Assembly (NCBI RefSeq): GCF_005771635.1
Contig: NZ_VBWP01000005.1
Coordinates: forward strand, 62,001-126,000
Direction: 5' to 3'
Length of the DNA: 64,000 bases
Source: Culicoidibacter larvae
GTDB taxonomy: Bacteria > Bacillota_I > Bacilli_A > Culicoidibacterales > Culicoidibacteraceae
In this document: one piece after another, positions 1 through 64,000 of the stretch
Position numbering within the stretch: the stretch's first letter is position 1
How the letters are laid out: every line of letters starts with the position of its first letter
The notes under the pieces: model-generated
Told to the model about the DNA's origin: nothing
Databases searched by the model: none
The model's input: the letters and a program-made list of their open reading frames with translations, nothing else
Program-made: the position numbers and the translations under genes

Positions 1-474
1 CTCAGCAATTTTAAGCGCCATAATATTCAAATCATAAACCGCTTGCGGATTAGCAGCAGTCACAATAATCCAACCGCTATTCAATGCAAAGTATAAATCT
101 GAGTGATCACAGTGAATATTAAGCGGGCCGCTTACGGCACGGTTAATCAAGTTTAACACCATCGGATAACGCGTTCCTGATTGTACCGGCAACTGTTCTA
201 ACATATACATCAATCCGTTTGCACTCGTAGCATTAAATACACGGGCACCGGTTGTTGCTGCTCCATAACAAATTCCTGCAGCACCATGTTCACCATCAGC
301 AGCAATCAATTTTACATTATGTTTTCCGTTTGCGCCCATCATATCTAAGTATTGCGCAACTTCAGTTGATGGACTAATTGGATAATATCCCATCACATGA
401 TAATTAATATCGGCAGCAGCAATTGCTGCCATCTCATTTCCGGACTTAAATCCGTCTACTTGTTTCTTTGCCAT
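1..474 (-). CDS. 2-oxoacid:ferredoxin oxidoreductase, alpha subunit (partial, C-terminus outside window)
   Basis: This is the N-terminal part of the subunit that, with the beta subunit, binds thiamine pyrophosphate and oxidatively decarboxylates a 2-oxoacid such as pyruvate, passing electrons to ferredoxin. The visible 158 codons begin MAKKQVDGFKSGNEMAAIAA and include YYPISPSTEVAQYL and DGEHGAAGICYGAATTGARV, typical of the pyrimidine-binding alpha domain of this family. The start codon overlaps the stop of the upstream gamma/delta gene by one base (TAATG), so the two are translationally coupled. The gene runs off the left edge, and a beta-subunit gene is expected beyond it. The exact substrate (pyruvate, 2-oxoisovalerate or 2-oxoglutarate) cannot be told from this fragment. 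Confidence 0.88.
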   Translation of the reverse strand, partial: MAKKQVDGFKSGNEMAAIAAADINYHVMGYYPISPSTEVAQYLDMMGANGKHNVKLIAADGEHGAAGICYGAATTGARVFNATSANGLMYMLEQLPVQSGTRYPMVLNLINRAVSGPLNIHCDHSDLYFALNSGWIIVTAANPQAVYDLNIMALKIAE

Positions 475-1466
475 TATTTTTTACCTCCTAAATAAGGAAA
501 GCTCTTTTCAAAACGATGCGCCTCAGCATATCCTTGCGTTTCAACCATATCAACAAGTGCACTGGTAGGACATACCTGAACACATTTCAAGCAACCTTTG
601 CAGTAATTATAATCAATACCTTTAAGGAACATTGCTTCACGTCCGCGCGCATCCGTTCCTTCTTCCCAGACAAAACAATAATCAGGACAAACATTATCAC
701 AGTTTGAACAATGAATACATTTTGATTCAATCCACTCAGGTAAATATCCTTCACGAGAAGCACTTAAATTCTTTTTAAAACTATTAGCACCTTCAATAAC
801 ACCACCAAGCAACTGAGTCTCGTAACCAAATGGTGTCTCAATTGTTTGACGTGATTGTGTCGTTGAAACTTCAAACTCAGCAATTTGAGCTTGGCTCATA
901 CCATCTTTGAAAGTATCAATATTCGGTCCAACTAAATGTGGATACTTATAGCCAAACATCTTCTCAATTGATTTTTCAATATACTCAGGATTTAAAAACT
1001 CAAGCACTTTAAAAATCGCACCTAAAACCGCAGTATTAGACTTAGTTTTATATCCCATCGCAATACTAATTCCGTCAACAGTAACAATTGTTTTCACATC
1101 AGGATTAAACTCATCTTTAATCTGTTGCGGTGTTTTTGGCGTATTAACAATTAAAATCCCTTCCGGATCTAAACCGTTCGTTACTGGTTGGGTCATGAAT
1201 AACTGCTCATGAAAAACCACAACAACTTGCGGAAACTCAACTGGTGAGTAATTTCTGATTGTCATTGTGTTACTAGCAAAACGAATAAATGTTTTAACCG
1301 GCGCTCCTTTTTTCTCAGAACCATAATCAGCAAAACAAATCGCATGCAATGCTGAGCCGCTTACTCCGACTTCAGCAAGCATTTGTCCGGCAGAGTATGC
1401 TCCTTGACCACCAATAGACTCTAAACGAATCTCAAAGAACCCTTGTTCATTTGGTATAAACTGCAT
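474..1466 (-). CDS. 2-oxoacid:ferredoxin oxidoreductase, fused gamma and delta (ferredoxin) subunits
   Basis: The 330-residue protein joins two subunits of the enzyme. Residues 1 to about 190 resemble the gamma subunit (GIGGQG-like ESIGGQGAYSAGQML near the start, then DYGSEKKGAPVKTFIRF). The C-terminus is a two-cluster ferredoxin with CxxCxxCxxxC at C250, C253, C256 and C260, and again at C289, C292, C295 and C299, each followed by Pro. It should carry electrons from the TPP subunits to soluble ferredoxin. A GAGGTG ribosome site lies upstream of the ATG. It is the first gene of an operon that continues into the alpha subunit. Gamma-delta fusions are known in this family, so the architecture is not unique. 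Confidence 0.9.
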   Translation of the reverse strand: MQFIPNEQGFFEIRLESIGGQGAYSAGQMLAEVGVSGSALHAICFADYGSEKKGAPVKTFIRFASNTMTIRNYSPVEFPQVVVVFHEQLFMTQPVTNGLDPEGILIVNTPKTPQQIKDEFNPDVKTIVTVDGISIAMGYKTKSNTAVLGAIFKVLEFLNPEYIEKSIEKMFGYKYPHLVGPNIDTFKDGMSQAQIAEFEVSTTQSRQTIETPFGYETQLLGGVIEGANSFKKNLSASREGYLPEWIESKCIHCSNCDNVCPDYCFVWEEGTDARGREAMFLKGIDYNYCKGCLKCVQVCPTSALVDMVETQGYAEAHRFEKSFPYLGGKK

Positions 1467-1521
1467 ATATTTTCACCTCAAAATTTCTATAAAAGCTTTT
1501 TAAACAAAGCATTACCCCACC

Positions 1522-1527
1522 ATTATA
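1522..1527 (-). promoter_or_regulatory. -10 element of the oxidoreductase operon promoter
   Basis: A TATAAT hexamer lies on the minus strand about 55 bases before the start codon at 1466. No good -35 hexamer stands at the usual spacing, so the call is tentative. Confidence 0.4.
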
Positions 1528-1644
1528 CACCACTTTTTTGGGAATAACTACCAAAAAGATAATTAATGTGAATTAGTTAAAAAAAGTACTATTTATCCTT
1601 TGTTTTATTTGGTTTTTCACATATAAAACTGTGTGAGAAAAGCG

Positions 1645-1675
1645 AAAAAAACCGGTAATATCGCACCAGTTTTTT
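1645..1675 (-). terminator. Intrinsic terminator of the nadK-pseudouridine synthase operon
   Basis: On the minus strand ACTGGT and ACCGGT pair around an 8-base loop, followed by a run of seven T. The hairpin overlaps the stop codon of the upstream gene. Confidence 0.75.
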
Positions 1676-2576
1676 AATCATTATTATAGAGTTTTGCACG
1701 CAAAACATCAGCAAACTTTTGTGGATATTTTGCAGTAATGATAATCTCCTCATGACTATAAGGATGAACAAACCGCAGCTCACCAGCGTGCAGCATTTGG
1801 GCGTCATCATCAAATATTGATTCACCGCCATACAAAGTATCTCCAAGCAATGGGCAATCAATACTTGCCATATGAACCCGAATCTGATGCGTTCTGCCAG
1901 TATCCAAGTCCAACTTAACCAAACTATACTGCCCATTGGTCTTGACCACTTCCACATGAGTTCTGGCAAACTTTCCATCCTCATGAACTTCCCGCTTAAT
2001 AATACTATCAGTACACTTGCGAATCGGCTGTTCAATACTAAAAACATCTTCGGCTGGTCTTCCGGACACAATCGCGTAATACATGCGAACATGGGATGCT
2101 TTTCCCAACAAATATTGTGTATGCCGCTCTTTAGCAATTAAAACCAAGCCACTTGTATCCTTATCTAATCTAGTCAATACATGAATGGTAGATTTGAGTT
2201 CTATTTGTTGATAGTAAGCTAAAACCCGTTGTGCCAGAGAGTCATCGTTCTCTACCCTTGAAGGTATCGTCAACAAACCAGCAGGTTTATTGACCACAAG
2301 CAAATAGTCATCTTCGTAACAGATTTCTATTTTACCAGCATTCGGTTTCATTGATTGGGAGATTACCTCTGGAAGGGCAATGACTAGACGGTCTCCCGCT
2401 TCCAGCCAATAGCTCAACTCGACTTGTTGTTCATTAACTAAAACTAACCCGCTTGAACGCAAGTTAGCTAAACTACGTCGTGAAAACTGTTTATCCTGCA
2501 AAAAACTTTTTATTGAATTTGGAACATCATTGCCTTCAATGGTCCAGTAAAATCTGCGGCCATCAAATGAATGCAT
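1674..2576 (-). CDS. RluA-family 23S rRNA/tRNA pseudouridine synthase
   Basis: Isomerises uridine to pseudouridine in structured RNA. Counted from the chosen start, the RluA motif RLDKDTSG is at residues 136-143, with the catalytic Asp in RLD. Further signatures are VVNKPAGLLTIPS and DTGRTHQIRVHMASI. The first 80 residues look like an S4 RNA-binding domain. The reading frame is open further upstream, but the ATG at 2576 has a GGGGAAGAG ribosome site about 6 bases before it and leaves only a 14-base overlap with nadK; the longer version would overlap by 74 bases. It forms a two-gene operon with nadK, a common pairing in Bacillota. The exact target (RluC-, RluD- or YjbO-like) is not assignable. 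Confidence 0.9.
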   Translation of the reverse strand: MHSFDGRRFYWTIEGNDVPNSIKSFLQDKQFSRRSLANLRSSGLVLVNEQQVELSYWLEAGDRLVIALPEVISQSMKPNAGKIEICYEDDYLLVVNKPAGLLTIPSRVENDDSLAQRVLAYYQQIELKSTIHVLTRLDKDTSGLVLIAKERHTQYLLGKASHVRMYYAIVSGRPAEDVFSIEQPIRKCTDSIIKREVHEDGKFARTHVEVVKTNGQYSLVKLDLDTGRTHQIRVHMASIDCPLLGDTLYGGESIFDDDAQMLHAGELRFVHPYSHEEIIITAKYPQKFADVLRAKLYNND

Positions 2577-3345
2577 CGCGCACTCTTCCCCAGAAGCTTT
2601 TTGGTCGATACCGAACGAAGCGTGCATGCGAATCACTCAATCCGGTTCGAATACGTTTTACCTCACTGCATATATTATTTAAATGATCATAGGTTAACGT
2701 CACATTACTATGATCAACAAAATGAAACTCAATAATATGTTTTTTTCCTAAAACCATTGGTGAACCAATAGTTCGGTAAACATTATTATTAATTGAAGCT
2801 ATCTCAGTTAATTGATACCCTAATAAATCCGGGTGAAGCAACGCTCCTCCCAAAGACTTATTGTATCCAGTGCTGCCTGATGGTGTGGATACACATAAAC
2901 CAGTTCCCCTGAAAGTTTCAAATTCAAGTCCATTAATGGTCACATCAATACGTAAAGTTCGCAATGAATTTAAAACTGTTATCTCATTCAACGCTCGGTA
3001 TTTCAAAATTCCGCAGGTTCCATCAATCTCTACATCCAAAACCGGAAACTCAGCGATTGTATAATTATCACGTAAAATATGTTCAATAACCTCATCAACT
3101 TCTGAAATATGCCAGTCTGTATAGAAGCCCAAACTTCCGGAATGTATCCCTAAGAACATGCATGAATCTAACTTCTCCGAATAGCGCTGAAAAGCCTCTA
3201 ATAAAGTGCCATCTCCACCTATAGATATAACTAATTCAGGGTTCTTCAAATCAAGCTTAAATCCTCCCTGTTGCAAACGCTCAATTATATATGATTTCTT
3301 TTCTTTTGACTGCTCATCATTCCGAGCAATTGCGCAGAATCGCAT
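2563..3345 (-). CDS. nadK: NAD kinase
   Basis: Phosphorylates NAD to NADP using ATP or polyphosphate. The 260-residue length matches the short Bacillota form (PpnK). The GGDGT motif is at residues 43-47, and PSGSTGYNKSLGGALLHPD marks the second conserved nucleotide-binding segment. The ATG is preceded by AGAGGTGATTTC, a good ribosome site. It overlaps the downstream pseudouridine synthase gene by 14 bases, which implies one transcript. The divergent neighbour is a CYTH-domain gene, an arrangement that recurs in Bacillota (compare yjbK-yjbN in Bacillus). Confidence 0.95.
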   Translation of the reverse strand: MRFCAIARNDEQSKEKKSYIIERLQQGGFKLDLKNPELVISIGGDGTLLEAFQRYSEKLDSCMFLGIHSGSLGFYTDWHISEVDEVIEHILRDNYTIAEFPVLDVEIDGTCGILKYRALNEITVLNSLRTLRIDVTINGLEFETFRGTGLCVSTPSGSTGYNKSLGGALLHPDLLGYQLTEIASINNNVYRTIGSPMVLGKKHIIEFHFVDHSNVTLTYDHLNNICSEVKRIRTGLSDSHARFVRYRPKSFWGRVRDAFI

Positions 3346-3449
3346 GAAATCACCTCTTCTTTTCTCCCCACTATTGTACCATATTTCTTAAGTACATTTT
3401 GTTTATTTTACCATATAGTAAAAAAATATTGTGAATATATGCGAAAAGG

Positions 3450-3478
3450 TTGACTTTTGTTCTAATTCCCTATTTAAT
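3450..3478 (+). promoter_or_regulatory. Promoter of the CYTH gene
   Basis: TTGACT and TTTAAT are separated by 17 bases, ending about 40 bases before the start at 3518. A GAGGAGTGAAATAG ribosome site follows. Confidence 0.6.
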
Positions 3479-3517
3479 ATAGGGTGAGGATTTGAAATTA
3501 TATGAGGAGTGAAATAG

Positions 3518-4126
3518 ATGCCTACATCACAATTAGAGATTGAATTTAAAAATTTGCTCACAAAGAAGGAATTTCATGATTTATGCCATCAATTACATGT
3601 AAGTGAGAACTTATTCGAATTGCAGCGTAACTACTATCTTGATACCGACAATCAAACATTAAAAACAATGAATACGGCATTGCGATTACGCATTCGTAAA
3701 AACATAGCCCAAATCATGTTAAAAATTGCAACTGAAGATATCCATGAACATATTGAAATTAATGAGGTTCTTGACTTTCCTATTGAAACACCAGAAAATA
3801 TTACTTCATGGATTGATCAAATTCCTGACGCTTTCAAAGATATACTAATGACCAATGATATTCCACTAAGCGAGCTTCGCTTAATTGCCAAAATTGCAAC
3901 TTTCCGGGCTGAGATCCCATATGATAAGGGACGTCTTTTCCTAGATTTTAATCGTTACGGAAAAGAGGATTACGAATTAGAATTAGAATACCCTGATCTT
4001 GACGAAGGGGCAGTTGTTTTCAATGACTTCCTCATCCAACATAATATTGATCGGCGGATTGCTAAACCAAAAATAGCACGAGCTGCTGAGTTCAGTGTTG
4101 CTCAAGCTCGCGGAGATGTTTCATAA
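3518..4126 (+). CDS. CYTH domain protein (triphosphate tunnel metalloenzyme family)
   Basis: A 202-residue protein of the CYTH fold, a beta-tunnel that binds triphosphates and divalent metal. The ExExK signature is E7, E9 and K11 (LEIEFKNLL). Conserved internal strands include YYLDTDN, ALRLRIRK and LELEYPD, which supply the acidic and basic residues lining the tunnel. It resembles Bacillus YjbK, whose neighbours also include NAD kinase and a pseudouridine synthase. The physiological substrate is unknown; inorganic triphosphatase activity is known for some members. It is transcribed away from nadK. Its 3' end overlaps the coiA-like gene tail to tail by 35 bases. Confidence 0.88.
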   Translation: MPTSQLEIEFKNLLTKKEFHDLCHQLHVSENLFELQRNYYLDTDNQTLKTMNTALRLRIRKNIAQIMLKIATEDIHEHIEINEVLDFPIETPENITSWIDQIPDAFKDILMTNDIPLSELRLIAKIATFRAEIPYDKGRLFLDFNRYGKEDYELELEYPDLDEGAVVFNDFLIQHNIDRRIAKPKIARAAEFSVAQARGDVS

Positions 4127-5054
4127 ACATTGTTATCCCTAAAACTATAGCTTCAGTTCTTGAAGCTATAGTTTTTTCTTTTTCCATCGCAAGTATGCAG
4201 TCCTCGACATCAGTAATACCACAACAAAAGTAATAAAAGATAATCTGTAACTGCCAATTAAATATCCCCACATGTATCTGAGGAAGTCTATACTTAATGG
4301 AAAAGAATTTTTCATATTGAATTTTCATATGCACAAGTTGATAATTCATTATTGCATACTTACGTTTATAGCGGATCCTTTTCTGCCAAAATAATAAATA
4401 TTTATCAAGCAAATAGTTTGGTCTACCTGATTTTAGTTTCCTAGTAAACAAAAAGAATGGGTTATTCTCCTTACCGGCAACGAACTTTTCAGCCAAAATA
4501 GTTGTCATTGATATACGAATAATATTAGTAAGAACAATGAGCTTCTTTTTTCGCACATCAAAAAAATACAAATTATCTTGCACATATAATTTTTGTAAAA
4601 TAAATGCAGGCAGCTGAAACTTATCACTTTTTATTTGTTTTAGAATACTTGCTGAAGATAACCAACACATGTTTTCATATAAATTATGATAATCATTTGT
4701 CCGCTCAGCAATCTCTGTCACTGTAATTGGACTGCACTGTACTTCAATACAAAGCTGACTCTCATTTATGGCAATATCTGCGCGTCTTCTGGCCTCTCTG
4801 TGGCGTTGTTCATTCACTACCGAGTAGCCATACTCTTGAAACCATTGGCTAATCTCGTCTTGAATAGCCAAATGTTCTTTATTATTGTATTGCTGCGGAT
4901 TATGATTCGAGCAAACATGAGCAAAATGTTTTCTTCGATACCTCCCGCCTTTCAACTGAACCGTCTCTTTACACGACGGACAAGAATATTTATTTGTGCA
5001 TACCGCCTGGCTAGCATCAATAAGCTGATTAGCATCGTCTCTTGCAAAGCGCAT
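4092..5054 (-). CDS. coiA: CoiA-like competence protein, predicted PD-(D/E)XK nuclease
   Basis: CoiA is needed for recombination of imported DNA in competent streptococci. This 320-residue protein has an N-terminal zinc-ribbon-like patch (CPSC at 25-28, H43, H46) and then a nuclease-like core: E82, D93 in RRADIAI and E104-x-Q106 in CIEVQCS. This fits the restriction-endonuclease fold proposed for CoiA. The basic, hydrophobic C-terminal half has no recognised motif. The ribosome site GGGGTGATGAA lies only a few bases after a strong terminator hairpin. Its last 28 codons contain the terminator of the convergent CYTH gene. No other competence gene is in the window, so a role in uptake is inferred from the family alone. 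Confidence 0.8.
   Translation of the reverse strand: MRFARDDANQLIDASQAVCTNKYSCPSCKETVQLKGGRYRRKHFAHVCSNHNPQQYNNKEHLAIQDEISQWFQEYGYSVVNEQRHREARRRADIAINESQLCIEVQCSPITVTEIAERTNDYHNLYENMCWLSSASILKQIKSDKFQLPAFILQKLYVQDNLYFFDVRKKKLIVLTNIIRISMTTILAEKFVAGKENNPFFLFTRKLKSGRPNYLLDKYLLFWQKRIRYKRKYAIMNYQLVHMKIQYEKFFSIKYRLPQIHVGIFNWQLQIIFYYFCCGITDVEDCILAMEKEKTIASRTEAIVLGITMFMKHLRELEQH
4141..4181 (+). terminator. Terminator of the CYTH gene, embedded in coiA
   Basis: A near-perfect hairpin (CTATAGCTTCA paired with TGAAGCTATAG, 4-base loop) is followed on plus by TTTTTTCTTTTT. It lies inside the last codons of the convergent coiA-like gene. Confidence 0.85.
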
Positions 5055-5069
5055 TTCATCACCCCAAAT

Positions 5070-5117
5070 AAAAAAATCTGATTGTTACTTATTATTTCGT
5101 AACAATCAGATTTTTTT
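5070..5117 (-). terminator. Strong hairpin terminator between cls and coiA
   Basis: A 19-base perfect stem (AAAAAAATCTGATTGTTAC and its complement) surrounds a loop of about 10 bases, ending in a seven-T run on the minus strand. It ends about 15 bases before the coiA start codon, leaving no room for a separate coiA promoter after it. It could work in both directions. Confidence 0.88.
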
Positions 5118-5121
5118 CTCA

Positions 5122-6690
5122 CTAAAACACTGGTGAAAATACCCGCATCAAAAGCTCAATAATTTTTTGCCAAAATGGTCGTTGCCGCCATTTCTGTAAA
5201 TCAATCTCACTTGATGCCTTAATATCAGCTTCAATAAAGCGTTCAATACTATGAATTGCCTGATGTTCATAGAAAAAGCCATGCAATTCAAAATTTATCA
5301 TTAAAGAACGCACATCAAGATTCACAGTTCCCAGAGCAGCAATATCATTATCAACTAACAATAACTTACTATGTTGAAATTTACCATCCAATGTATAAAT
5401 TTTAACTCCAGCCTCAAGTAAATCACGAATATAACTCCGCGAACAATAATACACTGTTTTCTTATCAGGACGATCCGGAAATATTATCCGAACATCAATT
5501 CCTACCATGGCTGCTGCCTTTAAGGCCTGTAAAATATCATCTGTCGGAATTAGGTATGGTGTTGTCAGCCAAATCCGCTCCTGCGCACCATTAATAAGCC
5601 GGTAATAAGCATTCTTAATTGGAAAATCTTCAACATCAGGTCCATCAGAAATTAGTTGGATAACACCTTCTTGTTCTGAAGTATCTTTACTCCAATTCCG
5701 AAAAAAGAGATGCTCCTCACCATCGTCAACAAAACTCTCCTGAGTAGCAAAAAACCAATCAGCTAAAAATTGTGTTTGCATATATCTTAGTGACGAACCC
5801 TCAATTTGCATCATAACATCCCGCCATAAAAGCTTCTTCTTGGGATAGCCTGCAACATACTCGCGCCCCATATTATAACCGCCGGTGAATCCGATTTTAC
5901 CGTCTACAACAATTAATTTACGATGATTAGCATGCATGTGATCCATATAAAATGCTTTTGGCTCGGCAAATAAACGAAATTCAATACCGCTATCAATAAG
6001 CTCCTCAATAAATTTATTTTCCAAGAATACTGTCCCAACAACATCTGCCAAAATGCGCACTTGGAGACCGGCGCGCGCCTTTTCCATCATAGCATTGAAG
6101 ATTGGCCGTGTGAAACTATCATCGCGAATAATATACATCTCCATATGAATATGATGTTCAGCACGGATAACCGCCTCAAACATCGCATCATAAACCATCT
6201 GATATTCCAAAATGCGCACCTGATTATGCTCATATAACGGCGATTTCGACATCTGACTAATAATACTCATTTCCTTCGTCAACTCGTCATTATAAACGAA
6301 ATCCAGCTGCTTATCCAAATCCTTCAATATATATTTTCGATAGAAATATATATCAGCTTCCTTTTTCTTTTGATAATTCTTCTTAGTAAGCAATGAGTAA
6401 CCTATAAAGAAAAAAGTAAATAATCCCAATACCGGCACAAAGGCAACAACAATAAACCACGCCCACTTAGAAGAAAGTTCATGGTTAGTAATTAATATAT
6501 AAGCTAATGTGACAATCGTAATAGCAAGAATAATTAGATATGGAGTCAGGCCAAAATTACTGAAAATAAGAACTGGAAAAATTAGCAGACCTGCAAAAAT
6601 GAGCAGCCAATATACAATGACTGCTCTTAAAAAATCTTTATATCTCGTCATACGACGTTTTAGTTTTTGTTTGTTAAAAGATTTCTTCAT
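5122..6690 (-). CDS. cls: Cardiolipin synthase (phospholipase D superfamily)
   Basis: Condenses phosphatidylglycerol into cardiolipin at the membrane. The 522-residue protein has two N-terminal membrane helices (about residues 19-60 and 75-98). The two catalytic HKD motifs are HANHRKLIVVDGKIGFTGG near residue 252 and QHSKLLLVDNDIAALGTVN near 439. Length and architecture match Bacillota ClsA/YwnE enzymes. It lies 33 bases after the spx-like stop, so co-transcription with spx is possible. Its 3' end has a strong terminator. Confidence 0.95.
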   Translation of the reverse strand: MKKSFNKQKLKRRMTRYKDFLRAVIVYWLLIFAGLLIFPVLIFSNFGLTPYLIILAITIVTLAYILITNHELSSKWAWFIVVAFVPVLGLFTFFFIGYSLLTKKNYQKKKEADIYFYRKYILKDLDKQLDFVYNDELTKEMSIISQMSKSPLYEHNQVRILEYQMVYDAMFEAVIRAEHHIHMEMYIIRDDSFTRPIFNAMMEKARAGLQVRILADVVGTVFLENKFIEELIDSGIEFRLFAEPKAFYMDHMHANHRKLIVVDGKIGFTGGYNMGREYVAGYPKKKLLWRDVMMQIEGSSLRYMQTQFLADWFFATQESFVDDGEEHLFFRNWSKDTSEQEGVIQLISDGPDVEDFPIKNAYYRLINGAQERIWLTTPYLIPTDDILQALKAAAMVGIDVRIIFPDRPDKKTVYYCSRSYIRDLLEAGVKIYTLDGKFQHSKLLLVDNDIAALGTVNLDVRSLMINFELHGFFYEHQAIHSIERFIEADIKASSEIDLQKWRQRPFWQKIIELLMRVFSPVF

Positions 6691-6723
6691 GCCCTCTAAA
6701 CCTTTAGTAATATTTATGACTAT

Positions 6724-7200
6724 TTATTTATGTTTTAATGCTGGCGAAATATCTATACCTGCGCTTGTAGCTGCAGCTAAAATATTATGCACAGAAGTAC
6801 AGTCTTTGAAATTCATACATGATTCACACGCAATTGAAAGTTCTCTCAACTCACGTGGAATAAAAGCTCTAATCTCCTCATCATTATAACCAACTTGAAG
6901 TCGTTTATCATCAATGATGATTGGACGGCGTAATATGCTTGGATTTTTTTGAATAAATTCAATCAGTTCTGACATAGACATAGAATCTACATCAATACCA
7001 TCTTCAACAATTATTTTGGAACGCTTTGAAATAATATCTTCTGTACCATTCTCAGTACGTTCAAGAATATACTTGATTTCTGAGCCAGATAAAGGAGTAA
7101 CAAAGAGATTTTTTTCGCGATATTTCAATCCAAAATCATCAAGCCATTTTTTTGCCTTACGACAAGATGAACAACTAGGGGTTGTATAGATTGTAATCAT
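6724..7200 (-). CDS. spx: Spx-like ArsC-family regulator with extra C-terminal cysteine segment
   Basis: Spx binds the RNA polymerase alpha C-terminal domain and redirects transcription during disulfide stress. The redox switch CSSC lies at C10 and C13, exactly as in canonical Spx, and RRPIIIDDKRLQVGYNDEEI is the conserved central block. The ATG at 7200 is preferred over one 12 bases upstream because GGTGG lies at the right distance and the cysteines then take canonical numbers. The protein is about 158 residues against the usual 131. The extra tail carries three more cysteines in CESCMNFKDC, which I do not know from standard Spx. MgsR-type regulation is an alternative. Confidence 0.87.
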   Translation of the reverse strand: MITIYTTPSCSSCRKAKKWLDDFGLKYREKNLFVTPLSGSEIKYILERTENGTEDIISKRSKIIVEDGIDVDSMSMSELIEFIQKNPSILRRPIIIDDKRLQVGYNDEEIRAFIPRELRELSIACESCMNFKDCTSVHNILAAATSAGIDISPALKHK

Positions 7201-7244
7201 TCTATCCACCATCCTTTTTCGTATAATAGACCGCTAAATTGTGC

Positions 7245-7280
7245 AAAAGAGTGGTCCTGATGTAATTGTACCACTCTTTT
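7245..7280 (-). terminator. Terminator after oppF
   Basis: An 11-base stem (AAAAGAGTGGT with its complement) and a loop of about 14 bases, in the gap between oppF and spx. The T-run after the stem on minus is short. Confidence 0.7.
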
Positions 7281-7327
7281 TTTGCAAATTCAATTTATTT
7301 TGATATGAAGATATTTATTCACACTAT

Positions 7328-8284
7328 TTACCGATTTTTAGCAGCTAATTCAGCTTTGTAGTGTTTCAATTCCTCTTCATTGGCACGAATAAAGTGCCCT
7401 GGCGTAATCTCAACCCATTCCGGCCCTGATGTTGAATAATCATGCATTGCTGGATTGTAAACAATCCGGCGACGGCTACGTTCATAATCAGGATTTGGTA
7501 ATGGTATTGCCGATAATAATGATTTTGTATATGGGTGTAATGGATTATTATACAATTCTTCCGAAGTTGCAAGTTCCATTAATTTCCCACCGTACATTAC
7601 CCCAACACGATCACTGATGTATTTAACCATTGATAAATCATGGGCAATAAATAAATAAGTTAAGTTACGTTCCTTTTGTAAATGTTTCAATAAGTTTACT
7701 ACTTGCGCCTGAATAGAAACATCCAAAGCTGAAATTGCCTCATCAGCAATGATAAAGTCGGGCTCCATAATTAATGCCCGGGCAATCCCGATCCGTTGCC
7801 GTTGTCCGCCTGAAAACTCATGCGGGAAACGGTTGGCGTGATCACGATTTAAACCAACAATTTCAAGGATTTCATATACTTTTTCCATACGCTCAGCTTC
7901 GTTTTTCCCAATTTTATGGATAACTAAGCCTTCAGCGATAATATCAGCAACTTTCATACGCGGATTTAGTGATGCCATTGGATCCTGGAAAATCATTTGC
8001 ATATTCCGACGTAATGTTTTGATTGCTTTACCCGACATCTTACCAGAGATATCTTCTCCCAAAAAGGTAAGTTGTCCTCCAGTTGGTTTATAAAGACGAA
8101 TAATACTTCGACCAGTAGTTGACTTTCCTGAACCAGACTCACCAACAAGACCAAATGTTTCGCCACGATAAATATCAAAACTAATATCATCAACAGCCTT
8201 TACTGTCTTTTTATTATTAATACGGAAATGTTGTTTCAAGTTACGTACTGATAAAACGATTTCTCTTTCATTTGTTGCAGTCAT
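7328..8284 (-). CDS. oppF: Oligopeptide ABC transporter ATP-binding protein OppF
   Basis: One of two ATPases driving oligopeptide import. Motifs in order: Walker [10 protein letters not shown] near residue 50, Q-loop MIFQDPMASLNPR, signature FSGGQRQRIGIARAL, Walker B FIIADEAISALDVS, and switch histidine IAHDLS. The C-terminal oligopeptide domain includes NPLHPYTKSLLSAIPLP. Its start overlaps the oppD stop by one base (TAATG). It is the last gene of the oppABCDF cluster and is followed by a hairpin terminator. Confidence 0.94.
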   Translation of the reverse strand: MTATNEREIVLSVRNLKQHFRINNKKTVKAVDDISFDIYRGETFGLVGESGSGKSTTGRSIIRLYKPTGGQLTFLGEDISGKMSGKAIKTLRRNMQMIFQDPMASLNPRMKVADIIAEGLVIHKIGKNEAERMEKVYEILEIVGLNRDHANRFPHEFSGGQRQRIGIARALIMEPDFIIADEAISALDVSIQAQVVNLLKHLQKERNLTYLFIAHDLSMVKYISDRVGVMYGGKLMELATSEELYNNPLHPYTKSLLSAIPLPNPDYERSRRRIVYNPAMHDYSTSGPEWVEITPGHFIRANEEELKHYKAELAAKNR

Positions 8285-9357
8285 TAGTTCTCACCGCCTT
8301 CAACATGTTGACGCACACGTTTTAAAACAATCTCCGGCACATCAACTTTAGGTGCACGCGGATCAAGTAACCACGTAGCTGCGTAATGATTTTCACTAAC
8401 TTTAAACATTGGTGGCTGCATTTCAAAATCAATATCCAGAGCCCATTTATTACGTGGAGCGAATGCATCGCCTTTAGGAGGGTATAATAAATTTGGTGGT
8501 GTTCCGGGAATCGAAAATAATTCCGCATTTTCACTTTCAATGTCTGGCATAGAAGAAAGCAGTCCCCATGTATAAGGGTGGCGAGGATTATAGAATACCT
8601 CATCAATGCTTCCAGCTTCAACAATACGTCCGGCATACATAACATTTACTCGATCGGCAACGTTTGCAACTACTCCTAAGTCATGCGTAATAAAGATTAC
8701 TGCAAGATTTAAACGTTGTTGAATTTCTTTAATTAATTCTAAAATTTGTGCTTGAATAGTAACGTCCAATGCCGTCGTTGGCTCATCCGCGATTAAAACG
8801 CGTGGTTCACAACCAAGTGCAATTGCGATAACAATCCGTTGGCGCATCCCACCAGAAAATTGGTGAGGATATTGCTTGAATCGAACCTCAGGATCATGAA
8901 TACCAACTAGGGTTAATAATTCTAAAGCTTTCGCTTTCGCTACCGTTTTAGAAAGATCTTTACCGTTTTCATCCTTTTGATGCAATTGAATTGCTTCAAC
9001 AATTTGTGTTCCGATAGTTAACACTGGATTTAAAGCTGTCATCGGATCTTGGAAAATCATGGCGATTTCCCCGCCACGGATTTTCGGTAATTCTTTCTTA
9101 CTCATTTTAGTAACATCAACTTGGTTACCTTTTGAATCGGTGTACAAAATCTCACCAGCTTTTACAACACCATTGTTAGCAAGAATACCCATGACTGCAC
9201 GGGTTACAACTGATTTACCAGAACCAGACTCACCTACAATTGCCAGTGTTTCACCAACATGTAAATTAAAGTCAACGCCACGAATCGCTTGTACTATACC
9301 ATTTTCAGTCTTAAATTCAATTTCTAAATTACTAACTTTCAATAATTCTTTTGCCAT
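8284..9357 (-). CDS. oppD: Oligopeptide ABC transporter ATP-binding protein OppD
   Basis: The partner ATPase of OppF. It has Walker [10 protein letters not shown], signature [15 protein letters not shown], Walker [15 protein letters not shown] and the C-terminal peptide-transporter motif [15 protein letters not shown]. The 357-residue length is normal for OppD. GAGGTG precedes the ATG. It lies 14 bases after oppC and is joined to oppF by a one-base overlap, so the four genes oppBCDF form one translational unit. Confidence 0.94.
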
Positions 9358-9371
9358 ATACGCTCACCTCA

Positions 9372-10388
9372 CTATCTATCTTTCAATTTTGGATCTAAAG
9401 CATCACGTAAACCATTACCAATAAGGTTAAAGGTCAACGAAATAAGCCCCATAAAAACAGTTGGAATAATTAATTGATACGGGAAAGTTTGTAACTTCCC
9501 AACATTTTCAACAATAAGCTGTCCAAGTGAAATTTCACCAGCTGGAAGCCCAAGTCCTAATAAAGTATAGAATGCTTCTGATAAAATTACTGCCGGGAAA
9601 TCTAATGCCAGAGCAACAATGAACACACTGACCATATTTGGGAATAAATGATCAAAGATAATTCGTTTATGGTTAGCGCCTAATGTACGTGATGCCAAAA
9701 CAAACTCATGATCTTTATATTTTAATATTTGTGCCCTTACAAGACGCGAGAAACCAATCCAAGCTGTAAATGATAATCCAAGTACAAGCGGCCAGAATCC
9801 TTGTCCCATTGCCATTGAAACAATTAAAAGAACGATTAAAACCGGAATGTTAACAAGGACATCTAAAACCCGTTGAATAACCATATCGGCCGTCTTACCA
9901 AAGTATCCGGATATACCACCAATTATTGCACCTAAAACGAACTCAACAGTCGTTACAATTAATGCAATCAATAATGATGTTCTTAATCCAGCCCATACCC
10001 GCAACCATAAGTCACGACCTAAATCATCAGTACCAAAATAATAGTCACGAGTTACGCCCTTTTGAGCATACACATCTACACCATTGCGTGTTCCATCGAA
10101 AATTCCTAAACTTGAAAGACCTGGAATCTTAGGCGGCAAGTTTTGAATTTTAGGATCTTGATACTTAATTTCAGCATCTTTTCCCCACGGAATAATAATA
10201 GCGCCGGCAACAAAAATAACAATTAATATCAAACTAATCATACTAATTTTTTGCTTAACTAAACGACGCATTGCTCCTTGCCAGAAGCCAACGCTCTTCC
10301 CTTTAATTTCTTCGTTGTCAGCATGATCAGTATTTGAAAATTCAAATAACTTTTCATCTAGCGGTTGTGTTTGTAAATTCTTTTCCAT
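9372..10388 (-). CDS. oppC: Oligopeptide ABC transporter permease OppC
   Basis: A transmembrane subunit of the importer with an N-terminal cytoplasmic stretch of about 40 residues, a first helix near 50-68, and five further helices. The inner-membrane permease motif that docks on the ATPase is near residue 240 (SRTLGANHKRIIFDHLFPN). FGTDDLGRDLWLRVWAG, present here, is highly conserved in OppC/DppC. The start overlaps the oppB stop by one base (TAATG). Confidence 0.94.
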   Translation of the reverse strand: MEKNLQTQPLDEKLFEFSNTDHADNEEIKGKSVGFWQGAMRRLVKQKISMISLILIVIFVAGAIIIPWGKDAEIKYQDPKIQNLPPKIPGLSSLGIFDGTRNGVDVYAQKGVTRDYYFGTDDLGRDLWLRVWAGLRTSLLIALIVTTVEFVLGAIIGGISGYFGKTADMVIQRVLDVLVNIPVLIVLLIVSMAMGQGFWPLVLGLSFTAWIGFSRLVRAQILKYKDHEFVLASRTLGANHKRIIFDHLFPNMVSVFIVALALDFPAVILSEAFYTLLGLGLPAGEISLGQLIVENVGKLQTFPYQLIIPTVFMGLISLTFNLIGNGLRDALDPKLKDR

Positions 10389-11311
10389 TAGCTATTACCT
10401 CCTGACAAACGAATTCGTGGATCAATAATACCATAAAGGATATCAATCACTAAGTACGCAAGCGTAAAGAGTGCAGCAAATAAAATTGTTAATCCTTGAA
10501 TAATTGGATAATCAGTTGTATTAATTGCTTGACTCATTAATCCACCAAGTCCAGGAATTGCGAATACTTTCTCAACTACTAAACTCCCGATAATTGTCGA
10601 AACAAATAAAGGTCCGACAACTGTAATCGCAGGAATTACCGCATTTCTTAACGCATGTTTAAAGAGTACTGTTTTATTTGACACCCCTTTAGCCTCAGCT
10701 AAAAGAATATATTCAGAGTTCATGACATCAATAAGTTCATTTCGAATATATTTTGAAATCATAGCAATCGGCCAGAATGAAAGCGCGATAACCGGCGCCA
10801 CTAATGAGAATATATTCCCTGGACTATATATAGTCGGAAATCCAAGTGTAGTAAATAAAAGTTGTAATAAAATTGAAATAACAATAGAGGGGATTGAAAT
10901 CCCTAATACTGTGATTAAAGTTGTCACATGGTCAAAAGGTTTACCACGTTTTACTGCGGCTACGGTTCCTAATACAGTCCCGATAACAATTGAAATTGCT
11001 ACTGCGGTTATCCCTATTGGTAAAGATATCGCCATTTTATCACCAATTAATTTCGTAACCGGAATATTTTTTTGCACTTTTAAGGATTTTCCTAAATCAA
11101 ACTGTGCAACATTTCCTAAATAATTAACATACTGCTCAACAACAGGTTTATTTAACCCTAATTGCTCCTTAATCTGTTCTTGTTGTGCCAAAGGAAGCTT
11201 TGGATCAACAATATTAGATGGTACTAAACGAATTGCGAAAAATACTGCGGTTACCGAAATAAAGATAACAATCAAACAGTTAAGCAGTCGTTTTAAAATA
11301 TACTTTAGCAT
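10388..11311 (-). CDS. oppB: Oligopeptide ABC transporter permease OppB
   Basis: The second permease of the importer, 307 residues with six predicted membrane helices, starting with LLNCLIVIFISVTAVFFAIR. The permease motif AEAKGVSNKTVLFKHALRNA near residue 205 contacts the ATPases. GLGGLMSQAINTTDYPIIQG is the conserved C-terminal loop. GGGAGG lies upstream of the ATG. A hairpin between oppA1 and oppB probably lets only part of the transcription through, so the binding protein can be made in excess. Confidence 0.94.
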   Translation of the reverse strand: MLKYILKRLLNCLIVIFISVTAVFFAIRLVPSNIVDPKLPLAQQEQIKEQLGLNKPVVEQYVNYLGNVAQFDLGKSLKVQKNIPVTKLIGDKMAISLPIGITAVAISIVIGTVLGTVAAVKRGKPFDHVTTLITVLGISIPSIVISILLQLLFTTLGFPTIYSPGNIFSLVAPVIALSFWPIAMISKYIRNELIDVMNSEYILLAEAKGVSNKTVLFKHALRNAVIPAITVVGPLFVSTIIGSLVVEKVFAIPGLGGLMSQAINTTDYPIIQGLTILFAALFTLAYLVIDILYGIIDPRIRLSGGNS

Positions 11312-11365
11312 TTATACCGATGCCTCCCGTCTCAAGTTTTAGATACAATCTGTTTTTGGAACGAA

Positions 11366-11410
11366 AGAAAGCTTTATCTATGCTTGTATGCTCATCAGAT
11401 AAAGCTTTCT
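11366..11410 (-). terminator. Hairpin between oppA1 and oppB
   Basis: A 14-base stem (AGAAAGCTTTATCT with its complement) around a loop of about 17 bases, followed by TTCGTTCC rather than a clean T-run. A leaky terminator or mRNA-stabilising stem fits its place after a binding-protein gene. Confidence 0.7.
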
Positions 11411-11442
11411 CATTCGGATACGTTTGTATCATTTACTAAAAA

Positions 11443-13083
11443 TTATTCAACCGTAACGTATTTATAACGCATATCCGGTGCTGTAGGATATAATTTAAAT
11501 CCTTTAACATTTGGTTTAACCAATGCCATTGAAGCACGTTGATAGATTGGAATAATTGCATAATCATTAATTAATACTGCTTCAGCTTGTACAAATTTAT
11601 TCCAACGCTCAGTTGGGTTTGTAGCTAATTCAGGTGATTGTGCATCTTTGAATAATTGATCGAATTCAGGATTATTCCATTTTCCATAGTTATGGCTGTC
11701 ATCTGAACGGAAGATTTCAAAATAAGTTGCAACATCCATGTAGTCAGCACCCCATCCTGCATTCGCAGCTGGTGTACCATATTCTTGTAACAATGGATAG
11801 TAAGTTTGTTGTGGGACTTGGTTGATAGTAACATCTAAACCTTCTAAATTAGTTTCTAATTGAGATTCGATATTTTCATAGATTTTTTTACCAGCTTCAG
11901 TATCTGCTACTGCAAGTGTTACTGATAAAGTATCTTGTCCAAGTTCTTTTTTCGCTGCATCAAGGAATTCTTGAGCTTTTTTCACATCAAACATTGGGTC
12001 ATTGAATTGATTCGCAAACGTACGGAAGTCTTCGCCATCTAATGAAACGAAATCTTTTGGTACTAAGTAATCAATTGGTAATGAACCGTTTTTCAACACA
12101 TTGTCAGTAATAACTGATTTGTCAATTGCATGAGCAATTGCCGCGCGAACATTTTTGTTCGCTAATGTTGCATCTGGTGAGTTAGTTGTTCCTGAAAGAT
12201 AGAAGTAAAATACTGCAGTTTCAGGTTGTGTAACAATTTCAGAAGAGCCTGAATATTTGTCAATAAGGTCTCCTGTTAAACCTAAGCGATCAATTTCGCC
12301 ATTATCATAAAGAGTCCCTTGAGTTGAAGTTTCAGCTACGAAACGAACAGTTACAACATTTAATTGAACACTTGCTGCATCCCAGTAGTCTGGGTTTTTA
12401 GCAAATTCCCAACCTTCATCCGCTTTGTACTTAGTCAAAGTGAAAGGTCCGTTTCCTAAAACAGTTTCCATTGAAGTCCCGTATACTTCATCGCCACCAA
12501 CTTCATTATAGAATGCTTCGTTAGTAGGGAAGAATGGCGGGAATGCCATTAAGTCTAAGAAATAAGCCAATGGTTGCTCTAAAGTTACTTCTAATTGAGA
12601 ATCGCTAACTGCTTTAACGCCCAATTCAGAAGCATCCATAGTACCATCTAAGACAGCTTGTCCATTTTTAATTGCTGAAACAAGGTATCCATAAGTAGCT
12701 TCTTTATCTGTAGCTAACTTGCTCCAAGCAAAGACGAAGTCATTTGCTGTTACAGGTTGTCCATTAGTCCATTTAGATTCAGGACGAATATTGAACGTGT
12801 AAACACTTCCGTCTTCATTGGTAGTCCAGTCTTTTGCAACCGCACCAACAAGTTCGTTGTCAGCATTATATTGCACTAAACCTTCCAAGTATTGTCCGAT
12901 AATTTCAGAGTTAATTGACTCAGAGTTACGAATCTGATTCAATGTGTTCGGTGCTACCGCTGACGCTAAACGAAGTGTCCCTGCAGTTCCTGAACTAGAT
13001 CCTCCACAACCAGCAAGCACTAAGGCTGCTACCGCGAGTAGTGAAGTAACTACCCCTAATTTCTTTCCTAATTTGTTCTTCAT
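11443..13083 (-). CDS. oppA: Oligopeptide-binding lipoprotein OppA (copy 1)
   Basis: The extracellular solute-binding protein (SBP_bac_5 family) that delivers peptides to OppBC. It has a lipoprotein signal peptide ending in LAGC (Cys about residue 26), then an OppA core of normal length. NGPFTLTKYKADEGWEFAKN and AIAHAIDKSVI are characteristic. RBS GGAGGGCTATAT lies before the ATG. It has its own promoter and a hairpin before oppB. It is clearly paralogous to the next gene upstream, sharing block after block (for example EATYGYLVSAIKNGQ against KTAPYGFMAAILKNGQ). Confidence 0.95.
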   Translation of the reverse strand: MKNKLGKKLGVVTSLLAVAALVLAGCGGSSSGTAGTLRLASAVAPNTLNQIRNSESINSEIIGQYLEGLVQYNADNELVGAVAKDWTTNEDGSVYTFNIRPESKWTNGQPVTANDFVFAWSKLATDKEATYGYLVSAIKNGQAVLDGTMDASELGVKAVSDSQLEVTLEQPLAYFLDLMAFPPFFPTNEAFYNEVGGDEVYGTSMETVLGNGPFTLTKYKADEGWEFAKNPDYWDAASVQLNVVTVRFVAETSTQGTLYDNGEIDRLGLTGDLIDKYSGSSEIVTQPETAVFYFYLSGTTNSPDATLANKNVRAAIAHAIDKSVITDNVLKNGSLPIDYLVPKDFVSLDGEDFRTFANQFNDPMFDVKKAQEFLDAAKKELGQDTLSVTLAVADTEAGKKIYENIESQLETNLEGLDVTINQVPQQTYYPLLQEYGTPAANAGWGADYMDVATYFEIFRSDDSHNYGKWNNPEFDQLFKDAQSPELATNPTERWNKFVQAEAVLINDYAIIPIYQRASMALVKPNVKGFKLYPTAPDMRYKYVTVE

Positions 13084-13146
13084 ATATAGCCCTCCTATAT
13101 AATAAATAAAACTCCTTCAATGAAATATTTGAAGTTATTTTTATTA

Positions 13147-13175
13147 ATTCTACCAGTTATCCATATCTTTGTAAA
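13147..13175 (-). promoter_or_regulatory. Promoter of oppA1
   Basis: TTTACA and TAGAAT separated by 17 bases on the minus strand, about 65 bases before the start. The sequence around the -35, TGCTTTACAAA, is also found at the oppA2 promoter. Confidence 0.7.
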
Positions 13176-13199
13176 GCACTTTTGAATGAAATGAATAAA

Positions 13200-13236
13200 A
13201 AAGCACCGGTTATTCCTAAGCGATAACCGGTGCTTT
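13200..13236 (-). terminator. Terminator of oppA2
   Basis: A 14-base perfect stem (AAAGCACCGGTTAT with its complement) followed by a T-run on the minus strand. It separates the two oppA genes into different transcription units. Confidence 0.88.
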
Positions 13237-13278
13237 CTATACTTTTTCACAAAAACAATTGAATTAGCTGCCAAATAC

Positions 13279-14910
13279 CTATTCTTTGCTTACAAACTTG
13301 TAAACCCAGCCGGCTGCAGGATATTTATATAATCCTTTAATGTTTGGCTTAACAACAGACATAACTCCTGTTTGATACAACGGAATTGTTGAGTAACTGT
13401 CAATTAAAATTGACTCCGCTTCAACATAGTTTGTCCAACGTGCAGTTTGATCATTTACTAATGCTGCTGACTCAGACTCATTATATAATTCATCAAATCT
13501 TGCATCACTGAACTGACCAAAGTTGCCGTCATTGTTGGTACGAAACACGCCAAAGTATGTTGAAACATCCAAATAGTCTGGTGTCCACCCTGAATTGGCA
13601 GCCGGAGTTGCTAATTCATATAATTGTGGATAGTATAATTGATTTGGTACTTGGTTAAGCACTACATCAACACCAGGAAGATTTGCTTCAACTTGTGACT
13701 CAATATTTTCATAAATCTTTTTATTAGCTTCTGTATCCGGTAAAGCAATTGTAAAAGTCAATGGTGTATCGCCCAATTCTTTTTTTGCTGCTTCTAAATA
13801 TTCTTGCGCTTTTGCAACATCGAACATTGGTGTATTATATTTACCACTGAATTCACGGAAATCTTTACCATCATATTCTGCAAATCCTAAAGGAATTAGA
13901 TAATCCGCACCAATCGAACCATCTTTCAAAATTGAATCGCCGATAACTGATTTATCAATTGCGTGAGCAATAGCTGCTCGGAAATTTTTATTGCCTAATA
14001 ATGGTTCTGGCGTAGCAGTATTATTTGAAAGGTACAAATAACGAATTGAAACGTCAGGCTGTTTTGTTAATTCCGCAGAATCTTTGTACTTATCAACCAA
14101 ATCAGAGGTTAATACTAAACGATCAATCTCGCCGCTGTCGTATAATGACGATGCAGTTGATCCTTCTTGTACATAGCGAACATCCACACCATCAAGTTTC
14201 ACATTCGCAGCATCCCAATAATTAGCATTTTTAACGTATGTCCAACCTTCATCAGATTTGTATTCAGTTAACTCAAACGGTCCGTTTGCAAGAACAGTAT
14301 CAACTGAAGTTCCATAATTTTCCGCTCCTACATTATTGTAGAATGCTTCACTTAGCGGACAAAACGCAAGAAATGACATTAATTCCAAGAAGTATGCAAT
14401 CGGCTCTTCCAATGTAACCACTAATTCAGTAGCACTCGTTGCTTTTACCCCAAGCTCGCTGGCATCCTTTTTACCATCAATAACATCTTGTCCATTTTTT
14501 AAGATGGCTGCCATAAACCCGTATGGAGCTGTTTTGCTGGTTGCCAATTGTTGCCAACCAAAAACAAAATCATGAGCCGTTACCGGATTACCGTCCGACC
14601 ACTTAACACCATCACGAATTTTAAAGACATACTCACTTGAATCCGCATTTGCAGTCCAACTTTCTGCCATTGAACCAATAATCTCACCATTAGCATCATG
14701 AGTCACTAAACCCTCAAGATACTGTGTAACAATCTCAAAGTTCGCAACCTCTGAAATCGCAATATGATTCAAACTGTTCGGTGCTGCATTTGTCACCAGC
14801 CGCAATGTGTTGTTACTAGCTGTCGAACCACCGCAACCACTTAGCACAAGTGCAAATGCTGTTGCAATAGATGCCAGCGCCCCTAATTTTTTGATAAAAC
14901 TCTTCTTCAT
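13279..14910 (-). CDS. Oligopeptide-binding lipoprotein OppA (copy 2)
   Basis: The second SBP_bac_5 peptide-binding lipoprotein of the cluster. Signal peptide MKKSFIKKLGALASIATAFA ends in the lipobox LSGC. The ATG at 14910 is chosen because AAAGGAGGTAAC stands 7 bases before it; an in-frame ATG 21 bases upstream has no site. The core shows NGPFELTEYKSDEGWTYVKN and AIAHAIDKSVIGDSIL. It is isolated from oppA1 by a terminator and has its own promoter, so the transporter may use two binding proteins with different peptide preferences or expression. A pheromone-binding role, as for some OppA paralogues, is possible but not supported by anything visible. Confidence 0.94.
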   Translation of the reverse strand: MKKSFIKKLGALASIATAFALVLSGCGGSTASNNTLRLVTNAAPNSLNHIAISEVANFEIVTQYLEGLVTHDANGEIIGSMAESWTANADSSEYVFKIRDGVKWSDGNPVTAHDFVFGWQQLATSKTAPYGFMAAILKNGQDVIDGKKDASELGVKATSATELVVTLEEPIAYFLELMSFLAFCPLSEAFYNNVGAENYGTSVDTVLANGPFELTEYKSDEGWTYVKNANYWDAANVKLDGVDVRYVQEGSTASSLYDSGEIDRLVLTSDLVDKYKDSAELTKQPDVSIRYLYLSNNTATPEPLLGNKNFRAAIAHAIDKSVIGDSILKDGSIGADYLIPLGFAEYDGKDFREFSGKYNTPMFDVAKAQEYLEAAKKELGDTPLTFTIALPDTEANKKIYENIESQVEANLPGVDVVLNQVPNQLYYPQLYELATPAANSGWTPDYLDVSTYFGVFRTNNDGNFGQFSDARFDELYNESESAALVNDQTARWTNYVEAESILIDSYSTIPLYQTGVMSVVKPNIKGLYKYPAAGWVYKFVSKE

Positions 14911-14966
14911 AAATGTTACCTCCTTTTGCATAAACCCAAACCTCAGATTTAGATATATTGTTAATC

Positions 14967-14994
14967 ATTCTACCACACTGAAATCATTTGTAAA
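14967..14994 (-). promoter_or_regulatory. Promoter of oppA2
   Basis: TTTACA and TAGAAT separated by 16 bases on the minus strand, sharing TGCTTTACAAA with the oppA1 promoter. Confidence 0.7.
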
Positions 14995-15075
14995 GCATTT
15001 TTTATTAAAAATTTAACCATTCAAACTATCCACGAATTCATATTTATATTGGCAATATTTTAAAGGAGAAAGAAA

Positions 15076-15107
15076 AAAGAGTAACCCCCTAAAGGGGGTT
15101 ACTCTTT
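15076..15107 (-). terminator. Terminator of the ispE-ecf-truA operon
   Basis: A 14-base stem with AGAGTAACCCCC opposite GGGGGTTACTCT and a 4-base loop, then TTTTTTCTTTC on minus. It overlaps the truA stop codon. Confidence 0.93.
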
Positions 15108-15872
15108 ATTTTTATAATCATCAGCATCATCGTACCAAACACGCCATAAATATAAGCCATTTGGTTCCGCACTTTTTCCTGCCTTACGCCGGTCCGGAGC
15201 TGCAAACATATCTTCAATATCTTCAATTGTAAAGCGGCCGCTGCCAACTTGCAGAAGCGTTCCTACTATTGTTCGCACCATATAACGCAGAAAGCCACTG
15301 CCGCAAATGCGGAATTCATAATTGCCATCCGCATCAAAATAATATTCTAACCGATGAATCGTCCGCCATGTTGTTGTATGTTTAGAACGCCGCAAACTGG
15401 CAAAGGAAGCAAAGTCATGCTCACCAATGAAAAGCGGAATGGCGGCCAGTATTTTTTCATGATCCAAATCCATATTAACATAGGAATAATAATCATTTTT
15501 CATTGGCAAAAACGGCTGGTTTTTCAAATTAATAATCTTATAGCGATACTCTTTAGCTACAGCGTCAAAGCGCGCATTAAATTCATCATTTACACTAAAT
15601 ACATCAGTGATATAAATATCTGGCATAACCATACGATTCAACGCTAACTTGATATTCTCTTCAGGAATATCAAAAGGCATATCAAAATGAAATACCTGGG
15701 CCATCGCATGTACTCCGGCATCAGTTCGTCCGCTGGCATGAATAATAACCTCAGCGCTAAACAATTTCTTGAGCGCTGCCTCAATCGTTCCCTGAATTGT
15801 ACGCAATCCGGGCTGACGCTGGAATCCGGCAAAACGCGAACCATCATATTGAACAATACAACATATTCTCAT
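15099..15872 (-). CDS. truA: tRNA pseudouridine synthase A
   Basis: Makes pseudouridine at positions 38-40 of the tRNA anticodon arm. The catalytic Asp is D51 in GRTDAGVHA, and RTIQGTIEAALKKL, FHFDMP and GSGFLRYMVR are conserved TruA blocks. The ATG at 15872 follows AGGAGAAGGTAGT and gives the normal length of 257 residues; the open frame upstream overlaps ecfT and is not needed. The order ecfA1-ecfA2-ecfT-truA is the one found downstream of ribosomal protein genes in many Bacillota. Confidence 0.95.
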   Translation of the reverse strand: MRICCIVQYDGSRFAGFQRQPGLRTIQGTIEAALKKLFSAEVIIHASGRTDAGVHAMAQVFHFDMPFDIPEENIKLALNRMVMPDIYITDVFSVNDEFNARFDAVAKEYRYKIINLKNQPFLPMKNDYYSYVNMDLDHEKILAAIPLFIGEHDFASFASLRRSKHTTTWRTIHRLEYYFDADGNYEFRICGSGFLRYMVRTIVGTLLQVGSGRFTIEDIEDMFAAPDRRKAGKSAEPNGLYLWRVWYDDADDYKNKE

Positions 15873-15883
15873 ACTACCTTCTC

Positions 15884-16681
15884 CTAAACTAAAAATGCCA
15901 AAGCCACAAAGGCTGCACTTGCAACAGCAAGAATAATCATTGCCCATATATCAAGGCGCGTCCACTTTAATTCGTACAACCGGGTCCGCCCTTCACTTGA
16001 ACGATATCCGCGAGCTTCCATAGCAATACCCAAATTTTCAGCACGACGAAACGATATTACAAAAAGTGGTATTAAAAGCGAAACAAAATGTCGGATCCGG
16101 GTTGCAATCTTCCCTTCGGATAAGCTTGCCCCCCGCGATGCCTGAGCCTTCATAATCTTGTCTGCCTCATCAGTTAAAGTAGGAATAAACCGTAAAGCAA
16201 TTGAAATCATTAAAGCCACATCACCAGCCGGAAAACGAACAACTTTAAGCGGTTGCATCAAATCTTCAAGTCCGGCAGTCAAATCTAGTGGTTTAGTAGT
16301 TAAAGTTAAAATTGAAGCCAAGGTAATCATCAATATTAAGCGTACAATCAAAACAGTTACCCGCACTAGACTCTCATCATAAATCTTAATAAAACCAAAC
16401 TCCCAAAGTAAGTTTCCGGTTTGCGAAAAAAACAAGTTGAAAACAAACATAATAAGAATCAAAAAGCGTAAGGAATAAATCCCTTGCCATACTACCTTAA
16501 TCGGAATTCGTGCCAACATTGCAATCACCAAAACAGCCCCAGCTATTGCCGTATAATAGTACCATGCGTTACTTAAAAACAATAAAATAATCAACACTAA
16601 AAATCCCAAAAACTTCACTTTGGGATTGAGACGATGAATAATTGAATCAACATCAAGATAACGACCAATGGTAATATTCAT
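15884..16681 (-). CDS. ecfT: Energy-coupling factor transporter transmembrane protein EcfT
   Basis: The scaffold membrane protein of a group II ECF importer, which links the two ATPases to interchangeable vitamin-binding S components. It is 265 residues with about five membrane helices. The two cytoplasmic Ala-Arg-Gly motifs that contact the ATPases are in KAQASRGAS and AMEARGYRS. It starts one base after ecfA2. No S-component gene lies next to it, as expected of shared group II modules. Confidence 0.94.
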   Translation of the reverse strand: MNITIGRYLDVDSIIHRLNPKVKFLGFLVLIILLFLSNAWYYYTAIAGAVLVIAMLARIPIKVVWQGIYSLRFLILIMFVFNLFFSQTGNLLWEFGFIKIYDESLVRVTVLIVRLILMITLASILTLTTKPLDLTAGLEDLMQPLKVVRFPAGDVALMISIALRFIPTLTDEADKIMKAQASRGASLSEGKIATRIRHFVSLLIPLFVISFRRAENLGIAMEARGYRSSEGRTRLYELKWTRLDIWAMIILAVASAAFVALAFLV

Positions 16682-16682
16682 T

Positions 16683-17528
16683 CTACTTCTCCTTTAGTGC
16701 TTCTGCCAAACGCTCTGCGTTAAACGGAGCACCGAAATCAGCGGCTATTCGCCCTTTACGTTGTAGATTAAGGACTACTTTATATATATGAGGAATTTCT
16801 AAATGTAATGACTGTGCCAACTGTTCGTCAATAAACAGTTGATGCGGCTCACCATCATAAACCAACTCGCCACCTTCAAGCACAACTACCCGGTGCGCAT
16901 AATCAGCAACAACATCCATATTGTGAGTAGCAATAATAATAGTCTTCTGGTATTCATCATACAAGTGCTTAAATAACTCCATCATTTCCGTCTGACCTAG
17001 CGGATCAAGACCAACTGTTGGCTCATCTAAAACTAACACATCAGGATTCATTGCCAGAATTCCGGCAATCGCCACCCGACGCATCTGCCCACCACTCATC
17101 TCAAGCGGATAACGCTCCAAAAACTCCTCAGACAAACCAACCATCATTAGAGCTTCCTTCGCCCGTTCTAAAGCTTCCTCAGCAGTTGCACCATAATTCA
17201 TCGGTCCGTACATAACATCCTTAGCTACGGTTTCCTCAAACAACTGATACTCGGGATTCTGAAAAACCAAACCTACCCGTTGACGAACCGGATACAATTG
17301 CTTATTTTTAGCACTGGTCACAGCATTCTCATCAATCCAAACAGTCCCAGAAGTTGGCTGCAGCAATGCGTTCAAATGCTGCATTAACGTTGACTTACCA
17401 CTACCGGTATGACCAACTAAGGCTGAAAAGTGATGACCACTCAAATCAAGCGAAACATCAACAATTCCGGTATGACTCCGCACAGCGCTCACATATTCAT
17501 GACTTACATGCTCCAACTTTAAAATCAT
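16683..17528 (-). CDS. ecfA2: Energy-coupling factor transporter ATPase EcfA2
   Basis: The second ATPase of the ECF module. It has Walker A GHTGSGKST near residue 38, Q-loop VFQNPEYQLFEETV, signature EMSGGQMRRVAIAGI, Walker B VLVLDEPTVGLDP and switch region ATHNMD. The NPEYQLFEETV form is typical of EcfA2. Its start overlaps the ecfA1 stop by four bases (ATGA). Confidence 0.94.
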   Translation of the reverse strand: MILKLEHVSHEYVSAVRSHTGIVDVSLDLSGHHFSALVGHTGSGKSTLMQHLNALLQPTSGTVWIDENAVTSAKNKQLYPVRQRVGLVFQNPEYQLFEETVAKDVMYGPMNYGATAEEALERAKEALMMVGLSEEFLERYPLEMSGGQMRRVAIAGILAMNPDVLVLDEPTVGLDPLGQTEMMELFKHLYDEYQKTIIIATHNMDVVADYAHRVVVLEGGELVYDGEPHQLFIDEQLAQSLHLEIPHIYKVVLNLQRKGRIAADFGAPFNAERLAEALKEK

Positions 17529-18325
17529 AACGCCTGCACCAATTCCTTTTCATCAAAATAAACCCGATCAATCAAACCGGCAGCTTTCAGTGTTTTTGAA
17601 AGCTCAACGACAAAAGGCTCAGCAAGATGATACTGACCAAGGTCAATATCACTTGCAAAAATGGTATGCGGGTGATCATCAGCTACAATAACACCCTGAT
17701 TCATAACAATCATTCGATCACTGGCAAGTGCCTCATCTAAATCATGGGTAATCATAATAATCGTCTTATGGGTCTCATTAAACAATTCGCGAATAACAGC
17801 CTGAACATCATGGCGACCTTCAGGATCCAACATCGAAGTCGCCTCATCAAAAATAATAAAATCCGGATGCAAAGCCAACGCCGAGGCAATTGCCACCCGC
17901 TGTTTCTGTCCGCCGGACAAATGTGATGGTTCCCGATTTAACAGCTGATCAACTCCGGTTCGTTTTGAAAACTCATCAATCAATGCAATCATTTCATCGC
18001 GCTCGACTCCATAATTTTCCAATCCAAAAGCAATATCATCGCGCACTGTTACACCAACAAATTGATCCTCAGGGTTTTGGAAAACCATACCAATGTGCTC
18101 GCGCAAATCATAAATATTATCTTCGACAATAATTGCATCATCAATTTTAACTTGACCTTCCTGAGGCAGCAATAATCCTGCCAAAATTCGGGCAAGTGTT
18201 GTCTTCCCCGAACCATTGGCACCAACTATCGCAATATACTGTCCGGATTCAATAGTTAAAGAAAGGTCATCTAAAATGACCGTATCATCGTATTTAAATG
18301 TAATATTTTCTACACTTATATTCAC
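17525..18325 (-). CDS. ecfA1: Energy-coupling factor transporter ATPase EcfA1
   Basis: The first ATPase of the ECF module. It has Walker A GANGSGKTT, Q-loop VFQNPEDQFVGVTV (typical of EcfA1), signature LSGGQKQRVAIASAL, Walker B FIIFDEATSMLDP and ITHDLDEA. It overlaps ispE by four bases and ecfA2 by four bases, so ispE, both ATPases, ecfT and truA form one operon. Confidence 0.94.
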   Translation of the reverse strand: MNISVENITFKYDDTVILDDLSLTIESGQYIAIVGANGSGKTTLARILAGLLLPQEGQVKIDDAIIVEDNIYDLREHIGMVFQNPEDQFVGVTVRDDIAFGLENYGVERDEMIALIDEFSKRTGVDQLLNREPSHLSGGQKQRVAIASALALHPDFIIFDEATSMLDPEGRHDVQAVIRELFNETHKTIIMITHDLDEALASDRMIVMNQGVIVADDHPHTIFASDIDLGQYHLAEPFVVELSKTLKAAGLIDRVYFDEKELVQAL

Positions 18326-19197
18326 GAACTCACTTCACTCTTTTCCTTACCGCTCATTCGGGTCTTAGTAAGATAAACATCATCACAAAAACCTTTTAAC
18401 GAATTAAACAAACGGGTTGCCTGATTTTCACTGCTAAACAGCGCATACATAGTTGGTCCGCTGCCGCTCATCAAGACACCTTGCGTTGTACTTGCATCCA
18501 TAACCTGTTTAATTTTTACAATCTCATCTTTGTTATAGTTGGCTAAAACATTACTTAGTAATGCGCCAATTTGGGTAACATCCTGGCTTTCAATTGCAGC
18601 AATCATTGCCGTAGTATCCGGATGCACGATATTATTTAAATTCAATATGTCATATACCCGTGCCGTTGAAAAACCAAACTTCGGTTTGGCCAACACCACA
18701 AAACAACTTGGCATCGGTGCAATCAGCTCAAGTACCTCACCGCGACCGCGGGCAAGCGCAGTATTTCCACGCACGCAGAATGGCACATCCGAGCCAATCT
18801 GAGCGCCAAGTTCCTCAAGCTCGCCAAGCGAAAGCTTGAGTTCCCAAAGCGTGTTTAACCCGCGCAAGGTGGCCGCCGCATCGCTGCTGCCACCAGCAAG
18901 TCCGGCAGCAACCGGAATCTGCTTATTAATAGCAATATTTACCCCATATTCAACACCAAAATGTTGTTGCAATAAAAAAGCGGCCTTGTAGCATAAGTTC
19001 TCCTCATTAACCGGAATCGAACCGCCCTCGGCACTTAAAAGAATTTGTTTATCATCCCGTTTGCTAAATGATAAATAATCTGCAAGCTCAAGCGATGTCA
19101 TAATCATCTCAACTTCATGATAACCATCATCACGTTTAAACAAGACATCCAATGTTAAATTAATCTTCGCATATGCTTTCTCGATAACTTCTCCCAT
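18322..19197 (-). CDS. ispE: 4-diphosphocytidyl-2-C-methyl-D-erythritol kinase
   Basis: Phosphorylates CDP-methylerythritol in the non-mevalonate isoprenoid pathway. The GHMP-kinase ATP motif PVAAGLAGGSSDAAATLRGL lies near residue 92, YAKINLTLDVL is at the N-terminus and LMSGSGPTMYALF is the C-terminal glycine loop. Length (291) is normal. AAGGAGCCGAT precedes the ATG. It is the first gene of the operon with the ECF module and truA, which is a different partner from the ribosomal protein genes often seen there. Confidence 0.95.
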   Translation of the reverse strand: MGEVIEKAYAKINLTLDVLFKRDDGYHEVEMIMTSLELADYLSFSKRDDKQILLSAEGGSIPVNEENLCYKAAFLLQQHFGVEYGVNIAINKQIPVAAGLAGGSSDAAATLRGLNTLWELKLSLGELEELGAQIGSDVPFCVRGNTALARGRGEVLELIAPMPSCFVVLAKPKFGFSTARVYDILNLNNIVHPDTTAMIAAIESQDVTQIGALLSNVLANYNKDEIVKIKQVMDASTTQGVLMSGSGPTMYALFSSENQATRLFNSLKGFCDDVYLTKTRMSGKEKSEVSS

Positions 19198-19259
19198 ATC
19201 GGCTCCTTAAATAAAACGCACAATCTATTCAAAATACCAATCGCGCACTCATCTTTGTT

Positions 19260-19289
19260 ATTTTACCATTTCCCAAGCAGGTAGTGCAA
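19260..19289 (-). promoter_or_regulatory. Promoter of the ispE operon
   Basis: TTGCAC and TAAAAT separated by 18 bases on the minus strand, about 65 bases before the ispE start. Confidence 0.55.
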
Positions 19290-19305
19290 GTGTCTGGACA
19301 GAATA

Positions 19306-19335
19306 GAGCAATAAAAAGTAATAATTACTTATTCC
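19306..19335 (-). terminator. Terminator-like hairpin at the far end of the intergenic repeat region
   Basis: AAGTAAT and ATTACTT pair and are followed by TTTATTGCTC on minus. The 13 bases GAGCAATAAAAAG (plus) also occur at 19533-19545 in the hairpin after the next gene. The whole 19198-19559 gap holds the ispE promoter, this hairpin, about 70 bases with nothing recognised, the foldback repeat and the second hairpin. Confidence 0.5.
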
Positions 19336-19408
19336 AAAAGAGTGTTGATATAAGCGACATTCTCAATTTTGATATAAGATTGTGCTTCCATTAAAACGGT
19401 CACTTTCG

Positions 19409-19532
19409 GACTGATTGAAAACGTTTGAAATTACAAAAAATCGGCAAAAGTTGTGATTGAGCGTATCTCGACATACGTGATTGAGCAAGTTTTGTCAATT
19501 TTTATGGAATTGCGAGCGTTTCTCAACAGACT
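19409..19532. repeat. Foldback repeat, copy A
   Basis: About 124 bases that fold into one long imperfect hairpin. The outer arms pair from GACTGATTGAAAACG inward against the complement of CGTTTCTCAACAGAC. Next come ATTACAAAAAATCGGCAAAA against the TTTTGTCAATTTTTATGGAAT side. At the apex GTGATTGAGC occurs at 19453-19462 and again at 19477-19486 in the same orientation, so the two copies face each other as an unpaired internal loop below a GTAT/ATAC tip. A related copy lies at 44519-44640. No coding potential is evident. Confidence 0.75.
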
Positions 19533-19536
19533 GAGC

Positions 19537-19563
19537 AATAAAAAGCGACAATCGCTTCTTTAT
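19537..19563 (-). terminator. Terminator after the 19560-20129 gene
   Basis: AAGCGA-TTG-TCGCTT followed by TTTATTGCTC on minus, overlapping the stop codon. Confidence 0.65.
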
Positions 19564-20129
19564 TGCCGCTCTTCCCCGCCATCAGTCATAAGCTGAATAG
19601 CCTTAAGTGGTGCTACCGGATTCATTTGCAACATCACTGAATCACCAAGATTAACGCGTTGCTCCACACTAACCGGAACCGCCAATCGCAAAGGAAAAAT
19701 ACTTCTGGTCTCAACCTCGAGCTCCAGTCCATTCACTGCCAGTACTCTGGCACCAACTTGCAAAACCGGCAAATCTTCAACCCGCAAGACCGCTAAATCA
19801 TCTACAAATTGATAACTACCGCTAACCTCATCGTATTCAATAGCCAAGGTTCGCATCACCATAAACTCACTAATGCCAAATACATCCTCCAAGTAAATCT
19901 GCTTACCATTCTTTAAAGTAATAAAAAATGAAACCTGAACTTGAAAATCATTAATAACCCGGGCAGCGGTAATTGTTGCCGGAAATATTGGCCACGGACT
20001 ATTCTGAGTTATCCGTGCCAGCACCCTCGCCTGACGGCGACGGCGATTATAATGAATTAACCATGTAACTGCCACCAAAATTACCAGTACAAAACCGATA
20101 ATTAAAAGCACTTCATACGAACCAAACAT
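19560..20129 (-). CDS. Membrane-anchored protein of unknown function
   Basis: A 189-residue protein that I do not recognise. One hydrophobic helix spans residues 7-26 (VLLIIGFVLVILVAVTWLIH), followed by an arginine-rich stretch RRRRQAR that places the remainder in the cytoplasm. The remainder (about 40-189) is rich in alternating hydrophobic residues and looks beta-stranded, as in OB-fold or SH3-like domains. RBS GGGTGGTGATTGG precedes the ATG. It stands alone between the flavodoxin gene and ispE and is followed by a terminator and the foldback repeat. Confidence 0.7.
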   Translation of the reverse strand: MFGSYEVLLIIGFVLVILVAVTWLIHYNRRRRQARVLARITQNSPWPIFPATITAARVINDFQVQVSFFITLKNGKQIYLEDVFGISEFMVMRTLAIEYDEVSGSYQFVDDLAVLRVEDLPVLQVGARVLAVNGLELEVETRSIFPLRLAVPVSVEQRVNLGDSVMLQMNPVAPLKAIQLMTDGGEERQ

Positions 20130-20198
20130 CCAATCACCACCCTTACAACTTCATTATATCATGAGGTCTCCATGTTTTCGGGTGTGATTGCACTAAAA

Positions 20199-20222
20199 AA
20201 CAGGTGGTCAAAACCACCTGTT
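20199..20222 (-). terminator. Terminator of the flavodoxin gene
   Basis: AACAGGTGGT with its complement around a 4-base loop, ending in TTTTTTAG on minus. Confidence 0.85.
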
Positions 20223-20229
20223 CAAAACG

Positions 20230-20721
20230 CTATAATTGATTAATAAACGCTGCCAAGCGTTCTTCCGAAAGAGAAGAAACATTCTCCTTGCCACTCACCG
20301 GATTCCCCTCTTTTTTAGTCACCATCTTAATCACTTGTTTTTCAAAGAAATTCATCTTATCAAACTGATATTGCCCGCCCAAAAAGGCATACGCCTGAGC
20401 ATGCTGCAACAACTCCGGATCAAAACTCTCGCGAATAAAATTCATACTCTCCTCATAATCACGCATACCGCAAACAAAAAAAGCAAAATCCTTTTGCAAT
20501 AACAGGTCCCGCTTACTAAGCAATAAATCAGCAACTTCTTTATTCAATGAGCCGGCATAAATTGAAGTTCCAACAATAACTCGCTTTGCCGCTGCCAAAT
20601 CCTCTGCCGAAAAATCCTTCACCGCACTCACAACAACTTCACCATCCAACTGAGCTGCCACTTTTTGGGCACAATCCTCGGTCGTCCCATACTTCCCACC
20701 ATAAATAATCAATGAATCCAT
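20230..20721 (-). CDS. Flavodoxin-domain protein
   Basis: A 163-residue single-domain protein with an FMN phosphate loop near the N-terminus (YGGKYGTTEDCAQ, residues 7-19) and a second nucleotide-side loop VGTSIYAGS near 50. This matches the HemG/flavodoxin_5 branch, which includes menaquinone-dependent protoporphyrinogen oxidase. No haem biosynthesis gene is nearby, so it is safer to call it an FMN-binding electron carrier of unknown partner. AGGAGCGGTTAGGA precedes the ATG, and a terminator follows the stop. Confidence 0.82.
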   Translation of the reverse strand: MDSLIIYGGKYGTTEDCAQKVAAQLDGEVVVSAVKDFSAEDLAAAKRVIVGTSIYAGSLNKEVADLLLSKRDLLLQKDFAFFVCGMRDYEESMNFIRESFDPELLQHAQAYAFLGGQYQFDKMNFFEKQVIKMVTKKEGNPVSGKENVSSLSEERLAAFINQL

Positions 20722-20773
20722 TCCTAACCGCTCCTTTCATTTATTGTAACATTTGTTTTTATAGAAAGCCATA

Positions 20774-20808
20774 AAAAGCGGCGTGCTCCATCGTGGCACG
20801 CCGCTTTT
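20774..20808 (-). terminator. Terminator of the dipeptidase-metQ operon
   Basis: A 13-base stem AAAAGCGGCGTGC with its complement, 9-base loop, T-rich tail on minus. Confidence 0.88.
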
Positions 20809-20826
20809 AAAAATTTCTCCCAAGAC

Positions 20827-21642
20827 CTAGTTATTTACCGGAATAATTGTTCCGGGAAAGTTCTCATTAATATATTTTTGTGTTTCTGCAGAGTGCAAGA
20901 CTTCATCAAGAATTTTGAACTCTTCTTTACCAGCATCAGCAGTACGAGTTACAACAACATTAATATAGGCGCTGTCTTCACCCTCTAAAATAATAGCTTC
21001 CTCTGCAGGTTTTAAGCCGGCATTAGTAGCAAAGCCACTATTGATGAACACTAAATCAGCCTCATCATATTGATATGTTTGTGCTGTCATTGCCGGGTCA
21101 ACATCCATTTTAAATTGTAAATTTTTAGGATTATCAACAATATCAGCAAGGGTAGCATTAACCGGATCAACGCCATCTTTCAAAGTAATGACACCCTCTT
21201 TATCCAACAATGTTAAGATTCGTCCGTGGTCAGCAACACTGCTGCTGGTAATAATCAAACCGCCCTCTGGCAATTGGTCCAAACTGGTAATCCGTTTTGA
21301 GTAGCCGCCAATTGGTGCAACATACACATTGCTGGCAATACTAAAGTCATAGCCATTTTCAGCTATAGCTTTGTTCAGAAAAGGAATATGCTGGAATAAA
21401 TTGGCATCGATATCGCCACCATCCAAAGCTTTATTCGGTAACACATAATCATTGAACGTTTTGATTTCAAGCTCAATTCCGCGCGCTTCAAGCTGAGGCT
21501 TGATGAACTCTAAAATTTGTGATGAGGCTCCGGCACTTGTACCGATAACAATCTTCTTGGTTTCTGGGTTTGTAGTACCGCCACAAGCCGCCAGGCTTAC
21601 TGCTAATACTCCGGTTATAATAATCGCTAAAAACTTTTTCAT
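20827..21642 (-). CDS. metQ: Methionine-type substrate-binding lipoprotein (NlpA/MetQ family)
   Basis: A 271-residue extracellular lipoprotein with signal peptide MKKFLAIIITGVLAVSLAAC (Cys 20 lipidated). The NlpA-family core includes DYVLPNKALDGGDIDANLFQ, QHIPFLN and DLVFINSGFA, all seen in MetQ proteins that bind methionine. It follows the dipeptidase gene by 13 bases and shares the SAM riboswitch upstream of it, which supports a methionine-related ligand. The ATPase MetN and permease MetI are not adjacent and must be elsewhere if it works as an importer. AAGGAGAAGATATAT precedes the ATG. Confidence 0.9.
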   Translation of the reverse strand: MKKFLAIIITGVLAVSLAACGGTTNPETKKIVIGTSAGASSQILEFIKPQLEARGIELEIKTFNDYVLPNKALDGGDIDANLFQHIPFLNKAIAENGYDFSIASNVYVAPIGGYSKRITSLDQLPEGGLIITSSSVADHGRILTLLDKEGVITLKDGVDPVNATLADIVDNPKNLQFKMDVDPAMTAQTYQYDEADLVFINSGFATNAGLKPAEEAIILEGEDSAYINVVVTRTADAGKEEFKILDEVLHSAETQKYINENFPGTIIPVNN

Positions 21643-21655
21643 ATATATCTTCTCC

Positions 21656-23053
21656 TTAATCTTCTTTAGTCGCTAATGTGTAGTAAACATCAGCATAAAT
21701 TGCAGTCGCTTGTAAAAGCGTATCTATCTCAATGAATTCGTCAATCTGATGAGCATTCTGCTCATCGCATGGCTTTAACGGTCCAAAACAAACCGCTCCC
21801 GGGAACCGGCGCGCATAAGTGCCGCCACCCGTGGTTTTCAATGGCGTCTCATCACCGGTGTGTGCCTTATATATTTGATGCAGCGTTTGCACAAACTCGC
21901 CTTTCGGGTCACTATAATGCAGCGGGTAGAAAGCCTCGAGCGAAGTGTTCAGCCCGAGTCGGCTGAATACTTCGCCAATTTTCTCCAAGCCAAGTTTGTC
22001 ATCCCACCCTTTCGGATAGCGGATATTTAAACGGATATACAACTCGCCATCTGCATAGCGGACGATGCCGGTGTTTAAAGTTAAACTGCCCATTTCCTCA
22101 TCATCACAAGCTATATCTAAGCGAACTCCGGCAGTATCCTGAGCAACAGTTTGCTGCAAGATATCAATCACCGGACTGCTGATTTTGGCGGTTTCAAAGA
22201 AGTCCAGCAAAATAAAGTTTGCGTTCAATCCTTCATGCGGTACCTTCGCATGCACCGAAATACCGGTTGCTTGCAGTTCCACTGTCTGCGCGTCATGCAT
22301 TACTGCAACACCCTGCTGCCCGCGCCGTGCTAAGAACTTACGGTATTCAGTTGCCACTGCTTCGCTGTCACTGACATGCAAACGTACCGTTGCCTGATCC
22401 GGCACAACATTAGCACGTTCGCCGCCTTGCCAGCTGAGTACCGTATCATCAGCAACAGTTCCGGCAACATCATAAATAATAAAGCCTTTTTCTGCATAAG
22501 TCATTGGAAACTCACCATCAGGAACAATCGCATATTTAGGGTAATCACGATATTTGAAATAAGTATCCAAGCAGCGCCAAATACTCGTTTCTTCATCGCC
22601 ACCTAAAATCAATTTCAACTTCTTTCCGGCAACTTCCGGCAAACGGCTAACAATCCGCAATGCCGCATAGGCAGCAATCGTGCCACCCTTGTTATCGTTT
22701 GAGCCACGTCCGTAAACCCGACCATTGTCGACTACGCCGCCAAACTGCGGATAACTCCAGCCCGGAGTTACCGGCACTACATCCAAGTGGCCAACAAAAG
22801 CAATCTCGTCGCCATCTCCAGCAGTAATTTCACCGGCGCAGTATTCGAAGTTTTCATGTTTGAAACCATCGCGTTCAGCAAGTGTGTACATGCAATCAAA
22901 AGCATCCCGGATCGGTTCCCCTAAAGGTGCATCTTTAGTAATCTTTGCCTCATCGTAAACACTGGGCACCTGCACAATAGTTTGCAAATCGGCAATGATT
23001 TGCTCACGGTCTTTTTCAACCAAATCTTGCCAAAACTCTGCACTTTTACTCAT
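21656..23053 (-). CDS. pepV: M20 family dipeptidase, PepV-like
   Basis: A zinc dipeptidase of the PepV/Sapep branch of peptidase family M20, cleaving short peptides inside the cell. Metal and catalytic motifs: GHLDVVPVTPGW (His and Asp near residue 85), GRGSNDNKGG (bridging Asp), and GGDEETS (catalytic and metal Glu). The lid domain sits between. The 465-residue length matches PepV. The start at 23053 is chosen because TGGAGGAAAAACG precedes that ATG. The gene sits directly behind a SAM riboswitch and before metQ, so here it probably feeds on methionine-containing dipeptides; that link is inference. Confidence 0.93.
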   Translation of the reverse strand: MSKSAEFWQDLVEKDREQIIADLQTIVQVPSVYDEAKITKDAPLGEPIRDAFDCMYTLAERDGFKHENFEYCAGEITAGDGDEIAFVGHLDVVPVTPGWSYPQFGGVVDNGRVYGRGSNDNKGGTIAAYAALRIVSRLPEVAGKKLKLILGGDEETSIWRCLDTYFKYRDYPKYAIVPDGEFPMTYAEKGFIIYDVAGTVADDTVLSWQGGERANVVPDQATVRLHVSDSEAVATEYRKFLARRGQQGVAVMHDAQTVELQATGISVHAKVPHEGLNANFILLDFFETAKISSPVIDILQQTVAQDTAGVRLDIACDDEEMGSLTLNTGIVRYADGELYIRLNIRYPKGWDDKLGLEKIGEVFSRLGLNTSLEAFYPLHYSDPKGEFVQTLHQIYKAHTGDETPLKTTGGGTYARRFPGAVCFGPLKPCDEQNAHQIDEFIEIDTLLQATAIYADVYYTLATKED

Positions 23054-23089
23054 CGTTTTTCCTCCAAAATTCAATTTGAATAAATAAAA

Positions 23090-23115
23090 AACCTTCCTGT
23101 AAGAACAGAAAGGCG
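23090..23115 (-). terminator. Expression-platform terminator of the SAM riboswitch
   Basis: CCTTTCTGT-TCTT-ACAGGAAGG followed by TTTTTTATTTATT on minus, between the aptamer and the dipeptidase start. It should form when SAM is bound. Confidence 0.9.
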
Positions 23116-23137
23116 ATTTTACTCAAAACGAATTCTG

Positions 23138-23242
23138 CTCTCATCTCCCAAAGAAGTACTTCTTTGCAGGAATTAGCACCTTGTACATTGTACAGGTTGC
23201 CGGGCATCATCGGGCCAGTCCCTCCGCCACTCTGGATAAGAG
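23138..23242 (-). ncRNA. SAM-I (S-box) riboswitch aptamer
   Basis: On the minus strand the P1 helix is CTCTTATC (5' side, at 23242) with GATGAGAG (3' side, at 23138). The conserved core follows P1: AGAGTGGCGGAGGGA, then GGCCCGATGATGCCCGGCAA with the kink-turn and pseudoknot parts, then the P3 stem CTTGTAC-like pair and a P4 hairpin (AAAGAAGTACTTCTTTG). This order is diagnostic of the S-box. The terminator at 23090-23115 completes it. By analogy, high SAM switches off the dipeptidase-metQ operon. Confidence 0.95.
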
Positions 23243-23262
23243 TATTTTTATTTATTAGACTC

Positions 23263-23292
23263 ATGGTACTACAAAAGTTAAATTGCTGTCAA
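23263..23292 (-). promoter_or_regulatory. Promoter of the riboswitch transcript
   Basis: TTGACA and TACCAT separated by 18 bases on minus, placed about 20 bases before the S-box aptamer. Confidence 0.65.
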
Positions 23293-23294
23293 GG

Positions 23295-24182
23295 TTATTT
23301 TTGATTATTGGATAAAATTGTTTCAATCTGGTCAAACAGATTGAAAATCGCCTGCACATGCTCATTGACGACTGCATCATCCTCAATCGGATATGAAAAC
23401 CGCTGATTAGAAATTATGCCATATCGCTGATACGCACGGCGCACATTCTCTTGGTTCAAAGCGCCGCCAACACGCTGCAATAACTGGATGTGCATATAGA
23501 CATCTGCCAGTAAAGTAATAATGGTTAGCAGTTGGTCTTCACTATCATCACCAGTTAAGCTATCATCGAGCAAACGCCGACGTATAGTCCGCAATTGCTG
23601 CAACTCCGGAATAAACTGATGCAATGGCGATGGACTCGTCCCTTGCTTTCGCAGTAAGGCGGCAACATACGTTTGCATCTCTGCCAGCAGCTTGCCGGCC
23701 GCATCATAAAACACCGCATCGCTGCTACGCGCGCGCCGCCGATAAAAGTAAGAAACAACCAATGCTACTGCAACTCCGACTAGTGCTGCCGACAACCGGC
23801 TCCAAACATATTCAATTGGTGCCTGCATTGCGCCACCGCTTAGCAGCATGATAACAATAATGGCAATAATTGGTGTGAAGGTACGTAAAAATACATACCC
23901 GGCATACACACTAATGGCCACCCCTACAGGCACAAATAAAATATTCTCCGGCACCACAATATAAAAGAGCAAACCAATAATGCTACCGAGAATCGTGCCG
24001 ACAATCCGTGAATTGCCGGCGCGAATAGTTTCCCGCCGAGTCAGCTGAATCGCAAACAAAACATTGAAAAACAAAAACATCGGGAATGGGAAGAAACCTG
24101 GTATCAGTAAGTAGATGATGCTAGCCAAGAGCATGCTGATAAAAAGCAATTGAGTCCCAGCATCAAAATATTTTTTCATCAT
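23295..24182 (-). CDS. FUSC/aromatic-acid-exporter-like membrane protein (B)
   Basis: A 295-residue protein with about six membrane helices in the first 165 residues and a soluble, helical C-terminal tail starting at YRRRARSS. The pattern and segments such as RETIRAGNSRIVGTILGSIIG match the FUSC/ArAE (YgaE/DUF939-type) family. The start codon overlaps the stop of the preceding paralogue by four bases (ATGA). The pair may act as a heteromeric exporter or channel; the substrate is unknown. Confidence 0.75.
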   Translation of the reverse strand: MMKKYFDAGTQLLFISMLLASIIYLLIPGFFPFPMFLFFNVLFAIQLTRRETIRAGNSRIVGTILGSIIGLLFYIVVPENILFVPVGVAISVYAGYVFLRTFTPIIAIIVIMLLSGGAMQAPIEYVWSRLSAALVGVAVALVVSYFYRRRARSSDAVFYDAAGKLLAEMQTYVAALLRKQGTSPSPLHQFIPELQQLRTIRRRLLDDSLTGDDSEDQLLTIITLLADVYMHIQLLQRVGGALNQENVRRAYQRYGIISNQRFSYPIEDDAVVNEHVQAIFNLFDQIETILSNNQK

Positions 24183-25072
24183 AAGTCAGCCCCCCGCTCA
24201 ATTAAGATTGCTTCCAAATAATGCCATTGCGCTTCATGGGCAAGTAATTGCTCAGCATGAAAAACATAGACATGATTATAATCACCGAGGCTGCAGGCGG
24301 CAATATCATGCGCCTCAAACTGAGCAATTAAATGTACCGGCAAACAATGTTGTTCGCGTAAAATTTGACGCAAGTAAAAATAACTTTCCTCAATCTCCAA
24401 AAGCATCTGATCATATTTTAAAATGTACTCATGGCTCAACTGTTGATGGTCCTTAATTTCAGCAAAGAGTTCCTGAAGCTGAACTAATTGCTGAAACAAT
24501 GGTGTAGCATCAGTGACCACATTAGCAGCTGCATCTGCCCGGTATTGAGCAAACAAATCTTTGAATGCATGGTAGCTCATTTTAAACTGTTGCACTAGTT
24601 TCACTTGAATTCGCTCAGTTAAGACAACTGTGATGAAAGCATGGATAGCAATATCAACACCCAAGATCAAAAAGAACCACGGCTCAACATCCATTGAATA
24701 AGCAGCAATAACTAATATTGCCGGTGCCACGATTGAGCGACCAATGCCAAGAGCTTTCAAAGTGAAGATAAGTAATAACAACACGAATGGTAATGTTAGC
24801 ATCCAGGCTTGCAACCAAAGCACCGCTGCGGTTGCAAATAAGATTCCCACCAAAGAAGTTTGCACCACTAAAATTGCTTGCTTGCGCGAATGTTCCGAAG
24901 ACTGTTGGAAAATCAACAATGAAATAATAATGGTAAGCGGGAAGTAAGGTAAGGCGCCGGGAATAATTAAGTGATTAAGTAAAATCAGGCACGACAATAA
25001 AAAAGCATGCAGAATATGCACCCTCGCTAAATATGTCTGAGATAATCGTTGTAATAGCTTGCTTTGTTTCAT
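24179..25072 (-). CDS. FUSC/aromatic-acid-exporter-like membrane protein (A)
   Basis: A 297-residue protein laid out like its downstream neighbour. It has six hydrophobic helices in residues 17-165, with SRKQAILVVQTSLVGILFA in the place of the conserved RxxGTxxG-type segment, and a helical cytoplasmic tail. It is more divergent from the FUSC family than its neighbour. It starts the two-gene unit and diverges from cutC across a gap of about 100 bases. RBS GGAGGAAGGATGACAAA precedes the ATG. Confidence 0.68.
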   Translation of the reverse strand: MKQSKLLQRLSQTYLARVHILHAFLLSCLILLNHLIIPGALPYFPLTIIISLLIFQQSSEHSRKQAILVVQTSLVGILFATAAVLWLQAWMLTLPFVLLLLIFTLKALGIGRSIVAPAILVIAAYSMDVEPWFFLILGVDIAIHAFITVVLTERIQVKLVQQFKMSYHAFKDLFAQYRADAAANVVTDATPLFQQLVQLQELFAEIKDHQQLSHEYILKYDQMLLEIEESYFYLRQILREQHCLPVHLIAQFEAHDIAACSLGDYNHVYVFHAEQLLAHEAQWHYLEAILIERGADL

Positions 25073-25174
25073 TTTGTCATCCTTCCTCCTTCTATTGTAC
25101 CTATTTTTAGCAAAAATTATTTAAAATATGCTGTAAAATGATATACTAATGAGGAAATAGTTAGGAGGCATATC

Positions 25175-25843
25175 ATGTTTTTAGAAATTATTGCATTATC
25201 AGCACAGGATGTTGTCGACGCCGCTGCCGCAGATGGCGACCGGGTTGAACTTGTCAGCGACATGGCTGCTGACGGGTTGAGCCCGACTATCGAAACCTTG
25301 CGCGATGTCGCAACGGTAGCAACAATTCCGGTAATGGTGATGGTGCGTTTTCATAATCGCGATTTTATTTATAGTCAAGATGAACTTGAACAAATGGCGG
25401 CTTTCATGGACGAAGCTCGCAACTACAATATTGGCGGCTTTGTCTTCGGTACATTGAACACCGAACGTCAAGTTGACACTTATTCGTTGGAATACTTACT
25501 GGCTCATGCCGGCAATCTACCGGTAACTTTCCACCGCGCCTTTGATTGCGTCCGCGATCAAACCGAGGCTCTGGGGGTATTATTACGCTATCCACAAATA
25601 AAAACGATTTTAACCAGTGGCGGTACTCAGCCAATTGCTGAGAACATTGCTCACTTGCAACAACTTGAACGCCAAAGCAACGGACAAATCAAAATTCTTG
25701 CCGGCGGTGGCATTACTGCCGATAATTTACCAGCACTCAAAAATGCCGGTATCAAAAGCATGCACATTGGTTCGTTAGCTCGTCATTTCGGTGACTTCTT
25801 CGAAGCTATTGATATAGACTATGTACAAACTTTAAAAAAATAA
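25175..25843 (+). CDS. cutC: CutC family protein (TIM barrel)
   Basis: A 222-residue TIM-barrel protein of the CutC family, named for copper homeostasis in Escherichia coli although its biochemical role is uncertain. Diagnostic segments are RVELVSDM near residue 23, VMVRFHNRDF, GFVFGTLN, VTFHRAFD (113-120) and ILTSGGTQPIAEN, with AGGGI and HIGSLAR at the C-terminus. TAGGAGGCATATC precedes the ATG. Its promoter has TATACT at about 25142. It is monocistronic, closed by a terminator. Confidence 0.9.
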   Translation: MFLEIIALSAQDVVDAAAADGDRVELVSDMAADGLSPTIETLRDVATVATIPVMVMVRFHNRDFIYSQDELEQMAAFMDEARNYNIGGFVFGTLNTERQVDTYSLEYLLAHAGNLPVTFHRAFDCVRDQTEALGVLLRYPQIKTILTSGGTQPIAENIAHLQQLERQSNGQIKILAGGGITADNLPALKNAGIKSMHIGSLARHFGDFFEAIDIDYVQTLKK

Positions 25844-25850
25844 TGAACAG

Positions 25851-25881
25851 CAGGTTTCCACTCGGGAAACCTGCTTTTTTC
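25851..25881 (+). terminator. Terminator of cutC
   Basis: CAGGTTTCC-ACTC-GGGAAACCTG followed by CTTTTTTCTTTC on plus. Confidence 0.9.
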
Positions 25882-25922
25882 TTTCTCCTGTGATACAATA
25901 AAAACACAAAGAGGTGGTCATT

Positions 25923-26564
25923 ATGATTCAACAAGCACTCTTAGTTTTCGCTTCATTTTTCGCTATTATGAATCCCTTAGCCAATACCCCGATTTTCCTA
26001 AGTTTAACTGCCGGCGCCTCCCAAGCTGAGCGTAAAAAAATTGCTTGGCGTGCGGTGTTGGTAGCTTTTATCGTCTGTGTTGCCTTCTTTTTCCTTGGTA
26101 AGATTATTTTAGAACTATTTGGTATCACGATTCCGGCATTTCAAATTGCTGGCGGTATTATTATCTTCTCAATTGGTTTTGATATGTTGCGCAATAAAGG
26201 CTACAGTGCCAGTGTGCAAACTCCGACTAGCCTTGCAAGCGATGACCCCGACCGCAAAGATCGTTTGGATGTTGCTATTTCGCCTTTGGCAGTACCAATT
26301 CTTGCCGGCCCGGGAACAATTGCAACAATCATGAGTTTGTCAGCATCAGCAACTATTATGCAAAATATAATTGATTTGGTTATTTTTACAATATTGCTGG
26401 CAATCACCTATTTCTGCTTCATCTTCGGTGAGAAATTAGCACGATTTCTCGGACGCGAAGGGTTGAGTGCAATGACCAAATTAATGGGACTTCTGTTAGC
26501 AACCATTGGCGTGCAAATGTTTTTAACCGGCGCCGAAACTGTTATTAAAAGTCTTGGTTTTTAA
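25923..26564 (+). CDS. MarC family integral membrane protein
   Basis: A 213-residue protein with six predicted membrane helices, of the MarC family whose transport function is unknown. FFAIMNPLANTPIFLSLT near the N-terminus and AISPLAVPILAGPGTIATIM near residue 120 are the two conserved half-repeats with Asn-Pro and Gly-Pro-Gly. ATG at 25923 is chosen because GAGGTGGTCATT stands before it; an in-frame GTG 9 bases upstream lies inside that ribosome site. It is followed by a terminator. Confidence 0.9.
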   Translation: MIQQALLVFASFFAIMNPLANTPIFLSLTAGASQAERKKIAWRAVLVAFIVCVAFFFLGKIILELFGITIPAFQIAGGIIIFSIGFDMLRNKGYSASVQTPTSLASDDPDRKDRLDVAISPLAVPILAGPGTIATIMSLSASATIMQNIIDLVIFTILLAITYFCFIFGEKLARFLGREGLSAMTKLMGLLLATIGVQMFLTGAETVIKSLGF

Positions 26565-26570
26565 GTATAA

Positions 26571-26600
26571 AAAGGCAGCCCCCGCCGAGGCTGCCTTTTA
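26571..26600 (+). terminator. Terminator of marC
   Basis: AAAGGCAGCC with GGCTGCCTTT around an 8-base loop; T-run on plus, and possibly used from both sides. Confidence 0.85.
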
Positions 26601-26621
26601 CTATTGATTGATTTAGATTTT

Positions 26622-26969
26622 TTAAACAATATTTTCTCCTAATATTATTTTTGGCATCGTCGTCAAACACCGATTCCAACGTTTATAAAATTGCTCAATT
26701 CCAAGCTTCGATACTCTTGCATGTGTCGCCTCGTCTTCCGTTACCCAATACAAAACATAAGTTACCTTGCCGACATTCCTTGTAAGCCGAATCGGTAACT
26801 CTCCCGCTTTCACTGCATTGAAATCTTTTTGTCTGTGGGTGCGTTTGATATAGTGAACATCAATAACGCCATCCTGACTTAAATAAAATTCAGCCACCTC
26901 TTTCATCAACGCTTCAATTTCATCTGTTTTCGTTAATTTTGCTTCGTATATACATATCTCGTTAAACAT
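26622..26969 (-). CDS. Small antibiotic-biosynthesis-monooxygenase-like protein
   Basis: A 115-residue soluble protein. Its pattern of beta strand, helix and strand (ICIYEAKLTKTDEIEALMKE, then GVIDVHYIKR and VTYVLYWVTEDEATHARVSK) resembles the ferredoxin-like ABM/Dabb fold, often dimeric, sometimes binding haem or small metabolites. No catalytic residue can be named. ATG at 26969 is preferred because TGGAGGTATTTT precedes it. It stands alone between marC and the hydrolase gene. Confidence 0.6.
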   Translation of the reverse strand: MFNEICIYEAKLTKTDEIEALMKEVAEFYLSQDGVIDVHYIKRTHRQKDFNAVKAGELPIRLTRNVGKVTYVLYWVTEDEATHARVSKLGIEQFYKRWNRCLTTMPKIILGENIV

Positions 26970-27028
26970 AAAATACCTCCACAAATTCTAATTAATTTCA
27001 TTATAACAGAAATTTTGGGGAAACCTAG

Positions 27029-27059
27029 AAAAGACTAAATCATGAAGGTTTAGTCTTTT
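27029..27059 (-). terminator. Terminator after the TetR-hydrolase operon
   Basis: AAAAGACTAAA with its complement around a 9-base loop; it overlaps the hydrolase stop codon. The T-run on minus is short. Confidence 0.6.
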
Positions 27060-28132
27060 CCTTTTTCATTAATCTCACTTAAAATACGAAGTACTACTTT
27101 ATCATTCAACGCCTTATTTTCAAGCATAGGTGAGTGGCAAGCATTTTCAATGGCGAAGAACTCTTTTCGCGGTGCTTGTACTTCAGCAAAATATTCACGT
27201 GCCAAAGATATTGGTGTCTGCCAATCATTTTCACCTTGAATCGTAAAATATGGCACCTGATATTCGGTTCCGATTGTTGGCAAATCAAATTTCAGCAAAT
27301 CATCAAAGAGCGGCGCCATCAGCGACGCAGCCTTCGTTTGTAAAAAGAAAGTTGCATCGTGAAACGAATAAAACGGTGAGCCGAAGGCAAGTTTAACGAG
27401 TTCGAAGCTTACCCCTGTTGAAAGTTTGTATTTAGCTTGAACCCCGCGCAACCGCATAATATTCTTTTTCATTCTTTCATCAAATTCATAGGTTGGATAG
27501 GGCAATAAACTTTCAAGTATCTGGATGTCTTTGCTGTTACCAGCTTTTTTTGCTGCTTCAAGAACTTTGTCATAACCAACTTGCTCATTATTAAACATAT
27601 TCACAACCTGACCAATACCAATATAAGCAATGATATCGTGCGGATATTTAAGTGCTAATTGCGATCCTAATACTGAACCCCATGAATGACCCATAATAAT
27701 AATTTTATCTTTATCATATTTAGTCTTTAAATAATCAATCATCGCTTTGCCATCAGCCAACATCTGCTCCATAGTAATTGTTGGCGTTTTTTTATCCCGG
27801 TTGCGAAAATAAGTTTTGCCGGCACCACGCTGATCCCACTGCACCACGGTAACTTGCTTCTCCCATTCCAGCTGAAAAGCATTTGCAAATGGCAGCATTG
27901 GACTTCCGGGTCCGCCATGCAAGAAAATCATAACCGGATTATTTTTATCATGCCCGCGATGATAAAAATATTGTTCAATACCATTTAGTTCAACATACTC
28001 ACCATAATCAACAGCCTTCTCCCCAGTCAGCCGAACTTGGCGTCTATTATTCCACTTCCAAACCTGGTACGCAATCAAAATAACTAAAACAATGACTACT
28101 AATGCAATCAAAATACCTAACAAAATTTCCAT
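27050..28132 (-). CDS. Membrane-anchored alpha/beta hydrolase, proline iminopeptidase-like
   Basis: A 360-residue protein with an N-terminal anchor helix (about residues 3-22) followed by an alpha/beta-hydrolase domain. HGGPGSPM provides the oxyanion loop, WDQRGAGKT the next conserved loop, GHSWGS the nucleophile elbow (Ser), and NACHSP the likely catalytic His. The HGGPGSP plus DQRGAGKS combination is typical of proline iminopeptidases and related esterases. ATG at 28132 follows AAGGAGGCATAAT and begins one base after the tetR stop. It is probably under control of that regulator. Confidence 0.83.
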   Translation of the reverse strand: MEILLGILIALVVIVLVILIAYQVWKWNNRRQVRLTGEKAVDYGEYVELNGIEQYFYHRGHDKNNPVMIFLHGGPGSPMLPFANAFQLEWEKQVTVVQWDQRGAGKTYFRNRDKKTPTITMEQMLADGKAMIDYLKTKYDKDKIIIMGHSWGSVLGSQLALKYPHDIIAYIGIGQVVNMFNNEQVGYDKVLEAAKKAGNSKDIQILESLLPYPTYEFDERMKKNIMRLRGVQAKYKLSTGVSFELVKLAFGSPFYSFHDATFFLQTKAASLMAPLFDDLLKFDLPTIGTEYQVPYFTIQGENDWQTPISLAREYFAEVQAPRKEFFAIENACHSPMLENKALNDKVVLRILSEINEKGKD

Positions 28133-28133
28133 A

Positions 28134-28766
28134 TTATGCCTCCTTCGCTCCATGTATTAAATAGCCAACAATGCCATCAATCAAAATGCCCATCGAAATC
28201 TCTGCTGCCCGTCGCTCAGCAATCAACTGTTCCAGCGGAATCATCTTATTGTTAACCTCCATTACCTTATGCGCCATAAAATGCAAACAGCTAATCATAT
28301 TTGACCACACCAGCAAATCATAGTTTTCCTTGTCTAAACCGAACATTTCAAAAGTCTGAGAAAAATACTCCTCCTCAAGGAGCTTTTTCTCTTCAAGTTT
28401 TTCCACCGGCAATTTGCGAAACAGCCAAAGTAAATCCTCAGTGCTCACAAACAACACCAAACTATCCTCTGCCAAATAAACCTCACGAATACACACCCGC
28501 AACTGCTCTTCCAAATCCAGCTCCCGCTCACGCACAGCTTTCATTTTATCAAACAGCGCCGCCTCGTCACGCTTAATCACCTCAAAAAAGCATAGTTCCT
28601 TCGAAGCATAATAAGTATAAAATGAACCCTTGCTCATCCGCACCCCGGCAACAATATCATCAACCGTCACCCGCCGGAGTCCCTTCTGACGAATCAACTC
28701 CATCGTCACCTCATAAATCGCATCGCGCACCTGCGTCCGCTCTACCTCACTCACTACTTTCGGCAT
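28134..28766 (-). CDS. TetR family transcriptional regulator
   Basis: A 210-residue repressor-type protein. The N-terminal helix-turn-helix lies at about residues 30-52 (VTVDDIVAGVRMSKGSFYTYYASKELCFFEVI matches the TetR_N pattern), followed by an all-helical ligand-binding domain. It is the first gene of an operon with the hydrolase. A palindrome sits between its promoter and start codon, which suggests autoregulation. The ligand is unknown. Confidence 0.9.
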   Translation of the reverse strand: MPKVVSEVERTQVRDAIYEVTMELIRQKGLRRVTVDDIVAGVRMSKGSFYTYYASKELCFFEVIKRDEAALFDKMKAVRERELDLEEQLRVCIREVYLAEDSLVLFVSTEDLLWLFRKLPVEKLEEKKLLEEEYFSQTFEMFGLDKENYDLLVWSNMISCLHFMAHKVMEVNNKMIPLEQLIAERRAAEISMGILIDGIVGYLIHGAKEA

Positions 28767-28784
28767 TATTTCTCACCTCGGTTT

Positions 28785-28800
28785 TATTTTGACCAAAATA
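28785..28800. promoter_or_regulatory. Candidate TetR operator
   Basis: A 16-base inverted repeat, TATTTTG-AC-CAAAATA in essence, between the -10 region and the ribosome site of the tetR gene. Confidence 0.6.
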
Positions 28801-28816
28801 CCATTAATAGTCGTTA

Positions 28817-28850
28817 TAAATTATATGATACTCTTTTTCTTTTGGAAGTC
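28817..28850 (-). promoter_or_regulatory. Promoter of the tetR operon
   Basis: TTGACT followed after 16 bases by TATCAT, with TATAAT overlapping further downstream, on minus. The operator palindrome lies just after it. Confidence 0.5.
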
Positions 28851-28858
28851 AAGAAAAA

Positions 28859-28891
28859 AAAGCGCTGGTGTGCTCATCACAACGGCGCTTT
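28859..28891 (-). terminator. Terminator of the yczE-like gene
   Basis: AAAGCGC with GCGCTTT plus partial inner pairing, followed by TTTTTTCTTG on minus. Confidence 0.7.
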
Positions 28892-28908
28892 CAAATTCCT
28901 CCCAAAAG

Positions 28909-29526
28909 TTATGCAGTTTTCAATTTCTTGCGGATGGAATTGATAGCCATCATGGTAAATGATACGACCGGTCCGATACAGATAACGCCAAGGAAAGTTC
29001 CGATACCAAATTGGGCACCCATGATGATTCCGAGAACGACCAAAGTTAAATCCAAAGCAATACGAACGTAACGGATATGAAACTTCGTTTTTTCTGCAAA
29101 GAAGGTCATTAGACACTCCAATGAAGAACCACCTAAATTAGCTGACAGGTAGATACCGATACCAATTCCTAAAAGCAATGGCCCGATAATCATGTCCAGA
29201 TATGCAAACTGATAGATTGGTGCCAGGGTTACATCTCCAATGTTGATAATATTGATAAAGAAACCTATACCCAATCCATTGATAATGCTACCAATGCCTA
29301 AGTGTTTACGTTCCAGAAAAAACATAATCCCAATAACTACGACCGAGAATAATTGGCTGGCAGTTCCAAACTCAATTGGAACATAATTCATTATCCCTAA
29401 TAAAAATGTACTGATTGGGTCAACACCCATGCCGCCCATTAAGAAAAACTTGATGCCGACAGCAGAAACAAACGTTCCGCCAATTACGACTAAGATGCGC
29501 AAAGTTAGTGATAAATATTTGTTCAT
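28909..29526 (-). CDS. YczE/YyaS/YitT family membrane protein
   Basis: A 205-residue integral membrane protein with about five helices. The family hallmark VGIKFFLMGGMGVDPISTFL (first repeat) is echoed by GIGIYLSANLGGSSLECLMT (second repeat), as in Bacillus YczE-type proteins, whose role is unsettled. The ATG at 29526 is chosen because TTGGAGGCTTC lies upstream and a strong promoter stands about 70 bases before it; the open frame extends 33 codons further but would run into the promoter. It is monocistronic. Confidence 0.82.
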   Translation of the reverse strand: MNKYLSLTLRILVVIGGTFVSAVGIKFFLMGGMGVDPISTFLLGIMNYVPIEFGTASQLFSVVVIGIMFFLERKHLGIGSIINGLGIGFFINIINIGDVTLAPIYQFAYLDMIIGPLLLGIGIGIYLSANLGGSSLECLMTFFAEKTKFHIRYVRIALDLTLVVLGIIMGAQFGIGTFLGVICIGPVVSFTMMAINSIRKKLKTA

Positions 29527-29596
29527 CAAAAAGAAGCCTCCAAATTTAAGAACCGCCATTGATATGCCAAGCGCTCCTTTGATGTCATGTAAATTC

Positions 29597-29625
29597 ATTA
29601 TCCCAAATGAGGGAATTTGTGTCAA
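29597..29625 (-). promoter_or_regulatory. Promoter of the yczE-like gene
   Basis: TTGACA and GATAAT separated by exactly 17 bases on minus, a near-consensus sigma-A promoter. It starts just 9 bases after the stop codon of the island's methyltransferase gene. Confidence 0.82.
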
Positions 29626-29633
29626 GTATGTCT

Positions 29634-30506
29634 CTATAAATTATATGATGTATATAATTGCTCCTTAACTTTCAACACTTTTTGGGGATTTACATTTCTA
29701 ATTATTTCGGCAAGATCATTATTGTAAAAGAAATCAGTTTGGTAGATTTCTCTAGAAAGTTCACTGTCAGCTATAGATAAAGCAATTGACACATCCGTTC
29801 TCTTAAGCAGCTTACCACACTCTGCTGTTAAAGCTTTATGGTCAAAAGCATTTTTTGTGTACATAGTCATATTTTTCATTGAAGCACTTACCGGAAGGTA
29901 TGGAGGATCTAAGTAGATAAATGATTTATTTAGATCCTCATCAGAAAAATTATTCAAAAACTCGATATAATCTTGATTATAAAATTGAACATTTTCAATT
30001 AATCTTTGAATTTCATCAAAATTACTCTCATTAAAATATATTTTTTCCCTCTTCCCAAATGGAACATTAAACTCTCCTCTACTATTTACTCTGTATACTC
30101 CATTAAATCCCGCTTGCATTAAAAACCAAAAGATACATGCACTTTCAATATTTTTATCATTAAAAGTATTATATCGTTCTCTTTGCAAATAGAAGAATTC
30201 AGTCTTTTCTTCCATATTCAAATTGCTGTAATATTCGATTATCTCTTTAAGTCTATTTTTTAGTTGGGCTCCATTTTCTTGTACTTCTTTATAGAAAATT
30301 ATAATATCAGAGTTAAAATCATTAACATATATCGTATCAAAGTTTTTATATTTTAACACATTGCTCATAACAACGCCCGAACCTAGGAATGGTTCAATAT
30401 ATATATTCTTCGTGTCGAATGTTTCTAACATTTCTATGAGTAATTTTTTTTTTGATCCAGCCCATCTAAATATTGGCGACAAAACTTTTTCGCTCACAAA
30501 ATTCAC
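29634..30506 (-). CDS. Dam-type (D12 class) DNA adenine N6-methyltransferase
   Basis: Transfers methyl from SAM to adenine N6. D12-class motifs: WAGSKKKL at 15-22, FLGSG at 40-44 (SAM binding, motif I), VNDFNSD at about 61, and catalytic DPPY at 200-203, the alpha-class order. The 290-residue length matches phage and orphan Dam enzymes. GATC is the common target of the class but is not proven here. It is the last gene of the island operon and starts 4 bases after the DUF262 stop. Its A+T content is visibly higher than the chromosomal neighbours. It may protect host DNA from the DUF262 partner; that is inference. Confidence 0.92.
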   Translation of the reverse strand: MNFVSEKVLSPIFRWAGSKKKLLIEMLETFDTKNIYIEPFLGSGVVMSNVLKYKNFDTIYVNDFNSDIIIFYKEVQENGAQLKNRLKEIIEYYSNLNMEEKTEFFYLQRERYNTFNDKNIESACIFWFLMQAGFNGVYRVNSRGEFNVPFGKREKIYFNESNFDEIQRLIENVQFYNQDYIEFLNNFSDEDLNKSFIYLDPPYLPVSASMKNMTMYTKNAFDHKALTAECGKLLKRTDVSIALSIADSELSREIYQTDFFYNNDLAEIIRNVNPQKVLKVKEQLYTSYNL

Positions 30507-30510
30507 TTCC

Positions 30511-32187
30511 TTATGTTGTTAATATTTTAAATAGCTTCGTGTATTCTTCAAGTATTCTGTCTGCTAAATCGTTAGTACGAACATCAATATCTTTTGCCGA
30601 AAAAGTATTGTCATATTTACTTAAAAAATCTTTTACATTCCCTATCGAGCTTTGTTCATTATATTTGACTATTTTCCTTTCAATAGGGTATTCTCCAAAA
30701 TCATCATGAGTTACTAATAAAATATTTCCTAAATTGAATCTATTAGTTATTGTGTCATCAGATTGGCAATGGATATGTTCAATAAATTCTTGATTGAAAT
30801 CATTAAATAATACTTTAAAGATCCCTCTTGCAATCTTCTTTTCTTTTTTAGCTTCATCATTTATTTCCATTTCCAATAAGCTGGCTTTAATTTGTGCTAA
30901 TTCTCCCTTTAAGTAAATATTTTCGGTGAACTTTTTAATTTGACTTGAAATATTTTTGGGGGTATAGTTATCACTTATTTTTTTTGCTAACCCATAAATC
31001 TGAATACCATATGCTGAAGGACTTTTATTAATTATTGAATAAAATAAATTATGTATAACAATAAATCTAATAAATGTCTGGATTTTTGGTGATTTAGGGT
31101 AATTACTTAACATTGAAACCAGCACATTTTTTTTTGATTTTGGCACATATAAAAGGCTAAATAAAAGAATATCAAATTGTTTCACACTCAAAGATTTTAT
31201 AATATCCCAGTCGCTACTGATCACATTGATTCCAGCATCAATAATATCTTGATTAAATGGTGAAGCGATTGGCAATCTTTTTATTGATTCATATAATCTA
31301 TATGGAGCAATGTCACCAACAGAACGTGTAAGTAAATCAAAAGTCGTAGTTGCAGTATCTTCATCGTTGACAGTATTCAAGATATCCTCAAAAACCTTTG
31401 TTTTTTCTTTTGGAGGTGCACCGGAAAATACTATATTCTTTCTAAGTTGCCACATATCCTTTATATAATTTTCTGTATTACCTTGTAGAATGCCCACCAT
31501 ATCGCCCCAAGTCTCCTTAAATATGTCTGCATTATCAGCTTCGGGAAGTAAAAATTTAAAAAGATGACTCTTTATTATTGCATCCTTAGAGAGTGGAATC
31601 CCTTTAGTATTTAAATCTATAAAGATTTCATGCGCTTTACTTTCTTCATCAAATGTAATCAGAACTAGTTTAGTATTTTTAAAATTTTCGATTATTAAAG
31701 TAAGAATACCTGGTTCCTCTTGCTTCATCTTTTTTAATAAAGTAACCAGACTCTCTAATCGTTTGTTTTCGTTTGCTAACTTCATTGTTTCTGGCATTTC
31801 TCCAGATAACATAAATTCAATAATATTGTTGTGAGCTGCTTGCGCTCTCATCTCAAGCTCCACTTTTACTTGACCAGTATTTGTAAAAATAAGTTTATTA
31901 TCAACACATTCAGGTTCTAGCTTATAAACTGCAATGAGTAGTAAGAATATACTGATAAAACGTTGTTGTCCATCAATTACATCATATTTTATTTCATTAT
32001 CGTCACTCTTATCTACTAACACAATATTACCAAAATAGTGATAATTATTAGAACTTGCGCTGACTATATCCTCAACAAGTTTTTTAACCTCTTTGTTAGT
32101 CCACGCGTATTCGCGCTGATATCTAGGAATAATATATCTGGTCTCTTTCGAAAAAATTCTTTCTATACTTCTATCTTCTGCTTTCAT
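30511..32187 (-). CDS. DUF262 (GmrSD-like) putative nuclease/NTPase
   Basis: A 558-residue protein of the DUF262 family found in type IV restriction enzymes (GmrSD, BrxU, SspE). The N-terminal domain has IPRYQREYAWT at 20-30 and the DGQQR motif at 72-76, the ParB-like nucleotide-handling site. FIDLNTKGIPLSKDAIIKSHLF is the second conserved block. The C-terminus resembles a DUF1524 HNH domain: IEHIHCQ and NRFNLGNILLV align with the usual EHxxPQ and LGNLTLL, but the later asparagine residues are not evident, so nuclease activity is uncertain. It is third in the island operon, 62 bases after AIPR and 4 before the methyltransferase. An AGAGAGG site precedes the ATG. Confidence 0.87.
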   Translation of the reverse strand: MKAEDRSIERIFSKETRYIIPRYQREYAWTNKEVKKLVEDIVSASSNNYHYFGNIVLVDKSDDNEIKYDVIDGQQRFISIFLLLIAVYKLEPECVDNKLIFTNTGQVKVELEMRAQAAHNNIIEFMLSGEMPETMKLANENKRLESLVTLLKKMKQEEPGILTLIIENFKNTKLVLITFDEESKAHEIFIDLNTKGIPLSKDAIIKSHLFKFLLPEADNADIFKETWGDMVGILQGNTENYIKDMWQLRKNIVFSGAPPKEKTKVFEDILNTVNDEDTATTTFDLLTRSVGDIAPYRLYESIKRLPIASPFNQDIIDAGINVISSDWDIIKSLSVKQFDILLFSLLYVPKSKKNVLVSMLSNYPKSPKIQTFIRFIVIHNLFYSIINKSPSAYGIQIYGLAKKISDNYTPKNISSQIKKFTENIYLKGELAQIKASLLEMEINDEAKKEKKIARGIFKVLFNDFNQEFIEHIHCQSDDTITNRFNLGNILLVTHDDFGEYPIERKIVKYNEQSSIGNVKDFLSKYDNTFSAKDIDVRTNDLADRILEEYTKLFKILTT

Positions 32188-32249
32188 TAATATATACCTC
32201 TCTTTATCTTCCCCGTTACTATAACATATCCACTCTGCATAATCTACTA

Positions 32250-34001
32250 TTAAAAATATGTAATCATCAGATTATATAGTTTATCATTTTTGAAAGTATT
32301 ACTATTCCATGATTCTATATTATAGTCTTTGTACCCCTCAACAATAAATGACTCCAGTTTTTGCATTAGCTTAACTGTTACTTTTTTATTTACAAACTCA
32401 TCTTCGAATTGTTTTAAAAAGATTGATTCTATTCTGCTAAGAGCATTAGAAATCCTATCAATTATCTCCTCGGAATCTTCAATTGTAAGTTCTTTTGTAT
32501 TTATATCTATCTTTTGTATTTCAATCAATATCTTTTCATTTTCACTTCGAATAAGTTTTGTGAATTGAAGAATATCACTAATAAGTTCATAAGCACTATT
32601 TCTGTTAAATTTCTCTAAATAATCAATCTTTTTGGTTTGCAAAACATCTCTAACTATGTCAGCATCTATCATATTATTAGGTATACCATCTTTAGCCATG
32701 ATTGCAACAATCAGCGCTTTTATATAGTAGTCACCATTTCTGAGAAAGACATCCAGTGCTCTATAAAATATATCATTTTTCAATATAGTATTATTTTCAA
32801 AGTCTTTTGCATCAATTGATTCTGTAATATTTTTCTCCCATAATAAGTATGAACCAATGATATTGATATATGGACTGCGCCCCCTCTCATACTCTTCTTT
32901 TTTATAAAAAATCTTTCTTTTAACATCATCTCCAGAATATTCCAGTAAGCTATGCCCAGCACTTGCTCTTGATGCGCCAGGCTGTTGTAATATTAATGCT
33001 TTATACATTTTGGCAAAGTCTTCAACATACATAGACTTTCCGATTTTGTTTTCGCCTCTTCGTTTAATATATAGACCCAAATCAACAAGTTGCTTCCGAA
33101 CATCTGAAACAATTTTGTTATTAAACATTATATCTGAAAGTTTAACTTCTTTTTGTCTATTTAATGACACAGTTATTTTATTGCACAAATCAACGCTCTT
33201 ATTTTGATCTAGCTTAATAATACGAACCAATACCGTCGCTTTCTTATAGTTATCTATTTTATCTAAAACATCCTTGTCTTGGCTCAAATTATACTCATTC
33301 AATCTTTCGATATACCATTTACTTGCTATTGTTAATGTTTGTGCCCCATTTATTATAGAAAAATTTTGAATCTCAATACTATTAGTGCGTTGGATCTTAT
33401 AGTCATTTGCAATAATAACTATTCCATTATTAAAAAACCAAAAATTTTCTGGCTCATTTTCAAGAGTATTTTCAATAGAATTATCTACATCCAATTTATC
33501 TTTCAAAATAAACTCCCTAACATTATGAGTAAACAAATTATCTCCAAATTTTAAGTATAATTTTGTGAGGGTACTCATTGGCATATTGAATACATAACTT
33601 TCAATATCATTTTTTTCATAATACAGTTTATCAATCCTAGTTGTAATTTCTAATTCATAAAAAGAATTACTAATTTTTTCAAATAAATACTCAACATTCC
33701 CGCGCCTTTTTTCTAATAATCTTTTTGCTTTTATTAAATGACTCCAATCATTAGTCAATATACAGATATGATAACTCCTTTTATGTCCATTTTTCTCAAT
33801 TAAATCATCAATTTTAGTAAAGGTTTCAGCTATTATCTCGTCTTTATAAAAGAAAATATAATAATTAATTGTTTTATTTTTGTTATCTTCTGATTCCACA
33901 CAATAAAAAGTCTGTTTTTCTGAATAAAATTCAATATTATTTATAGTAATATGTGAGTTTATCCACTCCATCACTAACTTATCTTCCATCCTCTTATTCA
34001 T
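32250..34001 (-). CDS. AIPR (abortive infection phage resistance) family protein
   Basis: A 583-residue protein with the AIPR signature: NVREFILKDK and IENTLENEPENFWFFNNGI (Asn-Asn-Gly at 191-193), then SIINGAQTLT (217-222), VLVRII and the SLNRQKEVKLSDI block. AIPR proteins were linked to abortive infection in lactococci and occur in defence loci; their mechanism is poorly known. The ATG at 34001 follows GAGGAGATATATT and overlaps the FRG gene by 8 bases. The last 100 residues are helical and charged. Codon use is strongly A+T-biased like the rest of the island. Confidence 0.88.
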   Translation of the reverse strand: MNKRMEDKLVMEWINSHITINNIEFYSEKQTFYCVESEDNKNKTINYYIFFYKDEIIAETFTKIDDLIEKNGHKRSYHICILTNDWSHLIKAKRLLEKRRGNVEYLFEKISNSFYELEITTRIDKLYYEKNDIESYVFNMPMSTLTKLYLKFGDNLFTHNVREFILKDKLDVDNSIENTLENEPENFWFFNNGIVIIANDYKIQRTNSIEIQNFSIINGAQTLTIASKWYIERLNEYNLSQDKDVLDKIDNYKKATVLVRIIKLDQNKSVDLCNKITVSLNRQKEVKLSDIMFNNKIVSDVRKQLVDLGLYIKRRGENKIGKSMYVEDFAKMYKALILQQPGASRASAGHSLLEYSGDDVKRKIFYKKEEYERGRSPYINIIGSYLLWEKNITESIDAKDFENNTILKNDIFYRALDVFLRNGDYYIKALIVAIMAKDGIPNNMIDADIVRDVLQTKKIDYLEKFNRNSAYELISDILQFTKLIRSENEKILIEIQKIDINTKELTIEDSEEIIDRISNALSRIESIFLKQFEDEFVNKKVTVKLMQKLESFIVEGYKDYNIESWNSNTFKNDKLYNLMITYF

Positions 34002-35388
34002 AATATATCTCCTCAAAAATTTTATTGATTTCTTTTTTTATAAGTCTTATTTCAGTATCATTTTCTATCTTAACTGACTTATCAACCTTTTTGATTATGG
34101 TTTCTACCTTAGGATGAAACAGCTCCATATATATATTTACATTATTTAGTCTACAATTATAAATTTCTAAAAGAATATTTTTCATGTACACAAATAATAA
34201 TATTAATTGTTCCTCAGTACTTATAACCTTTCCGATTTGTGGAATACTGTATTCAATATCATCTAAATATTTCTGCAACAAATTTTCTATTTGTCGTAGT
34301 ATATCATCCTCCGCTTCATCATAAATAGCGTCTAATTCTCTTTGGAACAAGTCAAACGAAGCATCAAGCTCATAGGCAAAGTTGATTTTCAAATCTACAT
34401 TGCTTTTCTCAGTTTGTTCCTGTATCCACTTGACCATATTTTCAGTTTCTGGATAAATTGTTCCTTTATGAATACCGAATAAAAATTGTAAATCTTCTAA
34501 AATCTCTTTCTTTTTATCTGTATTAATATATATATGTTTATAATGTGCAGAATCAATCGGTATATAATTCATCGATGGGAAGAGAATAAAGCCACCATAT
34601 TGTGAGACAACTCGTTCATTCACCTTAGAATGAGATAGTATTTTTACATTTCTATTAAAAAGTGGCATATCTAAAATATTATTATTCGAGATAATATTCT
34701 TATAAAAACTTTGTATTTCTTTAGCACCTGGATTAAAAATCTTTGGGAAATTAAATACAAATACATGTCCAAGATTATCTATCCAATTATTTAAATTAGT
34801 ATTATCAAAACCAAACTCACACGCAAAATATAGAGCAATTAAACAATTATACGATATATCTAACAATCTGCTTCCAAATCCGCCATGTTGAGCTTGAATC
34901 GCGCCTTCTAGAAAATCATCTTCCCTATGCTGTCGTAAAATATTATAAGTTTTTAATTGATAAAACAGTTCCTGTTCAAAAGTGTTACTTATATTTAATT
35001 GTCCATTTCTAAAAATATTTGGTTGCATAGGAATATCAAACGTTTGCGCCTCACCTCTGAATAAACACATTTCTTGATTTACTCGATAGTTGCTACAAAT
35101 ATCTTTTATCACAGCAATATATTCTTGAACCGAAGAAATAATCGGTATCTTATATTCACTGTTTGACAGTTTAATAGCTAATAAAAGTTGATCATTAATT
35201 TCTTCTTTCGTTGTACAATCATCTAATAAGGTTATTATGAGTTCAAATTTTTCTTTCCTTATCCCAGTTAAAGCATATTCAGAAATAATTGTTTGAATCA
35301 TTTGTATTATTTGTGCTTTAATGTTTTTATTATAGTTAAACCTTACTTCTTCACAAAGAAGATTTAACTCCTTAATATATTTTTTCAT
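33994..35388 (-). CDS. FRG-domain protein
   Basis: A 464-residue protein with an FRG domain in its middle. Motifs: LFRGEA at 109-114, PNIFRN at 123-128, AIQAQHGG at 163-170, SRLLDIS at 173-179 and IALYFACEF at 184-192, which match the usual FRGQ, PSLxR, AQHYGxPTRLLDWT and ALYFA pattern. The function of FRG is not established; it is seen in phages and in toxin- or defence-like settings. The N-terminal 85 residues are helical, and the C-terminal 150 residues are helical and acidic. It is the first gene of the island operon, with RBS GGTGGATGTAGTGGT before the ATG. Confidence 0.87.
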   Translation of the reverse strand: MKKYIKELNLLCEEVRFNYNKNIKAQIIQMIQTIISEYALTGIRKEKFELIITLLDDCTTKEEINDQLLLAIKLSNSEYKIPIISSVQEYIAVIKDICSNYRVNQEMCLFRGEAQTFDIPMQPNIFRNGQLNISNTFEQELFYQLKTYNILRQHREDDFLEGAIQAQHGGFGSRLLDISYNCLIALYFACEFGFDNTNLNNWIDNLGHVFVFNFPKIFNPGAKEIQSFYKNIISNNNILDMPLFNRNVKILSHSKVNERVVSQYGGFILFPSMNYIPIDSAHYKHIYINTDKKKEILEDLQFLFGIHKGTIYPETENMVKWIQEQTEKSNVDLKINFAYELDASFDLFQRELDAIYDEAEDDILRQIENLLQKYLDDIEYSIPQIGKVISTEEQLILLFVYMKNILLEIYNCRLNNVNIYMELFHPKVETIIKKVDKSVKIENDTEIRLIKKEINKIFEEIYYE

Positions 35389-35404
35389 ACCACTACATCC
35401 ACCT

Positions 35405-35432
35405 ACAATAATATAATTATATTATAATATTT
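35405..35432 (-). promoter_or_regulatory. A+T-rich promoter/operator region of the island operon
   Basis: A palindrome TAATATAATTATATTA with an overlapping TATAAT on minus, within 40 bases of the FRG start. A regulator binding here is possible; none is encoded in the island. Confidence 0.4.
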
Positions 35433-35503
35433 TATATAGTGAAAAACTAGAGTATTTATTTAGAATACCTACCGAAATTCGATGAAAATTGCGCAAAACT
35501 AAA

Positions 35504-35530
35504 AGAGAGAACAGTTAAACTGTTCTCTTT
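35504..35530 (-). terminator. Terminator of the PadR operon
   Basis: AGAGAACAG-TTAAA-CTGTTCTCT followed by TTTTAG on minus, directly after the stop. Confidence 0.82.
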
Positions 35531-35531
35531 T

Positions 35532-36125
35532 TCATCTTCCCATCCAGCGTTTTACAAATTGTACTATCTCCCAAATAATAAAACCGGCAATGACGAAAAA
35601 TAGTGCAAAGACTAGTAAGCCAGCCGATGCAATGATGCCATTTACCAACGCTGCTAAAATGTATTGTTGCATACTCTCTAATGCTACCCGTAAGTATGAA
35701 CCAAAAATTAATAATACCAGACAAATTACAAAAACAACTGTCAGGGTAATAATAATCTTGGGTCCGATTCTTTTTTGTTGTGGTATTCGTTTAGCTTGGT
35801 ACACCGGTTGTGCCTGAATGACAATCTCTTGTTCGACATAATCATTTTCAACTGGTGTATTGTATGATTGATATTCATAATCATTTTCTTCATTATCTAT
35901 CTCTTTGTTAATACTATTTTTGCTCTTCAATTCTGAAGCGTCTTGATAAAGTTCCTCGATGACAGCAAACAATTCTGCTTGCACGACCATTTTTGATTGA
36001 TGTTTGGCACTTAAATCTTTTGCTTTTTCCTCGAGATAATCAATTAATTCTGTCTTCTCCATTGGTAAAAAGGCAGCTAACTGATCGTATAATATATCGA
36101 TTCTTTCCAGCACCTCATTACTCAT
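35532..36125 (-). CDS. HAAS/DUF1700-like membrane protein, PadR partner
   Basis: A 197-residue protein. The first 75 residues (VLERIDILYDQLAAFLPMEK and onward) resemble the helical HAAS domain that accompanies PadR regulators. A low-complexity acidic linker follows, then two membrane helices (about 122-145 and 155-185). The ATG at 36125 follows GGAGGATGAAAAAG and overlaps the PadR gene by 8 bases (ATGAGTAA). In such pairs the membrane protein is thought to be co-regulated with PadR in envelope-stress responses; no direct evidence here. Confidence 0.72.
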   Translation of the reverse strand: MSNEVLERIDILYDQLAAFLPMEKTELIDYLEEKAKDLSAKHQSKMVVQAELFAVIEELYQDASELKSKNSINKEIDNEENDYEYQSYNTPVENDYVEQEIVIQAQPVYQAKRIPQQKRIGPKIIITLTVVFVICLVLLIFGSYLRVALESMQQYILAALVNGIIASAGLLVFALFFVIAGFIIWEIVQFVKRWMGR

Positions 36126-36456
36126 CTTTTTCATCCTCCAAGAAGTAATTAATAATTGTGATTGAACGTTTCCATTCACTGCATTTTTCGACAAAATAAG
36201 ACTGCCCGCGGCGACTGATTGTATAATACTTCCTCATGCGTCCCTCCGCATCCTCCATATAGGAGCTGATATGTCCTTGTTCTTCCAATCGCTTTAAAGC
36301 AGAATATAGCGTTGCCTCTTTAATGACATACTGTTCTTTTGATTTAATCTCAATTTCTCTTGCAAGCTGATACCCGTATTTATCATCTTCAAGAAGTAAG
36401 GAAAGCAAGATAATATCAATATTACCGCGAATTGTATCGCTACCGATTGGTTTCAT
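36118..36456 (-). CDS. PadR family transcriptional regulator
   Basis: A 112-residue winged-helix regulator. LLSLLLEDDKYGYQLAREIE, ATLYSALKRLEEQGHISSY and RKYYTISRRGQSYF are the classic PadR blocks. GGAGGTAATATC precedes the ATG. It is the first gene of a two-gene operon. Two related palindromic sites lie upstream at 36470-36483 and 36544-36560, and the nearer one overlaps the ribosome-site region, suggesting autorepression. Confidence 0.93.
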   Translation of the reverse strand: MKPIGSDTIRGNIDIILLSLLLEDDKYGYQLAREIEIKSKEQYVIKEATLYSALKRLEEQGHISSYMEDAEGRMRKYYTISRRGQSYFVEKCSEWKRSITIINYFLEDEKDE

Positions 36457-36469
36457 ATGATATTACCTC

Positions 36470-36483
36470 CTTTACTTATTAAG
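36470..36483. promoter_or_regulatory. Candidate PadR operator, site 1
   Basis: CTTTACTTATTAAG just upstream of the padR ribosome site. It matches site 2 in opposite orientation, apart from a gap of two or three bases. Confidence 0.5.
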
Positions 36484-36509
36484 ACATCTACCCTTATTTT
36501 AAAGAGAAA

Positions 36510-36531
36510 GAGAATGTTTTGCAACATTCTC
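36510..36531 (-). terminator. Terminator of the DUF4352 lipoprotein gene
   Basis: GAGAATGTT-TTGC-AACATTCTC followed by TTTCTCTTT on minus. Confidence 0.75.
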
Positions 36532-36543
36532 AATGATTTTTTG

Positions 36544-36560
36544 CTTATTAATAAGTAAAG
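36544..36560. promoter_or_regulatory. Candidate PadR operator, site 2
   Basis: CTTATTAATAAGTAAAG contains the perfect 12-base palindrome CTTATTAATAAG. It lies directly after the lipoprotein stop codon. Confidence 0.45.
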
Positions 36561-36577
36561 TTGCTAGTAATTGTTTA

Positions 36578-37051
36578 TTATTGAACTTCAATTTCTTCGA
36601 TTGTTTGGAAGATAGCATTAGTTACAATTAACTTTCCGCCAGTTCCTTCGGCTACTTCATAAACAACGGTTCCTTGAACTCGGTCTCCTGGAGCTAGTTC
36701 GCCTGATTTAAAAGAATCATCTCTTGTGTTCATTGTTTGAGTTAATTCAACACCATCGGCATTTTTAAATTTAAAGTAGAATGTATTATATGGTAAAGCT
36801 TTGTCTTGTTCAGTATTGTTAACCGCTTCAACAGTTAATACTAAATATTCTTTTCCATCACTTGCAGTTTGAAAACTTGTCAATTCTTTTGTACGTTCCG
36901 TACTCAATACTGTATATGTTAACTCAGTTGGTACCTCTTGTTTTTGTTCTTCGGCTGCAGGTGCTTCTGTTGAACCTGTACTTCCGCTTCCGCATGCTGC
37001 AGTTAATGTTAACGCACCTACTAACGTCAACGCAATAAAAATTTTCTTCAT
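36578..37051 (-). CDS. DUF4352 lipoprotein
   Basis: A 157-residue exported lipoprotein: signal peptide MKKIFIALTLVGALTLTAAC with Cys 20 as the lipidation site, a Ser/Thr/Glu/Ala linker, and then an immunoglobulin-like DUF4352 domain (KEYLVLTVEAVNNTEQDKAL, LAPGDRVQGTVVYEV). Such domains are common in Bacillota surface lipoproteins of unknown role. TAGGAGGAAATAAAGT precedes the ATG. It is monocistronic, and the PadR-type palindromes lie at its 3' end. Confidence 0.85.
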   Translation of the reverse strand: MKKIFIALTLVGALTLTAACGSGSTGSTEAPAAEEQKQEVPTELTYTVLSTERTKELTSFQTASDGKEYLVLTVEAVNNTEQDKALPYNTFYFKFKNADGVELTQTMNTRDDSFKSGELAPGDRVQGTVVYEVAEGTGGKLIVTNAIFQTIEEIEVQ

Positions 37052-37239
37052 ACTTTATTTCCTCCTAATATTACTATGTCTCTAATACTATGACAGACAT
37101 AGTATGATGTTCTTCTTTATTTTAGAATAAAGCGTATCTAATGTCAACATCTTTTAAGTGAAATAATTTAAAAATAGTTTTATCCGTAACTTAATGTTTT
37201 TTCACAAACCGAAAATCCCCCGATAATTGCCGAAAAGAA

Positions 37240-37268
37240 TTGCTGTTTTTGCCATTCTCCCTTATACT
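37240..37268 (+). promoter_or_regulatory. Promoter of degV
   Basis: TTGCTG and TATACT separated by 17 bases, about 22 bases before the start codon. Confidence 0.65.
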
Positions 37269-37290
37269 TTAAAGTAAGGAGATGAATGCT

Positions 37291-38139
37291 ATGAAAAAGT
37301 TTGCTTATATTTTTGACTCAACCATACGTATCGATCAGGCGGACATTGACGCTTATAATATTTTTATTCAACCACTATACGTAATTATTGATGGTAAGCC
37401 ATATCGCGATACTATAGATATTACTGCTGAGGACTTCTATCAAAAACTGAAAGATGGTGCTGAGCCTACAACTTCACAGCCATCTGCCGGTGATTTTGTT
37501 GAAACTTATGAAAAGATTAAAGCACAAGGCTACACTGATGTATTAGTCTTTACCATTTCAGCGAAGCTAAGCGGAACGGCGCAAGCAGCTAAAAGCGCGG
37601 AATCATTAACTGACGGTCTTACTGTCCATATATTTGATACCGGAACAACTTCATACCTGGCCGGATTATGTGCCTTTGATGTCGTGAAATTTGCTGAAAC
37701 AACTGATGATTTAGATGCTATCCATGCTTTTGCAGACGATATATTTGGCCGAATTGATATTCGTTTCTATGTTGACTCATTAGAAGCTTTGAAACGCGGT
37801 GGCCGGATTTCTTCATTCCAAGCGGCAATCGGAAGTTTATTACAAATCAAACCAATGATTCGCCTTGTTGATGGTGAGCTCGATAACTACAGTAAAGAGC
37901 GAACCAGCAAGAAAGCCGTAAAAGCAGTTATGGAAGATATGCGCAGTGTTGGCCCATTTGAAAAAGTCATTTTACTGCACTCAACTGATCCAGGTATCAT
38001 TGAAGCATTAACTACAGCATTTGAAGCTGCCTACCCGGGCGTTGAATATCAGTTAGCACCGCTTTGTACGGTGATTGGTGTCCATACCGGCCCATATGTT
38101 GGTGCACTTGCTGTTGTGACCAAAGATAAACATGAATAA
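37291..38139 (+). CDS. DegV family fatty-acid-binding protein
   Basis: A 282-residue two-domain protein of the DegV family, which binds a fatty acid and, in staphylococci, serves as FakB in fatty-acid phosphorylation. DSTIRIDQADIDAYNIFIQP at the N-terminus, TTSQPSAGDFVETYEKI, FTISAKLSGTAQAAK and DTGTTSYLAG give the ligand-binding serines and threonines; SLEALKRGGRIS is the conserved second-domain segment. The ATG at 37291 is chosen because GTAAGGAGATG gives correct spacing; the ATG at 37282 is too close. It is monocistronic. Confidence 0.92.
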   Translation: MKKFAYIFDSTIRIDQADIDAYNIFIQPLYVIIDGKPYRDTIDITAEDFYQKLKDGAEPTTSQPSAGDFVETYEKIKAQGYTDVLVFTISAKLSGTAQAAKSAESLTDGLTVHIFDTGTTSYLAGLCAFDVVKFAETTDDLDAIHAFADDIFGRIDIRFYVDSLEALKRGGRISSFQAAIGSLLQIKPMIRLVDGELDNYSKERTSKKAVKAVMEDMRSVGPFEKVILLHSTDPGIIEALTTAFEAAYPGVEYQLAPLCTVIGVHTGPYVGALAVVTKDKHE

Positions 38140-38145
38140 AAAGCG

Positions 38146-38178
38146 AAAAACGCTCGTTGCGACAACGAGCGTTTTTTT
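38146..38178 (+). terminator. Bidirectional terminator after degV and the ABC exporter
   Basis: A 14-base perfect stem, AAAAACGCTCGTTG with its complement, 3-base loop, T-run on plus and A-run for the opposite side. Confidence 0.93.
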
Positions 38179-38190
38179 AATTTCTCCAAC

Positions 38191-39807
38191 TTACAATTTA
38201 TAGAATAACAGACTGCCTTTACTCCGCAGATAAAGGGACATGCCACCAGCAATGACTGCGATGATTAAGCTGCAAACTAAAGCCGCAACCATCATGTTGA
38301 CTAGCAAGCCAAGCGCAATATAGACACCAATAATCACCAGCGCCAGCAACATATTGCACAGCATTGCCAAACCAACGCTTGCGCTCTGTTTGACTGCATG
38401 CATCTGTGACTTCCAGTTAAATTTCGGAAACCATAAATTCATAATTAAACCTAAAAGTCCAACCATAACCGTGAATAACAGCATGGCAATAATAAACCCA
38501 ATTGTTTCAGCAATGCCAATCTGACAAACAACTCCAGCGATAACGCCATCGATAATAATAAATGGAACGGTAACCGTAAGCTGCAATAATAGTTTACTGA
38601 TGGCAATTTGATTAAATGACAGTGGTAAACTTTTTGGAATCCATAAAGAGTTGCCTTCAAGCGAAATTGATGGTGCAGTGGTACAAGTCAGGGCCAAACA
38701 GAACCCGAATATACCGACAACAATCGGGAACATAAATGCACTAAAATCAAGCGGTATTTCCATGAGTGACGCAAGTTGTGCCGGGCTAACAAAAATCAAT
38801 GAACCAACAAACAAAGTTAATAAGATAACACCAATTGCCGTATTCATAAGATAAGCTTGTGAAGAAAAGTATCCTCGCAACTCTTTTTTATAAAGTGCCT
38901 GAATTGGTGAACCAACACTTAGGCTTTTCATCTTATAGTCAGCACGACTATAATGCTCACTCATACTGCTATTAATACTACGGAAAAATTTAGCAAAGAC
39001 CCAAACAAAAATGACGAAAACCAATGCCGAGATACCAATGAATAAAATGTAGCTCATTACATCGCCATGCGCCAGCGCATTAACAAACCATTGTGCCGGG
39101 AAGTAATACGCCATTGTTTGATTAATCATTGTTAGTGCAGCCATAATATCATCACCGGAGATATTAACGGTTTGCAGCAAAAAGCTGCCAGCAACAATCG
39201 CGGTTATTAATATACATGAGCCAATAATCAAAACCAAGTTCCCGGCACGAAAACGTGAAGCAATCATCCCTAATAAGAAAGCAAATAAACTACCAACCAA
39301 CATCGGAATAATCGGTACAAAAAGCAACATGATAATTGCCATTACGTAGAACAACGGTCCGCTGCCAGCAAACACACCATAAGCAATAACCATTGGCACC
39401 GAAAACACCAACGACAACAAACTATTTGAGCCATACAACATGACAAACTTACTGCTTAAAATTGACTGAAAACGCAACGGAAAAGCCATCATAATGTCAA
39501 AATCTTTCAAATTAAACAAAAACCCCGGGCTCTTATAAATACTAAAGAACAAAGCCACTAACGTCGTTACCAGCATTGCCAAAACTAACTCTGTCTCCAG
39601 CATATTATATTGAGCCAATAAATATGCTGTCCCAAACGCCGAAGCAACTACAAAAGGCACCACAAATAAAGCCAACAATGCCAGCCCAACCATCGCCCAG
39701 ATGGCGCGGCTGCGATGCGCACCGCCGCGCCGCAAACTATTTAAGCTGTAGTTATGAATAAAGCTGATTTTTACCAACTGCCAAGTTTCACTGATGATCG
39801 TGTTCAT
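38191..39807 (-). CDS. ABC exporter permease (putative ABC exporter family)
   Basis: A 538-residue integral membrane protein with about twelve hydrophobic helices. Cytoplasmic loops contain KSPGFLFNLKDFDIMMAFPL and SLEGNSLWIPKSLPLSFNQI, as in the putative ABC exporter family of Bacillota, where such a permease pairs with one ATPase. It overlaps its ATPase gene by 20 bases. Cargo is unknown; antimicrobial peptide, lantibiotic or envelope-component export are possible. Confidence 0.8.
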   Translation of the reverse strand: MNTIISETWQLVKISFIHNYSLNSLRRGGAHRSRAIWAMVGLALLALFVVPFVVASAFGTAYLLAQYNMLETELVLAMLVTTLVALFFSIYKSPGFLFNLKDFDIMMAFPLRFQSILSSKFVMLYGSNSLLSLVFSVPMVIAYGVFAGSGPLFYVMAIIMLLFVPIIPMLVGSLFAFLLGMIASRFRAGNLVLIIGSCILITAIVAGSFLLQTVNISGDDIMAALTMINQTMAYYFPAQWFVNALAHGDVMSYILFIGISALVFVIFVWVFAKFFRSINSSMSEHYSRADYKMKSLSVGSPIQALYKKELRGYFSSQAYLMNTAIGVILLTLFVGSLIFVSPAQLASLMEIPLDFSAFMFPIVVGIFGFCLALTCTTAPSISLEGNSLWIPKSLPLSFNQIAISKLLLQLTVTVPFIIIDGVIAGVVCQIGIAETIGFIIAMLLFTVMVGLLGLIMNLWFPKFNWKSQMHAVKQSASVGLAMLCNMLLALVIIGVYIALGLLVNMMVAALVCSLIIAVIAGGMSLYLRSKGSLLFYKL

Positions 39808-40513
39808 GGTCTACCAACTCCAAAAATAAATCTTCCAGCGAGCTATCGCCGCGTACGGTTTCCATATCACCACTTGTTACAAGTACACCTTGATTGATAA
39901 TCGCAATTTTATTACATAATTTTTCAGCCACGTCTAACACGTGGGTGGAAAAGAAAATTGCACCGCCGGCGGCACAAAGTTCACGCATTTGTTCTTTTAG
40001 CAAATGCGATGCTTTTGGATCCAAACCGACAAATGGTTCATCTAAAATAAGCAATTTAGGTTTATGAATAAACGCTGAAATCAACGCTAACTTTTGCCGC
40101 ATCCCATGCGAAAATGAAGCGATTGTATCACCTAAATTAGCGGTTAATTCGAACATGTCACTATACTTTTTGATTTCAGCTTCACGTTCAGCTTTGCTGA
40201 TATGAAAAATATCTGCAACAAAATTAAGATATTGAATCCCGGTTAAGTTTTCATACAAATCCGGATTATCAGGAATATAAGCCAATTCCCGTTTACATGC
40301 AATCGGATCGGTTTTTATTGAATGACCATCAATATAAATCTCACCTTGCTCAAAATCCAAAATTCCGGCAACACATTTTATTGTTGTTGTTTTACCGGCA
40401 CCATTATGTCCAATAAACCCATAAATATCACCAGCTTGAATATCCAGAGATAAATCATTGACAGCAACTTTTTCATTTTTATATGACTTCGTTAAATGCT
40501 CTATTTTTAGCAC
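39788..40513 (-). CDS. ABC exporter ATP-binding protein
   Basis: A 241-residue ATPase: Walker A GHNGAGKTT, Q-loop IPDNPDLYENLTG, signature FSHGMRQKLALISAF, Walker B LLILDEPFVGLDP and switch FSTHVLDVAE. The SHGMRQK signature and DPKASHLL tail match the exporter ATPases of the EcsA/YthP type. GTG at 40513 is taken as the start because GAGGTG lies 6 bases before it; another GTG 9 bases upstream falls inside that site. It leads the two-gene exporter operon. Confidence 0.9.
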   Translation of the reverse strand: MLKIEHLTKSYKNEKVAVNDLSLDIQAGDIYGFIGHNGAGKTTTIKCVAGILDFEQGEIYIDGHSIKTDPIACKRELAYIPDNPDLYENLTGIQYLNFVADIFHISKAEREAEIKKYSDMFELTANLGDTIASFSHGMRQKLALISAFIHKPKLLILDEPFVGLDPKASHLLKEQMRELCAAGGAIFFSTHVLDVAEKLCNKIAIINQGVLVTSGDMETVRGDSSLEDLFLELVDHEHDHQ

Positions 40514-40544
40514 AAGTCTCACCTCTAACTCTATGATTAAATCA

Positions 40545-40573
40545 AGTATACACCCGCCTATCTAGATAGTCAA
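40545..40573 (-). promoter_or_regulatory. Promoter of the ABC exporter operon
   Basis: TTGACT and TATACT separated by exactly 17 bases on minus. The spacer contains the perfect 12-base palindrome CTATCTAGATAG next to the -35. Confidence 0.78.
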
Positions 40574-40578
40574 TAGAT

Positions 40579-40600
40579 ATTTAGGCAATTGTCTAAATAT
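40579..40600. promoter_or_regulatory. Palindromic operator upstream of the ABC exporter promoter
   Basis: TATTTAGGCAATTGTCTAAATA, a 22-base palindrome with one mismatched pair, directly upstream of the -35. Confidence 0.6.
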
Positions 40601-40612
40601 ATACTTCTTAAA

Positions 40613-40644
40613 AAAACCCAACCATTTTACTATGGTTGGGTTTT
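40613..40644 (-). terminator. Terminator of the PASTA-ABC operon
   Basis: AAAACCCAACCAT with its complement, short loop, T-rich tail on minus. Confidence 0.88.
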
Positions 40645-40653
40645 CTATTTCTC

Positions 40654-42237
40654 TTAACGACTAACGTGAATCTCAATGTGGGTATTCATGCCGACATATT
40701 CGCTGTATTTCGACATCCAGACGATCGTTCCTTTTGGTTCGCTTGAACTAACGTATTTAATCGTATAGGTTATATTGGCATTTTTCGATTTAAAGTTGAA
40801 GAAATATGCCGGTATTTCATTTTCCTGGCGCCCAATAAGATTTTCGATATAAGGTTTGCCAAGTGAGTAATATACTTTTACTGTTTTGTCTGTACCAGTC
40901 AGGTATGTACCGCTGGATTCTGATTGCCAGATTAGCTCACCGAATGGTGTATTCTCACTGTATTCAGTGACAACGATGACTTGCAAATCATGCTGGCTGC
41001 CAAGTTCGCCGGCGGTTTCTGCGGTTGCATTACCAAACCAAGGCACTACTGATGCTTTACCAACAGATACAACAACCGTCATCTTATCTTTTTTAGCGAC
41101 TTTTTCACCGGCTTTTATACTTTGTGAAACAATCATTTCTGCCGGCACAGTATCTGAAGATGCTTCATCATAAGTCATCTCAATCATATTGGTTTTTGCC
41201 CAAGCTTCAACTTCAGCTTTTGATTTATTGGTAAAGTCCGGAACTTCAATATTCTTTTCAAAGACTTCCTTACCTTTTGACATATAGATGCTTAAACCGT
41301 CAGCACGAGTATAGGTGGCTGCAGTTATATTCTTATCTTTAAATTCCATTTTAAGATATGTTCCTTTCGGAACATTTTCATCAAACTGTTCAACAATCTT
41401 TACATTTTCAGCTTTATTGCTATCAACCCAAGCCTTCACTTGGGTGGTATTCATTTTACTGAAATCCGGTAGTGCAATGCGTTCGTCCGGATCGGCACCT
41501 TTACTGACCTGTACTTTGATTACTGAGCCTTTTTGAATATTGCTGCCCTCAGGAATATCCTGGCTGACAATCATATTTTCATCTTGTTCAATACTGAACA
41601 CCATTTCGGTTTCAACTTCAATATTGTTTTTCAGTGCCCAAGTCTTCAGTTCACTAACCGGTGTCCCTACAAAATTTTTCACTTGTACTTGGTTAAAGAA
41701 TAGGAATGCTAAGAATGCAAGAATACAAACCAGTACTGCGCTACCACCAATAATTCCATAACGAATCATTTTCTTTTTATGGTAACTCTTATCAATTTCA
41801 ACTTCTTCATCGCGGTCGTCACGACGGCTAGGCTCAGCCTTACGGCGTCGTGACGTTTCCGGTACCGGCTTCAATGCGCGCGCCGGAATAATGACCGGAG
41901 CAACTTCTTCCTCATCATCACTATCATCATCAATGTGATCAATAGCAACTGCATCTTCAACCGGTACTTTACTTTCTATTGGTTCTTCTGCCGCAACTTC
42001 ACTTTCAAGTGGCTCAGTAGCCGAGTCTTCTTCTGCGGGTTCGGTTTCAGTTACTACTTCTTCAGGTGACTCGTTTTCACTTGCTTCATTAGCCGCTTCA
42101 TTAAGTTCTTCAGTTATTTGTTCTATTTCATCCTCTACAAATGCTTCTTCTAGCTCTGCTTTTGTTTCTGCTTCATGTTCTGCGTCCAATAACTTATCAT
42201 AATTATCTTTACTAAACTTACTTAAAAAATCACTCAT
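40654..42237 (-). CDS. Membrane-anchored PASTA-repeat protein without kinase domain
   Basis: A 527-residue protein. Residues 1-150 are very acidic and probably disordered in the cytoplasm (Glu-rich, ending RRRKAEPSRRDDRDEE). One membrane helix lies at about 158-180. Outside it are about five PASTA-like repeats, each of the form VPxF-xxxx-xxVKxWA, then a VxSQ-type turn and a GxxV strand, for example IALPDFSKMNTTQVKAWVDS and IEVPDFTNKSKAEVEAWAKT. PASTA domains usually sense peptidoglycan on Ser/Thr kinases or PBPs; neither partner domain is present. It is the third gene of a MacB-like ABC operon, overlapping the ATPase gene by 8 bases. Confidence 0.85.
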   Translation of the reverse strand: MSDFLSKFSKDNYDKLLDAEHEAETKAELEEAFVEDEIEQITEELNEAANEASENESPEEVVTETEPAEEDSATEPLESEVAAEEPIESKVPVEDAVAIDHIDDDSDDEEEVAPVIIPARALKPVPETSRRRKAEPSRRDDRDEEVEIDKSYHKKKMIRYGIIGGSAVLVCILAFLAFLFFNQVQVKNFVGTPVSELKTWALKNNIEVETEMVFSIEQDENMIVSQDIPEGSNIQKGSVIKVQVSKGADPDERIALPDFSKMNTTQVKAWVDSNKAENVKIVEQFDENVPKGTYLKMEFKDKNITAATYTRADGLSIYMSKGKEVFEKNIEVPDFTNKSKAEVEAWAKTNMIEMTYDEASSDTVPAEMIVSQSIKAGEKVAKKDKMTVVVSVGKASVVPWFGNATAETAGELGSQHDLQVIVVTEYSENTPFGELIWQSESSGTYLTGTDKTVKVYYSLGKPYIENLIGRQENEIPAYFFNFKSKNANITYTIKYVSSSEPKGTIVWMSKYSEYVGMNTHIEIHVSR

Positions 42238-42910
42238 CGATAGTCATGGCGCCCTTTCGTAATCTAAGTGTCACATCTGACTGCTCAGCAATTTCACTTG
42301 AATGGGTAACCATAATAACGCATTTTCCATGTTCATGGGCAAGAGTTTTGAAGATTTCAATAATTTCATTTTCCATTTCTTCATCTAAGTTTCCGGTTGG
42401 CTCATCTGCTAAGATTAAATCAACGTTAGTAGCTAATGCACGGGCAATCGCAATCCGTTGCTGCTCTCCACCAGATAGTTTATTCACCAGACGGTCAGCC
42501 TTAGTTTTATTGATGCCAATGTAGTCAAGTAAGTTATAAGCAACTTCTTTCACATCACTAGGAATTTTATTTTCTGTAACATTCATCGCAACCATAATAT
42601 TTTCAACCCCGGTTAAATACGGAATCAAATTATATGATTGAAAGATAATTCCAACATCATTGCGGCGATATTTTTCGTAGCCAATAGTCGCTATATCTTC
42701 GCCTTGGAATAAAACCTCACCTGATTTTGGCGTATCTAAACCGCTCAGTAATGATAGAAAGGTTGTTTTCCCTGAACCTGAATGACCTAAGATAGTATAA
42801 AATGTTCCCTTTTCAAACTCACAGTTAACATCGCGCAAAACAAAACGCCGTGTGTCACCATCTTGGTAAAAATAACTTAAATCTTTGGTTGTAACAAATT
42901 TGTTTTCCAT
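42230..42910 (-). CDS. MacB/LolD-type ABC transporter ATP-binding protein
   Basis: A 226-residue ATPase with Walker A GHSGSGKTT, Q-loop IFQSYNLIPYLTGVENI, signature LSGGEQQRIAIARAL, Walker B LILADEPTGNLDEE and switch VTHSSEIAE, the pattern of mechanotransmitting FtsX-type transporters. GGAGGCGAATGAA precedes the ATG. It lies 13 bases after its permease gene. Such systems often export or detect antimicrobial peptides or control wall enzymes. Confidence 0.92.
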   Translation of the reverse strand: MENKFVTTKDLSYFYQDGDTRRFVLRDVNCEFEKGTFYTILGHSGSGKTTFLSLLSGLDTPKSGEVLFQGEDIATIGYEKYRRNDVGIIFQSYNLIPYLTGVENIMVAMNVTENKIPSDVKEVAYNLLDYIGINKTKADRLVNKLSGGEQQRIAIARALATNVDLILADEPTGNLDEEMENEIIEIFKTLAHEHGKCVIMVTHSSEIAEQSDVTLRLRKGAMTIDE

Positions 42911-42923
42911 TTCATTCGCCTCC

Positions 42924-44399
42924 TTACATCATTATCTTTCGCGGATTTAATCGTAGTATATAGAGAATTGGTATTAATGTTGATACAACAACTGTGAGTG
43001 AGCCGACGCCGTAGAACAACAAAATTGTTGTTGGGTCAAGGCTTACAGAATAGCTGTCAGCAACTTCTTCACTTGAAACTGATGATCCATAACCTAACCA
43101 TTCAAGGTTGCCGCCGTAATAGCTACCACCTTGTTCTTGTTCAGCAATCATTTGGTTTTGTAACATCGTTGATGAGATCGACTGGGCAATCATGTTGCCG
43201 CTGAAGAGCGACAATGTGATTGCTACTAATGCAACGCTGAACACCTCAATAACAATTTGGCCAATAACTTTTAGGCGTTTTTCACCCAAAGCCAAATAAA
43301 CACCAATCTCGTGCTTACGGTCGCGCAAGAATAAAGTCACCAACAAACTTAAAATAATCAGTGAGGCCGCAATCGCCACCACCAAAATTATCCCGGCAAT
43401 CCATTGAATCGTTTCTAATGGGCCAGCAACCGCTTTATAGCTGTCACTGCTTAATTCTACAGTGTAAAGCTCAGGAATCAGCGCAGATGCCTCGGCGCGA
43501 AACGCCTCGCCCTCTGCCGGATCATTTAAAATATATACCGGTTGGTAAAAGACTGTATTCGGCATCGCTTGGTCCGGATAATCAGCATTCCAATTCTCTG
43601 ACTGGAATTCTGATGCCTTAATGGCTACTTTGTTTGGTGAATAAATCATGTTCTGTTTTTCAATATTCATATAATCGAAGTCCATCTGACCATTTTTACT
43701 CTCAGCCTTCACTTCAATTTTTGGCTCAAAAATACCAATAACTTCTAGGTCATAACTTTCAACTTTTTTAGGAGCCGTTGTATCTTCTCCGGTACTATCA
43801 TAGACTGCTTTAACATCACCATAATAGTTATTATCTAAAGTAATTTTGTCACCAACTTTTAAATCATTCAGTTCAGCTAACTGTTTACTGATTAAAACAA
43901 CCTGGCTGCCATTTTTCACTTCTGACTCGGTAAACACTCGACCATCTGCCAGCGTTGCCTGCCCAGACTCAATTGCCAGCATTGGTGCATACTCTATCCC
44001 ATAAAGTGAAAAATAAGTATCTGTGCCCATGCCGCCATAAACAACTCCGCCATCTTCGCTTTCAACCCGTTTCAAGGTCTTGCTTGATAAACCAGCCATT
44101 GCCGAATAGTCAAAATACTTAACTTGTGGCAAGGCAGCAACAGCTTCCATCTCAGCGACTGTCAATGATGGTGGTGACTGATCACCCAATGCTTCCCAGT
44201 CAATATTCTGGTAATCAAGGCTGAGTGTTGCTGCGGCACCAAGCTGACTGCGAATTGATTTCTCAGTATTGGCAACTGCCTGTTGCACTGAAATTGCGCC
44301 GGCAATAATGTTCCCTAAAATAAAAATAAGTATCAACAAAATAACCGATTTACCTGGTCTTCTGACAATACTTAGCATCGCCCGTTTAAAAAAATTCAT
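42924..44399 (-). CDS. FtsX/MacB-type ABC transporter permease
   Basis: A 491-residue protein with one helix near the N-terminus (about 17-38), a large extracellular domain of about 300 residues, and three C-terminal helices from about residue 340, the MacB topology. LLVTLFLRDRKHEIGVYLALGE is the conserved cytoplasmic FtsX segment, and the C-terminus ends LRLNPRKIMM. ATG at 44399 follows GGGAGGAAAGTGT; the upstream in-frame ATGs lack a site. It is the first gene of the permease-ATPase-PASTA operon, just downstream of a two-component system. Confidence 0.88.
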   Translation of the reverse strand: MNFFKRAMLSIVRRPGKSVILLILIFILGNIIAGAISVQQAVANTEKSIRSQLGAAATLSLDYQNIDWEALGDQSPPSLTVAEMEAVAALPQVKYFDYSAMAGLSSKTLKRVESEDGGVVYGGMGTDTYFSLYGIEYAPMLAIESGQATLADGRVFTESEVKNGSQVVLISKQLAELNDLKVGDKITLDNNYYGDVKAVYDSTGEDTTAPKKVESYDLEVIGIFEPKIEVKAESKNGQMDFDYMNIEKQNMIYSPNKVAIKASEFQSENWNADYPDQAMPNTVFYQPVYILNDPAEGEAFRAEASALIPELYTVELSSDSYKAVAGPLETIQWIAGIILVVAIAASLIILSLLVTLFLRDRKHEIGVYLALGEKRLKVIGQIVIEVFSVALVAITLSLFSGNMIAQSISSTMLQNQMIAEQEQGGSYYGGNLEWLGYGSSVSSEEVADSYSVSLDPTTILLFYGVGSLTVVVSTLIPILYILRLNPRKIMM

Positions 44400-44490
44400 A
44401 CACTTTCCTCCCATATACTCTACTAACATTATCATACTTTATTTCACATAAACATACTAGTTACAATTTCGTAATATCGGAGAAAAAGAA

Positions 44491-44517
44491 AATAGGCGGA
44501 CCCAAGGTCCGCCTAAT
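44491..44517 (-). terminator. Terminator of the two-component operon
   Basis: AATAGGCGGACC with its complement around a 3-base loop, then TTTTCTTTTTCTCC on minus. It follows the foldback repeat. Confidence 0.9.
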
Positions 44518-44518
44518 A

Positions 44519-44640
44519 GAGTGATTGAAAACGATTGAAATCGTAGGAAATGGATAAGAGCTGTGATTGAGCGTATATAAACATACGTGATTGAGCAGAT
44601 TTTATTCATTTTCTTAGATTGCGAGCGTTTTACAACACTC
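44519..44640. repeat. Foldback repeat, copy B
   Basis: About 122 bases, related to copy A at 19409-19532. The arms are imperfect inverted repeats over their length: GAGTGATTGAAAACG against GAGTGTTGTAAAACG, then AAATCGTAGGAAATGGATAA against CAATCTAAGAAAATGAATAA. The apex is CGTAT-ATAAAC-ATACG, flanked on both sides by TGATTGAG in the same orientation (44563-44572 and 44587-44596), facing each other as an internal loop. It begins 2 bases after the histidine kinase stop codon and precedes the terminator, so it is part of the kinase mRNA 3' end. Confidence 0.75.
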
Positions 44641-44642
44641 CA

Positions 44643-46007
44643 TTATTTTGGCAATTTAATCAAAAATCGAGTCCCCTTCGGCTGATTATGAACCGCCTTA
44701 ATTGAGCCATCATGACTCTCAACAATCCAAGACGCAATCGAAAGTCCTAATCCGCTGCCACCCTGAGCACGACTGCGTGCCTTATCTTCACGATAGAAGC
44801 GATTGAAAATTTGTTTTAAGCTCTCATCACTGACACCAACGCCAGTATCAGCAATACTGATTTCAATTTTACTATCCTTTTTAGCGGTTTCAATAGTAAT
44901 ACTGCCTCCTGCCGGCGTGTATTTAATCGCATTATCCAAAAGAATAATAATTAATTGCTGAATTCTAGCTTTATCGGCATGAATCATCAACTCATCGGCC
45001 ATATCAAAAGTGACCGTTTTCTCTTCAGCTTCAGCAATATCAGAGTAAGGCATGGCAATATTGCGAATAACTTCATTGATATTAAATGACTCTTTTTCTA
45101 ACTCTGTCTGACCTGACTCGGCGCGAGCTAAGGTCAGTAAATCACTTGTCAGCTTCGCAAGCCGGCGCACTTCACTCAATGTAATAGCTATTGCCTCACT
45201 CTCGTTGATAATCTTTTCATTTGGCTTAGTCAGCAGCAACTCTTGTTTGTTCTGAATAACCGTGAGCGGCGTGCGCAGCTCATGCGATGCATTCTCCACA
45301 AACTCATTCTGCCGATGCCAAGCCTCTAAAATCGGCTTCATTGTTCGCCGCGAAAGCAAGTAACTAATGGTAATTGACAATATAACAAACAGCACAACAC
45401 AAATACTCAGGATCTGAACAAAATTACTAAGCGTATTTTGTTCACCATCAACATTAATCAACAGTTGAACATAGTAATCAGTACCATCAACCGTGATTGG
45501 AAAACTTAATTCACGGAATTGATTATTATTAATTGCAACTGCAAAAATAGTGCCATCAGCTTGAGCCGGATCAAAAGCTAAATGACTATAATAATTATCG
45601 TAAGCACTCTGACCGAGACTGCCTGAGTTTAGAATATTACCGTCTTGGTCACGAATAATTTTCGCAACCCGGAAACTATCCTTAGCATCATCAATTGGCG
45701 GTTGCATATTCTCAGTACTATCACTATTCTTACTGGTATCAACATTTTCACCAATACCGATATCTTTTGGACCGTCGTCTTTTCTTGGCCCGAAATCCTT
45801 GCCATACAATTCTTTATTAAAAAAAGCTTCATTAGATTGCATTAATTCCATTGTTGAACGCAAGTCATTATCAACTTTACTGTATAAAGCATTACTCATT
45901 TGCGAGAAAATAATAGCACCAAATGCGCTGAACACCAAGGTAAAAGCAAGAAAGTTATATAACATCCCTTTTACTAACTGACGCTGAATTAATTTTTGCT
46001 CACGCAT
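44643..46007 (-). CDS. Two-component sensor histidine kinase
   Basis: A 454-residue membrane kinase. The first helix is at about 15-35 and the second at about 197-220, with an extracellular sensor domain of about 160 residues between them rich in Asp and Asn. No HAMP motif is obvious. The H-box FVENASHELRTPLTVIQNK carries the phosphorylated His, followed by N-box DNAIKYTP, G1 DTGVGVSD and G2 GGSGLGLSIA. The start overlaps the response-regulator stop by one base (TAATG). It may sense envelope stress and control the neighbouring ABC-PASTA operon; that is inference from position. Confidence 0.9.
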   Translation of the reverse strand: MREQKLIQRQLVKGMLYNFLAFTLVFSAFGAIIFSQMSNALYSKVDNDLRSTMELMQSNEAFFNKELYGKDFGPRKDDGPKDIGIGENVDTSKNSDSTENMQPPIDDAKDSFRVAKIIRDQDGNILNSGSLGQSAYDNYYSHLAFDPAQADGTIFAVAINNNQFRELSFPITVDGTDYYVQLLINVDGEQNTLSNFVQILSICVVLFVILSITISYLLSRRTMKPILEAWHRQNEFVENASHELRTPLTVIQNKQELLLTKPNEKIINESEAIAITLSEVRRLAKLTSDLLTLARAESGQTELEKESFNINEVIRNIAMPYSDIAEAEEKTVTFDMADELMIHADKARIQQLIIILLDNAIKYTPAGGSITIETAKKDSKIEISIADTGVGVSDESLKQIFNRFYREDKARSRAQGGSGLGLSIASWIVESHDGSIKAVHNQPKGTRFLIKLPK

Positions 46008-46690
46008 TACTCGCCACCTTCTTCCGGAGCAAACATATATCCTAATCCCCGAATCGTTTTCACATAGCCATCATAGCCGTATTGCTTCAATACTTTCCGC
46101 AAGCCACTGGCATACACCTCAACAACATTCGTTGTTGTTTCTGAATCAAAACCCCAAATCCGATCAAAAATCTGTTCCTTAGTTAAAATAGTATTGGGAT
46201 TATTCAATAAATACTCCAGAATATCAAACTGCTTTCCTTGTAAAGTTACTACCTGCTCATCAATCTTCACCTCACGATTTTGGACGTTCACGACCAAACC
46301 CTTGAACTGCAATAAATTATCTTTTAGCCCGCCACCGGCACGACGTACCACCGCTTCAAGTCGTGCCAATAACTCCTCACGATGAAACGGCTTCACCAAA
46401 TAATCATCAGCACCGGCCTTAAAACCGCGCACCTTATCATCAATACCATCCTTAGCAGTCAGCATCAAAACCGGAGTCGCAATATGTTTATGGCGCAGCG
46501 CTTCAAGCACCTCATAGCCATTCATATATGGCATCATAATATCCAAAATAATGACATCATAAATCGCCTGCTCTGCTTCAAACAAACCCTCCTCACCACC
46601 AAATGCCTGAGTACAATCAAAAATATGGCTAATGCTCTCAACAATCGTATCCGACAAAATCCGCTCATCCTCAACAACAAGTGCCTTCAT
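46007..46690 (-). CDS. OmpR/PhoB family response regulator
   Basis: A 227-residue regulator. The receiver domain has the acidic pair VVEDE near the N-terminus, phospho-acceptor Asp in ILDIMMPYMNG near residue 51, Thr in MLTAKD and Lys in YLVKPF. The C-terminal winged helix includes LTKEQIFDRIWGF and VVEVYASGLRKVL. GGAGTTGGATTT precedes the ATG. It is first in the operon with the histidine kinase and the 3' foldback repeat. Confidence 0.94.
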   Translation of the reverse strand: MKALVVEDERILSDTIVESISHIFDCTQAFGGEEGLFEAEQAIYDVIILDIMMPYMNGYEVLEALRHKHIATPVLMLTAKDGIDDKVRGFKAGADDYLVKPFHREELLARLEAVVRRAGGGLKDNLLQFKGLVVNVQNREVKIDEQVVTLQGKQFDILEYLLNNPNTILTKEQIFDRIWGFDSETTTNVVEVYASGLRKVLKQYGYDGYVKTIRGLGYMFAPEEGGE

Positions 46691-46794
46691 AAATCCAACT
46701 CCTTATGCTTCATAATAGCATTTTTTAAACGCTTTAAAAAGCTCTTTAATATAGTTTATCTCTTTTACCTTAAATCAACCTTAAAGCGAAGAAA

Positions 46795-46825
46795 AAAACA
46801 TCGGACCTCAGGGTCCGATGTTTTT
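46795..46825 (-). terminator. Terminator of the DUF2207-lemA operon
   Basis: AACATCGGACC-TCAG-GGTCCGATGTT followed by TTTTTTTCTTCG on minus. Confidence 0.92.
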
Positions 46826-46840
46826 CCGATTTTCTCTCAA

Positions 46841-47395
46841 TTAAAACTTAACTTGCGGAACTTCACGTTCAGCATCAGCCGTTTCAAAATATGGTTCGTC
46901 TTTGAAACCGAACATTCCAGCAATAATATTTGATGGAAAACTTTGAATCCGGGTTTGGTATTTCATAACTACATCATTGTAGAACTGGCGAGTTACACTG
47001 ATTTTATTCTCAGTATTAGTCAGCTCATCTTGCAATGACAAGAAATTTTGATTAGCTTTTAAGTCCGGATAAGCTTCGGCAACAGCAAACAAGTGCCCTA
47101 AAGCGGCAGTTAATTGATTACTGTTTTCCATTTGTTCTTCGATTCCAGTTGAACTAATCGAACGAGTTCTGGCAGCAATAACTTTTTCCAAAGTTTCTTG
47201 TTCAAAGTTTTTGTAGCCTTTTACGGTTTCGACCAGATTAGGAATCAGGTCATTTCTACGTTTTAATTGGACATCAATTTGCGACCAGCTATTTTTCACA
47301 CGGTTACGTAAATCAACTAAACCGTTATAAGCCGAAATAACATAAATGATTAATCCGACAACAATAACTGCAATGATAATAAGTGCTATCCACAT
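46841..47395 (-). CDS. LemA family protein
   Basis: A 184-residue protein with a short outside N-terminus, one membrane helix (about 3-22), and a helical bundle. YNGLVDLRNRVKNSWSQIDV, QLKRRNDLIPNLVETVKGY and ARQFYNDVV-type segments (SVTRQFYNDVVMKYQTRIQS here) are the LemA signatures. The ATG at 47395 is chosen because GGAGGAAATGTTT gives better spacing than the ATG 6 bases upstream. It lies about 64 bases after the DUF2207 gene, a partnership seen in many bacteria. Function is not established. Confidence 0.92.
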   Translation of the reverse strand: MWIALIIIAVIVVGLIIYVISAYNGLVDLRNRVKNSWSQIDVQLKRRNDLIPNLVETVKGYKNFEQETLEKVIAARTRSISSTGIEEQMENSNQLTAALGHLFAVAEAYPDLKANQNFLSLQDELTNTENKISVTRQFYNDVVMKYQTRIQSFPSNIIAGMFGFKDEPYFETADAEREVPQVKF

Positions 47396-47459
47396 AAACA
47401 TTTCCTCCTAAATTTTTTATCTATTATAATTCTAGCATACTTAAGTATAAACGGTAAGG

Positions 47460-49346
47460 TTAGAAGCTTCCGCCTCCTCCACCTCCGCCTCCTCCGCCGC
47501 CACCGCCGGAGAAGCCGCCGCCGAAGCCACCGCCACCACCGCTTGAATACGTTGGTGCGTTGGTTGACTGCATTTGCGAGATACTGCTGCCAACGGTACT
47601 GTTGATAGCAGAGATTGTATAATTCATATACATATATTGATACAACATCGGGGTACTGATTTCATTGACTTGTTCTGCCGGTATTACTGTTTTCAGTTGT
47701 TTAATAACTTCCTCAGCAACACCCAATGCCGTCGCATACACTAAATAATTTTCCCAAATAGCCAATGATTCTACTTTATATGATTCAATGTTACTGAAAT
47801 CAAGTAAGAACTTGCGGAATGCAGACCAACGGGCGAAGGCTATATCACCAGTTGCTGTGTAGCTATTACTGAAAGCAAAGAATAATACCAACAATAATAT
47901 TTCTGCAACTGCAAAGACTAGCAATGGCGATCCCAGTATACTTGTAAACATACTCAGCGAAAAACCAAAGAAGATAACAAATATAACTGGCATAAACATT
48001 GCGGCCTGCACTACAGATTTTCCTTGTCCACCACCACTTTTAGCTTTGCGAATATAATTTCTGGCATCTAATTCATTCTTTGCCTTACTCTTCATCATCA
48101 GAAATTTACCATTGAATGTTTTTGCGAATGTCGCAGACTTCAAGCGTTTCTTCAAGTCGTCCCAATCAACTTCACTTCCTACTCCTTCCGGGAATAGCCA
48201 AGTAATCAAATATTGCTCATGCCCGGCAAGGCTTGCGTCTGCATCTTTCTCAAGTTGATAAACCAGTGGCTTAGTAGAAACTAATTTAATGTATTTTTTC
48301 TGGGTAAGACCCAATAAAACAATACTTAAATCATTACCATCAAAACTTGTTTTCATTTTATAAAACATACTGACAATTGCCGGTGGCATATCATCCGGTA
48401 ACTCACGATAGTAATCATACTCATCAACTTTGCGAGCACGATCAATTGTAAAGTGCATCACCCACAATAAAATAATTGTAAACAATGTTCCTGCTGCTGC
48501 AAGAACTGATAACCAAATAATTGAGTTAGAGTTATTACGGGTATCACTGCTCCACGCTTCTTCTTGAGCAAGTCCGCTTTGTAAATAATCCTCATTTACT
48601 TTTGGTGCGTTAGGGAAGAACTCCGTGCTATAAAATAACCGTGGTTCAACAAATGTACCCGATTGTACATATGGTACAGTAAAAGCAATATAGGAATCTT
48701 CAAAAGTAATTTGACCCGAAAGCGGTCCATGAGCATAGGCTTTTACGCCCTCAGTTGTTGGCAGATTAATTCGCAAGTCAACATCGTAAATATCTACTGC
48801 CCAACTCTTACCAATAAATTGCCAATAAATTGAGCCCGTATCATTATAATTCTGTGCTAGCCCCGGAATATCATAACTGAGCATATACGTATAATCACTA
48901 CCCTCGTTAACCGGATAGAAAATTTTATAACGCATTTGATTACCATTCTGATTTGCTGTGTAAACATTCCGTTCACCATTATAGGCATAATCAGTTTCAG
49001 TAAATGCAGACTTCACTTGCGCTGTCTGGTCAAAGGTTTGTGGATTTTCAATAACTGCAATATTCATATTTTCAATTGTTAAATCTTCACCTTCGGGTGA
49101 GCGGGTAACAATATCGCGATAGATACCATTTTTATCATCATCAAAATGATAGGTAAATCGCTCAATTACATGTGCTGTTCCAGCGTCATCAATAGTAACA
49201 TCAATATAGTATTGATCAATTCGTTCACCAAAACGAATTCCCGGCATACCAAAGAACATAACATAAATAGAGCCAGCGCCAATTAATAATGCAATAAGCG
49301 AATAAATAATGACTTTAATAAGCTTCATTCTTCTACGTTTTTTCAT
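47460..49346 (-). CDS. DUF2207 family membrane protein with glycine-rich C-terminus
   Basis: A 628-residue protein. There is a first membrane helix at about 10-32, then an extracellular DUF2207 domain (IDQYYIDVTIDDAGTAHVIE, NGIYRDIV, YDIPGLAQNY, DLRINLP). A second helix near 285-310 leads to a cytoplasmic part and two more helices near 450-500. The C-terminus is a glycine tract (GGGGFGGGFSGGGG and more) ending in SF. The same order DUF2207-Gly-rich tail-LemA occurs across Bacillota. ATG at 49346 follows TAGGAGAATTATT. Role unknown, possibly envelope-related. Confidence 0.88.
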   Translation of the reverse strand: MKKRRRMKLIKVIIYSLIALLIGAGSIYVMFFGMPGIRFGERIDQYYIDVTIDDAGTAHVIERFTYHFDDDKNGIYRDIVTRSPEGEDLTIENMNIAVIENPQTFDQTAQVKSAFTETDYAYNGERNVYTANQNGNQMRYKIFYPVNEGSDYTYMLSYDIPGLAQNYNDTGSIYWQFIGKSWAVDIYDVDLRINLPTTEGVKAYAHGPLSGQITFEDSYIAFTVPYVQSGTFVEPRLFYSTEFFPNAPKVNEDYLQSGLAQEEAWSSDTRNNSNSIIWLSVLAAAGTLFTIILLWVMHFTIDRARKVDEYDYYRELPDDMPPAIVSMFYKMKTSFDGNDLSIVLLGLTQKKYIKLVSTKPLVYQLEKDADASLAGHEQYLITWLFPEGVGSEVDWDDLKKRLKSATFAKTFNGKFLMMKSKAKNELDARNYIRKAKSGGGQGKSVVQAAMFMPVIFVIFFGFSLSMFTSILGSPLLVFAVAEILLLVLFFAFSNSYTATGDIAFARWSAFRKFLLDFSNIESYKVESLAIWENYLVYATALGVAEEVIKQLKTVIPAEQVNEISTPMLYQYMYMNYTISAINSTVGSSISQMQSTNAPTYSSGGGGGFGGGFSGGGGGGGGGGGGGSF

Positions 49347-49413
49347 AATAATTCTCCTAGTTTTCTCTATAGTACAACTATACGCTTTCAACTACAAGTT
49401 GTCAACTTGAGCA

Positions 49414-49446
49414 AAAAGCCCGGATTGCTATACAATCCGGGCTTTT
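49414..49446 (-). terminator. Terminator of the yigZ-LCP operon
   Basis: AAAAGCCCGGATTG with its complement and a 5-base loop, overlapping the region just after the LCP stop codon. Confidence 0.85.
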
Positions 49447-49447
49447 A

Positions 49448-50857
49448 TTAATTTGACTCAGTTCCTGGATCAGTCGGCGGTTCCGGATCAGTTGGTTTTT
49501 CTGGTTCGGTTGGCGTTTCCGGCTCAGTTGGTGTTTCCGGTTCAGATGGTGTTGTGTCAGGAACATAATCTGGACTATCCGAGGAATCACCTTGATATGG
49601 TGTCGGGGTTACCGTTAAGGTTGACCCTTTATATATTAATGGCACTGGATAATCAACATTAACATTATAACTAAAGGTAGTATCAATACTTAATGGCGTT
49701 AATCCCAGCAACATTTTTAATTCATTGGTAATGGCTGCCAAATTCTCAACATATGGCACGCCATAATAGAGTGGTTGCGAAGATGCTTCCCCAACAAACA
49801 GGTATCCCGCAGTTTCAACTTGCAAAGTACGCATTGCAAAGTTATCAACATTATCACCCATACCGGACAATAAATTTTGTGCTAAGGTAAAGAAGTCAGC
49901 AACTTGCGATGAATCAATATTGGTCCGCAACATATCTTTCGCGCTCTCCAAAATCTCATTAATTTTCATAAAGCCATCAAAACTAATCATTTTCTTGGCA
50001 ATTGCCTTAATCATCTCTGCCTGACGCGCACTCCGGCCTTGATCGTTATCATAGTGCCGGGTTCTGGCTAAAGTAAGCGCCTCTTCCCCATTGACTACCT
50101 GCTTACCAAAGGTATCAAAACAAACGGCATATGGTGTTCGCCAGCTATCAACATCACACCATTGGCTACCATCACGCTTATCTGCTGGTGGTGCCGGGAA
50201 ATCAATTTCACCGGTACCTTCCCAAGCCGCATAACCTTCGCGTAGGTCAGGTACGTCCATTTCAACTCCGCCAAGGGCATCAACAATACTAACAAAACCT
50301 TTGAAGTTGATTTTAAAATAAAAATCAACTTTCACACCAAGCAAGTTTTCTACTGCTCCAATTGTACATGTAGTACCACCATAAGCGCCAGAATGGGTAA
50401 TTTTATCACGAGCATTATTTTCACATGGAATTTGAGTATAGGTATCCCGCGGAATACTCACTAAGTCAGCCTGTTTGGTTTTAGGATTAACCGCTGCCAG
50501 AATCAAGGAATCAGCTAAAGAATTATCCATATCATCCTCATCAATACCAATAAACAACACAGTAAATGGTTCTTCATTTACCTTTTTATCAGAAGTATTT
50601 GTATTTGTATCCTTAATCTGATTGAGCACATCACCAGCATGGTTGATAGTACACCAAACATAAAATGCACCAGCGCCAATGCTTAAAAGCAGGACGCTGA
50701 CAACACCAATAATAATGCCGCGCTTAATTTTTTGCTTTTTGCTTAACGGCACTTTCTTTTTATCGCGATCACGGCGTCGGCCACGATCGTCCTTTGTTTT
50801 TTTGGTCTCAGTTACTGTTTCTTGTTCTAAAGAGTTTTCAAGATTACCTTGACTCAT
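49448..50857 (-). CDS. LytR-CpsA-Psr (LCP) family cell-wall ligase
   Basis: LCP enzymes attach teichoic acids or capsule polymers to peptidoglycan outside the membrane. This 469-residue protein has a basic cytoplasmic N-terminus with RRRDRDKKK, one helix at about 46-68, and an LCP domain: FTVLFIGIDEDD, SLILAAVNPKTKQADLVSIP, then RDTYTQIP, HSGAYGG, DALGGVEMDVP and TLARTRHYDNDQGRSARQ (conserved Arg and Asp residues of the phosphate site). The C-terminal 40 residues are Pro-Glu-Thr repeats, a likely wall-spanning spacer. It begins immediately after the yigZ stop (TAGATG). A second LCP gene ends the window. Confidence 0.93.
   Translation of the reverse strand: MSQGNLENSLEQETVTETKKTKDDRGRRRDRDKKKVPLSKKQKIKRGIIIGVVSVLLLSIGAGAFYVWCTINHAGDVLNQIKDTNTNTSDKKVNEEPFTVLFIGIDEDDMDNSLADSLILAAVNPKTKQADLVSIPRDTYTQIPCENNARDKITHSGAYGGTTCTIGAVENLLGVKVDFYFKINFKGFVSIVDALGGVEMDVPDLREGYAAWEGTGEIDFPAPPADKRDGSQWCDVDSWRTPYAVCFDTFGKQVVNGEEALTLARTRHYDNDQGRSARQAEMIKAIAKKMISFDGFMKINEILESAKDMLRTNIDSSQVADFFTLAQNLLSGMGDNVDNFAMRTLQVETAGYLFVGEASSQPLYYGVPYVENLAAITNELKMLLGLTPLSIDTTFSYNVNVDYPVPLIYKGSTLTVTPTPYQGDSSDSPDYVPDTTPSEPETPTEPETPTEPEKPTDPEPPTDPGTESN
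49453..49545 (-). repeat. Short repeats encoding the Pro-Glu-Thr tail
   Basis: About seven imperfect copies of an 18-base unit coding for PETPTE-like hexads (PSEPETPTEPETPTEPEKPT and onward), inside the LCP gene's 3' end. Such units vary in copy number by slippage. Confidence 0.6.
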
Positions 50858-51505
50858 CTAATCATTCCTTTTTACTGCTGGGATAATAACGATTTGTTCA
50901 CCGTTTAATACAAAATCAATTGCTTGATTGCATACTTTGTTGAACCAATCATTGGCTGCTGAAAGATTGGCTGCTGTAATGTAACAAACCAATTCGATTT
51001 CAGCACCGTAATTTGTTTGATATTTTTCTATAAGCGCGCAAGAGTCAAGGAGTCCCTGGATTCTTGCGAATGTTTTATGGGGGATTGTAACTTGTACAAC
51101 TTGTACCAGCCGTTCTTCTACAAGAGATGCAATAGCTACTGTTGCTGATACTGATTTTGAATATGCCCGCACTAAACCGCCGGCACCCAGTTTTATGCCG
51201 CCAAAATAACGGGTTACTACTGCAAGAACATTATAAATATGGTTCTTTTTCAAGACTTCCAGCATTGGTATTCCTGCCGTCCCGCTCGGCTCACCATCAT
51301 CGCTATAGCGTTGAATCTCAGCGTTGCAACCAATAATATAGGCAGAGCAATTATGGGTTGCGTCCCAGAATTGCTTCTTGATTTCGGCAAGTTCCTGCTG
51401 TGCTTCTTCATTTGACGTTACCGGAATCATGGTACAGATAAAACGTGAACGCTCGATGACTATTTCATGAACAAGTTTTTGCTCAATAGTAACTGGAATT
51501 TCCAC
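50858..51505 (-). CDS. YigZ/IMPACT family protein
   Basis: A 215-residue protein of the IMPACT/UPF0029 family. DDGEPSGTAGIPMLEVL, TRYFGGIKLGAGGLVRAYS and the N-terminal VIERSRFIC are its hallmarks. Its ribosomal or translation-related role is proposed from the eukaryotic IMPACT protein but not settled in bacteria. The start codon is GTG (51505) with GGAG nine bases before it. It is translationally coupled to the LCP gene. Confidence 0.92.
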   Translation of the reverse strand: MEIPVTIEQKLVHEIVIERSRFICTMIPVTSNEEAQQELAEIKKQFWDATHNCSAYIIGCNAEIQRYSDDGEPSGTAGIPMLEVLKKNHIYNVLAVVTRYFGGIKLGAGGLVRAYSKSVSATVAIASLVEERLVQVVQVTIPHKTFARIQGLLDSCALIEKYQTNYGAEIELVCYITAANLSAANDWFNKVCNQAIDFVLNGEQIVIIPAVKRND

Positions 51506-51605
51506 GCATTATCACTCCTATTTCATTATTATAAAACAAAATGGTCTTGCAAAGCAACCCTGGCAGAATTATCTATTTTGTATCTCCGCACTGGTTGGAA
51601 CTGGT

Positions 51606-51959
51606 TCAGGCCTGGTCCTGAGCCAGTTCCTGAGCTTCTTTTATCTCCCGATTTAAGAAAAAAGAAATGAATGTTCGGATTAAAACAGTAACCGCGAGCA
51701 AAACTATTTCATTAATTGACGGATTAGCAATTGTGCCGATGATATCAGCAGCAATCAATATCTCCAATCCCAGTAAAATATATGAACCTAACTTGGCACG
51801 AATCAGCTGACGTGAAATCATCTTATCCGTCACCGCTTTTTTAGCAAACTCAGATTTAAAGAACATAAATGCAGCAACTACCACACCCCAAATAATAACT
51901 AAAACCGAAAATCCATCTACAATCCAAATAAGCCATTCCAACACTAAATGTATATCCAT
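51606..51959 (-). CDS. DUF1622 family membrane protein
   Basis: A protein of about 117 residues with three membrane helices (about 8-30, 50-70 and 78-98), matching the DUF1622 family: the RAKLGSYILLGLEILIAADI segment is its conserved core. Three in-frame ATGs lie within 12 bases after AAAGGG; the one at 51959 has the best spacing but the choice is not firm. The function of the family is unknown. It lies 22 bases after the permease gene and is probably co-transcribed. Confidence 0.82.
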   Translation of the reverse strand: MDIHLVLEWLIWIVDGFSVLVIIWGVVVAAFMFFKSEFAKKAVTDKMISRQLIRAKLGSYILLGLEILIAADIIGTIANPSINEIVLLAVTVLIRTFISFFLNREIKEAQELAQDQA

Positions 51960-51990
51960 CTTCATCATTCCCTTTCTCTGTCAAAGTCGG

Positions 51991-53364
51991 CTATTCTACC
52001 GCCACCTTAGGTTCCTTACCGCGCCGAAAGAAATAATACAGCGGAATGCCGGCAACAACAAAGGCCACGCCAAACCACCAATAGTACCATGGAATTGTAC
52101 CCCATGTTTGCAACAAAGCAAATGATAAGAAGGTAATTCCAACAAATAGCGCCAAAATCGTCCGCACATAGAACCAAGGCGACATCTTACGGCCTTCTTT
52201 TTTATTCAAGCGCCACTCTGAAGCTACCGTTGAAATATATGTTGGTAAATTAATCAAACTTGCCATCAAAATGATGTAATTAAACGGACTGGTCTCATCA
52301 TTACCGAATAATCCTAATACAAATAATGAATTAGTAATCAATCCTGAAGCAATCAAAGCAACATAAGGGGTACGGAATTTGCTGTGCACCTTAGAAAACT
52401 GTTTGAAGAAGAAACCATCAACACTGGCAGCATAAGAACTTCTTGCCGTCGTTAAGAACCAACCGGTTAATGCCCCGATAACAGAAATTAATATTGCTCC
52501 GGTAATAATATAGCCGCCAATAGAAGTATTAAAAATTGCGTTTATTGCATCGGCAAATGGCGAACTTGATACCGCCAAACTATCTTGCGGATACACTAGC
52601 ATAATCGAAAGTGAAACAAACACGTAAATAGTACTTACTGATAAAATTCCTAAAATCGTGCTGCGACGAATATTTTTTTCCGGCTCTTTGATTTCGCCAC
52701 CAATTAAGGTTGCAGCTTCAAGTCCGGTAAATGCCCACAAAATCAGCGCTACTGCACCAATAAACATCTCGCCAAATGATTTATCCATAACCATTTGTGA
52801 AGGTTGAGCCAAATATTCCGGATGCATATGAAATAATGCAATAATACCAAAAATAATAAAAACACTTATTTTAAGTATAGTAGTGACAATACTGACCCAG
52901 CCGGCAGTTTTGGCACCAATAAAATTGACCCAAGTAAAAAACCAAATCAAAGCTGTTGCTGATAGGAAATGAATAATCGGAAAATCAGTAATTGCCGGAA
53001 TAAACACCGCCGCATTATCAAGAATCAAAGCAACAATAGCAGCATTCCCGATACAAGAACCAATCCACCATAACCAACAAACATAAAAACCGGCAAACGG
53101 ACCAAAGGCCGCTTCGGCGTAAACGACCGGACCGCCGGCCTTAGGAATACGCGTACCCAAGTTCGCGTAACTCATAGCAATTAAAGTCGTCCCCAATCCA
53201 ACGGTAATCCAAGCCAAAACCGTAACCAACGGTGTACTTGTTTGTGCCAGCGTTGAAGGTAAACCAAAAACTCCTGAGCCGATAACGTTTCCGATTACAA
53301 TCGAAATCGCTGCCCCTAGCCCCAAAGCACGTTTTAACTGCTTCTTATCCTGATTCGATTCCAT
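51991..53364 (-). CDS. APC family amino-acid permease
   Basis: A 457-residue transporter with about twelve membrane helices. GAAISIVIGNVIGSGVFGLP (first helix, with the Gly-Ser-Gly unwound binding segment), PKAGGPVVYAEAAFGPFAG and AFTGLEAATLIGGEIKEPEK in helix 6 are APC signatures, as in arginine/ornithine or agmatine/putrescine exchangers. The substrate cannot be decided. GAGGATTGATTTT precedes the ATG. It leads a two-gene unit with the DUF1622 protein. Confidence 0.9.
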   Translation of the reverse strand: MESNQDKKQLKRALGLGAAISIVIGNVIGSGVFGLPSTLAQTSTPLVTVLAWITVGLGTTLIAMSYANLGTRIPKAGGPVVYAEAAFGPFAGFYVCWLWWIGSCIGNAAIVALILDNAAVFIPAITDFPIIHFLSATALIWFFTWVNFIGAKTAGWVSIVTTILKISVFIIFGIIALFHMHPEYLAQPSQMVMDKSFGEMFIGAVALILWAFTGLEAATLIGGEIKEPEKNIRRSTILGILSVSTIYVFVSLSIMLVYPQDSLAVSSSPFADAINAIFNTSIGGYIITGAILISVIGALTGWFLTTARSSYAASVDGFFFKQFSKVHSKFRTPYVALIASGLITNSLFVLGLFGNDETSPFNYIILMASLINLPTYISTVASEWRLNKKEGRKMSPWFYVRTILALFVGITFLSFALLQTWGTIPWYYWWFGVAFVVAGIPLYYFFRRGKEPKVAVE

Positions 53365-53449
53365 AAAATCAATCCTCTTTTCAAAAAATCGCTGTTCGAG
53401 CTAATTATAACATAGATAAATACTTTCTGCTATTTGCGTATCTAACAAA

Positions 53450-53479
53450 AATAAACTTAACGAAACCGTTAAGTTTATT
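53450..53479 (-). terminator. Terminator of the ntdP-thioredoxin operon
   Basis: AAACTTAACG-GTTT-CGTTAAGTTT-type stem followed by ATTTTTGTT on minus, overlapping the stop. Confidence 0.8.
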
Positions 53480-53789
53480 TTAAAAAACCTCTTTCAAGAG
53501 TTGTGTATAATTGGGTAATGTTTTGAAAATTTTCAACACGCTGTACTAATTCTCCATAAGTGAATTGCAACAATGTAGGTGCTCCGCTGATTTGGTAACG
53601 CTTCGCCAAATCCGGGGTCAAATTTAAATTAATTTCACCAAAACGAACATCTTCCATCGCTTCTGCCAAAATACCAATCAATGGTTTTACACTTTGGCAA
53701 ACACCGCAAAAAGGTGTTGTTACATAAATAACAACGCGCTCATGCTCACTAATATAATCCTTAGCGTCTTGCTCATTAAAAGTCTGCAT
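53475..53789 (-). CDS. Thioredoxin-like protein
   Basis: A 104-residue thioredoxin-fold protein. TTPFCGVCQSVKPLIGILAE carries the CGVC redox pair (CxxC) and APTLLQF provides the cis-Pro loop. The glutaredoxin-like YVTTPFC and CGVC differ from the WCGPC of true thioredoxins, so it may serve a particular partner. The ATG at 53789 is chosen because the longer frame overlaps the DUF402 gene almost entirely; overlap with that gene is 14 bases here. Confidence 0.87.
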   Translation of the reverse strand: MQTFNEQDAKDYISEHERVVIYVTTPFCGVCQSVKPLIGILAEAMEDVRFGEINLNLTPDLAKRYQISGAPTLLQFTYGELVQRVENFQNITQLYTTLERGFLK

Positions 53790-54390
53790 TATTTTTGACC
53801 TTCTTATGCTTCTTATTAAAATAATAATTGGTAATTTGTTGGTAATAATGACGATCTTGTTCTTCATACTTATCAGTATAAGTCTGATACCAATCCGCCA
53901 TAAATGATTTCGCAAATGGACCCTTGCGACGATGAATCATGGTTAACAATTCCTGCATCTGGCTGTTTAATAATTCATCAAGTCCCAATGAGTATCGCAT
54001 CAGTTCCTTATGCGTTTGATACTCACTTTGATCCAAAATACGATATTGCATGTTTGGCACAATCTTTACATCTAAATCATAATCAATATATTTTATTGCG
54101 CCATCTTCATATGCATACGGCGAAGCAATATTACAATAGTAATACCAGCCATCAGCCCGTAGCATACCAATAACATTATACCAGCGATCAGGAAAAAAAA
54201 CTGAAACCGCCGGCTCGCGCGTATACCAAGTACGACCATTGCTTTCAGTCACCTTAGTACGCTTATTAGCCACAACAATATATTGATCACTCACTAATAA
54301 AACCCGGGCGCGTTCCCATTCACGATGCATCATGCCATTATGCTTAAAACCAACAATTTTTACTATACTGCCCAACTTTGGATAAGACAT
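53776..54390 (-). CDS. DUF402 nucleoside tri-/diphosphate phosphatase
   Basis: A 204-residue protein of the Ntdp (YgaC/DUF402) family, which hydrolyses nucleoside tri- and diphosphates with a divalent metal. FKHNGMMHREWERARVLLVS near the N-terminus and PDRWYNVIGMLRADGWYYYC, NIASP, YIDYDLDVKI in the middle carry the conserved Arg and Asp ligands. AAGGGCGGAACAACC precedes the ATG at 54390. It is first in the two-gene unit with the thioredoxin-like gene. Confidence 0.88.
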   Translation of the reverse strand: MSYPKLGSIVKIVGFKHNGMMHREWERARVLLVSDQYIVVANKRTKVTESNGRTWYTREPAVSVFFPDRWYNVIGMLRADGWYYYCNIASPYAYEDGAIKYIDYDLDVKIVPNMQYRILDQSEYQTHKELMRYSLGLDELLNSQMQELLTMIHRRKGPFAKSFMADWYQTYTDKYEEQDRHYYQQITNYYFNKKHKKVKNNADF

Positions 54391-54459
54391 GGTTGTTCCG
54401 CCCTTCAATATACTCACCAGTTATTATATCATAAAGCCCTCTTTTTTTAAATAAAAGAA

Positions 54460-54492
54460 GAAGCGAAGTCTTGCCCCGCAAGCCTTCGCTTC
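54460..54492 (-). terminator. Terminator of the CoA-disulfide reductase gene
   Basis: GAAGCGAAG and TTGC pair with their complements around a CCC loop, followed by TTCTTTTATTT on minus. Confidence 0.85.
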
Positions 54493-54496
54493 CAAC

Positions 54497-55837
54497 TTAC
54501 TTCGCTACATTTCCGGCAACGTTCAAAACATCCCAAGTTCGTGCAAATGGCGGCGCGTAACTCAAATCTAAAAGTCCGAGTTCGTCAGTTCGCATCCGAT
54601 TATGAATCGCCGTTGCCAGCACATCACCACGTAACACCGCATTTTTTTGCCCGACAATTTGACCGCCAAGTAAAACCTTGTCATCTGCCTGATAAATCAA
54701 CTTCACGCGAATAGCACTTTGCCCTGGCACATAATCAGTATGATCCTTATCATTTACAACCACACTGCGATGGTCTAGCTGTTCAGTTACCGCAGCCGCT
54801 GTAGTGAGACCGCTCGCCATCGCTTCAAGGCCAAATAACTGAATTGCCGAACTACCTAAAGTCCCGTAGAACTCACTATCCATCCCGCCAATAACTTCTC
54901 CAACAACACGACCAAGTTTATTCGCCGTAGTTGCTAACGGAATATAGACCGGTTTATCTAAAATGCGATGATTAATTGTCGCGCAATCACCAGCAGCAAA
55001 AACATCTGCTACTGAAGTTTTCCCCTGATTGTCTACAACAATCGCACCATTTTCCAAACGCTCAAGACCAAGTTCGGCAACAAAGCTTGTATTTGGTTTA
55101 AAACCAACTGCAACAATCACCAAATCGGTGGCATATTCACCCTTATCGGTCGCAACTGAAGTAACATTCTTATCCCCGCTAAAACCAGTAACACCCTCTT
55201 CAAGCAATAGCTCAACATCATTATCACGTAATTCTTGCTCTAAAAGTTCAGTAATCTCTTCATCAAACACATGACTCAAAATTCGCTCACGGAATTCAAT
55301 AATTCGCACATCTTTACCAAGATGGCGAATCTGTTCTGCCAACTCAAGTCCAATAAACCCTGCGCCAACAATAGTTACCTGCTGCACTTCTGGCTTCGCC
55401 AGCTCAAGTTTCAGACGAATTCCATCGGCAAGCTTCGTCAAAGTAAAAACACCTTTCAAATCATTGCCAGGGACATCAAGCATCACCGGGCTCGCACCGG
55501 TTGCAATCATCAAAACGTCATAGCTATCAGAAATAATCTCACCACTTGTTAAAACGCGAATATCAAGCGTCTTGTTTTCCTTATAAACGGCAACTACCTC
55601 ATGCCCGGTTCGCACCTGCACACCACTCGCCTCAAACTGTTCCGGTGTACGAGCTATCATCCGTTTGGCATCATCAAACTGACCGCCAACAAAATACGGT
55701 AACCCGCATGCACCAAAAGATACAATATCGCCACGCTCATAAATAATAATATCTGCTTCTGGATCCACTCGCCGTAACTTCGCAGCTGCACTGGTTCCTG
55801 CAGCAGTACCACCAATAATAACTACTCTCTTAGCCAT
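54497..55837 (-). CDS. CoA-disulfide reductase/NADH oxidase-like flavoenzyme
   Basis: A 446-residue FAD enzyme of the pyridine nucleotide-disulfide family. VVIIGGTAAGTSAAAKL is the FAD dinucleotide fold; the single redox Cys is C44 in SFGACGLPYFVGG, the position used by CoA-disulfide reductases and NADH oxidases. VTIVGAGFIGLELAEQ is the NAD(P)H fold, DVFAAGDCATI the second FAD contact, and YAPPFARTWDVLNVAGN the C-terminal dimer segment. It should detoxify oxygen or disulfides in an anaerobic host. It is monocistronic. Confidence 0.88.
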   Translation of the reverse strand: MAKRVVIIGGTAAGTSAAAKLRRVDPEADIIIYERGDIVSFGACGLPYFVGGQFDDAKRMIARTPEQFEASGVQVRTGHEVVAVYKENKTLDIRVLTSGEIISDSYDVLMIATGASPVMLDVPGNDLKGVFTLTKLADGIRLKLELAKPEVQQVTIVGAGFIGLELAEQIRHLGKDVRIIEFRERILSHVFDEEITELLEQELRDNDVELLLEEGVTGFSGDKNVTSVATDKGEYATDLVIVAVGFKPNTSFVAELGLERLENGAIVVDNQGKTSVADVFAAGDCATINHRILDKPVYIPLATTANKLGRVVGEVIGGMDSEFYGTLGSSAIQLFGLEAMASGLTTAAAVTEQLDHRSVVVNDKDHTDYVPGQSAIRVKLIYQADDKVLLGGQIVGQKNAVLRGDVLATAIHNRMRTDELGLLDLSYAPPFARTWDVLNVAGNVAK

Positions 55838-55904
55838 CTGTTATCACACTCCATCTCTTATTATAACATCCAATATAGATATTTTTATCAATAATGCCCA
55901 CAAG

Positions 55905-55945
55905 AAAACCCGGATTGGTCTCACCCTAAGACCTACCCGGGTTTT
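55905..55945 (-). terminator. Terminator of nagB
   Basis: AAAACCCGG, GGTCT and their complements form an interrupted stem that ends in TTTTCTTG on minus. Confidence 0.8.
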
Positions 55946-55949
55946 ATAA

Positions 55950-56678
55950 TTATTTATCCAACAAAGAAGCTGCTTCAGTATCAACAATAACAACCACATC
56001 AGGGTGCTGTTGTAAAATTGATGCTGGTAAATCTTCAGTAACCGGCCCTTCAATCATGCCTTTAATTGCTTCTGCTTTATGTGCTGAAGTTGCAATTAAA
56101 ACGATTTTTTTCGCCTTCATAATTGAAGCAATTCCCATAGTTACCGACTCACGAGGTACATCATCAATTGAATCAAAGAAGCGAGCATTATCTTGAATGG
56201 TTTCCTCAGTTAAGTCAACAATATGCGTTGTTGAAGCAAATGAAGTACCAGGCTCATTAAAAGCAATATGCCCATTTGAACCAATACCTAAGATTTGTAA
56301 ATCAGCGCCACCAAGCTCATCTAACACTGCATCATATTCAGCAGCTAACGTATCATGGTTGCCAATTCCGCTTGGAACATGTGTATTCTCAAGTGGAATA
56401 TCCAATCCTTTAAATAAATTTTCATTCATAAAGTAATGATAGCTTTGATTATTGCTTCCATCTAAGCCAACATACTCGTCTAAATTATAAGTTTTAACAT
56501 CTTTATAAGATGTCCCATTTTGCTCATGATCAGCAATCATTAATTTATACATACCGATTGGTGAACTCCCAGTAGCAAGACCTAAAACCGCATTTGGTTT
56601 TGCCTTCACTAAATTGATAAAGTACTCAGCTGCCTTCGCACTCACTTCATCATAGTTTTTACATACAACTAATTTCAT
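55950..56678 (-). CDS. nagB: Glucosamine-6-phosphate deaminase
   Basis: Converts glucosamine-6-phosphate to fructose-6-phosphate and ammonia, the last step of GlcNAc catabolism. TGSSPIGMYK near residue 38, YNLDEYVGLDGSNNQSYHYF (catalytic Asp), LGIGSNGHIAFNEPG (catalytic His and Glu) and ATSAHKAEAIKGM match NagB. Two adjacent ATGs are possible (56681 and 56678); the second has better spacing from AAAGGGAGCG. It has its own promoter and a terminator, so it is a single-gene unit near but separate from nagA. Confidence 0.96.
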   Translation of the reverse strand: MKLVVCKNYDEVSAKAAEYFINLVKAKPNAVLGLATGSSPIGMYKLMIADHEQNGTSYKDVKTYNLDEYVGLDGSNNQSYHYFMNENLFKGLDIPLENTHVPSGIGNHDTLAAEYDAVLDELGGADLQILGIGSNGHIAFNEPGTSFASTTHIVDLTEETIQDNARFFDSIDDVPRESVTMGIASIMKAKKIVLIATSAHKAEAIKGMIEGPVTEDLPASILQQHPDVVVIVDTEAASLLDK

Positions 56679-56713
56679 CATGCACGCTCCCTTTTGATTT
56701 TTTACGTACATTC

Positions 56714-56742
56714 ATTATACCAAACAGGCAAAAATCTGTCTA
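56714..56742 (-). promoter_or_regulatory. Promoter of nagB
   Basis: TAGACA and TATAAT separated by 17 bases on minus, about 36 bases before the start codon. The spacer holds GCCTGTTTGG. Confidence 0.75.
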
Positions 56743-56831
56743 TACATCTTTCTGATTTTTCATTTTTTGAAATAAATGTTCAGACGAAGCTTGATTACGC
56801 CGAAACAAAATAACAAACACCAAAATTAGAC

Positions 56832-57227
56832 TCAACGAAACTCAATGCCGCTGAGTTCCGATATCTGTCTGATTGTCTCTGACATAATCTTTAATTGTGT
56901 TGCTAAAATACTGATTTGCCTTTCAATTAAAACAAATCGCTCCTCACTTTTATCCTTTTTATTAGAATATAAGCGCGGCAACCCCGACTTCAGATACTTC
57001 TCAACTAACTCAGGCACAAGTCGTTCAGCAACGGTCACCTGTGTTACAACCCGCCGCTCACCAAATTCATCAATACGCTCACTTTCCAAAGTCTCCATAC
57101 CTTCCGGTGCCATATTGCCAACCTCATAACCACGCTCGGTCTTTATAATCAACTCTTCATCTCTGAGCCAACCGTAAAAAGTTGTTAGATGAAAACCATA
57201 TTCCCGTTTTATTGCCATTAACTTCAT
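56832..57227 (-). CDS. Small protein resembling the KilAC part of phage antirepressors
   Basis: A 131-residue protein. YGFHLTTFYGWLRDEELI and the following acidic wing resemble the KilAC domain (short winged helix plus beta strand) that ends many phage antirepressors, where it follows an N-terminal BRO or KilA-N domain missing here. The last 45 residues (residues 87-131) look like an amphipathic helix or coiled coil. RBS GAGGTGGG with six bases to the ATG. It sits between nagB and the GntR gene, after a terminator, and is not part of a visible prophage. The family link is by eye only. Confidence 0.55.
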   Translation of the reverse strand: MKLMAIKREYGFHLTTFYGWLRDEELIIKTERGYEVGNMAPEGMETLESERIDEFGERRVVTQVTVAERLVPELVEKYLKSGLPRLYSNKKDKSEERFVLIERQISILATQLKIMSETIRQISELSGIEFR

Positions 57228-57298
57228 TTAAAACCCACCTCAACTATCTATTCGCAAAAACAAACGCATTTTAGTCATTTTTTTGTGAGAAAACAAAA

Positions 57299-57330
57299 AA
57301 AACATCCAATCTTCTTGATTGGATGTTTTT
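57299..57330 (-). terminator. Terminator of the nagA-gntR operon
   Basis: AACATCCAATC-TTCTT-GATTGGATGTT followed by TTTTTTTTGTTTT on minus. Confidence 0.92.
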
Positions 57331-57335
57331 CCTCT

Positions 57336-58073
57336 TCATCGAATATACTTCCGATAAGCCGGTTGTTGGAACTTATACCGATCAGCGCGGTAAAATGATT
57401 CAACAAACTCAAAAACACGACCATTATCGAAAAAAGTAAGTAACTCAATTTTCAGCAAAGCATCTTTTTCATTAATATCCAATAGCTGCGCCTGCTCATA
57501 GTCTGCAAGGGTAGCTTCAATATTTTGAATTGAATAATCAATCTCCAGCTTTAAATCCTGTTCAATGTAATCATACAATGAAGCCTTGAAAATTTTCTTA
57601 GTCAACTTTGGGAAAATACTTACCGGCAAATGAGCTACCTCAATTGCCATCGGCCGGGCGTCAGCAGTCCGTACCCGTACTACCCGAAAAATTTCTTCAT
57701 CCGGCTGAATCATCAACTTCTCAGCTACCCGGTCTTCCGCCGGACAACGTTCGAACTCAATAATCTTACTTCCCGGCTTCATCCCTTTTTCACGGATTTC
57801 CTCACTAAAACTGGTCAAGCCATAAATTGCTTTTTCATAGCGTAAGTTATTTACAAAAGTCCCGCTGCCTTTAATCCGATATAAATAACCACGACTTACT
57901 AAACGATCAATAGCATGGCGGGCAGTCATCCGACTAACACCAAAAAATTTAGCCAATTCAACTTCTGAAGGAATCGGAGTTGTTACTTTCCATATACCTT
58001 CATTCAGGTTATGAATAATAACCTCAGCAATTTCCTTATAAGCAGGCTTCTTAGGGTTACGTTTCAGTAACAA
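57336..58073 (-). CDS. nagR: GntR/HutC family regulator (NagR-like)
   Basis: A 245-residue repressor. N-terminal GntR winged helix (IAEVIIHNLNEGIWKVTTPI, VELAKFFGVSRMTARHAIDR, LVSRGYLYRIKGSGTFV) and a C-terminal UTRA ligand domain, as in NagR/YvoA, which responds to GlcNAc-6-P or GlcN-6-P. Start at TTG 58073 is preferred: AAAGGGGTG lies 6 bases before it, while the GTG 9 bases upstream falls inside that site. It follows nagA by about 40 bases in the same operon as nagA, the usual location. Ligand assignment is from context. Confidence 0.85.
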   Translation of the reverse strand: MLLKRNPKKPAYKEIAEVIIHNLNEGIWKVTTPIPSEVELAKFFGVSRMTARHAIDRLVSRGYLYRIKGSGTFVNNLRYEKAIYGLTSFSEEIREKGMKPGSKIIEFERCPAEDRVAEKLMIQPDEEIFRVVRVRTADARPMAIEVAHLPVSIFPKLTKKIFKASLYDYIEQDLKLEIDYSIQNIEATLADYEQAQLLDINEKDALLKIELLTFFDNGRVFEFVESFYRADRYKFQQPAYRKYIR

Positions 58074-58114
58074 CTCTTTCACCCCTTTCTATTTAAGATT
58101 TATTTCATTCCAAA

Positions 58115-59269
58115 CTAATTTTGAAACGCTATTTTACCACGACAAACTGTCAACAATACATCAACATCATCATTAACGACTACAATATCAGCATCCTTGC
58201 CAACCGCAAGACTACCCTTACGATCGAAGAAACCTAATTGTTTAGCCGTATTTTGCGATGCCATTTTTGCTAAATCAACAAAGCTGCAGCCAGTCCACGC
58301 TTTCATATTATGAGCAACAAAATTCATCTCAGCTACGCTGCCGGCCAAAGCACCATTCTCTAAACGTGCTTCTTTTCCAACTTTATGTACTGCTTGACCA
58401 CCAAGATCATAAGTACCATCAGCTAAGCCTTTCGCACGCATCGCATCGGTAATCAAAATAATATTATCTGCACCCTTAATTTTATAAGTTGTTCGCACAA
58501 CATCGGGATGCAAATGAATACCATCAACAATCATTTCAGCTTTCAATTGTTCAAAGTAAAAACCAGCAGTTACAACTCCAGGATTACGATGATGATGCGG
58601 GGTCATAGCATTATGAAAATGAGTCAGGTTATTTAACCCTTCTTTTAAATGATCCTCTACCACTTGAAAACTAGCATCGGTATGTCCCGCTGATGGGACA
58701 ACTTTCAATGAGCGCAAATAATTAGTAAACCCGCACTCAGCTTCTTCCGGCGCGTAAGTCACTAAATGAATATTACCTTTCGCCGTTTCATAATAATCAG
58801 CAAAAGTCTTAATCTCCGGCTTAGCAACAAACTCAGGATTTTGCGCGCCGATATGTTTTTCAGAAATAAACGGTCCCTCTAAATGGATCCCTAAAATCTC
58901 TGCCTCACCGGCAGGATTACTGGTTTCCATATAATCAACAATTGCCCCAAGCGCTGCATTAATCGCCTTTGGTGCCTGTGTCATTGTCGTCGCCAAGAAA
59001 CTTGTAGTTCCTTCACGTGGCAAAAACGTTGCCATTGTATGATATGCTTCACTTGTCGCATCCATACTGTCTGCACCGTTAGCACCATGAATATGCTGAT
59101 CAATAAATCCCGGCAATACATTCTGCCCTTTTAAATCAATCACTTCACCAGAATATTCCGGTGCAAACTCCATAAGCCCGAAAGATGCTATTTGTTCATC
59201 TTCAATGAGCAAATAGCCATCTTCAATAATCTCATTCTCTAAATAAATTTTCCCATGAGTTAATAACAT
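58115..59269 (-). CDS. nagA: N-acetylglucosamine-6-phosphate deacetylase
   Basis: Removes the acetyl group from GlcNAc-6-phosphate, giving GlcN-6-P for NagB. A 384-residue amidohydrolase: metal loop GFIDQHIHGANGADSMDA, HLEGPFISEKHIGAQNP, SAGHTDASF, LTHFHNAMTPHHHRNPG and the catalytic Asp in ILITDAMRAKG. ATG at 59269 is chosen over the ATG 6 bases upstream because AGGAGG then has proper spacing. It follows the RpiR gene stop closely, so the two are coupled. Confidence 0.96.
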   Translation of the reverse strand: MLLTHGKIYLENEIIEDGYLLIEDEQIASFGLMEFAPEYSGEVIDLKGQNVLPGFIDQHIHGANGADSMDATSEAYHTMATFLPREGTTSFLATTMTQAPKAINAALGAIVDYMETSNPAGEAEILGIHLEGPFISEKHIGAQNPEFVAKPEIKTFADYYETAKGNIHLVTYAPEEAECGFTNYLRSLKVVPSAGHTDASFQVVEDHLKEGLNNLTHFHNAMTPHHHRNPGVVTAGFYFEQLKAEMIVDGIHLHPDVVRTTYKIKGADNIILITDAMRAKGLADGTYDLGGQAVHKVGKEARLENGALAGSVAEMNFVAHNMKAWTGCSFVDLAKMASQNTAKQLGFFDRKGSLAVGKDADIVVVNDDVDVLLTVCRGKIAFQN

Positions 59270-59280
59270 TGCCATTCCTC

Positions 59281-60105
59281 CTAAACCTCATTCTCCATAA
59301 TCTGTACTTTATAAGCATACATAGTATATAAAATATCAACAATACTCATTAATGCCATTCGTCCGGAAATTGACGAATTAGTAAAGGTGCTTTCAACGCC
59401 GCCAACTTCAATTACAAAGTCAGCTTTCTTCGCCAGCGTGCTCTTTCGGTTATTAGTAATAACCACAATCTGCGCACCGCGCTTCATTGCCAAACGGCAT
59501 AAATGATTCACCTGCTTTGACTCGCCGCTCACCGAGAAGAATACTGCAACTGCACCATTTTGCAATTGGTTAGCATCTTCTTCCTGATTTTTCACATCTG
59601 AAAAAGCAGTTACAAATTTACCTAGACGAATAAATTTGTACTGACCGTCACGAGCTACTAATTGCGAATAATCACTGCCAAAAAAAGCAACCTGAGTTGC
59701 ACTATAAATGGCATCAATAACTTGCTGGATTACCGCCATATCAAGCAATCGATAGGTTTCAGTTATTGCCTCAATACTAATCGGAAACAATTTATCCGGC
59801 AACCATTGCGGCTGCTCATTAATAGCCATCAACTCATCTTTAGTGAAACGCACTTCTTCATTATAATAAGCATGCGCTTGTGATATATAATGACGCAAAT
59901 CCGCAAAACTGTCCAACTGAATTTTACGACAGAAGCGACTGATTGTTGCCGGGCTGGTATAACATAATAAAGCCAGCTCCTCAATCCCCATATCAGCAAC
60001 TTCATCAATATGCAACAGAATAGTTCGGGCAATAAAATAATAAATATCAGTACTGTTTTTACGAACATCCATCAATGCTATCAAACGACCAACTACATCG
60101 TACAT
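59281..60105 (-). CDS. RpiR family transcriptional regulator
   Basis: A 274-residue regulator. The N-terminal HTH_6 region (MGIEELALLCYTSPATISRF, CRKIQLDSFADLRHYI) is followed by a C-terminal SIS domain that binds phosphosugars (VAFFGSDYSQLVARDGQYKF, AVFFSVSGESKQVNHLCRLA, RGAQIVVITNN). It is the first gene of the operon with nagA and gntR, so GlcNAc or another phosphosugar is a likely effector. GGAGTGTTGAT precedes the ATG. Confidence 0.92.
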   Translation of the reverse strand: MYDVVGRLIALMDVRKNSTDIYYFIARTILLHIDEVADMGIEELALLCYTSPATISRFCRKIQLDSFADLRHYISQAHAYYNEEVRFTKDELMAINEQPQWLPDKLFPISIEAITETYRLLDMAVIQQVIDAIYSATQVAFFGSDYSQLVARDGQYKFIRLGKFVTAFSDVKNQEEDANQLQNGAVAVFFSVSGESKQVNHLCRLAMKRGAQIVVITNNRKSTLAKKADFVIEVGGVESTFTNSSISGRMALMSIVDILYTMYAYKVQIMENEV

Positions 60106-60200
60106 ATCAACACTCCAAACTATTTTTTCTCTCCATCATTATAGCACATTTAGTTGATGATAGCGAAAACTTTAATTGTTTCTTTTGAGGAAAAAAAGAA

Positions 60201-60232
60201 GAGGCAAGCGCCGGTCCTCCGGCGCTTGCCTC
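60201..60232 (-). terminator. Terminator of the four-TM protein gene
   Basis: GAGGCAAGCGCCGG with its complement around a 4-base loop, followed by TTCTTTTTTTCC on minus. Confidence 0.93.
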
Positions 60233-60251
60233 CAATATTCTAATAAAAATT

Positions 60252-60740
60252 TTACCCCGGCAACATCCGGTGCAAACGGATAGTATTCAAGATTGTTGCT
60301 GCTAAAAATAAAAATGCGATAATAAAAAACATTGGTGCAATGATTGAAAAAACGTTGTTCATGCCGGTAGTCTGGAAATAGACAAAAGCTAATCCGGAAG
60401 CTAACAAGAACAACCGCGAAAGTACAATATAAATGCCGACCTTATGCTCAAATACCTGAATGCTGACTAAAAAAAGTACAGATACAATTATAAGATAAAC
60501 CACCAAAGCAATAATAATACCAATAAAATCAGGATTCCAACCAACTGCCACGGTATTAAATGCTGAAGGATAATACATACCTAAAACAATGGCTGAAAGC
60601 GGACCGGGAATATTAATAACCGTACCGGTTGCTAACAAATATAAATCCCGGAATATATGTATCGCAAAACCGATTAAAAGAGCAATTTCACTCGCCATAA
60701 AAAGAACATATATAATTCGGCGTATTTTTTTTGCGTCCAT
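60252..60740 (-). CDS. Four-transmembrane protein of unknown function
   Basis: A 162-residue protein that I do not recognise. Four hydrophobic helices are visible (about 8-28, 63-85, 90-110 and 125-148), with charged ends MDAKKIRR and NTIRLHRMLPG. The ribosome site AGGGAGGACATTCG is about 13 bases from the ATG, farther than usual. It stands alone, with a terminator on each side, between the GH4 gene and the RpiR gene. Confidence 0.65.
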   Translation of the reverse strand: MDAKKIRRIIYVLFMASEIALLIGFAIHIFRDLYLLATGTVINIPGPLSAIVLGMYYPSAFNTVAVGWNPDFIGIIIALVVYLIIVSVLFLVSIQVFEHKVGIYIVLSRLFLLASGLAFVYFQTTGMNNVFSIIAPMFFIIAFLFLAATILNTIRLHRMLPG

Positions 60741-60866
60741 GACTACGAATGTCCTCCCTAAGCAAATCTTCGTTTAAGGCTATTATAGCACGCGTTTTCT
60801 ATATAGGTTATTAATCTGCTGTTTTTCTACGTTTTATCACATAATGTCCAGAGTCAATCCCAAAAT

Positions 60867-60900
60867 AAAAAGCCGGTCAATGTAAATTGACCGGCTTTTT
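60867..60900 (-). terminator. Terminator of the GH4 gene
   Basis: AAAAAGCCGGTCAA with its complement around a 6-base loop, ending in TTTTTATTTT on minus. Confidence 0.92.
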
Positions 60901-60915
60901 CCCAAATTAGCTGTA

Positions 60916-62265
60916 TTAGCCGCGGGCTTTAATTTCCGCAATTTTTTCTTTAAATTGTGGTAAGTGCGCTTCATGAGCTACTAACATCTCATCTAAGATT
61001 TGTTGTGCTTCACGACCGGCATTAACTAATGGGTTTTGCGTGAACGCTTGTAAGGCAGTAGCGTAATCACCAGTTACTGCTGCTTCAATAGTTAACTCTT
61101 CCATAGACTTCATCATTTGCAGGTAACCACGTTGTGCTGGCGGGAATTTCCCCCAGTTGAGTGGTTCTGGTCCATGAGAAGTAATGATACTTGAAACTTC
61201 AACTGCGCAATCGTATGGTAAATCATCAATTGTTCCGTTGTTACGAGTACTTACAACCATGATTGAACGTTTATCATTGTAGATTGAGTTAATGATTTCA
61301 CATGCAGCATCACTATAGTGAGCGCCTCCGCGTTTTGATAACTCTTCTGGTTTATAGTCTAAGTTTGGATCTTTGTATAATTCAAATAATGAATCTTCAA
61401 GACGTTTAACCACTTCGGCACGAGTACCATTTTGATTAAAGTCTTCAATTTGGTGCTCTAACATTTCTTTAGTAATGTAGTAGTAGTGGTGATATGGACA
61501 AGGTAACATACCTAAATGTTTTACTTGTTCATAAATAAATTCAGCATCTTGAATATTTGCTACTAACGCTTCTTTTTCAGCATCAGGTGCAAAATACTTA
61601 TCAATTAAATCATTAGTAATTTCTTTTCCTGACTTGCTCCAAACACGGTGCCAGTGGAAATGGTTGATCCCAGCAAATTTGAAGAATAAATCTTCTTCAG
61701 CTTCACCAGATTTTTCAGCTGCTTGTTTAGTAGCGCCAACCGGAATATTACATAAACCAACAACTTTGTCCCAGTTTCCGTAACGAAGCACAGCTTCAGT
61801 TACCATACCGGCAGGGTTAGTAAAGTCAATCAACCAAGCATTTGGACATAATTCTTTCATATCTTTAACGATATCAAGAATAACCGGGATTGTACGGAAC
61901 GCTTTAAACATTCCTCCAGCTCCATTTGTTTCTTGACCCATCATACCATGTGATAACGGGATTCTTTCATCTTTCTCACGAGCAGCCAATAATCCAACCC
62001 GGAATTGAGTTGTAACGAAGTCGGCATCTTTCAAAGCTTCACGACGATCCAAAGTTAAATGTACAGTACAATCAACTCCAGCAGCTTTCACCATACGTTT
62101 TGCCATAGCGCCAACGATTTCAAGCTTTTCTTTACCTTCTTCAATATCAACAAGCCATAGTTCACGAACTGGTAGCTCAGCATAGCGTTTAATAAATCCT
62201 TCTACAAGTTCAGGAGTATAACTTGAGCCACCACCAATAGTAGCAATTTTAATTCCTTTAGCCAT
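60916..62265 (-). CDS. GH4 family 6-phospho-beta-glucosidase
   Basis: An NAD- and Mn-dependent glycosidase of family GH4 that cleaves phosphorylated beta-glucosides such as cellobiose-6-phosphate after PTS import. The 449-residue protein opens with IATIGGGSSYTPELVEGFIK (NAD fold); GLCNIPVG supplies the metal Cys and INHFHW the metal His; QFRVGLLAAREKDERIPL and GQETNGAGG are typical of the 6-phospho-beta-glucosidase branch (LicH/CelF). AAGGAGGTCATTTTAA precedes the ATG. No PTS permease gene is adjacent in the window. Confidence 0.93.
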   Translation of the reverse strand: MAKGIKIATIGGGSSYTPELVEGFIKRYAELPVRELWLVDIEEGKEKLEIVGAMAKRMVKAAGVDCTVHLTLDRREALKDADFVTTQFRVGLLAAREKDERIPLSHGMMGQETNGAGGMFKAFRTIPVILDIVKDMKELCPNAWLIDFTNPAGMVTEAVLRYGNWDKVVGLCNIPVGATKQAAEKSGEAEEDLFFKFAGINHFHWHRVWSKSGKEITNDLIDKYFAPDAEKEALVANIQDAEFIYEQVKHLGMLPCPYHHYYYITKEMLEHQIEDFNQNGTRAEVVKRLEDSLFELYKDPNLDYKPEELSKRGGAHYSDAACEIINSIYNDKRSIMVVSTRNNGTIDDLPYDCAVEVSSIITSHGPEPLNWGKFPPAQRGYLQMMKSMEELTIEAAVTGDYATALQAFTQNPLVNAGREAQQILDEMLVAHEAHLPQFKEKIAEIKARG

Positions 62266-62345
62266 TTAAAATGACCTCCTTTTTTGATTTCATCATTAGT
62301 ATAACACAGCCATTTCAGAAATGCTTTTCATTAGTTGAAAAAATG

Positions 62346-62374
62346 AAAACGACGGACCAAATGTCCGCCGTTTT
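62346..62374 (-). terminator. Terminator of the alpha/beta hydrolase gene
   Basis: AAAACGACGGAC with a near complement, 5-base loop, T-run TTTTCATTTTTTC on minus. Confidence 0.75.
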
Positions 62375-62392
62375 CCAAGATTCTCCCACCGG

Positions 62393-63214
62393 CTAAACCA
62401 TCTCTAATTCAAGCCGCCAAAGCCAATCCTTCACCAATGTCTGAAACAAAGGCACATTATCTACCTGAACATTATGACCGGCACCATCCAAAATCGCAAA
62501 AGTCGCCCGCGGAAAATTATCCAGCAACTGATAAGCATCATGATAACCAACAACATGATCCTGACGTCCGGTTACATAACAAGTTGGCCGATTAAACTCC
62601 ACCTGCTGCAGTCTAGCTTCAAAATCATGTGAAAAGCCACCATAAAATTGCTCCGTCAGAAATGCTCGATCGGCAACCCGAATACCCGAAAGCACATCTA
62701 CTTTATACTGTGCATAAATTTCCGGCATCGCAATAACCGCCATCTCCATGAAATTTTCAAGCGCCTCCGCCTGTTCTTCAAGCTCTTGAATCTTAGTCTG
62801 CCAGATAATTGTCCGTGCCGGCAGTTTCTGCCGATTTTCAGTAACTATCTTCGGCGCAATCATCAACACCCCATCTATCAATACGCCCAGCTTAGCAATC
62901 AAGCCTAAGGTCAAATAACCTCCAAATGATTCGCCGGCAACCAATAATTGCTCACCGGGAATGACCGCATCAATAAAAGCAATAACCAGTTCCAGCATAT
63001 CATCAGCATTCTTCAACCAATCTGCTGCCGGTGTCTTACCCATACCCGGCAAATCCAAGTAAATCCGGCGGTATCCTTGGGTCTGTTCAAAAATCGGTTC
63101 CAAGCAGCCAGTCATCAACCGATGATCAACCCAATAACCATGAATACACAAAACCGGCCGACCCTCGCCAAAAACCTCATAATAAACCGGAACACCCTTG
63201 ATATCAACAACCAT
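62393..63214 (-). CDS. Alpha/beta hydrolase
   Basis: A 273-residue soluble alpha/beta hydrolase. LCIHGYWVDHR is the oxyanion loop, VAGESFGGYLTLG the nucleophile elbow with Ser in GESFGG, and DGAGHNVQ gives the catalytic His. YLDLPGMGKTPA is the conserved loop after strand 4. Substrate unknown; lipase, esterase or C-C hydrolase activity are all possible. GGGAGCGATGCAGT precedes the ATG. Confidence 0.87.
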   Translation of the reverse strand: MVVDIKGVPVYYEVFGEGRPVLCIHGYWVDHRLMTGCLEPIFEQTQGYRRIYLDLPGMGKTPAADWLKNADDMLELVIAFIDAVIPGEQLLVAGESFGGYLTLGLIAKLGVLIDGVLMIAPKIVTENRQKLPARTIIWQTKIQELEEQAEALENFMEMAVIAMPEIYAQYKVDVLSGIRVADRAFLTEQFYGGFSHDFEARLQQVEFNRPTCYVTGRQDHVVGYHDAYQLLDNFPRATFAILDGAGHNVQVDNVPLFQTLVKDWLWRLELEMV

Positions 63215-63287
63215 ACTGCATCGCTCCCTAAAACTTCTTTCTGATTATTATAACATACCTTACTAAACCAAAACCGACATCAAAAAA

Positions 63288-63306
63288 AGGGCGCGGCCTT
63301 TCGCCT
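63288..63306 (-). terminator. Terminator of the right-edge LCP gene
   Basis: A short G+C stem AGGCG-CGCCC with an 8-base loop, followed by TTTTTTTGATG on minus. Confidence 0.6.
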
Positions 63307-64000
63307 ATATTCCCATCCGCTCACGAATAATCTGAACCTTTTTCACCAAATCATCCAAATCAACACGCTGATGCCAGCCATGCTCATCTTCGAAATTACT
63401 GCCGCCAACAACCCCAAGTGACTCAACTTTCGTCGCCCGCAATAAATCAATCGCCGCCTCAACCTCAATATCGCTCTGAACCTTTCCATTAGCCATCTGC
63501 ACCAGCACGCTGCCGGCACAAACCCGCTTATCAGCAGCACACTGATTCAAAATTCCTTGAATCATCGGCACATGACGCTCGGCCCGCCGCTCACCGCTGC
63601 TATTCCCACGATATCGTGCATAAGCCAGCAACTCATTGCCATTCATATTCTGACTCACACCACTCTCAAAACAATACTCCTGATCATCATTCCCGAAATT
63701 ACTGCAAAAACTTTCATCCGGAGTAATCGCTACTGGTCCAATATCATTTAAAATTGTAACAAAGGCATCACTGGTCGTATACAAATAATAATCAACCGGC
63801 AATCCCAGTAACGCACTCACTGACTGCTTCAAACATTCGGCACCATAATCACGATAAATCCGATTAGCATTATCACTTGTACCCGACTTACAGCTTATCG
63901 GAATAAAAGCATCGCGATAAATCGGCAAAGCAATAACTTCTCCGGTACGCCGATTCACTGCCAAATAAGTTAATGAATCAGTATGGTTACCACCATTAGT
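63305..64000 (-). CDS. LCP family cell-wall ligase (partial, N-terminus outside window)
   Basis: The C-terminal part, about 231 codons, of a second LytR-CpsA-Psr protein. The frame stays open to the edge, and the upstream codons read TNGGNHTDSLTYLAVNRRTG, the LCP core lead. Visible motifs are NRIYRDYGAECLKQSVSALL, LGLPVDYYLYTTSDAFVTIL, NDIGPVAITP and LLAYARYRGNSSGERRAERH, which hold the conserved Arg residues. Four or more cysteines (C in FCSNF, YCFES, NQCAADKRVCAGS) suggest extracellular disulfides, as in the other LCP copy at 49448-50857. Confidence 0.88.
   Translation of the reverse strand, partial: TNGGNHTDSLTYLAVNRRTGEVIALPIYRDAFIPISCKSGTSDNANRIYRDYGAECLKQSVSALLGLPVDYYLYTTSDAFVTILNDIGPVAITPDESFCSNFGNDDQEYCFESGVSQNMNGNELLAYARYRGNSSGERRAERHVPMIQGILNQCAADKRVCAGSVLVQMANGKVQSDIEVEAAIDLLRATKVESLGVVGGSNFEDEHGWHQRVDLDDLVKKVQIIRERMGI

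Follow-up and report, generated by a model that had tools for sequence, protein, structure and literature searches.

Gene content and layout of the operon

The window analysed here, a 64,000-nt stretch of the Culicoidibacter larvae genome, contains four genes of four different families on the minus strand, as a previous sequence-only reading had proposed. All four frames are intact and each is confirmed by a Pfam match; we reject the possibility of chance ORFs. The genes encode, in the order of transcription, an FRG-domain protein (positions 33994–35388, 464 aa; PF08867, 8.7e-13), an AIPR protein (32250–34001 counted from ATG, 583 aa; PF10592, 3.4e-24), a GmrSD_N/DUF262 protein (30511–32187, 558 aa; PF03235, 2e-34), and a Dam-family methyltransferase (29634–30506, 290 aa from a GTG codon; MethyltransfD12, PF02086, 2.2e-42). 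The spacing reported earlier is correct: the FRG and AIPR frames overlap by 8 bases, with GAGGAG preceding the AIPR ATG at 34001 (an alternative opening codon, TTG, lies at 34016), the AIPR and DUF262 genes are 62 bases apart, and the gap between DUF262 and Dam is 4 bases, counted to the first Dam GTG (30506). The GTG at 30497 sits better behind AAGGAAG and so may be the true start of Dam.

A promoter-like site on the minus strand, TTTTCA-18-TATAAT (35416–35445, a consensus match only, with TATAAT at 35421–35416), lies ahead of FRG, and a terminator-like hairpin (35506–35528, minus strand) marks the end of an upstream PadR-type operon. The next gene, YczE-like, has its own promoter-like site (TTGACA-17-GATAAT, 29597–29625, minus strand) directly past the Dam stop, so the operon likely ends there. 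Promoter matches as a class are not commoner than in shuffled sequences, and these sites are therefore simply compatible with the operon reading. The region is indeed richer in A+T than its surroundings (GC 0.26–0.31 over 30001–36000, about 0.35–0.44 in both flanks) and, in the parts of the flanks scanned, no transposase or integrase (again as previously noted) and no tRNA borders the operon. Comparison with near relatives for an empty site revealed that the genes flanking the operon are not conserved. AIPR is present in only 26 and FRG in 18 of the 395 sampled Bacilli genomes, yet they are neighbours here, which argues that their adjacency is not due to chance. Defence genes often adjoin within islands, so adjacency by itself is no proof of a single system.

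FRG and AIPR proteins and their relatives

For years AIPR proteins have been linked with resistance to phages and with restriction, though without a mechanism, and FRG domains are widespread and uncharacterised. The FRG protein retains all the family-conserved residues R111, G112, Q167, H168, R174, D177, R259 and Q263, and is probably an effector of the ADP-ribosyltransferase (ART) superfamily. FRG domains have been placed in this superfamily and regarded as potential antiviral effectors, possibly NADases (PMC9503650). The fold matches of the structure model (pLDDT 75) include ParT (6d0h) and exotoxin A (1aer) and are weak (E 4.8–5.9); a sequence search of the PDB returned nothing, and a search of BFVD was uninformative.

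The best match of the FRG protein is in the locus L149 (IMGVR_UViG_2791355326_000004; 34% identity, E 2e-22), and the FRG proteins of C. larvae, L149 and L080 form a clade with support 100/99. In L149 the FRG-AIPR pair immediately follows the genes for a C5 methyltransferase (PF00145, 1.4e-57) and for a divergent nuclease of the MutH/Sau3AI type (PF02976, 5.4e-35), while FRG of L080 abuts a C-terminal remnant of a MutH/Sau3AI-type protein, 45.7% identical to that of L149. The suggestion that FRG is a core part of the operon rather than a passenger thus gains support, since one of its two relatives also has AIPR next to it and both are tied to restriction genes. In most loci, FRG occurs with no AIPR, DUF262 or Dam nearby; G383 keeps the FRG gene without AIPR, and an order-wide search around it yielded no new members of the clade. 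Narrow scans for further FRG-AIPR pairs gave L149 again and nothing else.

The AIPR protein possesses the domain motifs NxR, NNG, INGxQT and NxQ (invariant residues R162, N192, G193, N218, G219, Q221 and N281). Alignment with the family reveals that it lacks the N-terminal nuclease-like motif DGGID...QxK, which belongs to a domain found in most AIPR members, common rather than strictly defining. The motif is missing also from the AIPR protein of L149, which leaves room for FRG as the effector, and AIPR itself is probably a sensor or regulator. A clade made up of the two AIPR proteins does not receive clear support (p-AU 0.525). A PDB sequence search with AIPR returned nothing, and a fold search with its model (pLDDT 62) gave weak matches only (ParB-N, 5k5d, E 0.72). 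Association of AIPR with restriction-modification systems has been reported (PMC3506569). In the Bacilli genome G344, a D12 methyltransferase follows AIPR after 47 bases, and in a second one, G143, AIPR adjoins a DpnII system that is complete. Methyltransferase or restriction endonuclease genes of these kinds lie within 3 kb of AIPR at 22 of the 112 AIPR loci. D12 methyltransferases found 3–6 kb from AIPR in prophages were set aside as likely phage cargo.

DUF262 protein and Dam methyltransferase

DUF262 proteins are NTPases and D12 enzymes are adenine methyltransferases. The DUF262 protein encoded here matches the PADLOC family HEC-06 (2e-34) and keeps the DGQQR motif (D72–R76 invariant). Its C-terminus resembles DUF1524 in a degenerate form: the segment EHIH...LGN can be aligned, with EHI and LGN kept and the proline of HxxP and the downstream Asn lost, and the protein has no match to Pfam GmrSD_C. 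We regard it as a candidate nuclease. The Dam protein scores above the cut-off of TIGR00571 (dam, 6e-52), can be aligned with the Dam enzyme of E. coli (2g1p, 3.1e-30), and has an intact DPPY catalytic motif that lines up with the E. coli protein in the residue map. No match to a family of type II restriction endonucleases was found that could provide a cognate enzyme, only DUF262 adjoins Dam, and a classical type II restriction-modification system with a known endonuclease can be rejected. The earlier proposal that DUF262 and the adenine methyltransferase form a modification-aware restriction unit is plausible, because DUF262 genes adjoin N6-adenine methyltransferases at six other loci (L320, L329, L357, L339, L379 and L342), although DUF262 directly beside a Dam-type enzyme was not met again in the searched loci.

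Comparison with known systems

The four-gene order is absent elsewhere in about 780 Bacilli genomes and from 80 viral-contig loci for each of the FRG, AIPR and DUF262 families. Plasmid and phage collections contained distant single-gene matches only, and a scan of genome contigs returned a single AIPR. Hence the combination corresponds to no known system, and the remark that it matches none that can be named holds for everything searched. The sequence-only reading was to be given up if the families came together only in this genome; we observed no recurrence of the full set, whereas the FRG-AIPR pair does occur elsewhere, and by that measure the four-gene unit is unproven.

The L149 locus is the closest counterpart: FRG is followed by AIPR on one strand, AIPR is likewise without the nuclease motif, and restriction-modification genes adjoin. 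It differs in that FRG is broken up into two ORFs and AIPR has an extra C-terminal domain. The chemistry of the adjoining genes is also different: where Dam and DUF262 stand here, L149 has a C5 methyltransferase together with a nuclease of the MutH family.

MZA and MZA-like systems (MzaABCDE; the type II system of PMC9523054) also combine an AIPR protein with a DNA methyltransferase in one operon, and AIPR shows a distant match to the NCBIfam model of MzaE (E 4e-14). However, it scores 52.1 bits where the MzaE cut-off is 1050, the Z1-domain helicase and the MZA partner genes are absent among the four genes and the flanking genes scanned, the methyltransferase is of another class, and MZA as described includes no FRG; hence we reject membership in MZA. 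The DpnII-type loci with AIPR (G143 and L036) likewise bring together a Dam-family methyltransferase and AIPR, but they contain the DpnII nuclease and a second methyltransferase, lack FRG and DUF262, and their AIPR retains a nuclease-like N-terminus. DUF262-DUF1524 enzymes of the GmrSD/BrxU/SspE kind share the GmrSD_N domain and the DGQQR nucleotide-binding motif with the protein described here, in which, by contrast, the HNH region is degenerate and the neighbours are Dam, AIPR and FRG. Finally, FRG resembles the PADLOC candidate PDC-S15 (E 1.7e-33) in being an FRG-domain protein, but PDC-S15 is a single-gene candidate, while FRG here opens a four-gene operon.

Predicted function

We tentatively favour, with less than even confidence, the explanation that the operon joins a restriction-modification-type pair (Dam and DUF262) to an abortive-infection module (FRG and AIPR). 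Dam would mark the host DNA, possibly at GATC-like sites, and the DUF262 protein, which would combine an NTP-binding ParB/Srx-like domain with a diverged HNH-type tail, would attack DNA whose modification state is wrong. AIPR could serve as a sensor or brake, perhaps reading the state of the DNA or noticing that restriction has failed, and would then release the FRG enzyme. This enzyme would use up NAD+ or ADP-ribosylate a target, and the infected cell would cease to grow or die. We infer the joint action of the four proteins, and the roles of AIPR and FRG and the trigger are likewise conjectural. For this explanation count the tight coupling of all four genes, the FRG-AIPR pair of L149 and the FRG clade with their restriction neighbours, the methyltransferase and endonuclease genes close to AIPR at other loci, the published placement of FRG in the ART superfamily, and the missing nuclease-like motif of both AIPR proteins. 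Against it count the weak structural support for an ART fold in FRG, the presence of FRG without AIPR in G383, the single recurrence of the FRG-AIPR pair with a broken FRG frame, the lack of clear support for the AIPR clade, the degenerate C-terminus of DUF262 with no GmrSD_C match, and the failure to meet another direct DUF262-Dam neighbourhood. A broader proposal, on which we place rather less weight and which we consider doubtful, is that FRG and AIPR form a portable unit for abortive infection, which joins restriction-modification systems of differing chemistry, with AIPR sensing escape from restriction or its failure and unleashing the ART-fold FRG. The pairing of an AIPR protein devoid of the nuclease-like end with an FRG enzyme would split the sensor and effector roles, and with it one could ask directly if NAD+-dependent suicide back-ups form part of restriction systems.

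The main rival explanation, which we regard as a serious possibility while also holding it to be short of probable, is that the locus is a small defence island, in which at least two independent systems (the FRG-AIPR pair or lone FRG and AIPR, the DUF262 gene, and the Dam methyltransferase) were brought into one transcript by horizontal transfer and do not cooperate. Defence genes accumulate in A+T-rich islands, the exact set of four is unique within the genomes and loci searched, FRG mostly stands without the other three, and its listing by PADLOC as a single-gene candidate points in the same direction; the overlap and the gaps of 4 to 62 bases are less easily accommodated, and so is the second occurrence of FRG followed by AIPR, which adjoins another kind of restriction system.

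The remaining explanations appear considerably weaker. In a type IV-like modification-dependent system, DUF262 would attack modified phage DNA, Dam would set or protect the methylation state, and FRG and AIPR would be regulators. The retained DGQQR motif, the modification dependence of the GmrSD family (PMC10952713) and the six loci with N6-adenine methyltransferases agree with such a system, but known targets of GmrSD/BrxU are modified cytosines rather than N6-methyladenine, the nuclease region at the C-terminus is degenerate, and the enzyme-like conservation of FRG speaks against a pure regulator; altogether we find it unlikely. Even less credible, in our opinion, is a toxin-antitoxin-like addiction module that consists of FRG as the toxin and AIPR as the antidote, with Dam and DUF262 as orphans, and that keeps the island stable instead of defending against phages. 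Toxins of the RES/ParT type, which have an ART fold, do occur in such pairs and are among the weak fold matches of FRG, and the 8-base overlap of the two genes would suit a pair of this kind. However, FRG precedes AIPR, AIPR is no small antitoxin but belongs to a large conserved family with earlier links to phage resistance and to restriction, and the FRG-AIPR pair sits beside restriction genes.

Gene content and layout of the operon

All four minus-strand ORFs of the sequence-only reading are intact and lie exactly where it had placed them, namely FRG (33994-35388), AIPR (32250-34001), DUF262 (30511-32187) and Dam (29634-30506), and the Pfam identity of each is clear: FRG 8.7e-13, AIPR 3.4e-24, DUF262 (GmrSD_N) 2e-34, and Dam 2.2e-42 as a D12 methyltransferase (PF02086), which scores above the cut-off for the Dam family as well (TIGR00571, 6e-52). 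The described spacing was recovered as well, with the FRG stop lying over the AIPR ATG (preceded by GAGGAG) in an 8-base overlap and 62 bases separating AIPR from DUF262; the 4-base DUF262-Dam gap holds if the first GTG is used, and a second GTG (30497) follows AAGGAAG and may be where Dam truly begins. The island is A+T-rich as noted, with a GC content of 0.26–0.31 across 30001-36000 vs about 0.35–0.44 in both flanks. The upstream PadR-type operon ends with a terminator-like hairpin, and FRG has a promoter-like site ahead of it; directly past the Dam stop, the next gene is served by a TTGACA-17-GATAAT site of its own. A transcript comprising the four genes is therefore most likely, with the proviso that promoter matches, taken together, are no commoner than in shuffles and are simply compatible with it.

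The FRG-AIPR pair and its association with restriction genes

The best relative of the window FRG anywhere searched (34% identity, E 2e-22; split across two ORFs) is found in a contig designated IMGVR_UViG_2791355326_000004 (L149), where an AIPR gene comes after FRG in the same orientation, as it does in the window. Just upstream of this pair, a C5 cytosine methyltransferase gene is accompanied by one for a MutH/Sau3AI-type nuclease, which is transcribed divergently. In the FRG tree, the window and L149 sequences form a single clade (support 100/99) with L080 from genome G383, whose FRG directly abuts the C-terminal remnant of a MutH/Sau3AI-type nuclease with 45.7% identity to that of L149; thus all three members of the clade sit with restriction-type genes. 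G383 has no AIPR according to our AIPR/FRG search of the sampled Bacilli genomes. The window and L149 AIPRs share 28% identity across 265 residues (E 5e-14), and the AIPR tree neither supports nor rejects a clade of these two (p-AU 0.525). By a fixed rule that counted methyltransferases and MutH- or DpnII-like genes no more than 3 kb away, 8 of 100 FRG loci have such a neighbor, L149 and L080 among them; the window was left out, as its Dam is 3.5 kb from FRG. This enrichment is modest, post hoc and drawn from partly redundant loci.

Methyltransferase or restriction endonuclease genes occur within 3 kb of 22/112 AIPR loci, in agreement with a published description of AbiU1/AIPR as frequently linked to restriction-modification (PMC3506569). 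In G344 a D12 methyltransferase is preceded, at a distance of 47 bases, by an AIPR, and another AIPR and a Z1 helicase belong to the same run; this minus-strand run (L130:4391-14223), which includes a further ORF, is MZA-like. In G143 an AIPR adjoins a full DpnII system (L036:5969-12425: complete operon, then AIPR and a protein that combines a PLD-nuclease domain with a DpnI_C, i.e. Dam-replacing HTH, domain).

Search for the complete set

Of the 395 Bacilli genomes sampled, 26 have AIPR and 18 have FRG (AIPR by Pfam: 40/392, in a partly different sample). Among 30 AIPR-positive genomes, five have FRG (the window's own is one of them) and 12 have DUF262, and only in the window's genome does either adjoin AIPR; elsewhere the closest DUF262 is about 9 kb off (G099). 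Profile searches of the ORFs of 80 FRG, 80 AIPR and 80 DUF262 viral-contig loci revealed no four- or three-gene repeat; therefore the whole set is unique to the window within the reach of the search, which beyond Bacilli took in plasmids, phages, viral contigs and a single narrow scan of genomes. The recurrence of the four-gene order, proposed earlier as a check, was thus not found in Bacilli genomes or viral contigs, and by that measure the set is unproven as one unit.

Among the loci examined, no D12-type enzyme directly adjoins DUF262 outside the window; six of 66 loci (L320, L329, L357, L339, L379, L342) have DUF262 near N6-adenine methyltransferases of other classes. In L320:6001-10672, DUF262 overlaps an HsdM-type gene by 4 bases, and a second HsdM-type gene comes next. 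In three viral contigs (L182:2096-4020, L202:6001-7916, L225:1154-2958) the FRG gene shares 4 bases with a short DUF262 gene, a candidate two-gene system.

Possible function

Consistent with the remark that the operon resembled no nameable system, no known system matched: PADLOC gave single-gene assignments only, the window AIPR scores far below the MzaE cut-off of MZA, and our literature search found no paper naming AIPR together with an FRG domain or DUF262. We would rate it a putative restriction-associated abortive-infection operon of known kind with a new combination of parts.

As the most likely reading, held tentatively, Dam and DUF262 would form a restriction-modification-type pair with an attached abortive-infection module, in which AIPR would act as sensor or brake and FRG as effector; what the analysis shows is the gene content, its layout and FRG-AIPR recurring beside another restriction system, and what we infer is joint action by the four genes, its trigger and the chemistry of the effector. 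Nearly as likely is an island of independent systems sharing one transcript, and the single occurrence of the whole set has to be set beside the recurrence of FRG-AIPR next to another restriction system. A system that is purely modification-dependent, with regulatory roles for FRG and AIPR, seems unlikely, and a toxin-antitoxin-like stability module more so. FRG has been listed among the clades of the ADP-ribosyltransferase superfamily and described as a potential antiviral effector that may be an NADase (PMC9503650). The window FRG retains the family-conserved R111, G112, Q167, H168, R174, D177, R259 and Q263; PDB matches of its model (pLDDT 75) are all weak; they include two ADP-ribosyltransferase folds, domain III of exotoxin A and ParT (E 4.8–5.9), which agree with the published placement without proving it. 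The core motifs of the window AIPR are intact, and the nuclease-like N-terminal motif DGGID...QxK, found in most AIPRs, is absent from it and from the L149 AIPR, which suggests a sensor or regulator; the sole suggestive fold match is ParB-N (E 0.72). DUF262 keeps the NTP-binding DGQQR motif, and its C-terminus aligns to the DUF1524 HNH region with the HxxP proline and downstream asparagine gone, so its nuclease activity is uncertain.

Dam retains DPPY and the equivalents of N120, R124 and P134 of E. coli Dam, with R in place of K9; its target is presumably GATC-like, which is likely, not certain. Relative to expectation, only one tetramer in the window is rarer than GATC (0.52), a scarcity that fits past restriction at GATC and does not point to this operon; across 1-64000 outside the island, GATC (0.51) and GGCC (0.46) both fall well short of a Markov expectation. 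The window's genome encodes two more D12 methyltransferases (G000:C17:4885-5547 and G000:C15:26577-27251; L147 and L148), on contigs that also carry plasmid- or conjugation-like genes.

Follow-up and report, generated by a model that had tools for sequence, protein, structure and literature searches.

The foldback sequence lying directly behind a histidine kinase gene of Culicoidibacter larvae (copy B) is probably a copy of a dispersed mobile hairpin, non-autonomous and of the ERIC (IRU) type. It lies in a window of 64,000 nucleotides, by which we mean the whole stretch of DNA analyzed (contig NZ_VBWP01000005.1), where an earlier note had described it, along with a second copy (copy A), as a structure possibly maintained by selection. 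This original observation was correct and understated, as about 38 copies of the approximately 125-nt element are present across the genome assembly (2.5 Mb, 33 contigs) and their covariation goes beyond both controls applied. The kind of element, an ERIC-like dispersed hairpin, is already known; no description of this particular family, of its group of hosts or of the common apex was found in the searchable literature.

Copy B folded as a single hairpin over its full length at -48.7 kcal/mol, compared to -24.4 ± 3.5 kcal/mol for shuffled sequences (z -6.95), none of the 200 shuffles reaching the native fold, and the opposite (-) strand attained only -30.9 kcal/mol. The two copies are 78% identical, and the cited change of the arms with retained pairing was recovered in the alignment, where columns 5/126 are C-G in copy A and G-C in copy B. 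Both copies do lie directly downstream of minus-strand genes, as had been noticed: copy B adjoins the stop codon TAA (44645-44643) of the histidine kinase gene, and copy A begins 31 nt past the gene at 19560-20129. Their reported closeness to terminators held for copy B, on the - strand, and is less clear for copy A, where terminator-like sites are found on the + strand only. The features are collected in Table 1, in which R1 denotes a covariance model built from 21 copies of the host genome alone. Elsewhere in the window, a weak R1 match (11327-11439, - strand, 16.4 bits) is perhaps a decayed third copy or due to chance, and the window also carries a SAM riboswitch (23138-23242, - strand, 93.8 bits) and a GmrSD-type restriction protein (GmrSD_N; 30511-32187, - strand).

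Table 1. Positions, in window coordinates, of the two hairpin copies and of the features at copy B.
Feature	Position	Strand	Basis
Copy B, whole hairpin element	44519..44641	+ (structural strand)	fold; R1 covariance model 129 bits; genome copies
Copy A, same element	19409..19528	+	R1 116 bits
Apex stem-loop GCGUAU-AUAAAC-AUACGU, G.U-closed	44571..44588	+	A1 alignment columns 57-74, paired bases invariant 21/21
Double tandem G.A motif, 5' side (GA-UU-GA)	44565..44570	+	
Double tandem G.A motif, 3' side (GA-UU-GA)	44589..44594	+	
Second conserved internal loop, 5' side: GUAGG (AAAGG in other copies, AAGG in relatives/ERIC)	44543..44547	+	
Second internal loop, 3' side: CUUAG	44613..44617	+	
Histidine kinase gene (HisKA + HATPase_c), stop codon abuts copy B	44643..46007	-	
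Intrinsic terminator, just downstream of copy B on the histidine kinase strand	44493..44515	-	

The distribution of the element is narrow among the relatives of its host. R1 found no copy in 19 related genomes from the same family, order or class, and the apex pattern, sought in 392 genomes of the phylum, gave 29 exact matches in the host genome, against one or none in each of the others. The reversed-pattern control gave 0 matches in the host genome, and the single matches in other genomes are at chance level. The family in the host genome is therefore a lineage-specific amplification. No match was obtained for the element in Rfam, at gathering or permissive thresholds, or by blastn against plasmids and phages, and the apex was not found in IMG/VR viral contigs. 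Ten copies (L006, L008, L018, L020, L023, L024, L026, L241, L245, L246) carry an extra arm module of 25-50 nt; these modules share CAC-N-CAAGG(G)-ACT and a small hairpin and are placed at a few fixed positions of the stem.

Selection on the structure, suggested earlier from two copies, was supported across the genome copies, as their covariation exceeds both the shuffle and the slid-partner control. RNAalifold on the 21 aligned copies gave 39 pairs, 22 of them with two-sided changes. Standard pairs filled 96.7% of the pair cells (85.5% after shuffling), the covariation score was 0.411 vs 0.177 and the double-change cells were 97 vs 28; none of 500 shuffles was as high as the observed covariation and slid partners were far lower. 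The shuffle control is inflated by the relatedness of the copies and the slid-partner control leans likewise, because the structure was derived from the same sequences, but the gap is large on every measure despite these biases. In the 21 copies G-U cells numbered 102 and A-C cells 7, and the + strand folded better in 36 of the 38 copies (mean -49.2 vs -35.0 kcal/mol, p 2e-7), so that selection acts on one folded strand and not on a symmetric DNA palindrome. The strand-specific covariation thus points to a folded single strand, rather than duplex DNA, as the functional object.

The apex consists of six invariant pairs, GCGUAU/AUACGU, the last of which is G.U in 21 of 21 copies. Below this stem, a tandem G.A/A.G is present in 19-20 of the 21 copies, followed by two positions where U.U,U.U alternates with mostly G-C,G-C and by a second tandem G.A/A.G. 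That U.U gives way to Watson-Crick pairs between G.A motifs that both stay fixed is good evidence for a helix stacking through the mismatches.

The copies are intergenic and lie in both orientations relative to genes, with compensatory pairs in their arms; the pattern that the earlier note had set against its own reading, that of copies placed randomly within genes and lacking compensation, was absent. With genes called as simple ORFs, so that individual cases may be wrong, both neighboring genes lie opposite the structural strand for 23 of the 38 copies and on that same strand for 9 (p 0.02), and the other 6 copies have divergent or convergent neighbors. The element edge coincides with the stop codon of a gene in 17 copies, and this codon is TAA or TAG in 16 of them. 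Such positions, and that of copy B between a stop codon and a terminator, would agree with a 3' mRNA stabilizing or regulatory hairpin, as alternatively proposed in the earlier note; such a hairpin would serve the host as a 3' UTR module, protecting or terminating its transcripts. However, where both neighbors are co-directional, the stable strand is antisense to them in 23 of 32 copies and sense in 9, which argues against a sense-strand 3' stabilizer and for a tolerated insertion behind genes; moreover, the opposite strand is about 14 kcal/mol less stable and the element is absent from the relatives searched, and we consider this explanation distinctly unlikely. Even less probable is a reading in which each copy would be an independent gene for a structured regulatory RNA (sRNA or riboswitch-like). 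The strong covariation and the conserved loop motifs would speak for it; against it stand the lack of an Rfam match, the occurrence in both orientations to genes and a search for a promoter-like site at copy B that found none.

The patchy amplification, the two orientations, the arrays in relatives and the insert-bearing variants point to mobility. The proposal of a mobile palindromic unit of REP or MITE type stood in its MITE half, in view of the copy number, the isolated distribution and the intergenic placement in both orientations, and failed in its REP half. An element of REP/BIME type, whose ssDNA hairpins a Y1 (RAYT) transposase would act on and move, would share the palindromic, intergenic and strand-specific character, but it would measure 20-40 nt, not about 125, and Y1_Tnp had no match in four copy-bearing genomes (the host genome, G020, G025 and G037), so that the linked REP-type transposase gene envisaged for the host was not found; this reading is largely refuted unless contig gaps hide the gene, and is highly improbable. 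RVT_1 had no match in the host genome either, nor had DDE_3 (PF13358, IS630-type) in the element-bearing genomes searched, host included; as far as an assembly in 33 contigs can show, the REP, retro-element and IS630 routes thus have no enzyme in the host. A classical MITE, that is, an internally deleted DNA transposon whose conserved TIRs are cut by an IS transposase (e.g., IS630, with a TA target), seems unlikely as well. TA does stand beside the element ends in several copies and the TAA/TAG stops at the border would agree with such a target, but the terminal pairs (columns 5-7/124-126) vary and covary between copies while the apex is invariant, the IS630-type enzyme was not detected, and the strand asymmetry would be unexplained. 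A search for filled and empty sites between the sister MAGs G020 and G021 yielded module exchange and ambiguous junctions, and no clean insertion: in L145 vs L190 and in L142 vs L193 the outer stem is identical and the inner hairpin is swapped for a type with apex CCUAGCGUAG..CUACGUGG, an exchange that could be explained by homologous recombination between copies. The breakpoints of a probable inversion between sister MAGs (L178 vs L194/L154) fall close to places where these hairpins cluster.

The mobile hairpin of ERIC type, which we favor, would spread via a folded single strand (RNA or ssDNA) of the + strand, recognized at its apex by a putative trans-acting factor, and the remaining stem would be kept as a paired scaffold free in sequence. 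Copies would persist where they are least harmful, immediately after stop codons and, for the most part, with the strand that folds strongly lying opposite the mRNA. In the sense orientation a secondary effect on mRNA decay is possible, as for ERIC in Yersinia, where one orientation is described as destabilizing the upstream mRNA (De Gregorio 2005, as excerpted in PMC2229807); such destabilization would select against that orientation.

Hairpins with the same apex were found in other phyla. The pattern GAGCGTAT-N6-ATACGTGA-NN-GA occurs in 44 stretches among 84,980 species genomes, compared to about 7 expected by chance in an estimate assuming uniform bases. The majority of the 44 fold as long hairpins centered on the apex match, and 25 have the outer 5' GA that the pattern does not require (chance 1 in 16). 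Multi-copy hairpins occur in Clostridia, alphaproteobacterial MAGs and others, with 26 and 21 R1 matches in two alphaproteobacterial MAGs, 17 in one clostridial genome and 7 in Clostridiaceae M8S5, whose genome is complete; these counts may contain a single copy twice, once for each strand. Copies of Clostridiaceae M8S5 (L169, L171) immediately follow 5S rRNA genes and run antisense to the rRNA operon, and some of them form short arrays. In the order of genome G025 a shorter apex pattern is present in 23 of 121 genomes, several with more than 20 copies (at most 1 for the reversed-pattern control); the last apex pair varies there as U-A, C-G or G-C, and the copies retrieved form long hairpins in which another loop is conserved as well, with AAGG(A/C) facing GAC or AAC. 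Groups seen once (Campylobacteraceae, Eggerthellaceae, Cyanobacteria, Chloroflexi) are leads only, because single MAG matches may stem from mis-binned contigs.

Known since about 1990, ERIC repeats are used for typing; we know of no established factor that moves them. In the ERICs examined, from E. coli, Kosakonia, Pantoea, Klebsiella, Rahnella, Salmonella and Serratia, the fold is CCAG-GA-GCUUAC..GUAAGU-GA-CUGG, and the apex stems covary (GCAUAG/CUAUGU, GCAUAC/GUAUGU) with the G.U and the tandem G.A fixed; an apex of this kind, a G.U-closed stem above tandem G.A, was seen in 8 ERICs. Furthermore, ERICs are also more stable on one strand. R1, built without ERICs, gave correct-strand matches to the ERIC at 9 of 11 ERIC loci (E up to 5), several of the scores being weak (9-15 bits); the best match reached 26.9 bits (E 2e-5 for 4.6 kb) in an end-to-end alignment. 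At locus L222 a slightly better R1 match lies outside the ERIC, and the only reverse-strand match among the ERIC loci falls outside the ERIC as well. With several scores this weak, sequence and fold comparison makes the relation of the element to ERIC probable and not proven, and the likeness could be a convergence on a stable tandem-G.A motif, which counts against the ERIC-type reading. As to insertion at TA, a trait of ERIC, TA stands at both ends of several copies, with no empty site for comparison. By blastn, copy B had no match in plasmids, which hold many ERICs, and in this sense showed no DNA similarity to the ERIC consensus; thus, we did not file the element as an ERIC.

We propose only tentatively that these hairpins and ERIC may belong to one cross-phylum superfamily of mobile hairpins, with a strand-specific fold, a G.U-closed apex and tandem sheared G.A, which would spread via a folded single strand and a factor common to distant bacteria, and not through TIRs cut by an IS transposase. 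The presence of the same apex in the host, clostridial and alphaproteobacterial genomes offers a comparative handle, as the genes common to them can be screened and a mutation test of the apex is feasible.

Among other known systems, the integron attC site conserves the foot of its hairpin and varies the apex; it was rejected as a candidate, since the element has the opposite pattern, with a conserved apex. REP/BIME/REPIN sequences are, like the element, extragenic palindromic repeats with a possible ssDNA intermediate, but REPs are 20-40 nt long and tied to a Y1/RAYT transposase. IS630-type MITEs (RUP, Correia-like) resemble it as palindromes of about 100-150 bp with a TA target, but need conserved terminal repeats, whereas the element has variable termini and a conserved apex. 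BOX of Streptococcus pneumoniae is also a dispersed structured repeat, modular (boxA/boxB/boxC) and devoid of a tandem-G.A apex in the one copy examined; R1 gave no match to one pneumococcal BOX copy, and BOX was rejected as a relative on this negative result. At the 3' ends of genes, the stop codon is reported to be provided in many cases by BOX itself (PMC3049150). With ERIC (IRU, RU-1) the element shares a near-complete imperfect palindrome of about 125-127 nt, intergenic, multicopy and in both orientations, the GAGC-stem-GUGA apex closed by G.U and bearing tandem G.A, a second loop whose 5' side has AAGG, and a strand-specific stability. It differs in the apex stem, which is GCGUAU/AUACGU in the element and GCUUAC/GUAAGU or GCAUAG/CUAUGU in ERIC, in its two tandem G.A motifs 2 bp apart and in the unrelated sequence of its arms, and it belongs to a different phylum: a 2024 review places ERIC in Enterobacteriaceae and Vibrionaceae (PMC10969869), whereas the host of the element and its relatives are not enterobacteria.
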